Shown here: one piece after another, positions 1 to 64,000 of the stretch
Layout of the letters: every line of letters begins with the position of its first letter
How positions within the stretch are numbered: the stretch's first letter is position 1
Assembly: GCA_950295325.1 (NCBI GenBank)
Contig: OX485803.1
Coordinates: 16,928,001 to 16,992,000 of the forward strand
Direction: 5' to 3'
Source: Polytrichum commune
Taxonomy: Eukaryota > Streptophyta > Polytrichopsida > Polytrichales > Polytrichaceae
DNA: 64,000 nt
Made by a program: the position numbers and the translations under genes
The notes under the pieces: generated by a model
Seen by the model: only the letters and a program-made list of their open reading frames with translations
Told to the model about the DNA's origin: nothing
Database searches by the model: none

Positions 1-1310
1 ATCATCTCTCTCAACTCTTTAATCCCTCTTTGTAAAAGATAACTTACGACATAAAGTATAAGCATGAAAGTGTATCATTAAAAGTTAAAGATTACTTTTA
101 GCATAGAACTAATAAATATAAAAATATTTATAAGTCATGCAATGTTTTTTTTATGTAGCAATCTATTCATATACATAATCCTATCCATGTGATAAAGAAT
201 TTTATCATAATTTGCTTTACGTGCATGTCACTTCCCATTATTCTACAGTTTTCTAATACGTACACAAGTGAAAAAATAAATGAATCGTAAAGACCCCAAT
301 CATATGTATATGCCAAAAAGATCATGTAGAAAGCATGCGTAAAATACTCTTAGCAAGGCATATTTATTTGTCATTGATGAAATCATTGACCCCTTGTTCA
401 TCCATTGGATGTAACTCCTTCAAACTCGTTTTCATAACATACGTTATTATAGCCAAATGCAATGATGGTTTCTAACTCTAGCATCAAATGATTTGACAAA
501 TCATAGGTTCATGTTGACCCATTCTTATTTTGATACCAACGGGACCCTATTCCCATAATGGAAGACCGGTCTAAGAGGTCAATTGATTATCGATAGTCAA
601 TCCACCTATTGCCAATTTCGTGGCACATCCTATATACCCTTCCCAAATACCAAGTCTTGGTGGTCAATGTTTTGGCCGATTTGCTTTTTCACCTCTTTTC
701 TTCACTCCTTAAACTACTAGTTGCAAGACAAATGATACCGCAATGAGAAACCTTTAGGATTTCTAAAAGGTGGTCTTTCCCTCTCTTGTCTTAAACCCTA
801 AATTTTAGGGATGAACGTGGTTTACATATTGGATGAATATTCATTTGGACCTCTTGTAGATTACTCACTTCATTATAATCGACAAAGCGCCTAAATGTAG
901 AAATACAACTAGGATTACATGAATAATACACCTAGTATTTTTACAAAGTTAGAATAAAGAATACGCGTGCCTTATCTATATTTGTAACCCCTAGTTATAA
1001 TTAATACCCCTTTTGTGCATCCACGTGGGTCTATACATGCTACATTGTAAGTGCCTATGTCTACCATCTACTTTTTCTATTGTCTTATACGTGTAGTTGT
1101 TTGGTCTTGTACACAATGGTCCTCATTATCGACCATATCAATGTGTGTATTTAGTTTTCCAGGACTTCACATCATATCAACGTGTTGAGATGCCATCGTG
1201 CAATCTTGCCAAAATAATTAGCTCCAACAATCTAGCAACAAAATGACATGTCTTTACAAGGCAATCATTGATGAAATGATTTGTGCATGCATACAACTTG
1301 CAAGCTATCA
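1..1310. other. AT-rich stretch without recognisable gene
   Basis: I see no coding region, RNA gene or structured repeat here. The sequence is AT-rich with stops in all frames. Confidence 0.6.
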
Positions 1311-1314
1311 ATCA

Positions 1315-2505
1315 TGGCTGAAAGGTGGTTCATGAAGGAAAGGACCAAACCAAGATTCTTTGAAGCTGAAAGTCATAGCACACACTGAAGATCCCAAGCT
1401 TATGGCATCAAATATGAACACTTACCCGGGCACAAAATCCTTAACACAAGGGATGTTGTTTGGATCGACAAAGAGGAAAATGACTTGCCACCCGGTTCCA
1501 AGTATGATTATCATCGTCCAAACAAAGTGAACTACCCGATTTCCCACCCAAACACAAGATCCACAAGGGCTCGCATTGAGGAGTCTTTGAAGCATGATGA
1601 CAATTTGGTTGCCTGTATTAGCAATTTCTTGGAGTCATAATGCCTTGCATCTCAATGACATATTGCTTAGTTGCCATATACATCAAAGAAAAAATGTCAG
1701 ACTTTGCAGGCATTACAAGCCAATACATGATGTGCATGCAAGGCTAAAGTTGGGAAAGTTGTACATGATACTCTTGCTCCAACCTACACAAGCATGAAAA
1801 AGGAATACCATTCCAAAAACCACGTGCCATGTGAATTTTGGTTTTGCGCCAATGGAATCAATTGTTGTGTGAAGGGGAGCAAAAAAAAAACGGATTTTGG
1901 AATGGCCTACTCTTCCAAGGACATGGCCACTGAAAGTTGGAACAAACTTTCCCAGAAAGGAAGTTTTTATGTTGTAGGATGTTGGATTCCAACTTTAGTA
2001 AAGGGAGGCACTATCACCACAACGTTGATCGCAAACTATGCCCAATCTCCCCATACCTAAGTCACATTCTCATATGCCTCCCAAACCTGGATGCACACCC
2101 CAACAACACGTTCTTTAAAACCATAAGACGCAACCCTACAACCCTTTTACCGGAGCACCGCCATAATTGGGAGAGCGCCTCACAGATGAATGGGTATTAT
2201 GTGATTGGCATCACAACCATCCCATACGTAGGATATGGCTGCATTATCATTGTTGTCTCCGAGAGAGGACAAGATGTATATATTGTATCCATTGCTCATA
2301 TTCCCCAATGTAATTGCCCAAATTTCAAAAAAATGTCATTTGTATCATTGGGGAAGAGAGGTCAGTGGATTTCATGCAAACACTTGTATTTACATGTTCA
2401 AGTATTTGTGCAAGGTGGACCACACCACCGACAAAGTTCATACACACCCCAACTTTCAGCTCCAATGAGGTCATGCGCCTTCTCAAACTTGCCGGTATGG
2501 GTGGG
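1315..2505 (+). pseudogene. decayed SWIM zinc-finger protein gene
   Basis: Coding-like sequence runs through all three plus-strand frames with frameshifts and stops between blocks. One block (about 1410-1640) reads through a segment containing DVVWIDKEENDLPPGS. The next (about 1745-1990) contains CEFWFCANGINCCVKG. The most diagnostic block (about 2165-2400) has CNCPNF followed by about 20 residues and then CKHLY, which is the CxC...CxH spacing of a SWIM zinc finger. SWIM domains are common near the C terminus of MULE/FAR1-type transposases and some nuclear proteins. Here no transposase core is visible, so the parent family is not identified. After the SWIM motif the frame moves again, ending in a block with NEVMRLLKLAG. 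A related fragment lies on the minus strand at 20.27-20.60 kb, with the same order NGYY/DNYY, CxC, CxH, KVD and NE-MxLL. This shows a repeated family. The gene is clearly non-functional here. Confidence 0.6.
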
Positions 2506-3384
2506 AATCGTCTTAGGGCGAGGTTCCATGTACCGGTTCCAGTTCATTTTTTGAAAAATAAATGGGTGGGTGGGTGGGAAAAGGGTGGTTCCATGTGCCC
2601 ATCCCCCCTCACCCAAGGACCAGTACCCCCCATGGGTGGGTGTCCCACATTGTACGTTGCGCAAGGACTGGTGCCAAAGGACCGGCGGTCCTAACGGTCA
2701 CAAGAAGGACATGTGTTGGTTAAAGAGCTCCGGTGACTGGATTGGCCGGTCACCTTGGGTACACCCTTGGTTACTAGAGGCCATATTGTTCTTTTAAGTC
2801 CTTTCTTTTGGGGTACGCGTAGGGCTCCTTGCTCTTGCATCGTGCACTCTTTGTACACTCAAAGCCTAGTTGTGAGAAGAAATGAAAAGGAAAGAATAGA
2901 TAGAAAATGATTGTATGTTATATCGTTGGAGTTCTCATCATGAACTCATGGGAACGTGTATCTCATGATGTTTTCAAGAATTTCGATCTTAATAACAAAA
3001 AAAAATACATACTAAAAATGCAATGTGATAGTAAGTGTTGGTTTCAATAAATAAAAATAAAAATAAAAGACTATTCAAATGTATAAAAAATCACTTATAA
3101 ACAATGTATTATCGCGATTCCAAATGAATGTAGAATATTAGAATATTTATATATCTCCATAGATGACATCTGTACCAACCTATGGACACCAAGAACACAT
3201 AATTTTAAATCCATTCAATAAATGTAAGGGAATTCTTGTACAAGTCAAATATCAAAAGTTAAATGATGATGACCCTCATTACCGGTCACCTTCACTAAGT
3301 GTGACATCTTATTATTCACCAAATTTGGTAAGAAAGTAGGAAATCGAAATAAACCGGCACCCCACATAGAAGTACCCCTTCATT

Positions 3385-3427
3385 AAATGGGTGACATCAC
3401 CAATTTTTTGGATGATGTCGCCCATTT
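3385..3427. repeat. short inverted repeat (hairpin)
   Basis: The arms AAATGGGTGACATCA (3385-3399) and TGATGTCGCCCATTT (3413-3427) pair over 15 bp with one mismatch, around a 13-bp loop. Similar GGGTG/ACCGG text flanks it, so it may be the core of a small foldback element. No target duplication was identified. Confidence 0.6.
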
Positions 3428-4489
3428 CTCACCCACTTAAAAAATGAAACGGCACCAACACATGGAACTTGGCCCTTACTGTTGACTTATGGGTATATAA
3501 GTACATAGTAATCGTGTACTCATGTACTTAGTAGTTTGAGTTTGACGCCTTGAATAAGGAGCCCATAACCATGGCAGAACATGCATGGATTCCATGGAAA
3601 TAAGCCCTACATCTCTCTAATAAAACATTCCAAAGTATTACATTCATAGCCAATTTGGTTGATTTATTACAAAACAATCTAAATTTGGACAATGTATCAC
3701 ATTGGTTATGATCACTACTCGCATGTTGTTGGTCACCGCTCATTACTCTCGTTATGGAGTGGGAGGGGGTGGGGGTGGTGACCAAATGATGCAAGATTAT
3801 ATGCATTGTTAGGGTAGCATCACGTCTTGGCTAAAAAGGCTTATTATTATGGGAATTGGTTTAAACCCTCGAGGTTCATTCCAAGGGACCATATTATACA
3901 TATTAGGGTTGGAAATGGCTACCAGATCCACCACTAATGCAGCACACGTGGATCGACACAATTTAAACGAAGGCGGCCACCCTCCACAACTAACCTTCAA
4001 AAGAGGGGTTGAAATTGGGGGCTAACATTAGAATACCAACTTCTCATACAGATAACTCTAATATAGTGAAGATCCTTAAGAAATTCAAGCACGTAGCCAG
4101 GTTGGGAAATCTATTGGAATACGAGCGTCGCCTGTTGATGTGGATAGGGTTAGCAACTCACATGGCTTATCTCGTATCAATTGTAGTGGGCCTCTAGTAG
4201 TGGTGACATGTTGAAGATATTGGGAACTTGTTTTTGGGATTCTATCACTGGCAAATACAACTTTGATTGTCAGCCATGTCTTGATCTCATCACTTTGATA
4301 CTTTATCACTGTGAGGGTCGAGTGAATTTTGGGCGGTCGCATGCATGGATCACTATCGAGTCTCTTGCCTTTTTACTTGGACTAGTTTGGAGTCCGACTT
4401 CTCGGACTCAAGTCATTTGGGGCGACAATTTGTAAGGTCCACAATACGGCACAGCGAGGCCTTGATGAGCTTCCTATACCATTGCCGCT

Positions 4490-4512
4490 CTTCTTCTTCT
4501 TCTTCTTCTTCC
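4490..4512. repeat. (TTC)n microsatellite
   Basis: An uninterrupted run of TTC units. It reads as poly-Ser on one strand and poly-Glu/Lys on the other, which explains the overlapping spurious open frames. Confidence 0.9.
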
Positions 4513-4655
4513 AGTGAGCTCCAATTTCCAAGATTTGCTCTGGTTTCAGTTGAGTCAGATCCAACCTTCTCCTCTCTGATGGGAACCGCATATGATGTGG
4601 TGTTAATTTCCCCCTCTTTATCGCATATGTGGGAGGTTGCGGGTGTGGAAGCTAA

Positions 4656-5102
4656 GAGCGTCGTCACCCATCCCATACTGAACTGAAATGCAGATGTAGA
4701 GTGGTTCAATTCAATCTGGAATTGCCCCACCCATTTGCAAAACCGATGAACTGAACTACTCTACATCCGATTTGCACTGAATGTCTTGCAAAACTTAGTT
4801 GTTTTGTAATGGACAAGCTGCCCTGAATTGCAGCGATGGGAGAATAAGACAAGCGAATAATTTATCCGGAGAAAAGAATGGGGACATTGGTTTTGCCCTA
4901 AATGTCATATTCAGTGTAGTTTACATATGAAATGGTTGAGTTTGAGAAGTAACCAGCTGAAGCTCCTCAAGTGTCAGAAAATTACCCTGAAAATGCAGCA
5001 ATGGGTGGGGTACTTGAACAATTTGAGACCTGAACTGAACTAAAGACTGATGAATAGCATCAAAGCATCAATTCAAGGCACCATCATGGGTGGTGATGCC
5101 CT
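4656..5102. mobile_element. Harbinger/Tourist-like MITE (TAA duplication)
   Basis: The left end GAGCGTCGTCACCC is preceded by TAA (4653-4655). The right end GGGTGGTGATGCCCT is followed by TAA (5103-5105). The termini are imperfect inverted repeats and the 3-bp TWA duplication is typical of PIF/Harbinger elements. The interior (about 4930-4965) contains a copy of the dispersed GGTTGAGTTTGAGAA repeat found elsewhere in the window. There is no transposase, so it is non-autonomous. The start GAGC and the TAA site resemble the larger element at 37326-38564. Confidence 0.6.
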
Positions 5103-5148
5103 TAAGAGGCAATAAGAGGAAAATATTGTTTGTGTGCATTGCATATAA

Positions 5149-5872
5149 GGTAGAGGGTGCTAAAACCAACACCCCATCCAAAACCAACACCTATGAACGT
5201 CTCCCAATCACCAGTACTCTACTACCTTGAAGTGTTCCCCGTGGTGTAGGGGTGTATGGGCCCACGGAGTGACACTTTTAGGTGCCATTAGTGGCACCAC
5301 CTCAAAGTGACCTCCACTACCTCCATGTAGGGTAGGTAACAGGTTCCACTCTATCTCGGGTTGATTCTAGGTGCGTTTAGGGTGGCTTGTCAATGCCTAT
5401 TCTAGCCATTCTATACATTGTTTGGGGGGGGGGTATAACCATTCTATTCACAAAGTCACGGAGGTAAGCCCACAAAGCACAAAGGAGTTTGGTGCCTAGG
5501 ATGCAAGGTGGTGGTTTTGCAAGCAAACTACGTGGGATCATGGAGGTGGCCATGTGGCTTTGCACACTGTTACTATTGGTCTTTGATCTAGCTTGGGTTA
5601 GGTACCCAACTATGTTGTGTTGGCTCTAGGCAATGAAGGTGGGGGTCCTCATCATATCCAAGGTCGTCACACACATGGCTTATATATTGGTTTAAGAAAG
5701 CTAGTGCTTCTAACTTTGAATATTCATCAAATATCTAGTTGAGAATAAAAATAAATTTTCTTTCTTTACACCCATGTTTAGAACAAAGGCTAATATGTTT
5801 TTTTTAAAATATCAACCATGTAGCCATATGTATGTATAATAGCTTAAAGTGTTGGTTTAAGCACCCTCTACG
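5149..5872. mobile_element. TIR-bounded non-autonomous element
   Basis: Left TAGAGGGTGCTAAAACCAAC and right (reverse complement) TAGAGGGTGCTTAAACCAAC are near-identical inverted termini about 720 bp apart. TAA/TTA lies two bases outside each end, which hints at a Harbinger-type target, but the exact edge is uncertain. A related single end (GGTAGAAGGTGCTCAAGCC) occurs near 61203. The only reading frame inside (62 codons, minus) has no recognisable domain. Confidence 0.5.
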
Positions 5873-7690
5873 TTAAACCATGTATCGTCTTGGCTTGAAC
5901 TGTAGTAAGGTAGACATGCCTAAATTGAGCCAACAATAATGTGGACACCTTTATTTGAGTGATGTATGGTGAGGTGTGGATCTAAGAACTGACACTACAA
6001 AGACAAGTGTGTAAGAAAATAAGACTACGTGCTCTACATATGCTAACCATTCTAAGTTCAATAGGCAACATAATTGGGGGGAATAGATCTATACAACAAC
6101 TCAATGAGCACAAGAATCTTCACTTTGACGATATATAGGATACTCATGTGAGCTCCAATATCATGAGGCAAAATCATCTGGCAAATGCACAATTTGGATC
6201 TACTGAATATCTTACACAAATTGCAGTTTTCATGTCCTCTAAGAAGTGGGTGCAAAAATATTATACACATCTATGGAACATCTACCTTACTAGTTGTCAA
6301 CATACAACTAAACATGCTTCGAGTTGTGTGCCACCAAGGATGTGCAAATGCACATGCTGTAACCTTTGGTTGTCATGTCACATTTAGTCACAACAAAGGT
6401 TACAACTCTTAATGTGTGAATTTTATATTGCAATAATAATTATACTAAAAATATGATTTATTTATTCTATTAACAGTTGACTTCCAAAACATCAAATTGA
6501 AAAATAAAAAATTCCAAAACAATCTCTCTTGCTAGATCTTGTTAGTTTTGATAATAGCCAACTTTAAAAATAAAATAAGAAATCTCAACAACAATTTAAA
6601 CCTTTCGAATCTTGCACTTGACAAGATCTAATGGTCCAAAGTTTCTAGATCTTTTGGATTTTTTTCTTTATCTTTGTAGTTGATTGTTGTCTTTACTACA
6701 AAATAGTAGTCAGCCAGATAGTTGAACAACGGGTTAACCATGTCAATTTACCCTTGGGAAAAATTTCGGACATACTCCCCATTGATGTAACATTTTGGGT
6801 CAGCCGTCATGTTGTTGTTGGAACTTTTGGAGTTATTTCTTCCTTTGAACCCTAATCTCCCTAGAGACCAACATCGTGGTTGCCACATCGTCGCTTGAAA
6901 CCCCTTAGCATTAGTTGTATGTTCTTTTTAAGATGAAAACGCTTTTGAGGTATCACTTGACGATTACACGATAATGGTATTTCCTGATGTGAATTTTGAA
7001 TTATCAATTTTATATAGTTTTTTCCTTTTCCTTTGAGCTCATAGCCAACCTTCCAACAAACAAATACTTTACCCAACTTAATCGCTATATTCATAAGAAA
7101 GTTAAATTGTGAATCTCAAATAGTGTTACTTTGCAAAGAAGAATTGTCAAAAAATGTATCCTCTAATCAAGGAACATTTTGTCCTGCAACAACTATTTCA
7201 AATGATATAAATTGCATATTCAAAGGCATGGAATGCAGATACTTGGTAAGGGAGCACCAAATAATCCAAACAAAACATCCGTTTTGATAGACTAAATGAC
7301 ATTTTCTAGTTTCATGAACAAATTTTGTTAGTACTCTATACATTTGATTGTAATTTGACTGTAAAATATATATTCAGCGTAACATATCATGTCATAAGTC
7401 AACATATGATGAATATGCATATACAAATCATCAACACGAGCTATAGTAACATTGTCTTCATTTTACGAATATTTCCTTCGCTTTTACTTTTAAAAATGCC
7501 CAGTTCACAACCTTGTGTGTATAGAAGGTTCAACCATATCATGTGATCTGTTACTTTGTGTCAACAACTTTACTTTGTAAATGCTTCACAAACCAAGCTT
7601 GCGTACCTCACTTTATGAATGATCTTGGAAATGCACAAAACCTCGGGAATTGAATAAGGATTATTGAGCACTTGGTTCTCCAACTCAGTG
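5873..7690. other. no gene seen
   Basis: AT-rich DNA with scattered short open frames and no domain. It contains a minor inverted repeat (GTAACCTTTGGTTGT at 6359-6373 against ACAACAAAGGTTAC at 6390-6403). The motif GAGGTGTGGATCTAAGAAC near 5974 recurs inverted near 60325. Confidence 0.5.
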
Positions 7691-7694
7691 GCTG

Positions 7695-8135
7695 GGGCAA
7701 TGACTGGGGAGATTTTTGGGCATACTAATCGGTTGAGATCCTGGTGTTTGCAAAACTAACCGGTTACATGTTGACATCCTCCGGTTTTCCTTTATTAAAT
7801 CGGGGTATAGTCTTCTATAAATTCCTCTAAAATGATCGGTAATTTTCGTGCAATCTTGAACTTCTTCAACCGGTTATTCCTCAAACTCAACCGCTTCATC
7901 TGTAACTAACTGCCGGTTCTCCCCGATCATTGGGCTGGGGAGATTTTTGGGCATAATTGGTTGAGATCCTAGTATTTCCAAGTCCAGCCAGTTACATGTT
8001 GGCATCTTTCGGTTTTTTCTTTTAACACATTGGGGTATATTTCCTCTCTTAAAAGATCAGTACTTTTTCCTGCCGCCTTGATTTTCAACCGGTTATTTTC
8101 TCAAACTCAACATGAACATTTGTAACTAGCAGTCA
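7695..8135 (+). repeat. tandem pair of dispersed CCGGTT-type repeat
   Basis: Two diverged copies lie head to tail (about 7695-7925 and 7930-8135). Both start near CTGGGGAGATTTTTGGGCAT and pass through GGTTGAGATCCT, GGTTACATGTTG and CAACCGGTTATT before ending near CTGTAACTA or an equivalent. Related copies occur at 62440-62620 (plus), at about 4925-4965, 16040-16150 and 28160-28290 (minus), and inside the element at 37326-38564. No coding capacity or terminal structure is apparent. Confidence 0.65.
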
Positions 8136-8175
8136 GTTCGACCCCTCTATTACTACAACTTGTTCAAAACAACTA

Positions 8176-8590
8176 CACTGAGTATCCAAATTAGTGAGGG
8201 CGGTACTAATTCGCGAAGCACACATTTTTTAGTCAAATCCCAAAGTTATTGAGTGTTGAGATTTTCGTTGAGTGACACTAAATTCATGAAATACATGCTC
8301 ATTTACCATAGATTTCAAGAAAAATAATGCATGCTCTAAGGTGTTTGTAGAGTGACAAGCATCAATTCAGTTGGAAACACATGCATGTCAATGAATAGTG
8401 CTAAACGTTGGTACCTTCGGTGAATAAGGCTACTATGAATATTATTTCAGTGAATATTGCCGGGATGAATAATGCTTCCTAGATCTTTTGGTGGCACTAT
8501 GTAAACAAATTTAGTATCACCTTCAGTAAACTCCCACACTCACTATTAGCCCTCCCTCCCTCCTTCCATCCCTAATTGGGATAATGCACC
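8176..8590. mobile_element. MITE, CACTG/ATTAGTG family, copy 1
   Basis: The left end CACTGAGTATCCAAATTAGTG follows TA (8174-8175). The right end is CCCTAATTGGGATAATGCA. The same inverted termini bound the element at 32331-32916. The interior motif CCTAGATCTTTTGGTGGCA, and the TATCACCTTCA segment close behind it, recur in the copies at 10.7-11.0 kb and 32.3 kb. It is non-coding. Confidence 0.55.
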
Positions 8591-8978
8591 CTTCCCACTT
8601 GACTTTAGCTATGCCTAAAAGTTGGTTCTAAAAACACGGCCTTCACACCATCGGCACTATCTAGCCCTAGTTGGCAAATGACGTGGCATGGTTTATAAGT
8701 GGAGGTTTTGAGCCTCACCCACCGACCCTTGCATCGGTACCTAGACATGAGCCAGAACGTAGGACCTTTAAAAGTGTCATCTCCCGCCATTGTGATTGTT
8801 TGCTTTTAGTCTTAGCTACGAGGGCACGAGGAGCTCCATTCACAAAAACTAATGATACAATAGATGAGTAGTAAGGCATTGGGGGATGGGACAGAAACCA
8901 TCCAACATGTCACTGCTCTGTAGATAAAACAACGAACATGTGTGGAAACTACTTAACTAAAACCTACTCGAAAATCTC

Positions 8979-9137
8979 AGGAGCAAGTTCTTGTAGGTGC
9001 ATCGGCATAGCCGGATGCCTCCACTATAACCGAGGGAGCTTCACCCTGTTTCTAAGAAAGACGTTGGTTATTTGGTAAAGCCAAGTGGGAAGGGGGCATA
9101 ATCCGTGTCGAAATCGAAACTCCTAAGGAGCAAGTTC
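8979..9137. mobile_element. short insertion flanked by 12-bp direct repeats
   Basis: AGGAGCAAGTTC occurs at 8979-8990 and again at 9126-9137, bracketing 135 bp. A 12-bp direct repeat is the size expected for a LINE-mobilised insertion. The inside shows a weak tRNA-like pattern on the plus strand (TGGTTATTTGGTAAAG, then GTCGAAATC) but no convincing cloverleaf. It could be a truncated SINE or a chance repeat. Confidence 0.35.
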
Positions 9138-9149
9138 ACACCATCATCA

Positions 9150-10160
9150 AGAATCTATACATAGAACCTTCTCCTATGCAACAACAACAACAACAACACC
9201 ACGAACAAATTCGATTCGTCCCATTTATTTACAATAAGCGATGTGGTTGGTTTTGACTTGTTTGCCGGGGACGTCATAAGTTGGGAGCCTCGCCTGCCAC
9301 CTTTGTCCCCGCTCGACAGTCCCCCACCCACACCGGGTTTTGGCGCCTTTTGTGGCTTTTTCTCGGGCCGGTTGTAAGTTATTTCGGACTCCAAGGCCTC
9401 CCCTTCACCACCACTGCCCCCCCTCCCCTCCCCACCCCTCCCCTTAGTAGCAGCTTCATCACTCCCGCCTGCAGCAGGGGCGCATACTCTTCCCTCCTTG
9501 TCTGGACGTAAGTACTTTACAATACTTACAAGGCTTAAGTTGCGGCGTCCCGGTGGCAGCTGGCCGGGCACCCTACCTAGCTACCTCAAACCCACCATTT
9601 ATAAAATCGGCTTGGCAACACCCGAGAAAGGGCACACGCGCTGCTAGCTAGCTAGAGAAGCGAGGCAAGGCAAAGAAAGAGAGGGAGGGAGGGACTTCAT
9701 TACATTACATTACATTAGACACTACACTTAAGGCGAGGGGCCCGAAACCCCAGGCACAGGCACACTGCCTTAATACAATACGTCCCAGCACCCGTAATAC
9801 AATACATCAGCCGCACCTAAAGGTGTCGCGGGAAACCAATATTTTAAGAAACAGCCGGGGAGGGTGTATTTGGGTCAACACAAAGTCCAACAAAGGCGAG
9901 AGTGGCTAGCTAGCTAGTGTCGTCCCTAGCCTCCTGCTGCTCCACTTTGTACATGCCCAGATGCTGAATGCGGGAGCTTATAAATTCAGCCTGGAGGCTA
10001 GGGTATCTAGCTAGCTAGCTAGCTGTTTGGATTGTCATTGGCTCCCTTGTCCTATTAGCCTCCCTCGTGCCATGACACACAATCAGTGTCCCAGGAGATT
10101 TTGGGCATACTCGCATCTGTCCAAGCCCTAGTAGTGGTGTCGTCGCTTCCCACCACTCCA
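9150..10160. other. GC-rich stretch with microsatellites, no gene
   Basis: This kilobase is unusually GC-rich for the window. It holds (CAA)n at about 9179-9197, a C-rich/CCCCTCCCC patch at 9415-9445, (CATTA)n at about 9694-9717 and (CTAG)n at about 10007-10024. The 138-codon minus frame across 9155-9571 is low-complexity (Gly/Arg/Glu-rich) and is probably not a gene. A promoter or CpG-rich region of an unseen transcript is possible, but nothing directly supports it. Confidence 0.45.
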
Positions 10161-10202
10161 CCCGGTCATTCATACATCTTCCGCTTCTTCTTCTTCATGA
10201 GA

Positions 10203-10588
10203 TTGTAGGTGTAGATAGAAACTCTAACCCCTTTCAACCAAGGGGCCGGCGTGAGTAAAGTGTCCGTTCGTAATGCCAATGACCCGATGCCCACTGGACA
10301 AGGGGATATTGGGACAAATACTACTCTCCCCTTTCGAGGATGGACACTATAGTGACACACTGTACAAGTTCCTAGCTAGCCACTACTGCCTTGAAGATAC
10401 CGGACATGGTATCCCCCCAAAGGGCTTTGAGGTACCCATACAACAAGGTCCAAGGACCCCCACCATAGTTGGGTGGACTAAGGTGGTGAGCACCACGCCG
10501 GCATGGGGAATAGAACCCACAACCTCCTCATTGGGGGCCATGAGCCCTAACCACCAAGCCAAGGCCCGTGGTGCCTTTTGTAGGTGTA
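10203..10588 (-). mobile_element. tRNA-derived SINE with LINE-type tail
   Basis: The 364-bp body (10214-10577) is flanked by an 11-bp target duplication, TTGTAGGTGTA, at 10203-10213 and 10578-10588. Read on the minus strand, the head has a Pol III box A, TGGCTTGGTGG (10561-10551), and a box B, GGTTCTATTCC (10517-10507), spaced as in a tRNA. The middle is element-specific. The last 140 bp (10353-10214) match the 3' end of the LINE at 56027-56172 closely, starting at ACTATAGTGTCCATCC and ending in GTTTCTATC. A hairpin UCCUC-GAAA-GGGGA is conserved between the two, with one G-U wobble in the SINE. Mobilisation by that LINE's reverse transcriptase is inferred from the shared tail and the equal duplication length. 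Confidence 0.85.
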
Positions 10589-10696
10589 TATATATGTATG
10601 TTTTTCTCGAGGAAGAGAAGAGAGTCCCTCGAATATGCTCGCTTAGTTTCCTCCTTGATTCTTCAACTTCAAACCTCGCCCGGGTTGTTTCGATCG

Positions 10697-11040
10697 GGCG
10701 AGGGTGGTACTAGTTCAAGTCGCACACACAATCTAGCGGAATCTCAAAGTTACCGCAGGCGGAAGTTGCGACAGAGTGACATTTAGGTTCATGGGTACAG
10801 TGGATTTTGTGTTCGTTTGTCATGGGTTTGAAGAGGATTAGTGCGTGCTTGTGGTTGATGATGTGCATCGCATGCTTATTGGTGATTAGTGTCAAGTGCC
10901 GGTACTCTAGGTGGATAGTGCCAAGTACCGAGGTGAACAATGTTTCCTAGTCTGAGATCTAAAGACTTTTGGTGGTATTAACTCATAGCGTGAAGGACTT
11001 TGGTATCACCTTCACTAATTTCCCATACTTGGTATTTGGT
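10697..11040. mobile_element. MITE, CACTG/ATTAGTG family, copy 2 (degraded)
   Basis: GGGTGGTACTAGTTCAAG at the left resembles GGGCGGTACTAATTCGCG in copy 1. The right part (TTTCCTAG...CTTTTGGTGG...GGTATCACCTTCACTAATTT) matches copy 1 at 8474-8540. The ends are eroded and no duplication is clear. Confidence 0.45.
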
Positions 11041-11045
11041 ATGTT

Positions 11046-13080
11046 TAGTGTAGTTACATGGAGAGGGGGGGAAAAACTTGGAATTTGGAACTTAAATACT
11101 TCGTGCGACGATCAACGAAATGAAACTCTAAAGGATGCTTAGAACATGAACCCATCTATTGGTGGCACTTCACAGCATAAGAAGTAACATGGTTGGTGTC
11201 GACGTAAAGTATTAAGAGAAGTTTGTGAATAAGGAAAAATGGACTTCTATCACTACAAAGAAGCTCCGGGGATTGCAGCACATGAAAATATCACAACATA
11301 TGAGGAGGGATTGCATGACTACAACCGACACTAAATAATAACAATCAAGCTAAAGAGACGACGACTACGGCACATGAAGAGCTCCAATACATAAAGAATG
11401 TTCAATACAAAGGGGCTAAAAGATTAAGAGTAGCATTTGAGTTGGTAGGAACCCCTTGAAAGGATGTCACTAACGAAGGGATCCACCTCAACAAAAAAGC
11501 CCTTTGGGTGAGATTGGAGGTTCCATCATTGAAACCACAAGGTACGGGAACTTCAATAAGAACTCTACAACACCATGAACAGATAAAGCCATCGACAAAA
11601 GCTTGAAGGAGAATGATAAGTGATCATTGAGGAGAATATGTAGATAGTCATCTTGGTCCAAACGACGCTCTTAGTCACCATAATATGGTCAATCCTAGGG
11701 TTATAAGCAAACTACAATGTCCTTATTTTGAAGTCACACTTCAATTTTTACAACCCGTTGATAAGTTACAAAAAATCGTACACTTAATGGTCTTTACATC
11801 ATATTAAATGAAACTTATGTATATGATATGACATTAATAAAAATACATTTTGAGAGAAAAATACTATCTTACCAAAGGTTTTTATTGTATAGGAGTTTTT
11901 TTGTGTTAGTTACATATCCGGGGTCACAATCCCTATTTTTAAACATGTATGTAGACTTATTATTTTCAACTTGTGTTGTAAAAACATTCTCTTCAGAATT
12001 TATGAGTATGGTTTAAATTAATGTAATTGATGTATGGAGACATTCATGAGGGCATATTTGAAAGCTCAAGGTTTGTCATATGCCCACCAACAACATAAAA
12101 CGACGAAGTCCTAAATAGCTTCATAAATATGTCTTTTCATATGTTCTTTTCATAAAAATTATATTTTCATGCAAAACATGGTTCCAACTAGTCACTCTTT
12201 TTTTTCCCTTAACATTCTACATCAATTCTATACAACAATGATGTCGACATTAAGACGTATGTGGTGGATAGGGCATTTGGTTTGGGTACATCCATAACAA
12301 ATAGGGTTTAGGTCTCCAATATGTGGTTGATAGGGTTTTGGGCATGTAAAGAGTTCATCCACCTACAACATGCTTGAACCATGGAAGTATTTAAAGGAAC
12401 CCCAATATTTGTCAAAAAAAGGACACTCTAGCTTACTTCACCCCTAGAAACAAGTAGAGGTAGTTGAGCTCTACATCAAGTTCAATGAGGATCATGATGA
12501 TCATGATGATCAAATCATGTTTGTACAAAAGTGAGCATTACAACAAGCAAGGGAAGGGGAGGATCACAACAGAGGTGACAATGCAAGGAGACTTGCACGA
12601 GATCAACACGCAATGCACCGCACTTGACCTACCATTCACTAAAACACACTACACCTTATTTTGCTTCACTGGACCAGACCTTGAACCTGGCTTAACCATA
12701 GTGCATCACAACACAACACACCAACCGCATTGCTTGGATCCACACATAGATTGATCGCAACAAACCTTGAATGTGCTCAAAGGTAGCACTTGGATCCACT
12801 CTCAGCCACAACATACCTCCCCTTTGCACAATCCCGTGGGCTTGGATGCAGTGTCATGGGCCTGGGACCGAACTAGAACCCCTCAAAACATAGGAAAGTG
12901 CACAAGACTAATTTGATTTTGCTTCTAATATTAGTTAGATCCGATGAATGTGACAAACCTTTGTCCACCCCATGTTGGATCAAAGTAATCTTCTTCATAC
13001 CTTAAGTTCAATAATTAACATATGATTCTATCATCCACAAATTTGTGGATTTGCTTTAGCTAAGAATAAGTTTTGTCTAC
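11046..13080. other. no gene seen
   Basis: Purine-rich DNA around 11.1-11.6 kb, then AT-rich DNA. The 96-codon plus frame at 12464-12754 starts with a short ATGATGATCATGATGAT run and has no recognisable domain, so I regard it as chance. Confidence 0.5.
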
Positions 13081-13084
13081 ATAT

Positions 13085-13770
13085 TACGAGATCACACTTG
13101 TGGTTAATTTTTAAGTGGGGCAATATCCTAGATACTATATGCAACAACAACCACCTCATTGACATGTGTGGAACCTTCTACCACCAAGATAAAGAGACGA
13201 GGTGCCAACATGCAACCTTGTTGTACACCCCGCATGCTTGGTTTGGCTATAAAGATTCACAATGGCACCCAAAGGTTGTATTAAACATGCCAACAAAACT
13301 AACATGCATACCCGACTTAACCTTGACTCAAGAAAAAACCTCCACGCCACTTTGTTGTAAGCCTTGGCAATATCCAATTTGAAGAAAAGACAATACTCTT
13401 TGGAGTCCTATGCTCATACAATGTTTCATGAGCCAAGAAAGCATTATCTAGAATGTATCTCAAAAGTAGGAAGGCAGATGAGTGTATGTCCACCACCTTC
13501 ATTAGAAGTGGTTGCATTTTGTTCTCCAATACCTTTGCAAATATATTGTAAACGAGTAACATAATTGACATTTAGTTGGTGATGCCTTTTTTTATCTCCA
13601 CTTTTTGGAGCAAGGCATTCAATTAACCTTACCCAATCTAGGCACCTTGTATTTTGCCATAGCCACCCACATTGTGGACACATGTCCTGGTGTGAACTTC
13701 TTCTCCTAAATTCATGTAGGATGTACACAACAACTTCTATTGAATATGAATGACCAACTCATCAATAACA
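13085..13770 (-). pseudogene. L1-type LINE reverse transcriptase relic
   Basis: On the minus strand three adjacent frames spell out plant-L1-like RT motifs in the correct order. These are YNIFAKVLENKMQPLL with HSSAFLLLRYILDNAF and HETLYEH, then DIAKAYNKVAWRFF (the motif A region, with Asp replaced by Asn), then GVQQGCMLAPRLFI (the motif B region). Frameshifts separate the blocks, so it is dead. This RT is of a different clade from the LINE at 42.8-56.2 kb, whose motif A is YIDFKNAFGSID and motif B QGDTLSP. Upstream minus-strand sequence to about 14.47 kb looks weakly coding (for example ANMLLMSW near 13.76 kb) and may be the linker or endonuclease part of the same relic, but I could not assign motifs there. 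Confidence 0.75.
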
Positions 13771-14573
13771 TGTTGGCAATAAGTTCATCAGTGACAACAA
13801 GCCTTGCTAAAATGATTTATAATAAAACTCTATGTTGATTGCTTCCATCTCATGTCTTTCCAAAGTGAGAGTCCAATCATCTTTATGCAATTGAGAATTG
13901 ATGTGACTTAGGGGTTTCTCTATGTTAGCAATAAGAAAGGCTTGGAGAGCATGTCCCTTGCTTCCAACCAGCAAAATTGTGAACTCGCACGACTTCCTAC
14001 AATGTTGACTTGCTCCCTAGCATCTAGTGCCTATGTCTAGCACAAACCCAATTGCATTGAGCTATGTCAATAGAATGGCGCTTCCTTGATCGAGGTGGAA
14101 TTCTTTTATTTTGCCCCAAATTAAAACACTTCAATGAAACAAATAGTTGATCACCAAGAAGGATCATTGTCAATCTTCTTTGAAATGGGATGTGCCAAAC
14201 TTATGTTTTTATTGAGTTGCAAAGAGAAAATGACCCATCATGATTTGAGGTGAATTTTGTTAAATACTTCGAACCAAATATGTTTTCCCCTCCTTCATGG
14301 CAGTTGTCATTGGTGTTAACCAAGTTTCTGGTATTTTCTTCAATTGGAATATCCACCATAATCTTTCAACCTATGCAGAGAGCAGGCTTTTTTTCATGCA
14401 TGTGCCACATGCAAGCAAACGGGTTTTCTTGAACTCTGTTTGCTTTATGAAGTTATATCAAGTAAATTTCCTAATATCGAATGAAGTTGTATAGGAGATA
14501 GTGAATGGACATTGCATGTCAATGTAAATTATGTTGACACACCTTTTTCTTCCTAAGTAATTTCTCAATAGTA

Positions 14574-14603
14574 ACCCACACTAAATACCATATTAGTGTG
14601 GGT
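14574..14603. repeat. small hairpin
   Basis: ACCCACACTAA (14574-14584) and TTAGTGTGGGT (14593-14603) are perfect 11-bp inverted arms. TATTAGTGTG-type text recurs at MITE ends in this window. Confidence 0.55.
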
Positions 14604-14609
14604 CTCGAA

Positions 14610-16035
14610 TCACTCTAAGCTTCATGCTTGCTATCACTAATAATTGTGGATTTAAGGTTGTAATGGTCTCTCTTTTGAACTATTGCCACTCTTTGAACTA
14701 GGTTGCCTTTTCTTTTTGTTTATGTGCAAATGCAGTCCATCCCTCAAGCATGAATTTCTTAGCCCCTAACTTCCCAAGTAGCCCATTTTGGGTTGATGAA
14801 TGACTTCTTCTTTACATTAACCCCACCTAACTCATACACATGCAGTTAAAACAATTAGAAACAATCAGTCAACATGGATATCTACCCATAGACACATGAG
14901 CCGTGCAATTTGGAGATGGTTAGAATGTGTAAAAATGTCAAAGTGGGAAGTGGTCATGTTTTTGTTGTGTTAGGAGCTCATGTGAGGGTGTTGACTTCAA
15001 ACAATGATTGTCAGTCCAATGCAAACTTTGCATGAACATTGATGGTGTTTATTTTGGTAGAAGTGATTTTTTTTTATAAAAATCTTGATGTCTATGTAAA
15101 ATGGCCTTTGTGCTAACATCAATCATTTAGTTTAACATTTGGACTCTCTCTAATTTTTAGGATTTCTTTGCATATATGTGGTTAGAAATATGGATAATTT
15201 ACCACTCCAAATGCAAGGTAGCTAGCCTATTGTGGTTTGCACATTTTGGCATGAGCAATTATGGAGGTGCTCAGCTATTGAGTTGTTTCATCTAGTGAGT
15301 CACACAAGCATTCCGCTCATTTTCTAGGTTAATTTGATTGGTCAAAGGTCCTTTTTTTGGGGGGGGGGGGAATAAAAACATGATATTGTCTTGTGCATTC
15401 CTTCCTCCAATTGTTATAATCAAAAAATCTAAAGGATTATTCATGCTCATTTATTCCCTCAACATAACTCATCTCCCATGTTTGAATATCCCGCAATAAA
15501 TCTCATTTTAACCTCAAAACTTGTCCATGAAATTTCCGCAACCAACATTGAGTGACATGCACTCAAAACAACTATTTCCTAGGCCTTTGTTGTAATATAT
15601 TATGGGCTAGAAATAGTGTGCATCCACAATAATATGCCCAATGTTTTTAGTGTCAATTTCCCCAATCACAATGTAAACCACATTAGTTACCAATAACAAT
15701 GTAGGGTAGCCAACTCAAACCCAACCAGTTCAAAAGTATAGCATATATGTGGGTTTAGGTAAGAATAAAAGAAAAATTATCCACGTAGAGAAATAGAAAC
15801 AAGAAGCATGTCATTATTTTTATAAAATTATCAAAACTACCAAATTAATATGGATTTTTGAAGTGAATCATCTATTTGATCGATCGATTAAATAACCAAG
15901 AATGCTTGATTCCCATAATCAATTATTATGGCACCTAAACATGCTTGCAATCTAAACCTAGTTGTCAACTTAACCCTTGACATCTGGCTAAGTTGAATTT
16001 TGGCCATTACATATGAACTATGATCATAAATTGAT
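14610..16035. other. no gene seen
   Basis: AT-rich DNA with a G-run near 15358-15370. No coding or structured features were recognised. Confidence 0.5.
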
Positions 16036-16039
16036 ATTG

Positions 16040-16150
16040 TGTTGCACTGTCCAGGGAGAACTGTCAGTTAGTTACAGATGCACCGGTTGAGTTTGAAAAA
16101 TAATCGGTTGAATTACCAATCATTTTAGAGGAATCTATAAAAAATACCTC
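16040..16150 (-). repeat. dispersed CCGGTT-type repeat, partial copy
   Basis: On the plus strand it reads GTTAGTTACAGATGCACCGG, then GGTTGAGTTTGAAAAATAAT, then TTTTAGAGGAATCTATAA. This is the reverse complement of the repeat at 7780-7920 (ATAAATTCCTCTAAAATGAT...CAACCGGTTATTCCTCAAAC). Confidence 0.6.
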
Positions 16151-19100
16151 AAATGGATGAAAACAAGAAAATGGTAGAACCATGAGGCTCTGTCCTTTAT
16201 TATGAAAGACTATAATTGTAGTTATCCACTTTGCTCATGCCAATTCATGACTATTCACTATACCAAACCTTTCTTGGATTTTGTGCACCTTCTTCTCAAA
16301 TACAGGTCAAGGATTGAAGCTACTCAATTATCACCCAAGAATTTTAAAATAAATAATCAAGAACTACCGAAATAACTATAGTTAACTAGATTTCTTTCAA
16401 TGCATTTTAGGGAGCACTTATATATATATAAACTATAGTTAACATCCACATTACATAAAGTGGACCAAAAATAATAAGAACAAGTAACGTCCAAGTGTGA
16501 ACACAAAGTGGTTAGGAAATTTGCTCTTGAAACGAAGAAGTTGATGCATAGTCTCTGTCCTATAGACAGAGCCAACAAAACTAGGAGATGTCAACATGTA
16601 ATTAGATCTAGAATGACTGGGATCTTGACCACCTACGCTCAAAAACTCCCCGGCATGGAAATAGGTTGACCTAAGATGCGAAAAATGTGTTGGTGGTCGG
16701 GAATGGGTCGTCGGTACATTGCATCCACCACTTGGAAAGATGTATATATAGGAGTATAACTGGAGAGCGTCCCCTATCCTAATTAACTTCCCTGAGGCGG
16801 TCACCTATTCCTAGGAATAACAAGTAGCCTGTCGATTGTAAGAAAGGATTCCTTCCTTGTTGTCAACAGACACAAATTTCCTCCTACGTAACAACACCAC
16901 AGTAGTACTCCAATCAATCAGTTAGCACTAAGTACATCTCCCACATGAGCATGCCTCTTATTCAATGCACAAAACAACAACCTCCATTTCAGGCCTTTAA
17001 GTACGACCAATTATATATGAATGCAGTGAGGGCGGCCTGACTTACACTTACGCCACGGAATGTGTAGCTAGCCATGTTGTAAGTTAACTTATGTCCTCTC
17101 GTCTCCTCTCTCTCCCTCTCTCCCTGCTCCATTTCTAGGGTGCCTAGCTAGCTAGCTAGCTCCTGGAGGGAGTCGATCCAAAAGCCGCATTAGATGTGGA
17201 GCCGTCGGGAATCTACTCCATAAATTTAAGCATAAGCTCTCATTCAATGGGAATTGCCAGCAAACAAACACCCATCCGGAATGTATATAACTTATGTGTG
17301 CAGGCTGGGAATGATGCCCGCCCTTGCTTGTGGATCACCATGCATGCAACTCCACTCCTGCTGTGTGTTCATGTCCGATTTCACAACCTCTTTGGCAGTT
17401 GTTGGTGGAAAAAGCGAAATCTACATTGATCGATTATAGCGTTGCGTAATCCCAAATAGGAAGTGCCACTAACTGCCATAAACGGTGGACGTGCAAAGCG
17501 GAAACAATTGTGAAACACACCAAAAAAAAAACACATTTTTTCATAAATATGAAAGAATCGAGGGAAATTTTTTTAAAAAAATTCCAGCTCTATTCCCATG
17601 GTTCCTACACCTCAAAAGACCAAACAAAGCTTAAAGCGCTTAGGTCCAAAGCCTCGAGCCCACACTGAGAAAGTGCGTGAAAATATGCCGTTCGTTCATT
17701 TAACAAAGCAACCCAAACTAGGGGTTGGGGTGAACCAGCGTGTACGTACACTGGTTTCTTGGAGACAAGGGTTTAGGCATCCAGCAAGGAACAGGTGTAT
17801 GGGTTGGTTGGTTCGCCCAAATCCCAAACCAGGTAGCATGTAGCATGAATGTTGTAATATTTCACATCGATTTTGACACAAACAGTAGTTCGAAGACCCA
17901 AAATTAGCCGCATGAGGCCCATGTGAGATTAAGTTAACTGCGACCCTCTAGGGGTTTGGGAGGGGGGGGGGAGGGCGTGTTTTTGATATGGATGGGTGGA
18001 GGAGAGGTACACTTGTATGCAGCATTTGCCTTTGGCTTGGGCACCCCTTGGGCTTCGTGGTGTCTAGGTAAACTCTGTTGTCCATTGCAGATGAAGAAGT
18101 TTCACACCGGTTATCCCAATTACAATTAGTACATGTTACTGGTCATAGCTACGCAATGCTATACCTATCAAAACGAGAATGTAATATTTTACCAAGCAAA
18201 GCCGTTCATGTTCTATAATGTCCGAACGACTTATTGAACTTAAAAGTCCAGCAATCAATATAGGTAATCCATGACCCCGTATAAGGACAGACCCATTCAT
18301 ATTGCATCATATATTGCATCATTCGGAGTCATGGGGATCTCCGAACCACATTTACTACTACAACCAAAAAAAAAAAAACGTGCCAATGTTATACATTGAA
18401 TAAGTTGAATGGTACGCTACATTTTTCACCTTCCCAATGAACAAGTTTACAGAGACATAGATTCCCTAGTATTCTCCCTCCCGCCGTTAGTTACGAGGAC
18501 CCTTTGTAAAATCCATGGTTTCTGTTTGAATCGACTTGTTTACCGGAGTCGAACACCCCCCGATTTAATGCCACTTTGATGTGTGCATTTAGATTGCCTT
18601 CCTGAATAGGTTGCCTCTTCACCCATACAAAATCACCTCGGGTCAAAAGCAGATCACAAAAACTCTAGCCTCGTTCATTCGTCCATGTAACAATCACAAT
18701 AACCTATATTAGGGTAAAGTGTATTTGGTGATTGTGGTGATAAATAGTGTGGAGTGTGAATGCATTAGCATTGGGCGATTGCACATAAGCAGTGTAGCAG
18801 GATTCGATGAGAATTAATAAACAAGAGAGTGGAGAGGGCAGGCAGACACACGATCGGAAGTGCACCATGGCAGTGATGGCCATGAACCCAAATCCATGTG
18901 CATGTGTGCCTTTGGACAAGAACGAGTTGCTGGAATGACACCCATGGCAGTGTGTTAGGTACAATCACACTTATATTGAATTAGAAGCGCCAAGGGAGGG
19001 AGAGCGAGAGCGAGAATATTCCCTCCTTCAATACCTCCTCCCGTAACCCTCATAAAGATTCCACTACTTCTCCATTTATGTGTGTATGCTCGCAATGCCG

Positions 19101-20268
19101 CCACCACCGTATGGATATTTATGGGAAGTGTTATGTGGGAAGTCTTTTGAATTTCCCAGCAGGCCCAGCTGTTCATGGAGACCCTCTCCTTATAAGGTAG
19201 AAATACCATGACCCATGGAAATAAGGTGATTCGCATTGACGATATGGTCTTAGAGTCATGAGAGGAGATGGTTTTCCAAGATAGATGAGAAGGATCCACA
19301 AAGAATGCAAGTTGTTTCATTTTTTTTGTTTGTATAATTTTTTTATAATTTTTCAAAGTGGAAAGTTGTGAAATACCCTACTCGTTCATTACATTCTTCC
19401 TATACCGAACACAATAATCCGCATTTCCATACAGAACATCACCTAAATCGGTTACCTCACGAGTACATTAAAACTTGACTCCCATTGGTTACACTAAGTG
19501 TACATGCATTGAAGTTGTCACCTCGCCATGATCGGTTTCAGAAATGGTACTTGACTATTACGACGGCGGTCTAGTGCATAGGTAGAGGATAGTTAACCGG
19601 TTTTGGGTATATCTACCTTAGACCTATGGAAAAAAGGCACATATTTGCAAGCACTTTGAGAAAACTTGAGCATACATGCAAATATTGAACCAACACAAAC
19701 CAAAATTATGTGAATGAAATATATATAAGGAGTCTAGATCCACAAAAACAATATGGATTTTTGTTGGACCCATAATGAATATTGAAGTTAAGGAGTATGC
19801 GGGCCTATCGTAATCACATAAGTGTCTTTAACACCATCATCCTCATAATTTCATATCACAAGTTGGTTTTCTTCTTATTTCAACTTAAAATTGACATGCT
19901 TAGGGTGAGTCCACCAAAAATTGGGCCAGAGCTTGTAGATGCAAGCTTTGGCGAGGCCGGTGATCCAGGTTGTCTATTGACTAGAGAACCTGTGTGCAAT
20001 GATACCTACCAAATTTAATAAATAATCATGGTTTTAGGGAACATATTCTAAAATCGGTACTTGTATTTCTCAAAAATTTCAATTATAAAGTGCTTGCGTT
20101 TTGATAGAACAAGTGTGAAGGGACCCTATTATCATGGGTACTTTCAAAAACTATCAATACATTGCCATATTTTTATTATAACAATGCACACCAATACATG
20201 TCACTTACTGAAATTCTCAAACATGCGGTTGAACACAACACTTGGAATATTACTCACACTCAAGTAGT
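16151..20268. other. no gene seen; simple repeats and one dispersed repeat
   Basis: The stretch includes a (TA)n patch near 16420, (CTAG)n at about 17147-17161, a G-run near 17963, an A-run near 18367 and one copy of a dispersed repeat at about 17718-17830. Many short open frames exist on both strands without recognisable domains. Confidence 0.45.
17718..17830 (+). repeat. dispersed AACCAGC...GGGTTTAGGCATCC repeat, copy 1
   Basis: The segment runs from GGTTGGGGTGAACCAGC through GACAAGGGTTTAGGCATCCA to GGTTCGCCCAAATC. Copies 2 and 3 lie at 61525-61625 and 62285-62375. It is non-coding. It could be part of a SINE, but no A/B-box pair was found with confidence. Confidence 0.55.
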
Positions 20269-20600
20269 TGCATGAACTCATTATAGGAGTACATTGGAGA
20301 GTGAATGAACTTATCACTATTGTAATCCACCTTGCACAAAATCCTAAACATAATAAAGATGGTTGCAATACACCCATTTCCCTTTCCTTTCCAATGACTG
20401 AGATGACAATTTTGTGCAGTTAGGGCATGTGCAAAGCGGTATGTCACCAATTGAGACACGGTATGGAATGTCCTCCTTGGAGGTGATGTTGATTAACACT
20501 CCAAATCCTGGATATGGAATGGCAGTTACTTTGACTAAATAATAATTGTCCACAAGCTCGGCGCTCTCCCATTTGATGTTGGAATCACAAGTGAAGAGCT
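20269..20600 (-). pseudogene. second SWIM zinc-finger gene fragment
   Basis: The minus-strand translation contains DNYYLVKVTAIPYPGFG, then CTCPNCTKLSS, then WVYCNHLYY, followed after a stop by ILCKVDYNSDKF and NEFMQLLE. The CxC and CxH pairs fit a SWIM finger. The order and many residues match the relic at 2.16-2.50 kb, so the two are members of one repeated family. Only the C-terminal part is present and it is interrupted by a stop just after the finger. Confidence 0.6.
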
Positions 20601-20879
20601 ATACTCTAATATAACAAAAGAGAAGTAAGATCTTGAACGATTGTATGATACTATAATGAATGCTTCTAGACTATCATATATCTTCTCGTTCATAGAGAAA
20701 GCAATTCCATGAAAGGTTTAGGGTTTACGATAGTCCAGGGCTTGAGCAATAGACTTCACGGGTGGACTTCAAGATTTGAAAATTTCAAGCAAGAAGGACT
20801 AATATGGGTGGTTGGAATGTGGGGTTTAAATTTGCGCTTGAGCAATCCATGCTTTGAAATCCGTGTCTCCAAGGCTAAA

Positions 20880-21740
20880 AAGACCATTTGGGGGGAAGGG
20901 GGTTCTCGACAACTCCTTGAAATATGTATCTTGTATACACGATACTTATTTCAAGCAAACTTATGATCCCCCCCCCCCCCCAAAAAAAAAGGTTTTGTTT
21001 TCACAATGGATGTAGTTCCTTTCACCCAAGTTGAAAAGAACATCAAGTGGGGGATCAAAGGAGTTCTTGAAATGTGTATCTCATATTCAAGTCAAGCTTT
21101 CAATTGAATTATTTTTTAAATAATTTTCCCCCCAATGGTCGTTGATGCCTTTACCCAAGCTAACCTGATCATCTAGAGGGACCAAAAAAGTTCTTAAATG
21201 GGAATCTTGTATATGAGATACTCATTTCAAGCAAGATGCATCACGGAACATCGTGATCAGCATAAGGCCAACGGGCTCACATTTATGCCGGTATTTAAAT
21301 ACAGGCGTAATTTTTTCTTTCAAGCAAGCTTTTGATCCCCCCCCCCCTTTCTAATTTTTTTTTTGCATTCCAATGGTTGTCATGACCTTCACCCAAGTTG
21401 AAATGAGCATCCATGCAGGGAATCAAACATTTTCTTGAAATGGGTATCTCACATACAAGATACTCATTTCAAGCAAACTTCTGATGCACCCCTTAGGTTT
21501 TTTTTCCCAAAGGTTGTAGTTGCATTCACCCAAGATTGGGAAAAACATCTAGGGGGGTCAAACATTTTCTTGAAATAAATAACTCGTATACAAGATACTC
21601 ATTTCAAGCAAGTTTTTAATCCCCCCCCCCCCAAATTTTTTTCTTCCAATGGATGTCGTTGCCTTCACTCAAGTTGAATCAAGCATTTTGGGGGGGGGGG
21701 GGGTCAGAAAAATTCTTGATGAAATGGGTATGCTATTGGA
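20880..21740. repeat. tandem repeat with a palindrome in each unit
   Basis: About five diverged units of roughly 120-250 bp. Each has a palindrome of the form CTTGAAATG-GTATCT...AGATACTCATTTCAAG (clear at 20916-20955, 21193-21231, 21433-21473 and 21570-21608; degenerate at 21066). A C-run, an AT-rich part, then TTCACCCAAGTTGAA and often a G-run follow. One unit carries an extra segment near 21241-21320. The poly-C and poly-G tracts make each unit potentially self-complementary. There is no coding capacity. Confidence 0.75.
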
Positions 21741-21849
21741 TGACATGCACAATGTTAATGGGTGAATTCATGTCTTTTCAATTGGGTGGAACCTTATTTT
21801 TCAACTTGTCCTTGTTATTTAATTTATATTGTATGTCTAAATTCTAGTT

Positions 21850-24620
21850 GGTGTGTCATCCCCAAATCAACAAAGAGTGATCATGTAAAATCCAACATTG
21901 TCCACAAATTGCATCAAATACGCAATTTTGGAACACTCAAAATGAGTGATTTCAAAGACCTTGTACCCGTTGATGACTACCAAAAAAGTACATCTATATA
22001 TGAACTTGGTACCCTTTAATCATAGTTGCCTTCATTGCTTTCCTCTATAAGATATTCTTTTATTTAGGAAATATGTGTGTATTGATTGGGTGTAGACCTT
22101 GCATATGTTTGTGTTCTTGAAATTTGATTATGGGTTGTAGCGTGATGTTGTTGTAGCAATTGATGAGGCTATCCGATTCTACACTGAAAATATTGTTATG
22201 GACAAGTGAACATTAACATGTTTGTTGGGGGTATGGGCAGTGCAAATGTAAATGCCACTCGCTCCATTCTCACCAAGAAATTTGAGAAGCTACTCTTTGT
22301 TGCAAATCCAACACAAGGCAATGAACTTTTCAGTGAGGTAAGTTCACATTTTATTTTATTTTTTCAATTTTGTCAATGTAATTGCACTCTGTTTCATCTT
22401 AAATGGTTAATTATCTAGGTGAATATACATTGGAGTACAAATATGAAGCCGCAAATGTCTTCAAAGGATGTCCAGAAAATTGGAACTTTTGCATTGCAAT
22501 TAGAGTTCAAGTTGCGATGGTTGAAGTGGTAGAATTTAAGTCTAATAACTCAACCCTCAATTCATTTTCCACCACCAAATTTGGAGGAGAAATCTCTCAA
22601 GTATTTTCTCATATATGCTTCACTGTGGACTTAGGTTTAATCAATATCTTTTGTGTCAAGTATATTGGGTTTTTTTTTTTGTTTTTATTGAAACATATCT
22701 ACCTTAAGGAATTTCATTCAAGTCATGATATGAATTGGTAGCTGGAAGAAACAATGATCAATGAATTTAGAAATATCAAGAAGGCCCTGGGGCTTATAAA
22801 TAGCGTACATGATGTTTTCCAACCATGCCCATACATGGAGAAATGGCATCTTTTACTTTGGGATAAAGCATGCATGCCTCTTATATGTATTGAACCCCCT
22901 TTCACTAAAGGGTTTAGACTTTGAATGTTCAAATTTGGGAATATTGCTATGAAATGCGTGTTGTATAAGTGAGTTCACGCTATAGTGTTATAATTTAGGT
23001 CTTTAATTATTTATTGTTTGTATATTAAACTTCTTTGCGCCTATTCATTGCTTGTAGATATGTAGACATGGAGTTGCTCACAAGGAATGTCATTGACCCT
23101 TTGAACTGCCCACATTTTTCAACGCTTGAAATGATAGGTCTCACAATTTGCGCATCTATATTGTGACCCAAACACATCCTTGGCAATATAACATACCTCA
23201 TGCTTGTCCTTTGTTTTCTGATCTCCATGGAGGAAGAACTCAAGGCCATTGAGAATTGCCATATTTTGAGGATTCTAGTTGAATCCCAAGTTGTCTCATC
23301 TCAAACTGGTAAAAGGAAGCAATTATTTAAGATTTCATCAACATCAATTCAACCTCCTGCAAATACTCCCACAACTGTAATAAAATTCTCCAACACTCAA
23401 GTGGATTTCAAAACATCCATTATCTCCCCTTTTATCTCCTAGCAGATGCCAAATGTGATATGCCAAGATTTGATTGTGGCCATGAAGGCTATGTTGGAGA
23501 AAACTTCAATTTTCAACATTATCAACACACTTTCTCTTCCAATGTTGACGAAGACAAATGAGTTTGTCAAACAATTAAACATTTGGCCATAATTTGTGAT
23601 TTTTCAAAATTTTCCTCATCACATATACGAAAGTTGAAATTGGAGTGTTGCAAACGTTTATACCTCCTTGTCGTGTGTAACAGTTTGATGGTGTTTGTTC
23701 CGTCTAGATACTCATTTCCACTTCATGGTTTTGAGTTATTGATCAAGGACTTGCCAAAAGGACTCCTTGTCCTGCACTTTTTTTCCTCCTCCCCCTATTG
23801 GTTGGGCCATAATGAAATAAGCATGATAGTACTACCGATGTTGAAGCGATTTTTTAGTTTGCATATTTCTTCCTTCATGATGATGTGTTTATTCTTTTAT
23901 TCATTCCAGAATGTAATGATGTTTGTCAAGATATTCGTACTTATTTAGCCATGTACGACTTCACTTTAGTAAGAGATTGGTGGGGTGTGAATGTCATGAA
24001 GTTGTGCTCGGTATCGATGCTTCTACCAATTCTCAATCCACCGCAATTTCAATTCATTTTGTTTACATTCACTTGATATTTGATAACTTCTACTAATATT
24101 TGTATGTGTTTAAACTTGTATTCGTTAAGGAGATTCTAAATCTTGTTTTTCCGCAGAAAAAATGCGAATGTGAAAATAGCCTTCAACAAAAATATTAAGT
24201 TCAAAAGCAAGGTATATGCATGGGCAAGGATGATGTCTATTTTAACTACAACACTGTGAAAGACCAACTTTGAATGACTACGTTCCTTGGCGGGGCATTC
24301 ATGAAAAGCATCCAACCTTAATCCAAAAGTTTATTGAGGCTTCATATAAGCTTGGAGGGTTGATTTAATGCATAAATACACATGTGATTAAAATAAATTT
24401 GTTTCATTCAGTTTCCTCAATCCATGACTGCCAAAAGAGCAGACACCGTCTTGTTGGTGATGAAGTAGATGGCCTCATTTCAATAAGTATCTTCAACAGT
24501 TTTGGGAGTCTTCATCACAAAATTTGGTGGTAAGTCAATCATCACAACCACCGTCATTGGAGGTTGATGAAGAACCTCCTCGTAGAGTAGCCAAGAAATC
24601 ACGTTTGAGTACATGAGATT
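21850..24620 (+). pseudogene. unrecognised exon-like debris
   Basis: Several segments look like exons with consensus splice sites. The segment 22140-22337 follows GGGTTGTAG, contains VVVAIDEAIRFYTEN and FVGGMGSANVNATRSIL, and ends at GAG/GTAAGT. The segment from 24156 follows TTTTTCCGCAG. Other coding-like pieces contain NVIDPLNCPHFSTLE (about 23080-23130) and YVPWRGIHEKHPTL (about 24280). In-frame stops and frameshifts break almost every piece, and no family was recognised. This could be a decayed multi-exon gene or a transposon with introns. The boundaries are guesses. Confidence 0.3.
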
Positions 24621-26370
24621 GACCTGGCGCACTTTAATTACTCATTTTTTGGGTTTGTAGATTTTCATTGTAGTTATATGTATATTTATATGCGATGTCC
24701 ACAAGATGATGGAGCAATTATCATCTCCTCCCAAGTCATTGTTGATTCTCGTACATGGAGAAAACATTGCTCTTGCACAAGCAACCACATCAACACTCAA
24801 ACCTCACCCGAAGAATCGCAAGTTGAATCCCAATGTGGAGACATTCTTCAATTTAGAGGCATCGGAGGACAACGGGGGGCATTTAGATAGTTGAAAATAT
24901 CATCCACTATATGATTGATTGGATTGGATTTTATTGGATTGGATATGGTTGGTTGAGAACATGATTGTAGGAACAATATTAAAATTCATCAAGGAATCCC
25001 CATGGCAATCTTCCAGATGTTCATTTTGAAAATAGAACAAGACTTTCATGAGAAAAATAGTATTTTTGTTTGCACTCCTCACTCATGTACTTATAAAATA
25101 TATGATATTAATTATGCCAAAAAACCCCACAACTAAAGGATAATAGTGATATATCCTAACATTTTTCTTCCCTCGTTGCTCATGTAATACCGCTCACCAC
25201 TTACATTATAGCACTATTTTAGAATGCAAGGTTTATTTAAGTCTTCAAAGGTGATTATTACACTTCAAGTCAAAATAAGAAAACATCAAGTAAATGCATA
25301 ATTTAGAATTATATGTAACAAAGTTAATCAAATTATACTTGAAGTATACTTATTTATTTTCTAATGTAGTGTAGGGTTAATGAATATCCTCCTTTATCGT
25401 TGGGCATGCTAAGCACATGATATGGGCCTATATAGATTTGGATAAAATACTTGTTTATATTTTGTCCTTGATTGCCAACCGCATGTGCATAATGGTGAAA
25501 TCTCGCTACTATGACATGGTTGAGTGTTTAGATTTTGAATCGCACGAGCAAATTTGGAGCCATGACCGAAGCTAAGCGAAGGAAGGAGGCGATTGATCGA
25601 GACAAGCACCAAGGAGAAGAGGATTAGCAACAACAAAAGGAACTCGGAGATGGTGAAGCGGGAGACACTACCGCGAGGGCAAGGGAGGAAGATGAAGTTC
25701 CCATCAACGTGGGGAACAACAAGGGAACTTGAGTATGAGGTCGGGAACGAAGTTCCAAGGCCACCATGTGGTAGACCTAACCGGGAATGTACGAAGACCC
25801 CCGGTCTTGAGTGGGTTGAAGACCCTAGCCTTGGAGCTAAAGACGAAGATCCTAGTCTTGAGCGCCTTGGAGCTAAGGCTGAAAACCCCAGTCATGTAAA
25901 CGATTTGAAGCAGTGTGTATTTTTGACAATGTTTTTGCAAGATTTTGACATTTGACACACAAAAATTTGTACAAAAATAAAATGCATGTCAATTGACATG
26001 CACAGTACATAATTGGACATGTAGTACGTCTTGTGAAGAAAATTACCACACGTCAATTCACACTTCAGAAGAATGAAACCACATGTACTACTAGGCATGC
26101 GACATTGAGGTGACATTTTAAGAAGAAAATGTAGATGTTAATTGATATTCATTTTGTGTTTTTGAAAACGTCACATGACACTTTGGACTTGAAGTTGAAT
26201 GTCAAACAAAATTTGTTAGACATACACATTGATTTGAAGACCCGGCCTTTAGCAGCTACCGAAGACCCTTGAGCTTGCAATCACAAGAAGACCCCAAATT
26301 TCAAAAGAGTAAAGACCAAGATTTCAAGGAAATTCTAGACTTAGGGGATGTTTGGAGCAAACTACCTAAC
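24621..26370. other. no gene recognised
   Basis: AT-rich DNA. The 120-codon plus frame at 25593-25955 is Lys/Glu/Arg-rich and includes an imperfect repeat (CTTGGAGCTAA twice, GAAGACCC/GAAGATCC). It has no recognisable domain and no visible promoter context. Similar GAAGACCC text recurs near 26240-26310, so the frame may be repeat-derived. Confidence 0.35.
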
Positions 26371-26371
26371 C

Positions 26372-26514
26372 ATAACATTATTCAGATTCATAACAATTTT
26401 ATGTGGGACTGACAATATTCAATGGAATATTCCTATTTCATGTCCGAATGTGGGAATATTCCATTGAATATTGTCAGTCCCACAAATCATTGTTATGTAC
26501 TTAAATAATATTAC
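26372..26514. mobile_element. foldback (hairpin) element
   Basis: The perfect 31-bp inverted arms at 26403-26433 and 26453-26483 are separated by 19 bp. The pairing continues outward with mismatches (CATAACATTATTCAGATTCA on the left, complementary text on the right) to about 26372 and 26514. A single related arm (GCATAACATTATTTAGATCC) lies at 35466. It is compatible with a small foldback MITE or a hairpin RNA precursor. No target duplication was identified. Confidence 0.7.
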
Positions 26515-26735
26515 GACCATTGCATATCAATGAAAATTTGATATTGGGAAATGGTTAGACTCTAATTGGTAGATCATTGACATTAAATTTAGATTGTATA
26601 TACATAACCATGTGATATTTAGTGAATCCATAAATTGGAGACAATTAGGGTACATATTTTTAGGACTACATAAAAAGGGAGAAGGGGGGCGGGGTTAAGG
26701 GCCTTAGACTCATCATTTGGCCCCGCAAGATTTAC

Positions 26736-27138
26736 GGGGAGGTCACTTCATTGTCAAGTTGACACCACGTGCGGACAAATTTTGCTACCCCTATATTGCA
26801 TGCCATATATAATTTTAAAATTTATGTTATTTTTTCCACATATACATAACCATTGATAGTATCTTTTGTATATTTTTTTGAAATTTTTAGTCATCTTTAT
26901 TTTTTTTAGTAATTGTTTTAGTTCAATTTTGTGTCATTCTAGTTAGAAATGGTATGTTTTATGAAAAAACAAATCATCAAATTTAGTTACCACTTTTAAC
27001 TATGTCATAGGTACTGTGTATATCTACTCATGAAAAAAATTGATAAATTTTTGACCCATTTTGGTGGTGCAACTTACCAAAAGAAGATTTTTTTTGGTCG
27101 CACGTGGTGTTCAACTTGACAATGGAGTGATCCCCCCC
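26736..27138. mobile_element. TIR-bounded non-autonomous element
   Basis: Left GGGGAGGTCACTTCATTGTC followed by AAGTTGACACCACGTGCG is mirrored at the right end (reverse complement GGGGGATCACTCCATTGTCA, then AGTTGAACACCACGTGCG). The termini share about 45 bp with a few mismatches. The interior is very AT-rich and non-coding. The flanking duplication is unclear. Confidence 0.6.
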
Positions 27139-27169
27139 GTGGCAAGATCACATGTGAGTGTTCCCTCGA

Positions 27170-27480
27170 TCCGAAGCTCTCCAAGACTTTGACCATAACT
27201 TGGATTTCTTACCTTGTTACCTTGGATGGTATACTTGGATTGTTTTTTAGGAAGTGAAGAAATATAAAGAACACGGATACTTGGAACTTTTTAGGAATTG
27301 AAGAAAATTAAAGAACTTGGACACTTGGAGCTTTTAAAGAATTGAAGAGATTTGAAGAGCATAGATTTGGTTTAAGAATTGAAGACAAATGAAGAACTTT
27401 AGAATTTTGGTAACTCAAAATTGTGAGAATTTGAATATGTACAAACTTGAGAACTGGGGCACTCAAAAACTTGAGGGCTT
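27170..27480 (+). repeat. degenerate short-period repeat
   Basis: Motifs such as AATTGAAGA, AAGAACTTGGA and ACTTGGA recur every 30-60 bp with drift. It looks like an old, diverged minisatellite with no coding frame. Confidence 0.4.
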
Positions 27481-29337
27481 GGATACATAAAGAAAGTTGG
27501 AAATAGATTTATTTTTGGAAAAAGATTGAATCCCAATGGGAAACGGATGAAACATGAGGCAACCCGCTTGATCAAAGCCCAACGACATTGAATTTCAAGC
27601 GTAAAAATTTCTTCCTAGCATTGTCCTCGACATCAACAGCCAATTGCTTTGCTCCAATGTTCAAACGGAAGTTGAACAGATGTATGATGAACTGTGATGA
27701 TCGTTTGAGACGTTTCAACAAAACGTTCACAAAGTGACATTGAATGTCAAGCGTACAAAATTCATGCATTCATGGCAAATGACTTTGCATGGCATGTTCA
27801 AACAATAAAGTATGAACTCTAATTTTTGACCAAAAATTTGCGCACTTAATTGGGATGCATACTTCAACAAGTGCGTACTTAATCGAGAGATACATGTAAC
27901 TGCATTAAACGTGATATTTAGTGTCACTTACTATTTGGAGTTACATGATATTATATCTTTTACTATTGATGTAATTTCTTCCTACGAAAAGTTAGAAATA
28001 TTCCATAATGTCCAAACAACCAATTTAACATTTTTTTCATAAAATATGAGATATACAATGAATAGATATACCATTGCGTAATTCCAAATGGTCGGTCACA
28101 CTAAATCTCATTATTTAGTGCAGTAAACTTAGTGAGGAAGTCCTTTCTCCTTCAATGAATGGGAGGAACCGGCCGACTGCTAGTTATAGAAGAAGTGGTT
28201 GAGTTTGAGAAATGACCGGATGAAGTTCAAGACTGCAGAGAAATTTAGGTGTCGGTTTAGAGGAATCTATGGAACATGAATTCATGTTAATAAAGAAATG
28301 CCAAAAGATCACAACATGGAATTGGAGACACTAGGATTTGGACCAATTATGCCCAACATCTTCCGGAACACCGGTCTCCCTTCTCATTAAAATGAAGGAA
28401 AAACAAACCCAAACAAGTTGAGTGCAAGTACGGGATGCATGTAAGATAGTCAACTCCTTTGTCCTTTGATCCTCTATGTGTGGGCCATCACGGCTATCCC
28501 CCCAAATTGGTTTCCATAGTGCCACAATGTTTGTCAATGTCGCATTCTTTGTCTTTGAGAACCCACTCCTCAACCGAATCAAAATAAATGATGAATGCAT
28601 GCTCTAGAGACATTGAAGAAATGACGTGTGGAGGGGCAAACGATTTGGAGCATAGAGCATGTAGGGTAGATGGGTCTTACATTACATGGTTACTTTCTAA
28701 GATTAGCGCATTTCTTTTAGGATACGAAAGATGCCACGAGGATACGATGGTTAGCAAGTCCGAATTGAGGTTGTAGTTGCTTTTCTCATAATTTACAGAG
28801 CGTCAATAAACATCTCATTCATAATCAATGTGAAGATTCTTGTGCTCATTAAATGGCCGTACATGGCATCCCAATTATGTTGACTATTGGATTTAGAATG
28901 GATACTATATTAGGAAAACATAGGCCACATGTCTTTTTGATATCTGCCCTTGAAGTCATTCCAAACCACATGCCACTCCAAATAGAGATGTCCGGATAGG
29001 TTGGGCTTCACACTCCCCCAAAACTTGAAACTATCTGCAGCCACCAATAGGGTCCTTTTTTCATTGACGGTATCAAAAGAGTTGAAGCGATGCCAAAATT
29101 GAACATGCCACACACAATACGTGACTTTGAGTTCCAAATAATGTAGGTTGTTCTGATTTTCAAGAAATTAAGTTTACGTTATTTCTAAGATAACATGGTA
29201 TAATCACACCTCCCATATAATCATTCTCAGTTGTTTATATCAAATAACAAAATTTTCAACTCATGAGCAATACTCGTTACTTTAGGGCAGGGTTGTCAAG
29301 CCCCACCTGCTATCTAGGACCTCAATGTCACCTCATA
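27481..29337. other. no gene recognised; one dispersed repeat copy
   Basis: A minus-oriented copy of the CCGGTT-type repeat lies at about 28160-28290 (AGTGGTTGAGTTTGAGAAAT...GGTTTAGAGGAATCTATGG). Short minus frames at 28331-28600 and 28910-29137 are weakly protein-like but carry no motif I can name. Confidence 0.4.
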
Positions 29338-29489
29338 GCCCACCCACACTTACTGGTGCGGCCACCAATGAATGATGAATACTAGCATTGGTTACATCTA
29401 GTGGCTCTTACTCGCCAAGCCAACTCTAAAAGCGACCCTTGTCGGTAGATCCGTTCACTGATGACCCGCATCAATAAGTGTGTGTGGGG
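29338..29489. mobile_element. 152-bp MITE, TA duplication, copy 1
   Basis: The left end GCCCACCCACACTTACTGGT follows TA (29336-29337). The right end AATAAGTGTGTGTGGGG precedes TA (29490-29491). It is homologous to the element at 34677-34829 in the opposite internal orientation. The TA target and size fit a Stowaway/Tc1-mariner-type MITE. Confidence 0.7.
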
Positions 29490-30047
29490 TATATATGAGA
29501 CCCAAATACTATGAATGGCTTGCATATTTCACTATCGTGTGTATATATATGAACCACTAAGACCATTTTACGAAAAACACACATATCGATCTCATGCGGC
29601 CACTGTTAAAGAACCTTATATTCTACTCCTTAGTAGAATTGAATGTTCTTAATTACCGGACTATCCTTCGCGTCCTTTTGATGCTACTGAATTCGGTAAC
29701 TACTGCTTCTGCTTGTACGGATTCCGTTACAGAAGTTCCACTCCTCTTACTACATTCATCCATCCATTTTCCTTCCTACCGGTACTCATCGTGTTACAGG
29801 GTCGATGCTTGAACTTTCCGTAACTGGGAGCCCTTCTAAATCCAGGGAATCCTAATGTCACCTTTTTCCCAATAAAAAAGGAACCTACTTCCTGACCAAA
29901 GAGCCTTTTAAGGTTCGATAACCTTTACCTACGGTCCCTAAGATCCCAACTATCGGTCAACGGCTGAGATTCCTTTCCCCTACCAAGTGTATAATACAGC
30001 AGTACTATGGCAGTACATGGAATTTGTGTCTATCCTTCTCATACTTA

Positions 30048-30545
30048 GGGGCGGTTTACACACAAGCCAAGAGCCGTGACCATGAAATTGTGAGAGCCCA
30101 AAAGAAAGTGTCCAAAGGCCTTCCCAACACACCTCCAAAATCATGCAGTGTGGTCACAGACCCTCAAGTTTAGTGTGAAGCCATATGTGACCAGGCCCTC
30201 AACCAAATGCTATTTCAATGAATTTCCATTCATACGGATTCTCACACATGATATAATAGAATAAATCAATGGTTGTGAGCGTTCGGAGTGCCATGGACCC
30301 TCGTTTCGTGTTAGGTCTACCTCCAAGAAGTGGTTTTTGAAAATAATCCAAATGACCATGATACATGATCCATTCAATGTCATGTAGGAATCCATGTAGA
30401 CTTGACATCCATCTTGCATTCACATACTCCGTTGGTCCCTCAAGCGTAGTGTGAAGCGAACTTGGACCGGCTCCGCCTTTTCCACCAATGAGAGTGCTTG
30501 AAGTGTAATGGTCACAGGCTCTCAGTCTCATGTGTGAAGTGGCCC
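30048..30545. mobile_element. Harbinger-like MITE, family A, copy 1
   Basis: The termini GGGGCGGTTTACACACAAG and CTCATGTGTGAAGTGGCCC are inverted repeats flanked by TTA on both sides (30045-30047 and 30546-30548). Copy 2 at 33212-33710 is similar along its whole length and in the same orientation. The 127-codon minus frame across it is not conserved intact in copy 2 and is not a gene. Confidence 0.8.
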
Positions 30546-32330
30546 TTATGTCACCACGACTTTTTATGCCTTTCAAATACATTTGACAGACCTTCCTCTA
30601 GTGAGTTCTACAATGCTCTCTATCTCTCACACTGTCGGATAGCTAAGTCCTTAGTACATCGTTCGTATAGTTACCTCCTCTCTTGATACCATATTGAACT
30701 ATCCCAAACAATAGCAAATTCTACACGCATTTAGTCTTGGTCGAATGCAACTTGTCGTATAAGGAGGTAACCCCTTACAACAACCCACAAAATTGGTCAC
30801 CCTTACCACATTGTTGTTACGCTCTTTAAATTGTGTTTTAAGGAGAGTTGAAATCTCTTGACCTTATCACTCTCTTGACCTCGCATTCAAACCGGTGGTT
30901 CTTCTTCAACTTCCTTTTCTTACTACACATTTCCCATGGTACTTTCCTAAGGCGTAAGCGTACCTAACTTGGCTTTATACTAATTTACCCTATTGCATTA
31001 TGACCAAGCTCCTACCACCAACACAAACCCAACTATATCTCAACTTGAATGTGGTGTTTAAGAGGGATAAGTCCCGTTCATACACAAGTTTTACCTCTAT
31101 GATTTTGGACCTATGGAAAACTCATTGGTTTCCCATGAATGTTATGAACCTTGTTTGGAACCAAAACATATTTGATGTTGTAAGTTAGAAATACGGAAAA
31201 CGGAGAAAAATGAGTTGATTTTGCCAGGTTGCGTGGCTTGAAATTTGTGCAAAATCTTTTTCACAGACGGAGTAGAGGAAATGATGAGGAACGTAAGTTA
31301 TTTCATAACATTTTTCCACGAAGCCAAGTACGTCAAACCCCTTACTTGTACAATATAGTCTCCCTAATTTGAGCATCAAATATCCTACTTTGCATGCAAA
31401 TGCACACAAGAAGGTTAACTCAATGAATAGCACCCAAAAGCAATCGCAAGTGGTGTGAAACAACACATGTCCGGTCAATCACTGCATCCTTTTCGGGCCA
31501 CCACTTTTACAACTAGCCATTTTGGGTCTACACAATAATCATTCTACCCCTAGTCCACTGCACCGATAGCGGTCATTCACCCTTCTTAAATGAAATTTTA
31601 ATTTCTTTAAATGTACATTTAAAAAAAAACCTTAGATTGGGTTCTTTTATATGTTGACCACATTTCAAGTAAAGAAACTACAATGCAAATAATTAAAGAC
31701 AACCATTACATCGAAACATAGTTGTTTTCATTTGAAAAATAGTATGCACATGGCAAAGGATATTCCATGCGTACACAAGTAATAAGAAATGCATGTGCTA
31801 TTTGGTTACTTTTCATAATAGGACCCCCATATTTGATTGGTTTGTGGTTTATTGAAAATCAAAGAATATGCACCATAACAACACGTGTTTAAAAAATATT
31901 GGATTACTTCTTCAATTACTATTTACTACTCCAAACAAACATGATTGGGAGGACCTATGTATTCAGTTGAGAAATCAACAAACATGCACTTCCAATAACC
32001 ATAACTAAATCAGGGGAAATCCGATTTACAATCTATTTTGTGTTGTTGCTTCATCGTAGATTTGTTAATGCAACACAAGTTTCATTTTTGAATTTAATTG
32101 GTAGAAATTGGAGACCATGAAAAACAAGTGGAATAACACCCATGCACTTATAGATACAAGGTAAGCTTGCATGCACAACTTTGAAATAGCGGCACCTAGT
32201 ATACCTACAATGCTATTCTATATGCCCACAAAAGTCATTACAAGGCCCTTGTGAAAAGAAAGAAAAGAAAAGAATACATTTGTACTTGATCAACAATACA
32301 AAAGTAAATGTTTTCCTCTAATTTTCACTA
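30546..32330. other. no gene seen
   Basis: AT-rich DNA without coding signatures. The minus frame at 31185-31478 (97 codons) has no recognisable domain. Confidence 0.5.
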
Positions 32331-32916
32331 CACCGTTTATCTCAATTAGTGGAGGAGGGCTAATAGTGCGTGTGGGAAATTAGTGAAGGTGACACTAAAC
32401 TTCTTTACGCTATAAGATGAGAGCCTCCAAAAGAGTGAGGAATCATTATTCACCCCGGCATTATGCACTAAAAACTTTATTCATAGCAAACTATTCATTG
32501 AAAGTAACAACATTATTTCGCATGGCACTATGCACTGAAAACACTATTCATAGTACTACTATTCACAATATTCATGTTATTCATACCGGCGTCAATTTCT
32601 TCCTATTTTCTAAGTGTTTCCCCAAAAAGATATGACGGTGGGACCTATGTCAGACGCTAATTATAGAAACAATACTCAACCATGGGGCTTAGTAATGTCA
32701 TGCTCAAGAGCATGTGTTTGCATATAAAAGAGACCAATCGCTCTACAAACACTTGAGAACACGCACTCATTTTCTTGAAATCTATTATAAATGAGTATGT
32801 ACTCGTAAATTCAGCATCACTCAGTAAAAAATTCAGCCCTCACTAATTCTGAGGCGTGGCTGAATAGTGTGTGTTTTGAGAATTAGTACCACACACACTA
32901 ATTGGGATAATCAGTG
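32331..32916. mobile_element. MITE, CACTG/ATTAGTG family, copy 3
   Basis: The left end CACCGTTTATCTCAATTAGTG follows TA (32329-32330). The right end CACTAATTGGGATAATCAGTG precedes TA (32917-32918). The interior GGGAAATTAGTGAAGGTGAC and CCTCCAAAAG are the reverse complement of motifs in copies 1 and 2. It is non-coding and the best-preserved copy of the three. Confidence 0.7.
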
Positions 32917-33211
32917 TAATTATATAGACAAGTGTTCGGGCACACTAGGATGCATGATGGTTAACTTGGGAATAAAGGATTGGAACCGGAGTAAAGAAAA
33001 TGAATTTGGGAAGACAGTGAGAAGCCTCGTGTTCAGAATTTGGCAGTTGTTCTTTAGCATGCAGAAGATCTAGGTATGTACTTGTATTGCAATTGACAAG
33101 GACAAGCCTATGTATAGCCTTCCTTCCTTATGACAATTTTCCCATGTTCAGGCCGAGTGAAGGATATATCCTTTAGAGGAGGGTATACCCTATTACCCTT
33201 CACATGTCTTA

Positions 33212-33710
33212 GGGCCACTTCACACACGAGCCAAGAGCCGTGACCATGTAATTGTGAGAGCCCAAAAGAAAGTGTCCAAAGGCCTTCCCAACACACCTCC
33301 AAAATCATGCAGTGTGGTCACGGACCCTTAAGTTTAGTGTGAAGCCATATGTGACCGGGCCCTCAACCAAATGCTATTTCAATGAATTTCTATTCATGCG
33401 GGTCCTCACACATGATGAAATAGAATAAATCAATGGTTGTGAGCATTCGGAGTGTCATGGTCTCCTGGTTTTGTGTTAGGCCTACCTCCAAGAGGTGGTT
33501 TTTGAAAATAGTCCAAGTGACCATGAAACATGATCCATTTGATGCCATGTAGAAATCCATGTAGACTCTACATCCATTGTGCATTCACATTCTCCGTTGG
33601 TCCCTCGAGCGTAGTGTGAAGTGAGTTTAGACCGGCTCCGCCTTTTCCACCAATGAGAGTGCTTGAAGTGTAATGGTCATGGGCTGTCAGTCTCGTGTGT
33701 GAAGTGGCCC
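33212..33710. mobile_element. Harbinger-like MITE, family A, copy 2
   Basis: The inverted termini GGGCCACTTCACACACGAG and CTCGTGTGTGAAGTGGCCC are near-perfect and flanked by TTA at 33209-33211 and 33711-33713. It is 499 bp long and non-autonomous. A truncated inverted relative lies at 59141-59372. Confidence 0.85.
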
Positions 33711-34313
33711 TTACCCTTTTCAATTAGCATTTTGATCTGGATATCCACTCCGAGATGTCACAACATTTAAGTTCCTAAGAAAATGTCTCCATGTTGGCTT
33801 TTAGTGACAAATGCACATATAAAATAGTCTTAAAGAACTTCAATGTAGATTCATCATATATTGCATGTAAAATTCTATTGTAATAAACACAACATAACTC
33901 AAAATAACGTTAAAGAAAAAAACTATGATTAAACGGTTTGTCATTTCAATATTTAGAAACACATTTGAAGATCCAAAATCTATTTGGAAAACATTCACAT
34001 CGCTTCCCACACTAACATTGAGAAGGACAATAACCCCGAGCCTAAACATAATCGTTCCAATCTTGTATTACTTCTTTAATGTGTGTATCCTCATCATCAA
34101 GATACTTTTGCATCTAGAGTTTCAAGGTTCTCTCTTCTTCATTCTCACCAAAGCCTTCCAAATCAGTACTTTTATAAGTAGTAGCACGGGGAATGCTATT
34201 ATGTGAGGGGTGAGGGGGGAGATGTTATAAGTTTTACACACACAATTTATCCTCAAACCGTGGATTTCAAAACTAATACATATGAACACTCACTATGAAA
34301 ATATGAAGTGGTT

Positions 34314-34330
34314 GGGGGGGGGGGGGGAGG
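34314..34330. repeat. G-run
   Basis: A homopolymeric G tract with one interruption. Similar tracts occur near 15358, 21692, 39246 and 40434. Confidence 0.8.
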
Positions 34331-34676
34331 GTAAATTAAAATTGTATATGTTTTGTTGATGTATGCTTTGTTTTATTACGTGCACGATGCTTAGATTTTT
34401 TTTAATTAAAGAATTTACTAACAATCAACAATATTGGGACCGTTTTCAATAAATGAACTCAACACCAGTCTATCTTGGAAGTGTAGTTGATGATAATATC
34501 CTCCTCAACACACACACCTTGTTTGGTGAGCTGCTCATTTTTCTTACCTTCAAATTTGCTTCACGAATGGAGGTCAATTGGACAAAAAGCGTGGCCAAGT
34601 GGTACGGAAGGGGAGTCCTCCTGACGTGTTTGGATGCATATGAATGACAATGGGCCAACTCTTGTAATCTCTAATA

Positions 34677-34829
34677 GCCCACCCACACTTACTGGTGCGG
34701 GCCACCAATGAATAGTTTTTACCAGTAGGGGCCACTTTTAGAGTTGGTTTAGCCAGTGAGAGCCAGTGGATGTAACCAATGTTGGTACCCACCGTCCAGT
34801 GGTGGCTTGCACCAATAAGTGTGGGTGGG
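34677..34829. mobile_element. 153-bp MITE, TA duplication, copy 2
   Basis: Left GCCCACCCACACTTACTGGT and right ACCAATAAGTGTGGGTGGGC are inverted termini flanked by TA (34675-34676, 34830-34831). It is the same family as 29338-29489, inserted in the opposite orientation. Confidence 0.75.
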
Positions 34830-34979
34830 CTATAAGTTCAAATGCACATTGTTTGGGTTTTCAACCTCTGAACATGGATGAATTTGAGTCCCAAATTCAA
34901 GTTGTTGGACCTCAATCCATCATACCCATGTCGTTCACACTCACATTGTGAATCACATATTGATGTCCTAATTGTGGTA

Positions 34980-35874
34980 CACCATTTATGGTATTTAGTG
35001 TCCCATACATTATTTAGGAAACACCTAATACAGATGCCTAGACATCTCAAAGTGTCACGTCTAATGATTACCAATATGATATTGTTTGTCAACCTAAGTA
35101 TCTTTGTATAAGTGAATCATTATTTACATTATGATGTGTAGTGTGGCACATTGGATACTTGAGATGATAGTTTTGTGTTTGAATATGCAAGGGGAAGATA
35201 CTATTGAGCAACCTAAAGGCAAGTGTCATGAAATGAAATTAATTTTAGAGTCCAAAAAGTTGATGAGACCGGAAATACATCATGATGGTTTCACTCCGAC
35301 TCATCCTCTAGAGTGGTGGATTGTGGTCCGATTGAAAGGAAGCATGGTGAGAGTGATCCATTTACTAAGCAACTGTTGCATGGCTAAATTACGAGAAATA
35401 AGACCAAATACATCATCCTTTTTTTAGCATCTCGCAATCCTTCATGTTGGCCCTCGTTGAACTGGTGCATAACATTATTTAGATCCATAACAATGTTTTG
35501 TTTATGATATTTAGTGTCATGTGTGTAAAAGTGTCACATACCCTATTTTGAGGCATATGCTAGGTTACACTAATGATCAACAACTTCATCATTTGTGTCG
35601 TCTTGTGACACTTGGCATGCATGTGTTCAATAGTGTTACGAGGTGTACGTCTATGTTACATAATGGCCTACAAGTTGACTTGAAGTATTCCAATGTGCTA
35701 CGCTAAATGTCATTATACAAAAGAAATTTGTTTTTAAAAAATTCTTAAAGAAATACTTATGTTGACGAATAATATCATATTGGCAATCAATAAACGTGGC
35801 ACTTTGAGACCTCTAGGCACCTAGTTTAGGGCCTTTGCAGGGAACACACGTGACACTAAATACCATAAACGGTG
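34980..35874. mobile_element. TIR element with TA duplication
   Basis: Left CACCATTTATGGTATTTAGT and right (reverse complement) CACCGTTTATGGTATTTAGT define inverted termini of about 24 bp. TA stands at 34978-34979 and 35875-35876. The interior carries an extra GATATTTAGTGTCA near 35512 and one arm of the foldback sequence near 35466. No transposase frame was found. Single ends of the same type appear near 38790. Confidence 0.6.
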
Positions 35875-35876
35875 TA

Positions 35877-37322
35877 GTTCTGAAGTAAAATCAACTAATA
35901 AAATATACAAGCTATAATAAAAATGAGTGTATTTCTTCTTTGGGTAATAACAAAGGGACCAACACAAAAAGGTTCGATGTCATATCATCCCAACTCAACC
36001 TAACTAAATTGATTTAGAGTTCATAGCACCGATTCACGTGTTAAGCAGGGTTTAAGGTTTTGGGTTTTGGGTTTTGGTTTTAGCCATATCCAAGCCTTAC
36101 ATAATAATCAACATTTTCATCCTCCCCTTTGAAGATGCTACAATTTACCCTCTATAGATATTAGCATTATAAGTGCTAACATTTCTAATTGGGGGCAAAT
36201 GTAAAGCCCCTATTAGAAATGTGAATAATTATAGTGCTAACAGCTATTGAGGGCGGAGTGTACAAAACATCACCCTATCGTTGGCATATCATTAGCGATG
36301 TAGGGTCTGCATTCACAAAGTTAGCGACATTCATTTGTTGAAATTTAGGCATACTGGAAGATTGAGAATCCAGGTCCAACATATATGTTTTGCCTGTTTT
36401 AGATGGCATGTGCATATTTGACTCGGAAGGATATATACCTCCCCCTAATTTAAATCTGCCTCTTGTTTTGGTGTAAGATGAACTCCCCATGATGATGTCT
36501 GTCTTTATGATGCTCGTGTGAAGTTCTAACTTACATTTCTATAATAAACAAATGTTGCTTTTACAACAATACATGGTAAACATGTTGTTTTGGAAAGAGA
36601 AATCTTATTGGTTCGTTATGTCCCATATCACGGGATAGCAACATTGTAGAGACTGCATTGGGGTGGTAATAGGACTTGGGTAATGCATGTCATAACTTAA
36701 AGGATATGATTTAGTGAAGCTCAATAAAAGCTCAATGGAAGCTTAGTGAAATTTTCGATTCAATATGAACAGAGCTCGTGATAAAAATTAAAAAATTAAA
36801 AATGTCATTTAAGGACAAAGCCTCTCATGGCAAAGCCGCATCCCCTTGCTTTATTCCCCCTTTCAACACAAATAGTTGTAAGTTCAGTTAAAACATGAAA
36901 TAAGTGCCCTGCTACTAGAGTAGAGACGCCCATAACCAATCATTTCAAAGATTTTGTGCCAAATTCAAAGAAACTACAGGTAGTGCAAATTTCCCCCAAG
37001 TAGGAAGATAGAAATCAAGAGGATTACAAACTTTTCGATAAATTTTACTCTTTAGATTGAAATTACTATGAATATTTGAAGGCAAAGGTTAGCTCGAACA
37101 AATTATCAATGTCTAGAGTTTGCCATAACCGCTCATTTTAATTGCTCATTCCTCCTCACATTAGCACTCAAACCCAGAACACGTGTTATGACACTATTGG
37201 TTCCGTTCCGATCAAAATTCATTCCCAATTTGATCGGAAATTTGATCCCAGCGTGATCGAAATCGCGGTACCCTATGAATTGCTGATGGGGTCTTGATCG
37301 GGAATAGATGCCTCTACTACAC
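35877..37322. other. no gene seen; one small hairpin
   Basis: A hairpin is formed by ACATTTCTAATTGGGGGC (36179-36196) and GCCCCTATTAGAAATGT (36206-36222). The rest is AT-rich and non-coding as far as I can see. Confidence 0.5.
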
Positions 37323-37325
37323 TAA

Positions 37326-38564
37326 GAGCAAGCCCACTCGTTCCTGGATCTGCATCTGCATCCGGCAATGAAAAGTGGCCTCCGTCCAGAATGCAGATGC
37401 AGACCCAGGCATATGTGCCACTCATCCTGCATCGCATTTTTCACTAACTTCAGAAGTTCCTCTAAAATGATCGGTAGGTTTCTGAAGTCATGAACTTCAA
37501 CCCGTTATTTCTCGAACTCATTTGCAAGTAAGTAAGTGAGCTGATGAATTCCCGCAGATTTACCCTAATTCTCATGTGGTTATTTCTCAAACTCATTCTC
37601 AAGTAAGTAACCCAGCTGACGAATTCCCCCCAGATTTACCCTAATTCTCATGTGGTTATTTCTCATGCTCATTCTCAAGTAAGTAACCCAGCTGACGAAT
37701 TCCCCCAGATTTACCCTAATTCTCATGTGGTTATTTCTCATGCTCATTCTCAAGTAAGTAACCCAGCTGACGAATTCCCCCATATTTACCCTAATTCTCA
37801 TGTGGTTATTTCTCATGTGGTGATTTCTCGAACTCATTCTCAAGTAAGTAACCCAGCTCAACGAATTCCCTGAGATTTACCCCAACTCTCATGTGGTTAT
37901 TTCTCGAACTAATTTTCAAGTAAGTAGCCCAACTCAACAATTCCCCCATATTTACCCCAACTCTCATGTGGTTATTTCTCGAACTAATTTTCAAGTAAGT
38001 AGCCCAGCTCAACAATTCCCCCAGATTTACCCCAACTCTCATGTGGTTATTTCTCGAACTAATTTTCAAGTAAGTAGCCCAGCTCAACAATTCCCCCAGA
38101 TTTACCCCAACTCTCATGTGGTTATTTCTCGAACTAATTTTCAAGTAAGTAGCCCAGCTCAACAATTCCCCCAGATTTACCCCAACTCTCATGTGGGTAT
38201 TTCTCTTGCGGTTATTTCTCGAACTAATTTTCAAGTAAGTAACCTAGGTCAACAATTCCTCCAGATTTACCCTAATTCTCATGTGGTTATTTCTCGAATT
38301 CACATGTAAGTAAGAAAGTGAGATGTAGAATTCACGCAGGTGGCTTGTCTTATTTGACGTGTGTCTTAATGGGCCGTGTCTTATTGAAATAGCAGACTCC
38401 CTGCATAAGTTGACGTTATGCAGGGAGGGTTGCTGTGCCTGCAATACTTTTCATCCCGATTTAGAATATACAAGGACCATTGGGCGTCATTCCTGCATCC
38501 GCATCTACATCGCGGATGTAAAAGTGGAGATGCAGATGCGGATGCAGGGTGAGTGGCCTTGCCC
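37326..38564. mobile_element. Harbinger-like element carrying a minisatellite
   Basis: The left end GAGCAAGCCCACTC follows TAA (37323-37325). The right end GAGTGGCCTTGCCC precedes TAA (38565-38567). Subterminal GCATCTGCATCC-type motifs are also inverted (about 37350-37365 and 38525-38548). The 1,239-bp interior is mostly a 75-bp tandem array, preceded by text of the dispersed CCGGTT-type repeat (CCTCTAAAATGATCGGTAGG at about 37452). There is no transposase. Confidence 0.75.
37500..38320. repeat. 75-bp minisatellite, about ten units
   Basis: Unit landmarks (GATTTACCC or TATTTACC) fall at 37557, 37633, 37708, 37783, 37874, 37949, 38024, 38099, 38174 and 38264. Spacing is 75 or 76 bp except for two units lengthened to 90-91 bp by a partial duplication of GTGGTTATTTCTC. 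Because 75 is a multiple of 3, both strands stay open (138 plus-strand and 142 minus-strand codons of 25-residue repeats). I take these as by-products of the period, not proteins. Confidence 0.9.
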
Positions 38565-39217
38565 TAATGCTTGTAAAGGCTTGAGAGAGGGAGTATGATT
38601 ACTTTGAGCTTGGGGACAAGTGGTCGGAAATCTGGACGACAAGCCTACTCTTCTCTCTTAACTACACACACTCCTCCCACAAAGGCACACCTACTTGCAT
38701 ACTTCACCTAGCTACCAGGCTCATCTCACCCTTATTCACCGGCCATTTGCTCTGCCTCCGAATACACATCAACCGTATGGGCCATGGCTACATTATTTAC
38801 GGTATTTATTGTCACTCATTACACTCTAATTCATGTAATATCATGCTTGTGTCAACCAAAGTGCATGTGACATAAGGAGTTCTATAGTGTCACCATGGAT
38901 GCGTGATAAAAGAGAATCGGTGTAGCACGTGACATTATGGAATAACACAAAGTCAACATCACAATAATGACAATAACTACAGTGATGACAATGTGATGCA
39001 TGTGAGCATGTGGTTTGAATGCTTTGGTGATTTATTTTAATGTCAAAAACCATGATATAGGGAGGGAAACATGGCAATAAGGAGTGAGATTTACACTAAG
39101 AACATCCATTCTTTAATGGCAATTTGGTGTAATTGTTTCATGAGTGTTCTAACTTCATTTGTGGGTGTTTTGAGTCATTCTAGTTCTTTATTGATGGTTC
39201 ATGAATGGTGTATGACT

Positions 39218-39231
39218 TTTGGTGTGTGTGT

Positions 39232-39262
<31 letters not shown>
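39218..39262. repeat. (GT)n followed by G-run
   Basis: A dinucleotide tract passes directly into about 16 G. It lies within the decayed RLE coding region of the old minus-strand LINE, so it arose by expansion after inactivation or was tolerated there. Confidence 0.9.
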
Positions 39263-42200
39263 TATATCAATGGGGGTGCCTAATACACATAAAATATCCG
39301 GTCTGAGTTTGGCTAAGCATCTACATGGGAGAATGAAGCATGTGCATCGGAGTACCACTGCGGGACTGTGACGTCTTGAGGTCTAGAGTTTTGGTCTCTT
39401 GTGTTGATGAGTGTGTAGGATCTCAGGAGTTTATTTGATTATAGTGCGTATCCTATTTGGTGCATTAATTTATTATGGTGTGCTAGACATAGTCATTTTA
39501 TGTGGGGGTTTAAGCATGTATAGAGTAAGTGTGGCAAGGTATCTATGGCATTATTGGGGCATGGGTGTAGAATGGGCCAAAAGATATTTTTGTGGTGGTT
39601 GCCCATGTATTGGGCATATCGGAATTTTAATATTCATGCGATTTGGGCATATGTGATTCCGGGATTTTTTCCAAAATTGGTTGGAGAGTTTATGGTTGAT
39701 TTGGTAATTGGATGTCCATTTGTCTATATATGTGAATTTGGATCGAGTTAGTCTTAATTCTTTATTCTTTTGTTCTTTGTTGATGTATGCTTATAGGATG
39801 CGTATGGCACTTGCGTGTGTGGAGGTTGGGATCATGTTGAGCCAGTATGGTTTGGTGTATCTAGGGTGTGTTGGTGGGTTTGTTTAGGGGGGTTCCATCA
39901 TTTGCTAGTTGGTTAAAGATTTCGTTGCCTATTATGCTAGCGTGAGCTCTAACTTTATGTATTGTAATTTTGTGTGTGGAACAAGTTATTTGGTTGACTA
40001 TGGCATCTATGAGTAGCTTATCGGGGTGGTTGTGTTGGGATGATGGGTGTTGTATGTGGTTATTTACCAAGTTAATACTACTAAGGCTATTTGTAAAGAT
40101 GAGTGTGTCTTGTGTGTGGTAGCATGTATTATTTATTGCTATTAGTATGGCGTTTAATTTGGCCTCGAGTATGTTTTGTAGTCATGGGAGTCTCTCAACA
40201 ATTCAAAGGTTGTTAGCTTGGATGTAGATACCTGAGCCGGCTATGTTGTCTGCGCCTTTATTTTCAAGGGGTATGAATGAGGCATCGGTGTATATGCATT
40301 GTTATGGGCTTAAACTTGAGGGGATGGGTATTGCATAGTTCAACGGGTAGAGGTTGTTTTAAGTGATTGGTTTTTGTGTGGGTGTGTTATGAAGTTGTGT
40401 GCCATGCATGAGAATATTTAACTTTGTTTCCAAGGGGGGGGGGGGGTGGCCTTGCATTAGGTTGATTTTGACATAGACATTGTATAGTCCAAGTATGTGT
40501 GGTGTGAGTGTATTGAATGTGTGTTGGCATCCCGGTGGGGATCTTTGATGATGGATGCGTATTATGGTGGTATATTCAATTTCTGGATGGTGAAGGTTTT
40601 TGGCCATTCCAATGCGGGGTTGTATTGTATGTTGTTATGTGGGAAGGTTACGGTATTGTGTATGTCTGCGTGGTTGATGGGGAGGGGTTTCTCTTTATGG
40701 TTGACTTTGATGATGGTTGTGGCATCATGATTTTCATGGGTTGCCATCCGGGCCCAATGGAATGATGCCATGGCAACCTTGTGGTATGGGGGATGGGCTA
40801 GGTTGTTTTGTTCCCATTTCGATGAGCATGTAAATTATGTTGATCCAAAGATTATGTCTTTGTTATGTGGGGAGTTGTAGTGTGTGAGTGTTATTGGGCA
40901 TGTGAGGGGTAAAGGGTAGTATGAGTGTGTAATGTGGTAGGTTTTTATTTAGGTTTGTAAGGTTGAAGGGTGTAGTATTTGGTGATTGTTGTTTGGGTTA
41001 TGTTTTGGTTTCTTTGTAGGGAGGATTGTGACATATCTTTGGATTAACCATAGAATTTCGGTGGCGAAATTTTGAGGTGAGGGGTGTCAAAAGTTGGCCA
41101 TGGGGTGTGTTTGATTTTGGTTAAATCTTTCCCGTAGCCATTGGAGCCTTGCGAGGGGCATAGTTCAAATGTATGCTCCAGTTTGATTGTAGATATTGGA
41201 TTACATCCCTTATACTTGTATGGTGGGTTTGGTTGTGATGATGTCTTTGTCCGGATTGCATTCGTTGGTAGAGAGGGTGAGGTTTGGGGCTTTAATAGGT
41301 GGGCGAATGAATCTTTGGCCCTTAGATTGTATGATATTGGTACATGGGTTGTATGTGGCCTAGGTGTTTGTTTTGTAGGAATTTGTGAAGTATGAATATA
41401 TTGTGGTCAAGGGTGATATTGTCATGGTGGAGAAGTTGTGAGGCCTCTACCCATTTTGTCATGGTTGTTGGGGGTGTATTCCATGGGCATAGGTAGTGTT
41501 GTTTTAGGGCTTTTGCTCCCCGTTTTTCTTTATATGTTTTAGTTTTGGTGTTTATTATGACTTGTATTGGTTTTTTGACTGTGGAATCCACTTGGTTGTT
41601 GCTGCTTGTGGGTGGGGTGTGTATTGGTTCTTGTTGTGGGGGTGGTTTGTGAGTCATTGATGGGTTATGTGGGAATAGTAGTTGGGCTTGTGCAAAGGCT
41701 TCCTTGATTAGCTTTGGGGCAACTTCAAATTTTTGCTTGAATTATTTGGTGGATAGAATTTGGTGGGTGCTTGGATTTTGGATTTGATTGAGAGTAGTGA
41801 TGTTAAACATGTGTGATTTGTTGAGGCATCTCCTAGGGGTATGTTTATGTTCTTGGGAAAGGAGAGCGTAGTTTGGTGTTTGTATCAAATGCGAGTTCTA
41901 TTGTTGATTGTTTTATAGGGAAATTTTTGATGTCGGTGTTTACGTGGATTTCGTATTCCCTTTCAAGTAGGTACATGGTGCAGGCTCTGGGGGACCTTGC
42001 TCATGCTTGGTATTTTAGGCATGGGAGGTGGTAGGATCCTCCATATTTTGCTGTGATATATTTGGTTAAGTTGGCCTTGGTCGTTGAGGGCATTTTGTAG
42101 TTGTTTACCAATGCAATTCATGTAATATGAGAGGATGGAGGTGGTGTTAATGCCAAAATCTTCATTAGAGAGGTGAGTTTGAATGTTATGCTTTTGGGTA

Positions 42201-42800
42201 AGTTGCATATGTCTTTGGTTAGTTCATTAAGGATTTTATCGAGTTTCTTGATGTCTGGTTCAGAGAATGGGATTGTGTAGTACGCGTAGGCTATTCTTGG
42301 TTATAATATTGTGTTTAGAATGTGAATTTTTATTTGATTGTGGTGGGGGATGCCATAAGTAATTTACTTTCTTTTTTATTTTTCCCATGGTAATGTCCTT
42401 TTGGATATTCCATTTAATTGAAGGGACTAGGTGAATGCCAATGTATGTGTATGGTTCGTGTAGCATGAGAGTAGGGAAAGATTTATGTTTGAAGTGGATA
42501 TGTTGTGCATGTATGTATCCTCTGAAGGTAAGGGGTTTCAAGTTTGATTTATTTGGGCATTTTGTGATTGCGCAATTGGAGAGGTTGAGGTCAAAGTGTG
42601 TCCATTATGAGAATTTTTAAAGTTCATAGATTTGTTGTTGGATATGTGTTAAGTTATCGGTGATGATGGCTAGATCATCAACATATGCTATGGTATTGCA
42701 TGTAGCTTACAATGTCTTGAAGTGGTATCCCATATTGTTTTTTTTCCTAGCCAACAAATGAGTGGGTCTAAGAATATGATGAATAGTTAGGGACTTAGGA

Positions 42801-42811
42801 TGTCTCCTTGG
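42801..42811. repeat. target-site duplication, left copy
   Basis: TGTCTCCTTGG is repeated at 56173-56183. On the minus strand it is part of the QGD codons of the old LINE RT, so the interrupted coding sequence continues across the insertion. Confidence 0.9.
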
Positions 42812-43051
42812 AACAATCGGTGAGTTTGAGGAGGGCACAGAGGGAACGGAAGCAATCCGATGAGAGAATGAGCAGATCGGTGAAGCCCTGAAGGATCCGG
42901 GAGGCTGTAGGAGGTAGGAGGGAAAGAGACAAGAGTGGAAGCGGCAAAAATGTTGCTCCTCGTAAAAACTCTTTCCCTCCAGCCACCCACCTCTCCGGAT
43001 TCTGAAAGGGCACGGCGACCTGAGGACACCCCAACACGCGATTCACCCCAG

Positions 43052-43058
43052 TATAAAA
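43052..43058 (+). promoter_or_regulatory. candidate TATA box
   Basis: TATAAAA in the context CAGTATAAAAGACC, with a CA-rich pyrimidine stretch (CACTCTTCC) about 30-40 bp downstream that could hold a start site. Confidence 0.4.
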
Positions 43059-43760
43059 GACCCTGCCAACACGCTACACCATCACTCTTCCCCTCCGAAG
43101 CCCCCAGAAACCAGAGATCGAAGAAGCGTGAGATTGCCCCCGCGGTGCACCAGAGAAGTTGTCTCCCCGGCCACAGGAAGAAGCTGCCGAATCCAACCAC
43201 TAGATCTATGGTTACCGAAGAAAGCCGCTGAAGAGAGCTGCCGAAGTAAGCTACCGAACCTAGCTAATGAGCTCGGTGATTACAGCTACCGGAGCAACGG
43301 ACGAACGGCCACATACACTGAAGAAAGTTGCCGAACCCAGCTGCTGAGTCAAGCACCAGATCTACACCGGACACAGAAGTAGTAGGATAGATAGCGCGAT
43401 CTTAGCACAAATAGATTTATTGTCTCTCTCTCTCTCAGAATCAGAATCAAGTAGATCGAAGCATACAAAGAAGGTTAGAAAGTTAGATCGGCGAAGAAAA
43501 ACTATATTGATCTAGTTAGGCCCCCCCCAGAGATCCAATAAGACACACTTGATAGAAGCTCCCAGTAAAGAGTGACTGCATAGCTTAAGAAATCCCGAAG
43601 AGAGGTACCCGAAAGCTGACAATCCATAGAGTAAGCAGTAGAGTGACACTAAAAACACCAGGTTTCTTGAACCAGGCCGTTTTTGAAGGTCGCAGTCAGA
43701 TATAAAGGAGATACAACGCCGCTTGCAACCCCCAATCACCGAAGGCCACACCGAACTTGA

Positions 43761-44169
43761 CACCTCTGTCTACACCGAACTCGGTGTACTGAAGCCGGGA
43801 CAAGCTTGGAAGCCGCTGAATCAAGCAAGCAGACTCGCAGCTACCGGAGGAAGCAAGATTCGAAAGTTGTAATCAAAGAGAACCAGAAATTGTTGCCGCT
43901 CACAACCACTGGCCACTTGTGGAGATCTTCCGCGGGCAAACTAAAGACGCCGCAGAGAACCTGTACACCTCTGTCTACACCGAACTCGGTGTACTGAAGC
44001 CGAGATAAGCTTGGAAGCCGCTGAAGCAAGCAAACAGACTCGCAGCTACCGGAGGAAGCAAGATTCGGAAGCTGTAATCAAAGAGAACCAGAAATTGTTG
44101 CCGCTCACAACCACTGGCCACTTGTGGAGATTTTCCGAGGGCAAACTAAAGACGCCGCAGAGAACCTGT
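43761..44169 (+). repeat. 205-bp tandem duplication in LINE 5' region
   Basis: CACCTCTGTCTACACCGAAC starts at 43761 and again at 43966. The two units are nearly identical through GCCGCAGAGAACCTGT. 5' monomer repeats act as promoters in some LINEs (mouse L1 is the classic case). Here this is only a suggestion from position. Confidence 0.85.
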
Positions 44170-44398
44170 AAGGAGCAAGGTTGCTGTAACACAAAGGAGC
44201 ACCGGCTACTCAAGCTGCCGAAAGGAGAAGACTCAACACCCAGTTGTGTCGTTAAAACCAAGTTTTGCTGCCACTGGAGCTGAGAAGATTGCTGCAGAAA
44301 CGAGCCGAGAGCTGCTGGAGCTGCGTGCTGTGAGGAGCTGGAGCTACGAACCTGTGGAGTTTTCTTTCGAGATAACCCAGCAGAGCCGCGGAGCATTG

Positions 44399-45082
44399 GT
44401 AAGTTGACACGTTAATTTGTTTTCTCATTAGTTGCACATAGGCACACACATAGTCTTAGACACATCATAGCATTGATAGGTTTGTTAGGATAGTAAGCAA
44501 AATGAAGGTTGCATATGCAACCTACCTTGTTATCATTATGTGGCTAGTACTAGCCACACCATACTGGATATACTCTCATAGTGTCAACTCTCACACCACA
44601 TGGGAATGCCTTACAAACTCTTGCTTTAAAAACACATATAAGAACATCATAAATCCAAAGGTATGGTATAACAACCTTAATGTTCATAACATAAATGAAT
44701 GTTCCATTAGAAATAATGGATCCGTGGTAGTAACGGTAGATGCTTGTGCTTTTAGTTATACTTGCCTCAAATGCTTAGGAGATGAATGGAATGTTAGAGT
44801 TGTGACAAATCATAATCTACATAAAAGCACTTACAACCAATTTGTAAATACTAATATGAAGATTCATATGAATAGGAAAAGGTGTTATCATAGGATGAAT
44901 GCAAGTTGTACTCATACTAGTACTCATATGATGTTAGAAAGTGCAAATCACTTCTTCTTTCACTCTCAATTCCTAGGAGGCCCACAACTTAATTTGTGGA
45001 AAGGAATTAGAGGAAAGAAAATAAGAAGTATACCTCATTCAAAACTAAAGTACAAAACGTTTGTTTGCTTTGCTTATATCAG
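44399..45082 (+). other. candidate intron over the ORF1 leader
   Basis: A consensus donor (TTG/GTAAGTT, GT at 44399) and a pyrimidine-rich acceptor (GCTTTGCTTATATCAG, ending at 45082) bracket 684 bp. Splicing would remove the first 194 codons of the long frame and place an ATG (45084, MATITPTSSS) one base after the junction. This is inferred from splice-site quality alone. A nearer acceptor (TTCTCATTAG, about 44431) would give a much shorter intron and keep the long form. Confidence 0.35.
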
Positions 45083-46703
45083 AATGGCAACCATCACTCC
45101 AACCTCATCATCCCGTAAGTTGTTTGAAAATGAAAATATAGATTCTACAAGTGGAAAACGTCCAGTGCTTGCTGTGGTATTGTCAAGTCAAAAGAAGGTT
45201 AAAGGAATAGCACCCACTGAGAGAACACGCCCCCCCTATTGGCTAGGTTTTCAAGCTATGAACACAATTGCAAAATTTGCTAACATGCCTCTCATTCAAA
45301 CACCTTCTTTCACTGAGTTAGTCAAAAAAGGTATGTGTGAGTCTGAAGCACATGAAATGGTGGAGTCATCTCCCTCCTTTCCGTTCGTTGCCCAAGAAGA
45401 GTGGCCTTCTATACGAACGGATGGTAAGGAGGGAATGCACTACAATCTCACCCAGATTCCTTCGGATGTGGAAGTGGGTGACCATGGATTTGCTTTGGAC
45501 TATCACATATCTATCCATTTTGAAATTGAAAGAATAGAATTGGATAGAGATGTGATACTCAACTTAACAAAGGATAGATTAAAAACAATGAGGATAGAGG
45601 TCGGGGAAGTTCTAGGAGAGCCCATAGCTGTCCTTTGTTTTCATGGGACCAAAAGATGGAGTGGAATTATTAAACTCCACCTTAAAAACCCTGAAATGGA
45701 TGGATATGGCCTTCTCTGTGGATTGAGACCTTTCATCCTCAAGCTTGGCCAATTTACACATGCTATAGGCAAAGTGTGTAAATCCTTTGATACCATTGCA
45801 ATTGCATCCATGCTCTCCGTCAAAATCACAGCCCCGTCAATCAAGGGTAAAGAATGGTATGATTTGTTTGTAGAAATAGTTGGGGATGGATTTCGACGGG
45901 GCCTTGACTTTGAAATAACGAATGTGCAAAAATCGGTGGATGCAGAGTTTGATTGGATTAAAGCACCCTCTCCAGAGGAAGCCAAAAGAATTAAAGCACT
46001 CAAACTTTCATTTTTTAATGAAATAGTAGATGTAAACTTTGCAAGTAATGAAAAACTCTCAGAAGATGATAAAGCCCGAAAGAATGCACTCATTCTAATC
46101 GCCCGTAACCTCAATAAGGTAAAAACAACCATGCAAATCGAAGAAGGAATCCGAAAATGCATGGGAGAACTAAATGTTCTCGGTTTTTACTTTAAACTTG
46201 AGAACGGGAAGCATACGGGCTCATGCAATGTCCAATGCCTCAACTCGTTTGTCTACAAGAAATTTGTTAAGAAAAATGAAAAAATATTTGGTAAATATGT
46301 TGAATTTACCCCCCATCCAAAAAATCTAGACGGGATAAATGCACCTAGTAAAGAAGAGCTAGTTAGACTTGGATTTTCAGACGTGAACACCGCACTTGCA
46401 AACACCATCCAAGCTCTGGAGAATGGACCGCACCAAAACATCACCAACAAAGATCTCAACAAAATGGTAGAAGCAGCGGTAAAAAAGGAGACGGATGAAA
46501 TACGAAAAGAAATGGTGAACCTTAAAGATGAGATTGTGCAAGAGGCTAAGGTTTATGCCGACCATGTGCAAGCGGAGTCAAACAAGAATTCCAAGCTCCA
46601 AATACAACTCCTTCAAAGGCAAATGAAGATTACCTTGGATGCTATAGAAGCGGCTCATCCGGACATATCGGAAATTGAAAACAATATGGACTTGACAAAC
46701 TAA
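44502..46703 (+). CDS. LINE ORF1 protein, 733 aa, intact
   Basis: The open frame runs from ATG 44502 to TAA 46701-46703. The first about 28 residues (MKVAYATYLVIIMWLVLATP...) look like a signal peptide or membrane anchor. A Cys-rich part follows (WECLTNSCF, DACAFSYTCLKC, KRCYH, NASCTH) to about residue 190. From M195 the protein changes to a soluble, charged type. The middle (about 350-600) has no family I recognise. Residues about 645-725 are Lys/Glu-rich with heptad-like spacing and probably form a coiled coil, as in many LINE ORF1 proteins that bind their RNA as multimers. Base composition is balanced, unlike the G-poor ORF2 that starts about 20 bp downstream. The functional start may be M195, if the upstream intron is real. 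The N-terminal 194 codons are nevertheless open, which is unlikely by chance at this AT content. Confidence 0.7.
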   Translation: MKVAYATYLVIIMWLVLATPYWIYSHSVNSHTTWECLTNSCFKNTYKNIINPKVWYNNLNVHNINECSIRNNGSVVVTVDACAFSYTCLKCLGDEWNVRVVTNHNLHKSTYNQFVNTNMKIHMNRKRCYHRMNASCTHTSTHMMLESANHFFFHSQFLGGPQLNLWKGIRGKKIRSIPHSKLKYKTFVCFAYIRMATITPTSSSRKLFENENIDSTSGKRPVLAVVLSSQKKVKGIAPTERTRPPYWLGFQAMNTIAKFANMPLIQTPSFTELVKKGMCESEAHEMVESSPSFPFVAQEEWPSIRTDGKEGMHYNLTQIPSDVEVGDHGFALDYHISIHFEIERIELDRDVILNLTKDRLKTMRIEVGEVLGEPIAVLCFHGTKRWSGIIKLHLKNPEMDGYGLLCGLRPFILKLGQFTHAIGKVCKSFDTIAIASMLSVKITAPSIKGKEWYDLFVEIVGDGFRRGLDFEITNVQKSVDAEFDWIKAPSPEEAKRIKALKLSFFNEIVDVNFASNEKLSEDDKARKNALILIARNLNKVKTTMQIEEGIRKCMGELNVLGFYFKLENGKHTGSCNVQCLNSFVYKKFVKKNEKIFGKYVEFTPHPKNLDGINAPSKEELVRLGFSDVNTALANTIQALENGPHQNITNKDLNKMVEAAVKKETDEIRKEMVNLKDEIVQEAKVYADHVQAESNKNSKLQIQLLQRQMKITLDAIEAAHPDISEIENNMDLTN

Positions 46704-46723
46704 TTTCGACAAACATCCCGGCG

Positions 46724-48064
46724 GTGTATAATTATAAATTACTTATAGTATATTTATATACTAAAAACAAAACCATTATTAAATTATTAATATATACTAA
46801 AAATAAAACCCTACCTATAGTATTCATGAATACTAAAATTCACAAAGAAAACCCCCCCAACACCTCACAAAAACAAATCTATTTACTCACAATACAACAA
46901 TATCCTAACCAATACAACAAAGTACACAATACGGCATCGGCCTACCGGCCTCGCCACAAAATAAAACTAACAAGATATATACACTACAACTCCCTCAACC
47001 CCATCATTAACACAATCACAAAGCCTACCCACCAACATACTAAACCTATACACTACCTCCCAAAAACTACACAAAAAACAATAATTGCCTTACCTAATCT
47101 ATTTACAAGAAGTAAATATAAACTACTCGCCCTAAATAAACCTCACCTCAACATCAAACACCATCACAAACCCTATTTCAAACACCTATTAAACCCTCAT
47201 TCAAAATACCAACCTCACCCAAAAGATACAATGGCCTCGGCCTACCGGCCTCGCCACACAAATAATAAATACCACTTCATAAATAACTGGAGACCTAACT
47301 CAATAACAAGCCAAAAATCTATAAAAAATACAAACTCACACTTCTCACCCAAACAAATAGAAAACATCATACACGCTATACCTAACCTCTTTACTACAAC
47401 CAAGTTCACAATCATAATATATCTAAAAACACACATGAAAAATCCAAAAACACTCCATTCCCACGGATACTACTTTATTAACAAACTAGAATTGCTAAAA
47501 TGCGGGGACATAGAACCCAACCCCGGACCAATGCCTAACATCCTACATACACACCCTGCTACACACAAAAAAAGAGCCAACATCTACTTCATTCCAAACA
47601 CTATAAAACTACAACCTGAATACCAACACATAGCAAACACATTTACCCCCATACTAAAAAACACACACCCACTACACCCTCAAGCAATAACCATCTACCC
47701 GCATCTACATCAATATATCCAAACACAAAGGCAATCACCACTAACCCATATGCTATACGCTCTAATCATCACCATCCACCCCTCAATAGACACATGCAAT
47801 AACATACTAGCCCAACCCCAAAACTACCACTTTAATAACATATGGACGAACACACTGATTATCAGACTGGCCAACCTCACCAACCCCCCTGAAAGGCATA
47901 TATCAACACCTCACCCCTACACAACTTTTGTAGAAAACAATCAAGATATAATATACCCAAAAAATTCAATACACACAGAGATATATGAATTTATCCACAA
48001 CCAAGATACTACACCAACACCAATCACCTTCAAAATAAATTTCCCTTCCTCCCAAATCAATTGA
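46724..48064 (+). CDS. ORF2 N-terminal part, duplicated module plus 2A
   Basis: The 446-codon open segment contains two related modules of about 100 residues. Both begin ASAYRPRH, and the underlying GC-rich DNA (GGCCTACCGGCCTCGCCACA) recurs exactly 300 bp apart at 46939 and 47239. Both continue with a (Y/F)-x-PK...II-A-(L/I)-PNLFT motif. The second ends in ELLKCGDIEPNPGP, a 2A-like sequence. The downstream part to 48064 is Thr/Pro/His-rich and shows no known domain. The segment would be made as a separate protein of about 235-268 residues if 2A skipping works. Function unknown. Confidence 0.6.
   Translation: MYNYKLLIVYLYTKNKTIIKLLIYTKNKTLPIVFMNTKIHKENPPNTSQKQIYLLTIQQYPNQYNKVHNTASAYRPRHKIKLTRYIHYNSLNPIINTITKPTHQHTKPIHYLPKTTQKTIIALPNLFTRSKYKLLALNKPHLNIKHHHKPYFKHLLNPHSKYQPHPKDTMASAYRPRHTNNKYHFINNWRPNSITSQKSIKNTNSHFSPKQIENIIHAIPNLFTTTKFTIIIYLKTHMKNPKTLHSHGYYFINKLELLKCGDIEPNPGPMPNILHTHPATHKKRANIYFIPNTIKLQPEYQHIANTFTPILKNTHPLHPQAITIYPHLHQYIQTQRQSPLTHMLYALIITIHPSIDTCNNILAQPQNYHFNNIWTNTLIIRLANLTNPPERHISTPHPYTTFVENNQDIIYPKNSIHTEIYEFIHNQDTTPTPITFKINFPSSQIN
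47489..47530 (+). other. 2A-like ribosome-skipping peptide
   Basis: ELLKCGDIEPNPGP matches the D-x-E-x-N-P-G-P consensus exactly, with an upstream Leu/Gly context typical of active 2A sequences. The skip would fall between Gly (47525-47527) and Pro (47528-47530), separating the N-terminal modules from the APE-RT-RNase H-RLE part. 2A-like peptides are known in trypanosome Ingi/L1Tc and in several animal CR1-like LINEs. Confidence 0.85.
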
Positions 48065-48561
48065 TCACCGAAGCACTCCGATGCCTAGAAAGCATCAACG
48101 AATATTCACACCCACCCCCATCCCCATCCCCAGCTACTCCCACACCAACCCCAAGAATTAACACCGACACCGAGCACGAAACAAACATAATAACATGGAA
48201 TGCGTCATCACTCAACACATCATTACCAAACTTACAAAGCCTAATAAACAACTCGCTAAACAACACAGCAATCATACATATCCAAGAAACCAAACTAACC
48301 GCAAATAAATCTACAAAATACATACAAAACCTATTTCCGGAATTTAAACTTATTTTCAACAACACACATGCACTCACAAGATGCATACAACAAAGAATGC
48401 CCTATACCCCCGGAAAAGGAGGCTTACTCACACTTATCCACAAGAAATATGCATTCCTTGGGAATATCACCAAAATTCCCACGCTAGTAAATATATCTCC
48501 ACACCTACAAATAATTAAAATAAACAACACGATCCACTCTGGCAAGCACACCCCATCCTAA
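48061..48561 (+). pseudogene. APE-type endonuclease domain, internally deleted
   Basis: The frame (open from 47989; shown from a TTG at 48061) contains NIITWNASSL (catalytic Asn motif at 48199), IIHIQETKL (metal-binding Glu at 48286) and GKGGLLTLI. These are the first three blocks of an APE/exonuclease III fold as in LINE ORF2 proteins. The middle of the domain is missing: after IIKINN the sequence jumps to a different frame reading HDPLWQAHPIL, which resembles the C-terminal SDHxP block. The GDFN-type block is not present. An internal deletion of roughly 100 codons at about 48528 explains this. Confidence 0.75.
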
Positions 48562-48973
48562 ACAATATACGAAACCACCAACACACAAACATCCCACATC
48601 CACCTGTTACAACGGCACCTCCTACTGAATGGATTGATGCCATAGCAACCATCGCAAAAAATGCAAATAAAGAAGCCAGGAAAATCACCACAAAATACAC
48701 CAAAGACTGCATTCTAAAGGCCGTATCAAAATACCGTCAAATGTATGAAAAAAGCCCAAAAAGATAAATCGAAAAGTCTTCAAGAACACTGAAACCTCAC
48801 CCCTGGACTCCATCATTGATAGACAAAACAATATATTAACTAACCCAGAAGACATCGCAGCAGAAATATACACGCAACAATCCATCAGTAACCGTCCTAC
48901 AGTTCCCACATGCTAATATCAAAATACACACCCATTACACTGCACATGTGGAGTCCGGCAATATCCATGACAT

Positions 48974-50260
48974 GACTTAGACGGATATATCATTGACAAA
49001 CGAGGAGAACCCCAAACTCCTCTACACACGTATTTTGACCAAGAAATATACGACTTTTGTCTTAAAAACCTAAGTAATAACAAAGCCCCAGGCCCAGACA
49101 AAATACCCAATTCAATTCTAAAAAACATGCCTCCATGCTTCCATAAATTACTCTTCTTATTTTTTAAACATTGTTATAAACAAAAACAAATCCCTGCATC
49201 ATGGAAAACCAGTTTAACAGTTTTACTATACAAAAAAGGTAACCCATCACAACTAACAAACCATAGACCTATTGCACTAGCTAACACCATATATAAATTC
49301 TACACGAGTACATTAACTTCTATCTTCTCAGCGTATGGAGAAAAATACCAAATATTACACGATAGTCAAGAAGGGTTTAGAGCAGAGAGAAGCACTTCTA
49401 GGCAAATCCAATTATTAATCGCAGCGCTTGAAGACGCAAGACTCACGAACCAAGATATATATATTCTTTACATTGACTTCAAAAACGCCTTCGGCTCCAT
49501 TGATCACGCCAGACTTTTAGCCATAATGAAAGATCTGGGATATCCCACTGACTCCATAAATCTCATAGGAAACATATATTCACAATCCTTAACAATATTC
49601 ACTGGTGAACACTTCGGTAAAACCTTACCAATCCCCATTCAAAGAGGTACAATACAAGGTGATACCCTTAGCCCATATCTATTTATCATATTCCTAGAAC
49701 CCCTCCTCAGATGGCTATAACAAGGGAATAATGGATACACTTTTGGTACATCTAAAATTACAATCTCATCAGCAGCATATGCAGATGACCTAGCAGCAAT
49801 CGCCAATAAATTAGAGACACTACAAACACAACTCAACAAACTAGACAAATTCTGCGAATGGGCAGGAATGGATCTTGGAATACCCAAATGCGCAATAACT
49901 GGATGTCCAAACAAATCCAAACTTCACCCCACAACCTTTAAAGCCCTAATCCAATCTACCAATATCAACTACAGAAACCAACCTATACCAGTCTTAAACC
50001 AACATGAACCATACACGTATCTAGGAATAAATCTTGCACCATCACTCAAATGGAAAATACAAATAAATACCACTACAGCTAAAGTAATAAAACAGTGTCA
50101 AGCCCTTGTAACATGCCCAGCTACTATGAAACAAAAAATAAACATGGCAGATACAGTCATACGTGCTGGAATAGCATACAGCTTCTACGCAGTGCCATAC
50201 TCCATACCAGCTATCAAAAAACTCGATAAAAAAATCATAGCACTTCACAAAACGATATGA
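48974..50260 (+). pseudogene. reverse transcriptase domain
   Basis: The motifs are in order: NNKAPGPDKIPNSIL (motif 0/1), PIALANTIYK, GFRAERSTSRQIQ, YIDFKNAFGSIDHA (motif A, Asp at 49475), QGDTLSPYLFIIFLEPL (motif B, 49655), AAYADDLAAIA (motif C, YADD at 49778-49789), then GMDLGIPKCAITG and HEPYTYLGINLAPSLKWK (thumb side). Two in-frame stops break it: TAA at 49718, between motifs B and C, and TGA at 50258. It synthesises element cDNA at a nicked target in functional relatives. The old relative on the minus strand has the same motifs with YVDD. Confidence 0.9.
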
Positions 50261-51408
50261 GGAATACCCAAATGCACATCTAACATCGCTACACAACTCC
50301 CACACAATCTATTCGGAATCGAAGCATTCTCACTACAAAATGCCTATTTAAGATGCATTGGAGAACAACTACAAAACGCACTCAATGATAAAGGTAGAAT
50401 TGGGAAAATATATGTTGGTCTACTTCAATTCATACTCGCCAAATATGGGGGCTCTAAGGAAATCACCCGCATTAAATACCACCACTGTGTTAGATCACCC
50501 ATCACTAGAACATTATTCTTGCTCAAACATAAAGCCGGAGTCCATCTAAAAAGTACAATAAACAATTTCCTACTAACCCCATCCCCACTTGAAACTGCAT
50601 GGATGCAAGAAGCACAAATGCTTCATGGCCTAAATCCCAACACCTCACTTAAATTACTACACAAACTACTTGTACATAATATAATCACACTAGACCAAAT
50701 TACCATGCCTAATGGTACCACTCTAATGAACCCGGACGAATTCAAAATCTACCACTCCACTCCTTCTAAACTTATCAAAAGCGCACTTAACATAGCTAAT
50801 CAATTATTTTGCCACCCTCCTGGAAATCAATGCCCCCTACCATACCAACAACACCATCCACTAAGATCCCTAAAAAATAAATATATAATAAGACACCACA
50901 ATATCCTACCACACCCACCAACCGCCCCCGTACACCCCCTTAACCTCCCCATCCCCCCTCTACCCCCTCATCCCAACAACATGCTTAAAGACCCCCGACA
51001 ATTCCCCATACACAAAATAATCGATCATAAACAAAAACAATCCAATGACCATAACGGAATAAAAAGAACAGTCACGTCGTACTTATGTCAATGGACTACA
51101 ACAAATAACAACACATATAACAAATGGCGAACTCAAAGGGACCTATACCCTTACTGTGAAGCCAACACATGTAATCACAACACAGACCTACTTATTCATT
51201 ACTACAAAGAAAGACAACACAAACTTTTTTCAAACACAATTAATGCCTACTTCTCCACAGAACAACATAGAGACACAAGATACGTCACACCAACCACAAT
51301 AATTCCACTAGCACATATCTCTATTAATGAATGCAACCCAGAAAACGACATCGAAACAAACTCTGATACCATCCAAACACAATTCGATGTCGCTCACATA
51401 TACGAAGA

Positions 51409-51413
51409 CAATG
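51409..51413. repeat. 5-bp duplication, left of solo LTR
   Basis: CAATG here and at 53360-53364. Confidence 0.85.
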
Positions 51414-52114
51414 TGTGAGCCCAAAAGGGTGCCCACATTTAGTCTTAGACCCTTGAAACGTTAGTTGATGCACTTTGAAGTAGCATGTTACTTCACAAAA
51501 ATATAAAAAGAGTGAAATGTTAGTCTTAGAAGTACCATGTTGTAAGAGGCTAGGATGTGAGTTGTTATTGTGTTTTTACCTTCGGAAGGATTTGAGTGAA
51601 TGAGGATAGGTAAGGAGAACTTGGATTGAGTAGTTAGTGAGTAGGCTAGTACAAATGGATGGAGACAACCAAAGTGACTCAAGAGGCAAGTGCATTCGAA
51701 TTGGGATGAATGGAGGATCACATGGAGCGCACAAGTGGACCACCTCATCATGGCCACTTAATGGGGAAGGCCCAAGGAAGAATGCAAGGTGGAGGATAAG
51801 AAAATTCTCAAAGCACCAATCAAATCACGAGTTAAGCATCGTGGTTTGAATTAAGTGGTGAGCGACGATTTGGGAAAGTAAGGGGAGAAAGTTATGGCGG
51901 CGGAAAGCGAAGGAGGCTAAGTTTGGGTTGAAGCATCCCAAGTTTGGTAAAGTGTGGTAGGTAGAAAGCCAAGGCTAGTTAAATGTTCGAATTAGGATCC
52001 TTGTTGATCATTTGAGGGAGGAAGGCTTAGAAGATAGGATTGGCGCCTACTAAGTAGGAGGAAATCTCAAGGGCTTATCGTGAGCCTTGAGGGTACTCAC
52101 CCCCTCAAGCTTAC

Positions 52115-52121
52115 TATATAA
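52115..52121 (+). promoter_or_regulatory. LTR TATA box
   Basis: TATATAA in CTTACTATATAATCCC, followed by a pyrimidine-rich stretch (CATTCTTCCCTCACTC) suitable for initiation. Confidence 0.5.
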
Positions 52122-52641
52122 TCCCTCATTCTTCCCTCACTCATCCTCTCTTTCCTTTGTGCTCCAAGGCACCCCACGAGTTATAAGTGTGGGTGTGGGA
52201 AGCCATATTGGAGCACATGTGTGTGCTTAGTTTTTAGTTTGAGAGCCAAGGCTTGTTAGCCTTGAAGAGGGCTTGACCTCTTGGTAGAATTAGTGTTGAC
52301 GTGAAGGATTTTAAAGTTAATTCATGATTCCAATTTGTGGTACTTAAAGTTCATGTTTTGAACACACGTGGTTGCAAGTTCCATGTTTAAGAGTTGAGCA
52401 CTTGATGTTGTGATGAGTGCAAAAATATACTTGTGTGGATTAGTTAGTCTTAGTGAAGTTAGGAAATTCTCTCTCTCCCTCTCTTCTCTAGGAAGTTGAG
52501 CTCTTAGAGCTCGGGAAAAAATGTGGAATTAGGTAGGGGACTTAGTGGGATTAGTGGAATTAGGTAGGTGAATTAGGGGGAGGCCTTGGAGAAGCTCTCT
52601 TTTGTTCATTTTCTGGTTTTTGTGGTTGAGGGTGGAGAAAC

Positions 52642-53000
52642 TTAGTTAGAAGTAGCCGCAGCTAAGGAGCTGGGTTCATGAAGGAGCTGGGTTTGTTTAG
52701 TTAGAAAGTAAAGAGCTGGGTTTATGAAGGAGCTGGGTTTGTTTAGTTAGAAAGTAAAGAGCTGGGTTTATGAAGGACCTGGGTTTGTTTAGTTAGAAGC
52801 TAAGGAGCTGGGTTCATGAAGGAGCTGGGTTTATGAAGGACCTGGGTTTGTTTAGTTAGAAGCTAAGGAGCTGGGTTCATGAAGGACCTGGGTTTATGAA
52901 GGACCTGGGTTTGTTTAGTTAGAAGCTAAGAAGCTGGGTTTATGAAGGAGCTAGGTTTATGTAATTAGAAAGTAAAGAGATGGGTTCATGAAGGAGCTTA
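52642..53000 (+). repeat. tandem repeats inside the solo LTR
   Basis: Alternating units of GAGCTGGGTTTATGAAG (about 18 bp) and GTTTGTTTAGTTAGAA-type segments form higher-order units of about 50-70 bp, repeated at least five times with small variants (GAGCTGGG/GACCTGGG). Confidence 0.85.
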
Positions 53001-53359
53001 GTAGATAGCCTACCTAATTAGCTCATAGACAAGTAGTTAGTTACATTATGCTAGTTAGTGTTATGTGTGGCTTTCACAAGTAAATGTATTTGAGATTGAC
53101 TATAGAGAATAGTATTTTTTTTAACACTTGCATCCTCTCTTTAAAAATAAACCACGTGCATAACTTAATGGAGAATGTGGAGCACTCTCGCGATGGCAAG
53201 ACAAAGGAAGCAAAGACCAAAGTTAAATCCAAGACCACTTGAAGGGTGAACCTTGCACTATGGACTCATCCAAGTCCAAATCCAATACCGCGGAGGAATG
53301 TGAGCCCAAACCCACTACTCGGACTACGGACGCTTAAGGGTGGGGGGTTTGGCCTCACA

Positions 53360-53364
53360 CAATG
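53360..53364. repeat. 5-bp duplication, right of solo LTR
   Basis: CAATG, the partner of 51409-51413. Confidence 0.85.
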
Positions 53365-55703
53365 GCCGACACCTCATTACCATCCCGAAAGCTAGACTAA
53401 CATGGCTATGGAAACAATTCCAATTGGCAAAAAACAACACACACGGTCTAGAACCATCTACCCAATCGTTCGAAACTGAAATTGTTTGCTTATACCAAAG
53501 GTACAAATACCGTATCCCAAAAAATGACCCACTCAAACGAGCCCAATATACAATACCAACCCAAATATTAGATCTCCTGATTACAACATTCAATATTAAC
53601 CACTCATATTTTTCATCCCCAGTTACATGCCCCACACAATTCACCCAATTCTACTCACCATTCTCGCGAGACATAATATTTGGATCCCTAGGTAAAGCGT
53701 TTGACCATAAATGGCAAGGAATCGGTTACGCACACCCTCATAATACAACAGACCTACAACAAGCTATTCACTGGGCGCGCATAGCGGCCCAAAATGATCC
53801 ATATACAATCACTATACTTATATCTCCGGATACTAATTGGTACCAAAACTCCAACCCACACACAGGCCCATTCCCAGACACACACGTCATTGCCCATTTC
53901 GCCGCTGATACGATCACGTATGAGGAACCCACAATACCCTCCGAGCTCAATACCACAAGAAAAGAACCATCTACCATACAAATATTTTGTATCCATCACC
54001 AAAACAATAACATAGGCACCTACGAACGAATGAAATTAATAAGCGACACAGCAAATAACCTCCAAATACTACAAAGTCACACACAAACTGCACCACCCAC
54101 CCCTCTAAACACCACCGTTAACCCTAGTAAAAAATGGGCTAAATCAAACTACCCAAACACACCCCTACACAATAATATCCCCACCCCACAACTTCCAAAC
54201 TACCAAACTAACTTACCGCTAAAATTCCACCCCCAATTTAGCTACTACACGGACGGATCCTTTATAAAACCCAAAGAAATTGCCCCTGGGGTATGGAGAA
54301 GAGAAAGAGCTGGATACGGTATCTATAGCCCCAAAGGCTTAAATATCGCCAAAAGACTCCATGGGCATCAAAACATACTACGTGCAGAAATGATGGCTAT
54401 ACACAAAACACTAAGAATCATCAATACAAAATTCCCTAATGAACCCGCATACATATTCACAGACAGTCTAAACGTATTATACCTACTCAATATACAAATT
54501 AAACACCCCACTCTCCACAATAGTCACCCCGACCAAACCACACTCAACTCCATGGTAAAAATCCTCCAAGACCGTACACAGCCAATCACACTATACAAAG
54601 TCAGAGCACACGTCAACATTGACGGTAATGAAAAAGCGGATAAACTAGCAAAAGCCGGGTTAGAATTAGAACACAGAATTGCCATCCACCCATACGAACA
54701 TGCCCACGCCATCCCGTACTATTACCAAAAGGACGTCTGGGCCTCGATGGCAGACGTCCCAGACAAAGGCCCAGTAAGATTCTTAGAAAAACAAATTAAA
54801 AAATATGATAGGGAAACCAATATAGCAATCATGGCCACACAAACCCCCAACACGTGTAAATGGACAGAAAATAGAGACATTGACAAAGAACTGTCCAACG
54901 AATTCTGGACAAATCCCTTAATCACAGACAAACAAAAATCATGCCTTATTAAATTCCGTACAGGAACATACATGGGTAATGCTAGAAAACAAATGTTCTT
55001 CGGTCACCAGAGGTACCCCTCTATCACATGCCCTATATGCAATTCAAACGATCCAGACACTTGGCTACATGTTCTACTGAAATGCAACCAACAACATATA
55101 CACTCACTACGAATTAAAAGACATAACAAAGCAGTCGGAGAAATTAGGAAGCTTCTAATCTCGTCCGAAAAATCCCGATGTTTTACTCTCATGAATGCCG
55201 GTACCTTCAATAATAACCCCCAAGAAAATACAGTCCCCAATTGGCTACTCCCCTGTACATGTAACACACAAAGATGTCATTGCAACGCAAGATTTCGACC
55301 TGATATACTCTGCGTTAAAGGATTACCATATCAAAATGACCCTCCCATTGACATTGACCCTAACTTCACCATACAATTTATTGAATTCACATATTGTAAC
55401 GACAGATTTTCCCCAGAAACAATAGAAGCAAAAAACAACAAATACAAACCTTTGATTGATAGTATTGCTTCCAGAGGATGGAAAATCGAACCACTTATTG
55501 TCATCACAGCTGGGGCCCGAGCTACGGCCCACATCCCATCTATGAAAATACTAGAAGAAAATCTCAAAATACCCCTGGTTACCATCAAAAATACCTTTAA
55601 AAACATTAATACCATTGCAATACAATATGCCATGTCCATCCTCCTCCATAAGAGGAGAATTGAAAACCACCAACCGCTCCCCCAAAACTTAGACCCTCCA
55701 TAA
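53360..55703 (+). CDS. ORF2 C-terminal part: RNase H, zinc motif, RLE
   Basis: This open segment continues ORF2 after the LTR. Numbering residues from the frame start at 53340, the RNase H domain spans about 300-440 with YYTDGSF (D305), RAEMMAIH (E350), FTDSLNVL (D375) and KVRAHVNIDGNEKADKLA (D434), so all four catalytic acids are present. A C-x2-C-x9-H-x4-C motif follows (C564, C567, H577, C582). A second Cys cluster (PCTCNTQRCHC) leads into RPDILCV (D655), FIEFTYCND (E682) and EAKNNKYKPLID (K698/K701), then GWKIEPLIVITAG. That order fits the PD-(D/E)xK restriction-like endonuclease of R2-type LINEs. RNase H would remove template RNA and the RLE would nick the target. No stop interrupts this part, in contrast to the RT region. 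Confidence 0.85.
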
Positions 55704-56172
55704 AACCCACCCAAAAAAAAAAAAAAAAAAAAAACTTATATAATATTTAGTATCTATTTACAGCTCAGAATGAGGGATTGGTGCCGGTTGGTTGGTACAA
55801 ATTCCTGCTTTTTACTCACTTGCAGCACCAAGTCACGCGTTACATTTTAGACGATCATACGGACTCGACTGAAATCGAACCCGGAACGTCTTAACTCAAA
55901 CATCCTCCCACAACCAACCGAGGAATCATGACTTGGCGTTCACTCTCATAACAAAAACACTAATTATACCTAAAAGGCATGCACCGCCGTGGGCCATGAT
56001 CGGCCCACGTTATTTGTTTCTCGGTTACTATAGTGTCCATCCTCGAAAGAGGAGAGTAGTTTTGTCCCAGCTTCCCCATGTCCTGTGGGCATCGGGTTGT
56101 TGGCATTACGAACGGACACTCCATTCACGCCGGCCCCTAAAAGGGACCGGAGTTTCTATCTATCTATCTGTC
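55704..56172 (+). other. LINE 3' region and tail
   Basis: An A22 tract at 55713-55734 is followed by about 290 bp. This holds a minus-strand box-B-like GGGTTCGATTTC (55882-55871) and a hairpin CGTGGGCC-ATGATC-GGCCCACG (55988-56009). The last 145 bp (56027-56172) are shared with the SINE at 10.2 kb. They include TCCTC-GAAA-GAGGA (56040-56053), a 5-bp stem with a GNRA tetraloop, and end in CTATCTATCTATCTGTCTG directly against the target duplication. The internal A-tract followed by a non-A tail is odd. Either it is templated, or the tail part was joined by template switching from a SINE-like RNA. Confidence 0.7.
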
Positions 56173-56183
56173 TGTCTCCTTGG
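56173..56183. repeat. target-site duplication, right copy
   Basis: TGTCTCCTTGG, matching 42801-42811. Confidence 0.9.
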
Positions 56184-57060
56184 ATGGTCCTTCTATTGAT
56201 TCGAATGGATGGGGTTGTTCCGAAGTGGTTACCATGAAAGGAGATGGTTGAGTTTGTATATATGTTACCAATTAGTTCAACGGCATTGTGTGGGTATCCT
56301 AGATCCTTCATTAGTGCAAGGAGTCTTGCATGGTCTATAGAACTGAAGACATTTTTGAAGTCTATGTAAGCGAGGTAGATGTTGTTATTAATGGGATAGA
56401 CATCTCCTAGTATTGCTATTATCATTTGTATTTGTCTTGTTGTGTTCCTTTGTGGTCTAAAGCCATCTTGATTGAAGTGTATTATTTTGTGTTTTTTGCT
56501 GTAACTTTTGAGCAGGGTTGTGAGTGTGTTGGTGTGTAGTTTACATAAAGTGTTGGCTAGGGCCATAGGTTTGTAGTTGGAGAGTAGTAGTGGGGTGCTT
56601 TTTTGAAGGAGGAATATTGTTTTGATTTTGGATAAAAGGCTTTAAGGATTTCGTTCGGGATGTTGTTGGGTTTCAGGGTTTTAATTTCCTCTGGCTAGTT
56701 TCTTAAGACTATTGTCAAACACTTCTTTGAAGAAGTTCTAAGATATTATGGAGTTCTTGGGGCCTCTTTTTTCAACGATGGATCCGTCTTGGTCATGCCA
56801 TGGGTATTTGCGGATTGCGCACTAACGTGTTGTGGGATGATCTATGGGGTCGTCACATAGGGGTGTTTTTCTATTGAAGGAGCTTTGTTGTGTATCATGT
56901 ACTACGTTTGTTGGGTTTGTAAATATATTGTTGCTTGTATCTTTGAGGCAGTCCAGGAGTGTATTTACGAATGGGTTAAATATTCTTTTGTGTATATTTT
57001 TAGGTTTAGTGTTTAGCAAGATCCGATATTTTGTGATGGTTTTTGGAACGGTCTTGAAAA
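56173..57060 (-). pseudogene. old LINE ORF2, 5' part of RT, split copy
   Basis: On the minus strand this carries the RT segment missing from the fragment ending at 42811: MALANTLCKLHTNT, GFRPQRNTTRQIQ, YIDFKNVFSSIDHARLL (motif A intact), and RRTIQGD, where it is cut by the younger insertion. Upstream (56.65-57.06 kb) decayed text (NNIPNEILK, then KPKNIHKRIFNP and NNIFTNPTNV) corresponds to the pre-RT linker of the young ORF2. Similarity fades near 57060, so the old copy is probably 5'-truncated there. Confidence 0.85.
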
Positions 57061-57064
57061 ATCA

Positions 57065-58121
57065 ATTACTTGAATTAGGCACGTCTACTTTACATGATGT
57101 GCCTACCTCCACATGGCCTCCTAGATCATTCAAGATTAAGGGAAAATAGGTGGCCCGTTGAGATTGAGAGGTGGAGCAGTATATGCAAGCATTAAATGAA
57201 GCATACGATTTAGGTGAATCTCACAATAATCTTCCATTTTAACACTTCGTGGAGGATTTCATCCAATGAATGTTGTGTGTATTCACCACATAGTCAAATG
57301 TGCTTGTTAGTTTGACCCTCAAAGGCACCTTACACTTCATGGCCTACACAACAATACATTGGAGTTCCCAAGTTCCAACAAGTATTAAAGTCCAAATTCT
57401 ACTTGGTTTATCAGTTATGAGATTGAAACTATATCGACCATAAGTAACATTAGATCAAGAGAATTTGTAAACATGTTACATTAACGTTAACATATACACG
57501 GGGTGAACTTGTGTGAGCTCAAATCTTTTCTTTTACTTCATTTTACATATATGTCATAACATTACTCAACAACAAGTCACTACATTGTGGGGCCGGGAAT
57601 TTAGCAAGCATGATATCCTTTTAACATTGTTCTTCCCTTACAAAACGAACAATGTTCAATATGAGTGTTCTTCATTTTGAACCTTTAAATTGAAGTCTTT
57701 TGAATTTGTCTTAGCATACACAAAATTTACATGTTTTTATCAATAGGTGAGAGCCATTGGTTCCACGTGGTCGAGCCATCTATTGGGAAGGTCTACGGCA
57801 TTGACTAGCTATTCTTAGTGTGCAAGGGTCTCCCATTTATTATTCACACCTGAGATTAGCTTCTAACCTCATTATGCAAACCCCTTTTAAAACAGGAGCA
57901 ACGCGATGAGGTTGAGAATTGTTTTGATATATTTTAATCAAAAGAAGGCAGTAGATCGATGAAATAACTTCAAATGGGGTCGTTTTTTTTACAATTCCAA
58001 ATAAAAATAACAATGGATATACTTATGGGCCTCTTAGACCTTTACGGATTGAGGACAACGTTCTTTGAGGATCGCGTGCCTTATGGACTTACAACAAAAG
58101 ATAGCTCATGAGGCTATGTCC
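57065..58121. other. no gene seen
   Basis: AT-rich DNA with no coding signature and no clear repeat structure. Confidence 0.5.
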
Positions 58122-58124
58122 TTA

Positions 58125-58632
58125 GGGCCGCTTTACACCTAGAGGCCGGGCCAATTTGTTGTGTAAGAGGCTTGAAATCCTCACTTGTGATTGCCCAAAA
58201 GGTTGAAATTGGCCCCAACCCCTTTACACCTAGAGGTCGGGCTGATTTGGTAGTATGAAAATTTTAATCAAAAAATGCATGGTATGACACGGCTTGAGCT
58301 CGTTTAATTAGGTGCACCCAAAATGGAGGGCCAATTCTTGGGCTCGGGACCAATGTCGCATTTCAATACATATATATATATATATATATGTATGATTTTT
58401 TCAGCGAACTATATCCATTGGATTATGTGAGAATATGAACGGCTCTATGCTATATTATGCTATATTTATTGAATCGACCTAGCCCTAAGGCCTTTACATA
58501 TGAAAAAATTGGCCCCCATTATAATCTTATCATAATGTGTAGTTGAGGCCGGCCTCCAACCCAAAAGGGGCTGAAATTTCATGCAATCGGCCTGAAGGGG
58601 AACTGGCCCGGCCTCTAGGTGTAAAGCGGCCC
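58125..58632. mobile_element. Harbinger-like MITE, family B
   Basis: The inverted termini GGGCCGCTTTACACCTAGAG and CTCTAGGTGTAAAGCGGCCC are perfect over at least 28 bp and are flanked by TTA (58122-58124, 58633-58635). An internal partial copy of the terminus (CTTTACACCTAGAGGTCGGG) lies near 58221, and (TA)n occupies about 58369-58389. The sequence is non-coding. Terminal bases GGGCC and the TTA target are shared with family A. Confidence 0.9.
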
Positions 58633-59052
58633 TTAGTACTAGACAACATCATCATGGCGTGGGAACTTGGACTCCGGTATTTGAGACTCCGGTTATTTAA
58701 AAAATACGGTACGAGATAAAGATACCAAACCCGGCACTAAATCTCAAACCGACACTCTCTAAGTCACGCATTTGGAGGCTCGTAAGTGTTTGAATGTGGT
58801 ACATGTGTAGAGTGTTGGGTATGGGGTTCGTTCGATGTTGGGGTTTGGGTAGAGATGCCTAGCTTACCACATCCGATTAACTTAAGAGTATGTGGTATAT
58901 ATATGAGTGCATGTGGTGGATATATAGTTCCAAGTAAAGTATGTTGATATGCGTGACCCATGTTGACCATCGGCCCAAACTCCCATGCGTCGTATGAGGT
59001 CATGGAGGAAAATGCCAAGACAAGGTCTTTGTGTGTGTTATACTAACCTATT

Positions 59053-59073
59053 AATGTAATGTAATGTAATGGT
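59053..59073. repeat. (TAATG)n microsatellite
   Basis: Four units of AATGT/TAATG. The complementary (CATTA)n occurs near 9694. Such pentamers may be old SINE tails. Confidence 0.6.
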
Positions 59074-59140
59074 ATCAACAACTCCAATGCACGTACAGGC
59101 TAGGCCGCGTAAAAGCATGCCTCAGAACCAACTGTCTAAA

Positions 59141-59372
59141 GGGCCACTTCACACACGAGGCTCAGAGAGACCGTGCCCATTACACTTCAAGCACTCTCAT
59201 TGGTGGGAAAGGCGGAGCCGGTCCAAGTTCGCTCGAGGGACCAATGGAGTATATAACTTATTAAGTGAATGCAAGGTGGATGTTGAGTCCTCTACATGGA
59301 TTCGTACATGGCTTCGAGTGGATCGTGTTTCATGGTCACTTGGACTTTTTTCAAAAACCACCTCTTGTTTTC
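59141..59372. mobile_element. Harbinger-like MITE, family A, truncated inverted copy
   Basis: GGGCCACTTCACACACGAGG starts a segment that matches the reverse complement of 33480-33710 well (for example AAAGGCGGAGCCGGTC and TTTCATGGTCACTTGGAC) and then loses similarity after CCACCTCTTG. The opposite terminus is absent. The 172-codon plus frame across it is not a gene. Confidence 0.75.
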
Positions 59373-61520
59373 ATGGGAGGGATTCACTGGCCAACGTATG
59401 GGAAGACTGTCGTTGGGAATTGTATGTGATGAAAACCGACCTTATGTGTGGGCTAGACATTCATGGTGTCTACGTAGACTCGTCCACTGCGAAGGTGAAA
59501 ACATGGAGTCACTTTAGAGCTTGTAAAATGTGTAGTTTTATATCGTTGACTCCAGAGATAACGTCATGTGCCTCGAATTTAGTCTAGTCGAGTCGAGGTG
59601 GAATGTTCAACCACGATTGTTATGGGAACATGTTTTCACTGAAGCCCCCTTCATATATGATAGATGAGTTTACATAGACACCATGAATCCCAAGTGTCTT
59701 CACTTGTATTTGAATGGTGTATGGTGGGTATATGGCACAGGTTGCAGCTAAATATGGACAACCGAAAATACATGTATTAAGACGAGGGTAAATTATGTTT
59801 GATTGAACTATAATAATTTATTTTTTAAATTTAGTGTTGGTGGGAGGCCCATGCTATCACTTGTTAAAGACAAAAGAGAGTCTTCAGTTTGCCCTCTTAT
59901 GATTTTGGATTTTGAACTCCAATTATGAAATTCAATGACAATCTTTGTGATTCACAACGGGCTGAGACAATTCTCACTCTGATCCAACTAACACTTGTGT
60001 ATGTAGAGTTGGAAGTGCCATAAATAGGTCCATGTGAGGTAAACATGCCTTGAATGGAAAACTTCAGCTATTTAACCGCTTCTTGTAGGATTTAAAACAT
60101 GCAATTAGTGCAATTAATGCATACCCTTAGCAATTTTCCTCATTCTTTTTTTGGGGGGGGGATCTCATATGGACATCTTATTCATTATTGAAGTGTGTGA
60201 CTTCTTTCTCATGAAACAATCATATAGTTCACCCCAATTGTGTTGACTATTGAGCCTATAATGGCTAACACGTTTTGAGTGTGTAGTGCAATATTTTTAA
60301 AACGCATGTCTTTTTGGTGTTTGTTCTTAGATCCACACCTACCCACACACCACTAATATATACATATTTGTTTAGATGGGAACCAAATTAAGCATTTCTT
60401 ATTGTTAACCCTAAAGGATATTTGTAGAGGAAAAATAGATTTCATTTGGGATGTTCAAATGGGTGTTAAATTAGGAATTCTCTCAGACCAACTTCAAAAT
60501 GAACATAGTAGTAATGGAGGCTTTTATATTTCAATCTTATAGCATTTGAGAGCCATTTTCCTATCAATGTTGTGTTATGAAAACCCATCGATGTAAAAGT
60601 CTAGGATGAGTTTGAATGCAGTTTTTGGCTCGTGTTGCCTTCTTGATGGTCACATTTGTTTTGAGGCAATAGTGCGCCTTTTCAACCTCCACATGTGAAT
60701 CAACCCTTCTATAAAATAAATTTTCAATTGTAGAGTTCATTTCCTATGGTTCCATAGTCTTACTTTGAGCACATGTCATTCATGGGTTGATTTGAGAAAT
60801 TTATTCCATAGAGAACGCATTTCTCAAGTAGAAAAGTACACATGGTAGATAAGAAGATCTATATATTTAGAAACATTCATATTTTTCAAAATACTGAGTC
60901 GATTCTAATTCTAATTGAACCTATGCACATTTATTTGCCTTGATGCCAACACGTATCAAAAAATGTCCAAGATCCAAATGTCACCATGCTTTTCATAGGT
61001 TTAAAAAATTACCATCAAATGCCCCCTTTTTTTTGGCAGAAGGTAAAACATGGCAAGACAAGGTTCATGATTTTTATAAGCCATTATATGGATTTAAGAG
61101 AAAGTTTATGCATCTGATAAGAGATGTGCCAAAGACTAAATAAGACCTTATGATCCTTTAAAGGGTTAAAGTTGGTCATGGTTTGTAAAACGACTCAATC
61201 TAAGGTAGAAGGTGCTCAAGCCAACACCTTGAAATCTCGCAATCATAAGTACATACTGATTATGAGAATGTTCACCATGTGAACATCCTCCCCCCCCCCC
61301 CCCAAAAAAAAAAAACAATTTCGGGTGACATCATAATTTTCACTTTAAATATTTGTATTTATTTCAATATCGGGGATTTGCTCCTTTTCTTGTTTTGCAA
61401 TACACCTTGTCTCCTTTCTTTTACATTACACTTTCTTTTCGGAGTTCATACAACTACTATGACATGTATGCCAAATACCTTAACTTCTTCGTTTAAGGTG
61501 CGACTTCCTTGTTAAAAGTT
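59373..61520. other. no gene seen; isolated repeat pieces
   Basis: The stretch contains a G-run near 60150, a single TIR-like end at about 61203 (GGTAGAAGGTGCTCAAGCC, related to 5149-5872), and a C-run passing into an A-run at about 61288-61316. Short open frames have no recognisable domain. Confidence 0.45.
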
Positions 61521-61524
61521 AGGG

Positions 61525-61625
61525 CTGGGGCTAACCAACCCATACCCTGACTGGTTCTTTGGAGGCAAGGGTTTAGGCATCCAACAAGGAACGAGTGTAT
61601 GGGTTGGTTCGCCCAAATCTATGAG
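61525..61625 (+). repeat. dispersed AACCAAC...GGGTTTAGGCATCC repeat, copy 2
   Basis: GGGGCTAACCAACC through GGCAAGGGTTTAGGCATCCA to GGTTCGCCCAAATC, matching 17718-17830. It is followed at about 61778-61797 by a (TTAAC)n-type short repeat that could be a tail. Confidence 0.6.
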
Positions 61626-61844
61626 TCAGTAGGTCCAAGGAGGTGCCCGGGTCAGTTATTTTATTTCTATGCCGGTGGAGAGGACGTTGAAAAAAGGAAG
61701 CATGATGATGCGTGTGGTGGTAAGTAACTTGGAAGCCTGAACACGAGTCCCATTGTCGTTTGGCATGCTTGTTAGGAGCTTAACTTAACTTAACTTAGTC
61801 GTACAAATGTAACGTAATAAGTCAGAATGTGGGGGTTGTGTTTT

Positions 61845-61845
<1 letters not shown>

Positions 61846-61874
<29 letters not shown>
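61846..61874. repeat. (AT)n microsatellite
   Basis: Uninterrupted AT dinucleotides. Confidence 0.9.
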
Positions 61875-61875
<1 letters not shown>

Positions 61876-62284
61876 GTGCCCCAGTTGCAACAAGCGGCTG
61901 CTTCCTCAGATATTACCCATGCTACAAAATTCGAACAATAAAGCACGAATGACAAGCGTCCTGAAATATGCCCTTGCCACCTTTGTCCTCATGTGTGTCC
62001 GAACAAAGGCCACAGTGTAATCCTTCATGAACATGCCACCAAAAGCGTCCGGACTGGAGCTTTCTGGGGGTCCTGGTAAACCCACCCGCCTTGGAAAAAC
62101 GAAGCCGCCTATTAAGGGCCGGTTTACACTACGGTGACTAGTGTGGGTGGTTTGGGACAAAGGGTTTTGTCTTTCATGTCACCACCCATTAATACATCAC
62201 CGCCTTTTCGACGGGACGGTCAAATCCAAGGATGTCTTTATGAACTCTTACTACTTTTTAAAGTTTTCAGTCACAACAACAACA

Positions 62285-62375
62285 GGCCGGGGCAAACCAA
62301 CCTGTACATTGGTTTCTTGAAGGCAAGGGTTTAGGTATCCAGCAAGAAACGAGCGTATGGGCTTCGCCCAAGTCC
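62285..62375 (+). repeat. dispersed AACCAAC...GGGTTTAGGTATCC repeat, copy 3
   Basis: GGGGCAAACCAACC through GGCAAGGGTTTAGGTATCCA to GCTTCGCCCAAGTC. A solitary Harbinger-like end (TTAAGGGCCGGTTTACACT) lies upstream near 62112. Confidence 0.6.
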
Positions 62376-62439
62376 ACAACAACATATAGAAGTAGGACAA
62401 ATTGAAACACTGTGCGATCAAAATTGATCAAAATCTTAG

Positions 62440-62620
62440 TGTTCTCAAGTCCAGCCGGTTACATGTTGTGATTTTTCGATTTTTCCTTTACTAATTTGAG
62501 GTGAATTTACATAAACTCATCTCGAATGATCGGTAAGTTTCTTGAAGTTTGAGCTTCGATTGTTAATTTCTCAAATACAATTGGTTCATCTATAAGTAAC
62601 GGTCAATGGGTGGGGGAATT
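62440..62620 (+). repeat. dispersed CCGGTT-type repeat, further copy
   Basis: CAAGTCCAGCCGGTTACATG, then CGAATGATCGGTAAGTTTCT, then GGTTCATCTATAAGTAACGG parallel the units at 7.7-8.1 kb. Confidence 0.65.
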
Positions 62621-62639
62621 TGGAAGAGGGAAGAGAGAG

Positions 62640-62737
62640 ATGGATCCGTTGTTGGCGCCTCCACTATCGGGTGCAGCTTCAAGTATGTCAAACGAGGTGA
62701 CAATGGATCAAGGGAAGCAACAACTCGCCCAAGAGGG
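62640..62737 (+). CDS. candidate first coding exon (unconfirmed)
   Basis: ATG at 62640 opens a short frame (MDPLLAPPLSGAASS..., rich in small residues and Gln) that runs to a consensus donor, GGG/GTAAGA (GT at 62738-62739). Read without splicing, it hits TAA within the donor itself, which suits an exon end. No second exon or family was recognised downstream, and the upstream DNA is repeat. It could be a real gene start running off the window, or chance. Confidence 0.2.
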
Positions 62738-62739
62738 GT

Positions 62740-64000
62740 AAGATTTTGTGTCCAATTTTCTCATCAGTGTAATATATTTATCTCCCTCACTTGCATGATC
62801 AGTGAGCCCCAAAATGAACTTCTAAAACTCCACCATCTGCAACCCGCTCTTCCTACAACGAAATCCCCTACATAGAAGCTTAGTCATGTACCAACTGAGG
62901 GGTTGATCACATCAGCCACTTTTGGAACCATCCGTGAGCATCTCCGACTGTAGTAGTGTGGGAAGTGGTGGGCCAACATCTATTTCTAGACATAATCCCC
63001 AACAATTTCACAGCCTGAACTAGACAGGAAGTTTGATGTGGTCGGGACATGAGAGGCAACTCCCTAACCCCCAAATCCCTATCAAAAGACAATTTCAAAA
63101 CCATATATGACATGAAAATACGCCTTGAATTCACCATTGTAGAAGCAGTGCAAAAAGCTTAGAAAGCTTTGACCAACACACCTTTCACGCAAATCCGCCA
63201 CACACATCCTCACATCCCAAGTTGGACCTTCCCTAAGCTTCCCAACGCTTCTTTTGAGCGATAGAGCTCTGCGAGGCAATTGGTAACGGATGTGGACAGA
63301 ATGATAGGCAACCATGAGCTGGACATGTATTCTAAACGTTCATCCGTCAAGTGATGGGCATTTTGGGAGGGATTTGTCAAGTGACAAGTTGAGGGTCTTG
63401 GCCCTTTGTCTTGTGATGGGTTAGGTGGGGCCATTGATAATGGCCGGCTATCAAATAGGCTATGATGCGTGCAAAAACCAACCTTAACAGTGAAGAAATG
63501 CAATGGTTGGTCGAGAATTTGAGCCCAAGATAAGGTTATTTGAGGCAACAAATGGAATGATGGACAACATGGAAAAAACAAGGCCTCAAGTTGGAGTTCT
63601 TTGGAGGCTAGGTTTCTTGTATGATGATTTGAGGTTGCCCAAGAAACTTGACCTTTGGAGAACTCCCCAAAGAAAAAATGTTGCCATGTTGACAGCCATG
63701 TGATGTTTTCATTCGTTTTTAAAATTCTTCACTGGAGAAGTCTTGGCCATAGTGTAAACCCCGGTCAGTGAAGAGCCCATCTCATAGCCAATCATATCAC
63801 TTCATTCCCTTCAAATTCTTGACCGGCGCATTTCTTCACCGTAGTCCAAACTGGGCCTAAGTTAAAGGTTGAGGACCAACTCCATCACAATCGTACCCCA
63901 CTACACTAACTCGGGGATTCCGATCCATGGAATAGTTTACTAGACACCGCGAAGCTCTACCCCCAAGTTCCCGGATGTAGCCGAGAAAGTTGCGTACAAT
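62740..64000. other. no gene recognised
   Basis: Open frames of 60-123 codons exist on both strands but none shows a domain or consistent coding character. Confidence 0.4.

What the first reader, a model, noticed from the sequence alone, without database searches (positions are those of the whole stretch)
47489..47530. Canonical 2A peptide inside a dual-endonuclease LINE
GDIEPNPGP fits the 2A consensus exactly and sits at the end of the second copy of a duplicated module, just before the enzymatic part. It would let one ORF2 translation yield an N-terminal accessory protein plus the endonuclease/RT protein. I do not know of a report of 2A in this type of element.
Basis: partly seen in the sequence, partly recalled or inferred. 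Interest (0 to 1): 0.85.

Follow-up and report, generated by a model that had tools for sequence, protein, structure and literature searches.

The report
2A peptides in plant dual-endonuclease LINEs
A jumping gene in a plant genome carries, just before its enzyme part, a short peptide of the kind viruses use to make a ribosome release one protein and go on with the next; many relatives in the same genome keep it, some in tandem sets, although its effect has not been tested.

Summary
Confirmed: ELLKCGDIEPNPGP lies at 47489-47530 (+), in frame in ORF2 of a non-LTR retrotransposon, ending the second of two 300-nt modules. Relatives with unbroken ORF2 have APE motifs, reverse transcriptase, RNase H and an R2-type restriction-like endonuclease: the dual-endonuclease (Dualen/RandI) layout. 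The host is a green plant. The window copy is broken. Of 100 copies read, 81 keep D(I/V)ExNPGP; core codons have omega 0.027 on internal branches against 0.238 elsewhere, the free x position 2.0. With a motif-free query, 38 of 40 copies show it, intact or damaged, directly upstream. The genome holds 425 GD(I/V)xxNPGP sites, reversed pattern 0; p14 is E 256, Q 76, H 68, K 20. H14 and H16 are reported active in viruses (PMC12846837). Related families carry two to four motifs in one frame. Best reading: functional 2A. Against: an E-to-K lineage with unbroken ORFs; no assay. 2A in LINEs is known; this plant, dual-endonuclease, arrayed form was not found in our searches.

The parts
47489..47530 (+). 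2A/StopGo-like peptide ELLKCGDIEPNPGP; predicted break between Gly (47525-47527) and Pro (47528-47530)
   Evidence: translation; conservation and codon test over copies
46679..48064 (+). open frame with the 5' part of ORF2 in this copy (461 codons; first ATG 46826), ended by a frameshift near 48030
46931..47230 (+). module copy 1 (100 codons, begins TASAYRPRH), without a 2A motif
   Evidence: local alignment score 91 without SAYRPRH, maximum of 500 shuffles 60
47231..47530 (+). module copy 2 (100 codons, begins MASAYRPRH), ending in the 2A motif
47531..48110 (+). conserved domain after the 2A (begins MPNILHTHP, crosses the frameshift; end approximate), start of the predicted downstream protein
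   Evidence: alignment A2, 27-84% identity to L001 among 8 other sequences; helical low-confidence model without a PDB fold match at E up to 0.001
47989..48561 (+). frame with the remnant of the APE-type endonuclease; about 0.8 kb is missing at 48524-48538
   Evidence: APE motifs in L001, L002, L151
48971..50260 (+). reverse transcriptase, broken by stops ending at 49720 and 50260
   Evidence: PF00078, stops
53304..55703 (+). 3' part of ORF2 after an inserted stretch: PCIF1_WW-like region, RNase H, zinc finger and R2-type restriction-like endonuclease
   Evidence: fold match of the same region of L001 to R2
44460..46703 (+). open frame upstream of ORF2 (probable ORF1; start codon not settled), overlapping the ORF2 frame by 25 nt

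Best explanation
The motif is a working-type 2A (StopGo) sequence of a plant dual-endonuclease non-LTR retrotransposon. As the ribosome makes the ORF2 polyprotein, the nascent ...LLKCGDIEPNPG stalls in the exit tunnel, is released at the last Gly, and translation resumes at Pro, so that the leader is shed and a separate protein beginning with Pro, carrying the post-2A domain, APE endonuclease, RT, RNase H and restriction-like endonuclease, is made from the same ORF. In related families two to four such sites in a row would cut the leader into pieces. Shown: motif, frame, position, selection on the peptide, recurrence, arrays. Inferred: that skipping happens, its efficiency, and that its main use is to free the enzyme from a changeable leader.
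For: Exact fit to D(V/I)ExNPGP with Gly before Asp and an L-rich upstream hexapeptide (consensus and L-rich classes from PMC12846837; match of the hexapeptide judged by eye). 81 of 100 copies keep D(I/V)ExNPGP. Internal-branch changes: core 21 synonymous, 2 nonsynonymous; x position 2 and 8; other codons 205 and 187 (core against rest, one-sided Fisher p 1.2e-4). Motif-free query: 38 of 40 copies have the motif, intact or damaged, directly before the domain, a domain whose members fall to 27% identity. p14 is E, Q, H or K in 420 of 425 sites; H14 and H16 recur here and are reported over 95% active in viral contexts in reticulocyte lysate. 36 of 44 neighbouring H/Q motif pairs are spaced by a multiple of three.
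Against: No translation or expression data. 20 of 425 sites have K at p14, among them two copies with open frames of 2924 and 2663 codons; K was not among the variants flagged as functional in PMC12846837, so skipping may be dispensable in that lineage, or K may work. 8 of 40 copies have a damaged NPGP-type core and 2 of 40 none in that frame; 9 of 100 lack NPGP. Q14, common in arrays, is reported only 26-56% active as a mutant, and in L005 Q14 is the last motif before the enzyme. On terminal branches the core is less protected (20 synonymous, 10 nonsynonymous), as expected of dead copies. All codon tests use related copies of one genome.
Confidence: 0.82

Rival explanations
1. The motif is kept as an ordinary protein segment (a turn or domain boundary of the ORF2 protein), and no skipping takes place.
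For: It sits at the start of a conserved domain in 38 of 40 copies; K14 copies with unbroken ORFs exist.
Against: The pattern of constraint is that of 2A: x free (omega 2.0) inside a nearly frozen core, recurrent replacements H14 and H16 that are known active variants, and the same motif with different downstream residues (PLSHI, PPTHI, PMPDI) within arrays.
Confidence: 0.1
2. The 2A works as a leaky switch of protein targeting, as reported for sea-urchin 2A signal sequences: skipped products go to one place, unskipped ones to another because of a hydrophobic leader.
For: 19-residue segments with mean hydropathy of 1.6 or more before the last 2A in 3 of 9 ORFs examined (L002, L005, L006); precedent in PMC4981915 (passages).
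Against: None in 6 of the 9, among them L001 and the window copy; the crude hydropathy scan is no signal-peptide test; the peptide between the 2As is poorly conserved in two families.
Confidence: 0.05
3. Conservation acts on the nucleotides (an RNA signal) and not on the peptide.
For: A GC-rich 18-mer in leaders of these elements is found in all three frames relative to the motif, so nucleotide-level signals do exist nearby.
Against: The 2A core varies at synonymous positions (21 synonymous changes against 2 nonsynonymous on internal branches) and keeps the peptide.
Confidence: 0.03

Closest known systems
2A-bearing non-LTR retrotransposons: L1Tc of Trypanosoma cruzi (Heras 2006) and APE-type elements of multicellular organisms (Odon 2013)
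   Same: 2A-like peptide encoded in frame with proteins of a LINE, with the same DxExNPGP core (known here only from citing passages and reference titles; neither paper was held)
   Different: Titles name L1Tc and APE-type elements; ours also carries an R2-type restriction-like endonuclease, lives in a green plant, often has Q, H or K at p14, and in some families has two to four motifs in tandem
Dualen/RandI dual-endonuclease LINEs (Kojima and Fujiwara 2005; reported from green algae)
   Same: APE plus restriction-like endonuclease and RNase H (ours; theirs: PMC4640811 passages)
   Different: NPGP does not occur in the main text of the two Dualen-naming papers searched for it (PMC4640811, PMC8226300); the original paper was not held, so whether known Dualen elements have a 2A is not settled
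Viral StopGo/2A sequences, among them picornaviruses with several 2A-NPGP sites
   Same: Tandem NPGP sites in one ORF; L-rich upstream motif; H14 and H16 variants (PMC12846837 sections 9, 10, 14; PMC11512398 passages, and start of abstract)
   Different: Retrotransposon of a plant; PMC12846837 reports almost no StopGo in plant viruses

Membership tests
2A / StopGo peptides | core (D/G/C/N)(V/I)ExNPGP | tested here: met
   window motif; 81 of 100 copies D(I/V)ExNPGP; only 7 of 40 in the more diverged set, where H14 prevails
2A / StopGo peptides | suitable upstream context (for p12 = D: L-rich with Gly at p11) | tested here: met
   ELLKCG here, LILLCG, LLLQCG, IILLGG in relatives; compared by eye with the L-rich classes of PMC12846837
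2A / StopGo peptides | selection on the peptide, not on the nucleotides | tested here: met
   core omega 0.027 on internal branches, x position 2.0
2A / StopGo peptides | ribosome skips the Gly-Pro bond | not testable with these tools
   needs a translation assay
Dualen/RandI dual-endonuclease LINE | APE-type endonuclease N-terminal of RT | tested here: met
   QETK, GDFNRD, NSDH motifs in all three ORFs checked, L001, L002, L151; profile matches are weak: Exo_endo_phos in L151 at 22.6 bits, cut-off 24.5, none in L001; exodeoxyribonuclease III model E 0.005 and 0.007, far under its cut-off
Dualen/RandI dual-endonuclease LINE | restriction-like endonuclease at the C-terminus | tested here: met
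   model of the last 296 residues of L001 (6 sequences, mean pLDDT 64.4): the 6 PDB matches with E up to 0.001 are all R2 proteins; RPD, IEF and KxxKY motifs
Dualen/RandI dual-endonuclease LINE | RNase H domain | tested here: met
   PF00075 over its cut-off in L001 and L151
Dualen/RandI dual-endonuclease LINE | RT groups with Dualen in a phylogeny | tested here: inconclusive
   closest solved RTs are R2; no Dualen sequence was at hand for a tree

The most novel reading that the evidence does not exclude
A land-plant LINE lineage uses natural StopGo on a large scale, in part as tandem arrays of up to four sites of graded strength (mostly Q14 upstream, H14 or E14 before the enzyme), to peel a rapidly evolving leader off a dual-endonuclease replicase in several pieces; the H14 form, rare in viruses, has become a common form here, and an E-to-K14 form is either a new active variant or a natural loss.
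Probability: 0.5. Interest if true: 0.78.

Novelty: new variant of a known kind. Interest (0 to 1): 0.64.

Why it matters
PMC12846837 describes natural StopGo use as mostly viral, rare in cellular genes and practically absent from plant viruses. Here one plant genome holds 425 sites of the form GD(I/V)xxNPGP, with p14 variants at high copy. That is a natural collection of plant-evolved 2A sequences, it shows which core replacements to test, and it offers a way to ask what skipping is for in a retrotransposon.

Tried and rejected
Chance match: rejected (425 sites against 0 for the reversed pattern). Single odd copy: rejected. Bias from searching with the motif: checked with a motif-free query. 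Two 2A sites in the window family's duplicated module: not so, copy 1 lacks it. Homology of the window's module to array modules outside GDIxxNPGP: mixed, 0, 4, 81 and 108 of 500 shuffles reached the score for four modules picked by hand, so not claimed. Relatives in IMG/VR: 12 stretches matched a pattern, none was confirmed. Fold of the post-2A domain: low confidence (mean pLDDT 62.5, pTM 0.45), no PDB match with E up to 0.001. Leader as a conserved membrane protein: hydrophobic segments in 3 of 9 ORFs only. A first codon test of array families included two loci (L116, L136) whose upstream part is out of frame in the fixed frame; they and L141 (long indels) were dropped, and one search's values for the first 2A should not be used. 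A fixed ORF1-ORF2 frameshift: the frame relation differs between copies, not pursued.

Literature: searches, of which only listings and starts of abstracts were seen; several listings were capped (20 of 13,515; 25 of 44; 20 of 839; 15 of 45). Rao 2025, Odon 2013, Luke 2014, Heras 2006 and Kojima 2005 were not held, so a plant 2A could be listed in them.

Full report
OBSERVATION. Window 47489-47530 (+) reads ELLKCGDIEPNPGP in the open frame 46679-48064. It ends the second of two adjacent 100-codon modules (46931-47230, 47231-47530). Without the shared SAYRPRH the two align with score 91; the maximum of 500 shuffles is 60. Module 1 has no 2A. The copy is dead: against L001 about 0.8 kb is missing at 48524-48538 and about 1.9 kb is inserted between 51413 and 53359, there is a frameshift near 48030 (translations compared), and stops end at 49720 and 50260.

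WHAT ELEMENT. A search of the window's genome (408 Mb, 64 contigs) with 98 residues around the motif scored 150 of 698 candidates, and all 150 matched. L001 has an open ORF2 frame of 2625 codons, L002 and L003 of 2924 and 2663. Order in ORF2: leader, 2A, post-2A domain, APE, RT, PCIF1_WW-like region, RNase H, zinc finger, restriction-like endonuclease. Pfam gives RVT_1 and RNase_H over their cut-offs in L001 and L151; Exo_endo_phos appears in L151 only, at 22.6 bits with a cut-off of 24.5. APE motifs QETK, GDFNRD and NSDH are present in the three ORFs checked, L001, L002 and L151. The closest solved RTs are R2. A model of the last 296 residues of L001 (6 sequences, mean pLDDT 64.4) has 6 PDB matches with E up to 0.001, all R2 proteins. 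This is the Dualen/RandI layout; no RT tree with known Dualen was possible. The host has chlorophyll a/b-binding proteins (58 matches) and LEAFY DNA-binding domains (6 matches), so it is a green plant; that LEAFY marks the land-plant line, and a guess of an n = 7 moss from seven large contigs, are recalled, not tested.

CONSERVATION. Of 100 copies read (100 of the 150), 81 have D(I/V)ExNPGP (77 with Gly before it, one with a stop there), 8 have K at p14, 3 have H at p16, 8 have other changes; 91 keep NPGP. Parsimony on a tree of these copies plus the window copy: on internal branches the seven fixed core codons have 21 synonymous and 2 nonsynonymous changes (omega 0.027), p15 has 2 and 8 (2.0), the 83 codons outside the 2A and the six codons before it have 205 and 187 (0.238). 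Of these 83, the 20 upstream ones have 0.299 and the downstream ones 0.215. On terminal branches, where dead copies decay, the core has 20 and 10 (0.142) and the rest 158 and 198 (0.327). One-sided Fisher tests of core against rest: p = 1.2e-4 internal, 0.015 terminal. These tests treat changes as independent.

CHECK WITHOUT THE MOTIF IN THE QUERY. The query begins just after the motif and holds none of it (150 of 607 candidates scored). For ranks 17-56 (40 of 150 matches) the 14 residues before the match were read in the match's frame: 7 canonical GDIExNPGP, 16 GDIHPNPGP, 4 GDIEPHPGP, 2 GDIHPHPGP, 1 GDIQPNPGP, 8 with a damaged NPGP, 2 without a motif in that frame (one of these, L142, has GDIESNPGP one base out of frame). 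The downstream domain falls to 27% identity among nine sequences.

VARIANTS. Genome-wide GD(I/V)xxNPGP: 425 sites, reversed pattern 0. By p14: E 256, Q 76, H 68, K 20, other 5. On contig C1, 94 sites give p15 P 35, T 27, S 15, L 13 and four others. PMC12846837 (abstract and introduction, sections 9, 10, 14, other passages) finds a p15 bias that includes P, S, T and L among viral StopGo, reports H14 and H16 over 95% active and E14Q 56% or 26%, and does not flag K14. That this plant family tolerates some of the same uncommon replacements as viruses speaks for the same constraint, the ribosome tunnel (inference).

ARRAYS. L005 has three motifs and L006 four in one frame (in L006 one is HRDIELNPGP and one has Y14); L008 and L009 have two each. 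Among four long-ORF loci, L151 (the same place as L009) and L153 have two in the long ORF, L150 and L152 one (L151 has one stop before its C-terminal domain, L153 one before its first listed motif). Using the complete H and Q lists, 39 of 68 H sites have another H or Q site within 1.6 kb upstream, Q in 36 of them; 5 of 76 Q sites have one (3 Q, 2 H); over all 44 neighbour pairs 36 distances are multiples of three. E sites were not part of that count. On C1, 12 of 80 loci have two or more exact motifs. So the commonest order is Q first and H later: from published mutant data, a weaker site followed by a strong one (inference). L005 is an exception, with Q, H, Q.

LEADER. In two array families the peptide between the 2A sites has dN/dS 0.76 (4 loci) and 0.53 (3 loci), against 0.14 and 0.12 after the last 2A. 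The last-2A core is 0.32 and 0, the first-2A core has no change in one family and four synonymous, no nonsynonymous in the other; these are few changes. Hydrophobic segments occur before the last 2A in 3 of 9 ORFs examined. In the window's family the nearest leader codons are moderately constrained (0.299). So the leader is not clearly a conserved accessory protein, nor is one excluded; the best guess is that the 2A frees the enzyme from a changeable leader. This is inference.

AGAINST. No assay. K14 occurs in more than one sequence context (by eye), and one K lineage has unbroken ORFs. Either K works here or skipping is not essential there.

NOVELTY. 2A in LINEs is known from Heras 2006 and Odon 2013 (seen here only in citing passages and reference lists; not held). 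In the listings, some of them capped, no title or abstract start speaks of a 2A in a Dualen/RandI element or in a plant retrotransposon; the two Dualen-naming papers searched for NPGP do not contain it in the main text (PMC4640811, PMC8226300). Rao 2025 could not be read. Rated a new variant of a known kind.

Noticed in passing
window 46938-46955 and 47238-47255; 289 exact copies in G000: GC-rich 18-mer CGGCCTACCGGCCTCGCC recurs in leaders of these elements (289 exact copies, reversed pattern 0). On C1, 61 of 71 copies lie within 4 kb upstream of an exact 2A motif on the same strand, in all three frames relative to it (38, 15, 8), next to E- or K-type motifs only. This suggests a nucleotide-level signal, read as AYRPRH in the window family and, by eye, as RPTGLA in L007; it could form a 4-bp hairpin (by eye).
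   Followed up: partly
L001 ORF2 residues 1871-1966; window frame 53304-55703: Region between RT and RNase H matches Pfam PCIF1_WW over its cut-off in L001 (E 3e-10) and in the window (1e-11), under it in L151; a family named for a CTD-interacting factor (a cap methyltransferase, recalled) inside a retrotransposon.
   Followed up: no
window 44460-46703 against 46679; L001, L002, L006: ORF1 and ORF2 frames overlap by about 25 to 160 nt with differing frame relation (-1 in L001, +1 in L002 and L006), which argues against one fixed frameshift and for reinitiation or another way of ORF2 translation.
   Followed up: no
window 51413-53359: About 1.9 kb inserted into the window copy between its RT part and its RNase H part, absent from L001; nature not examined.
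   Followed up: no
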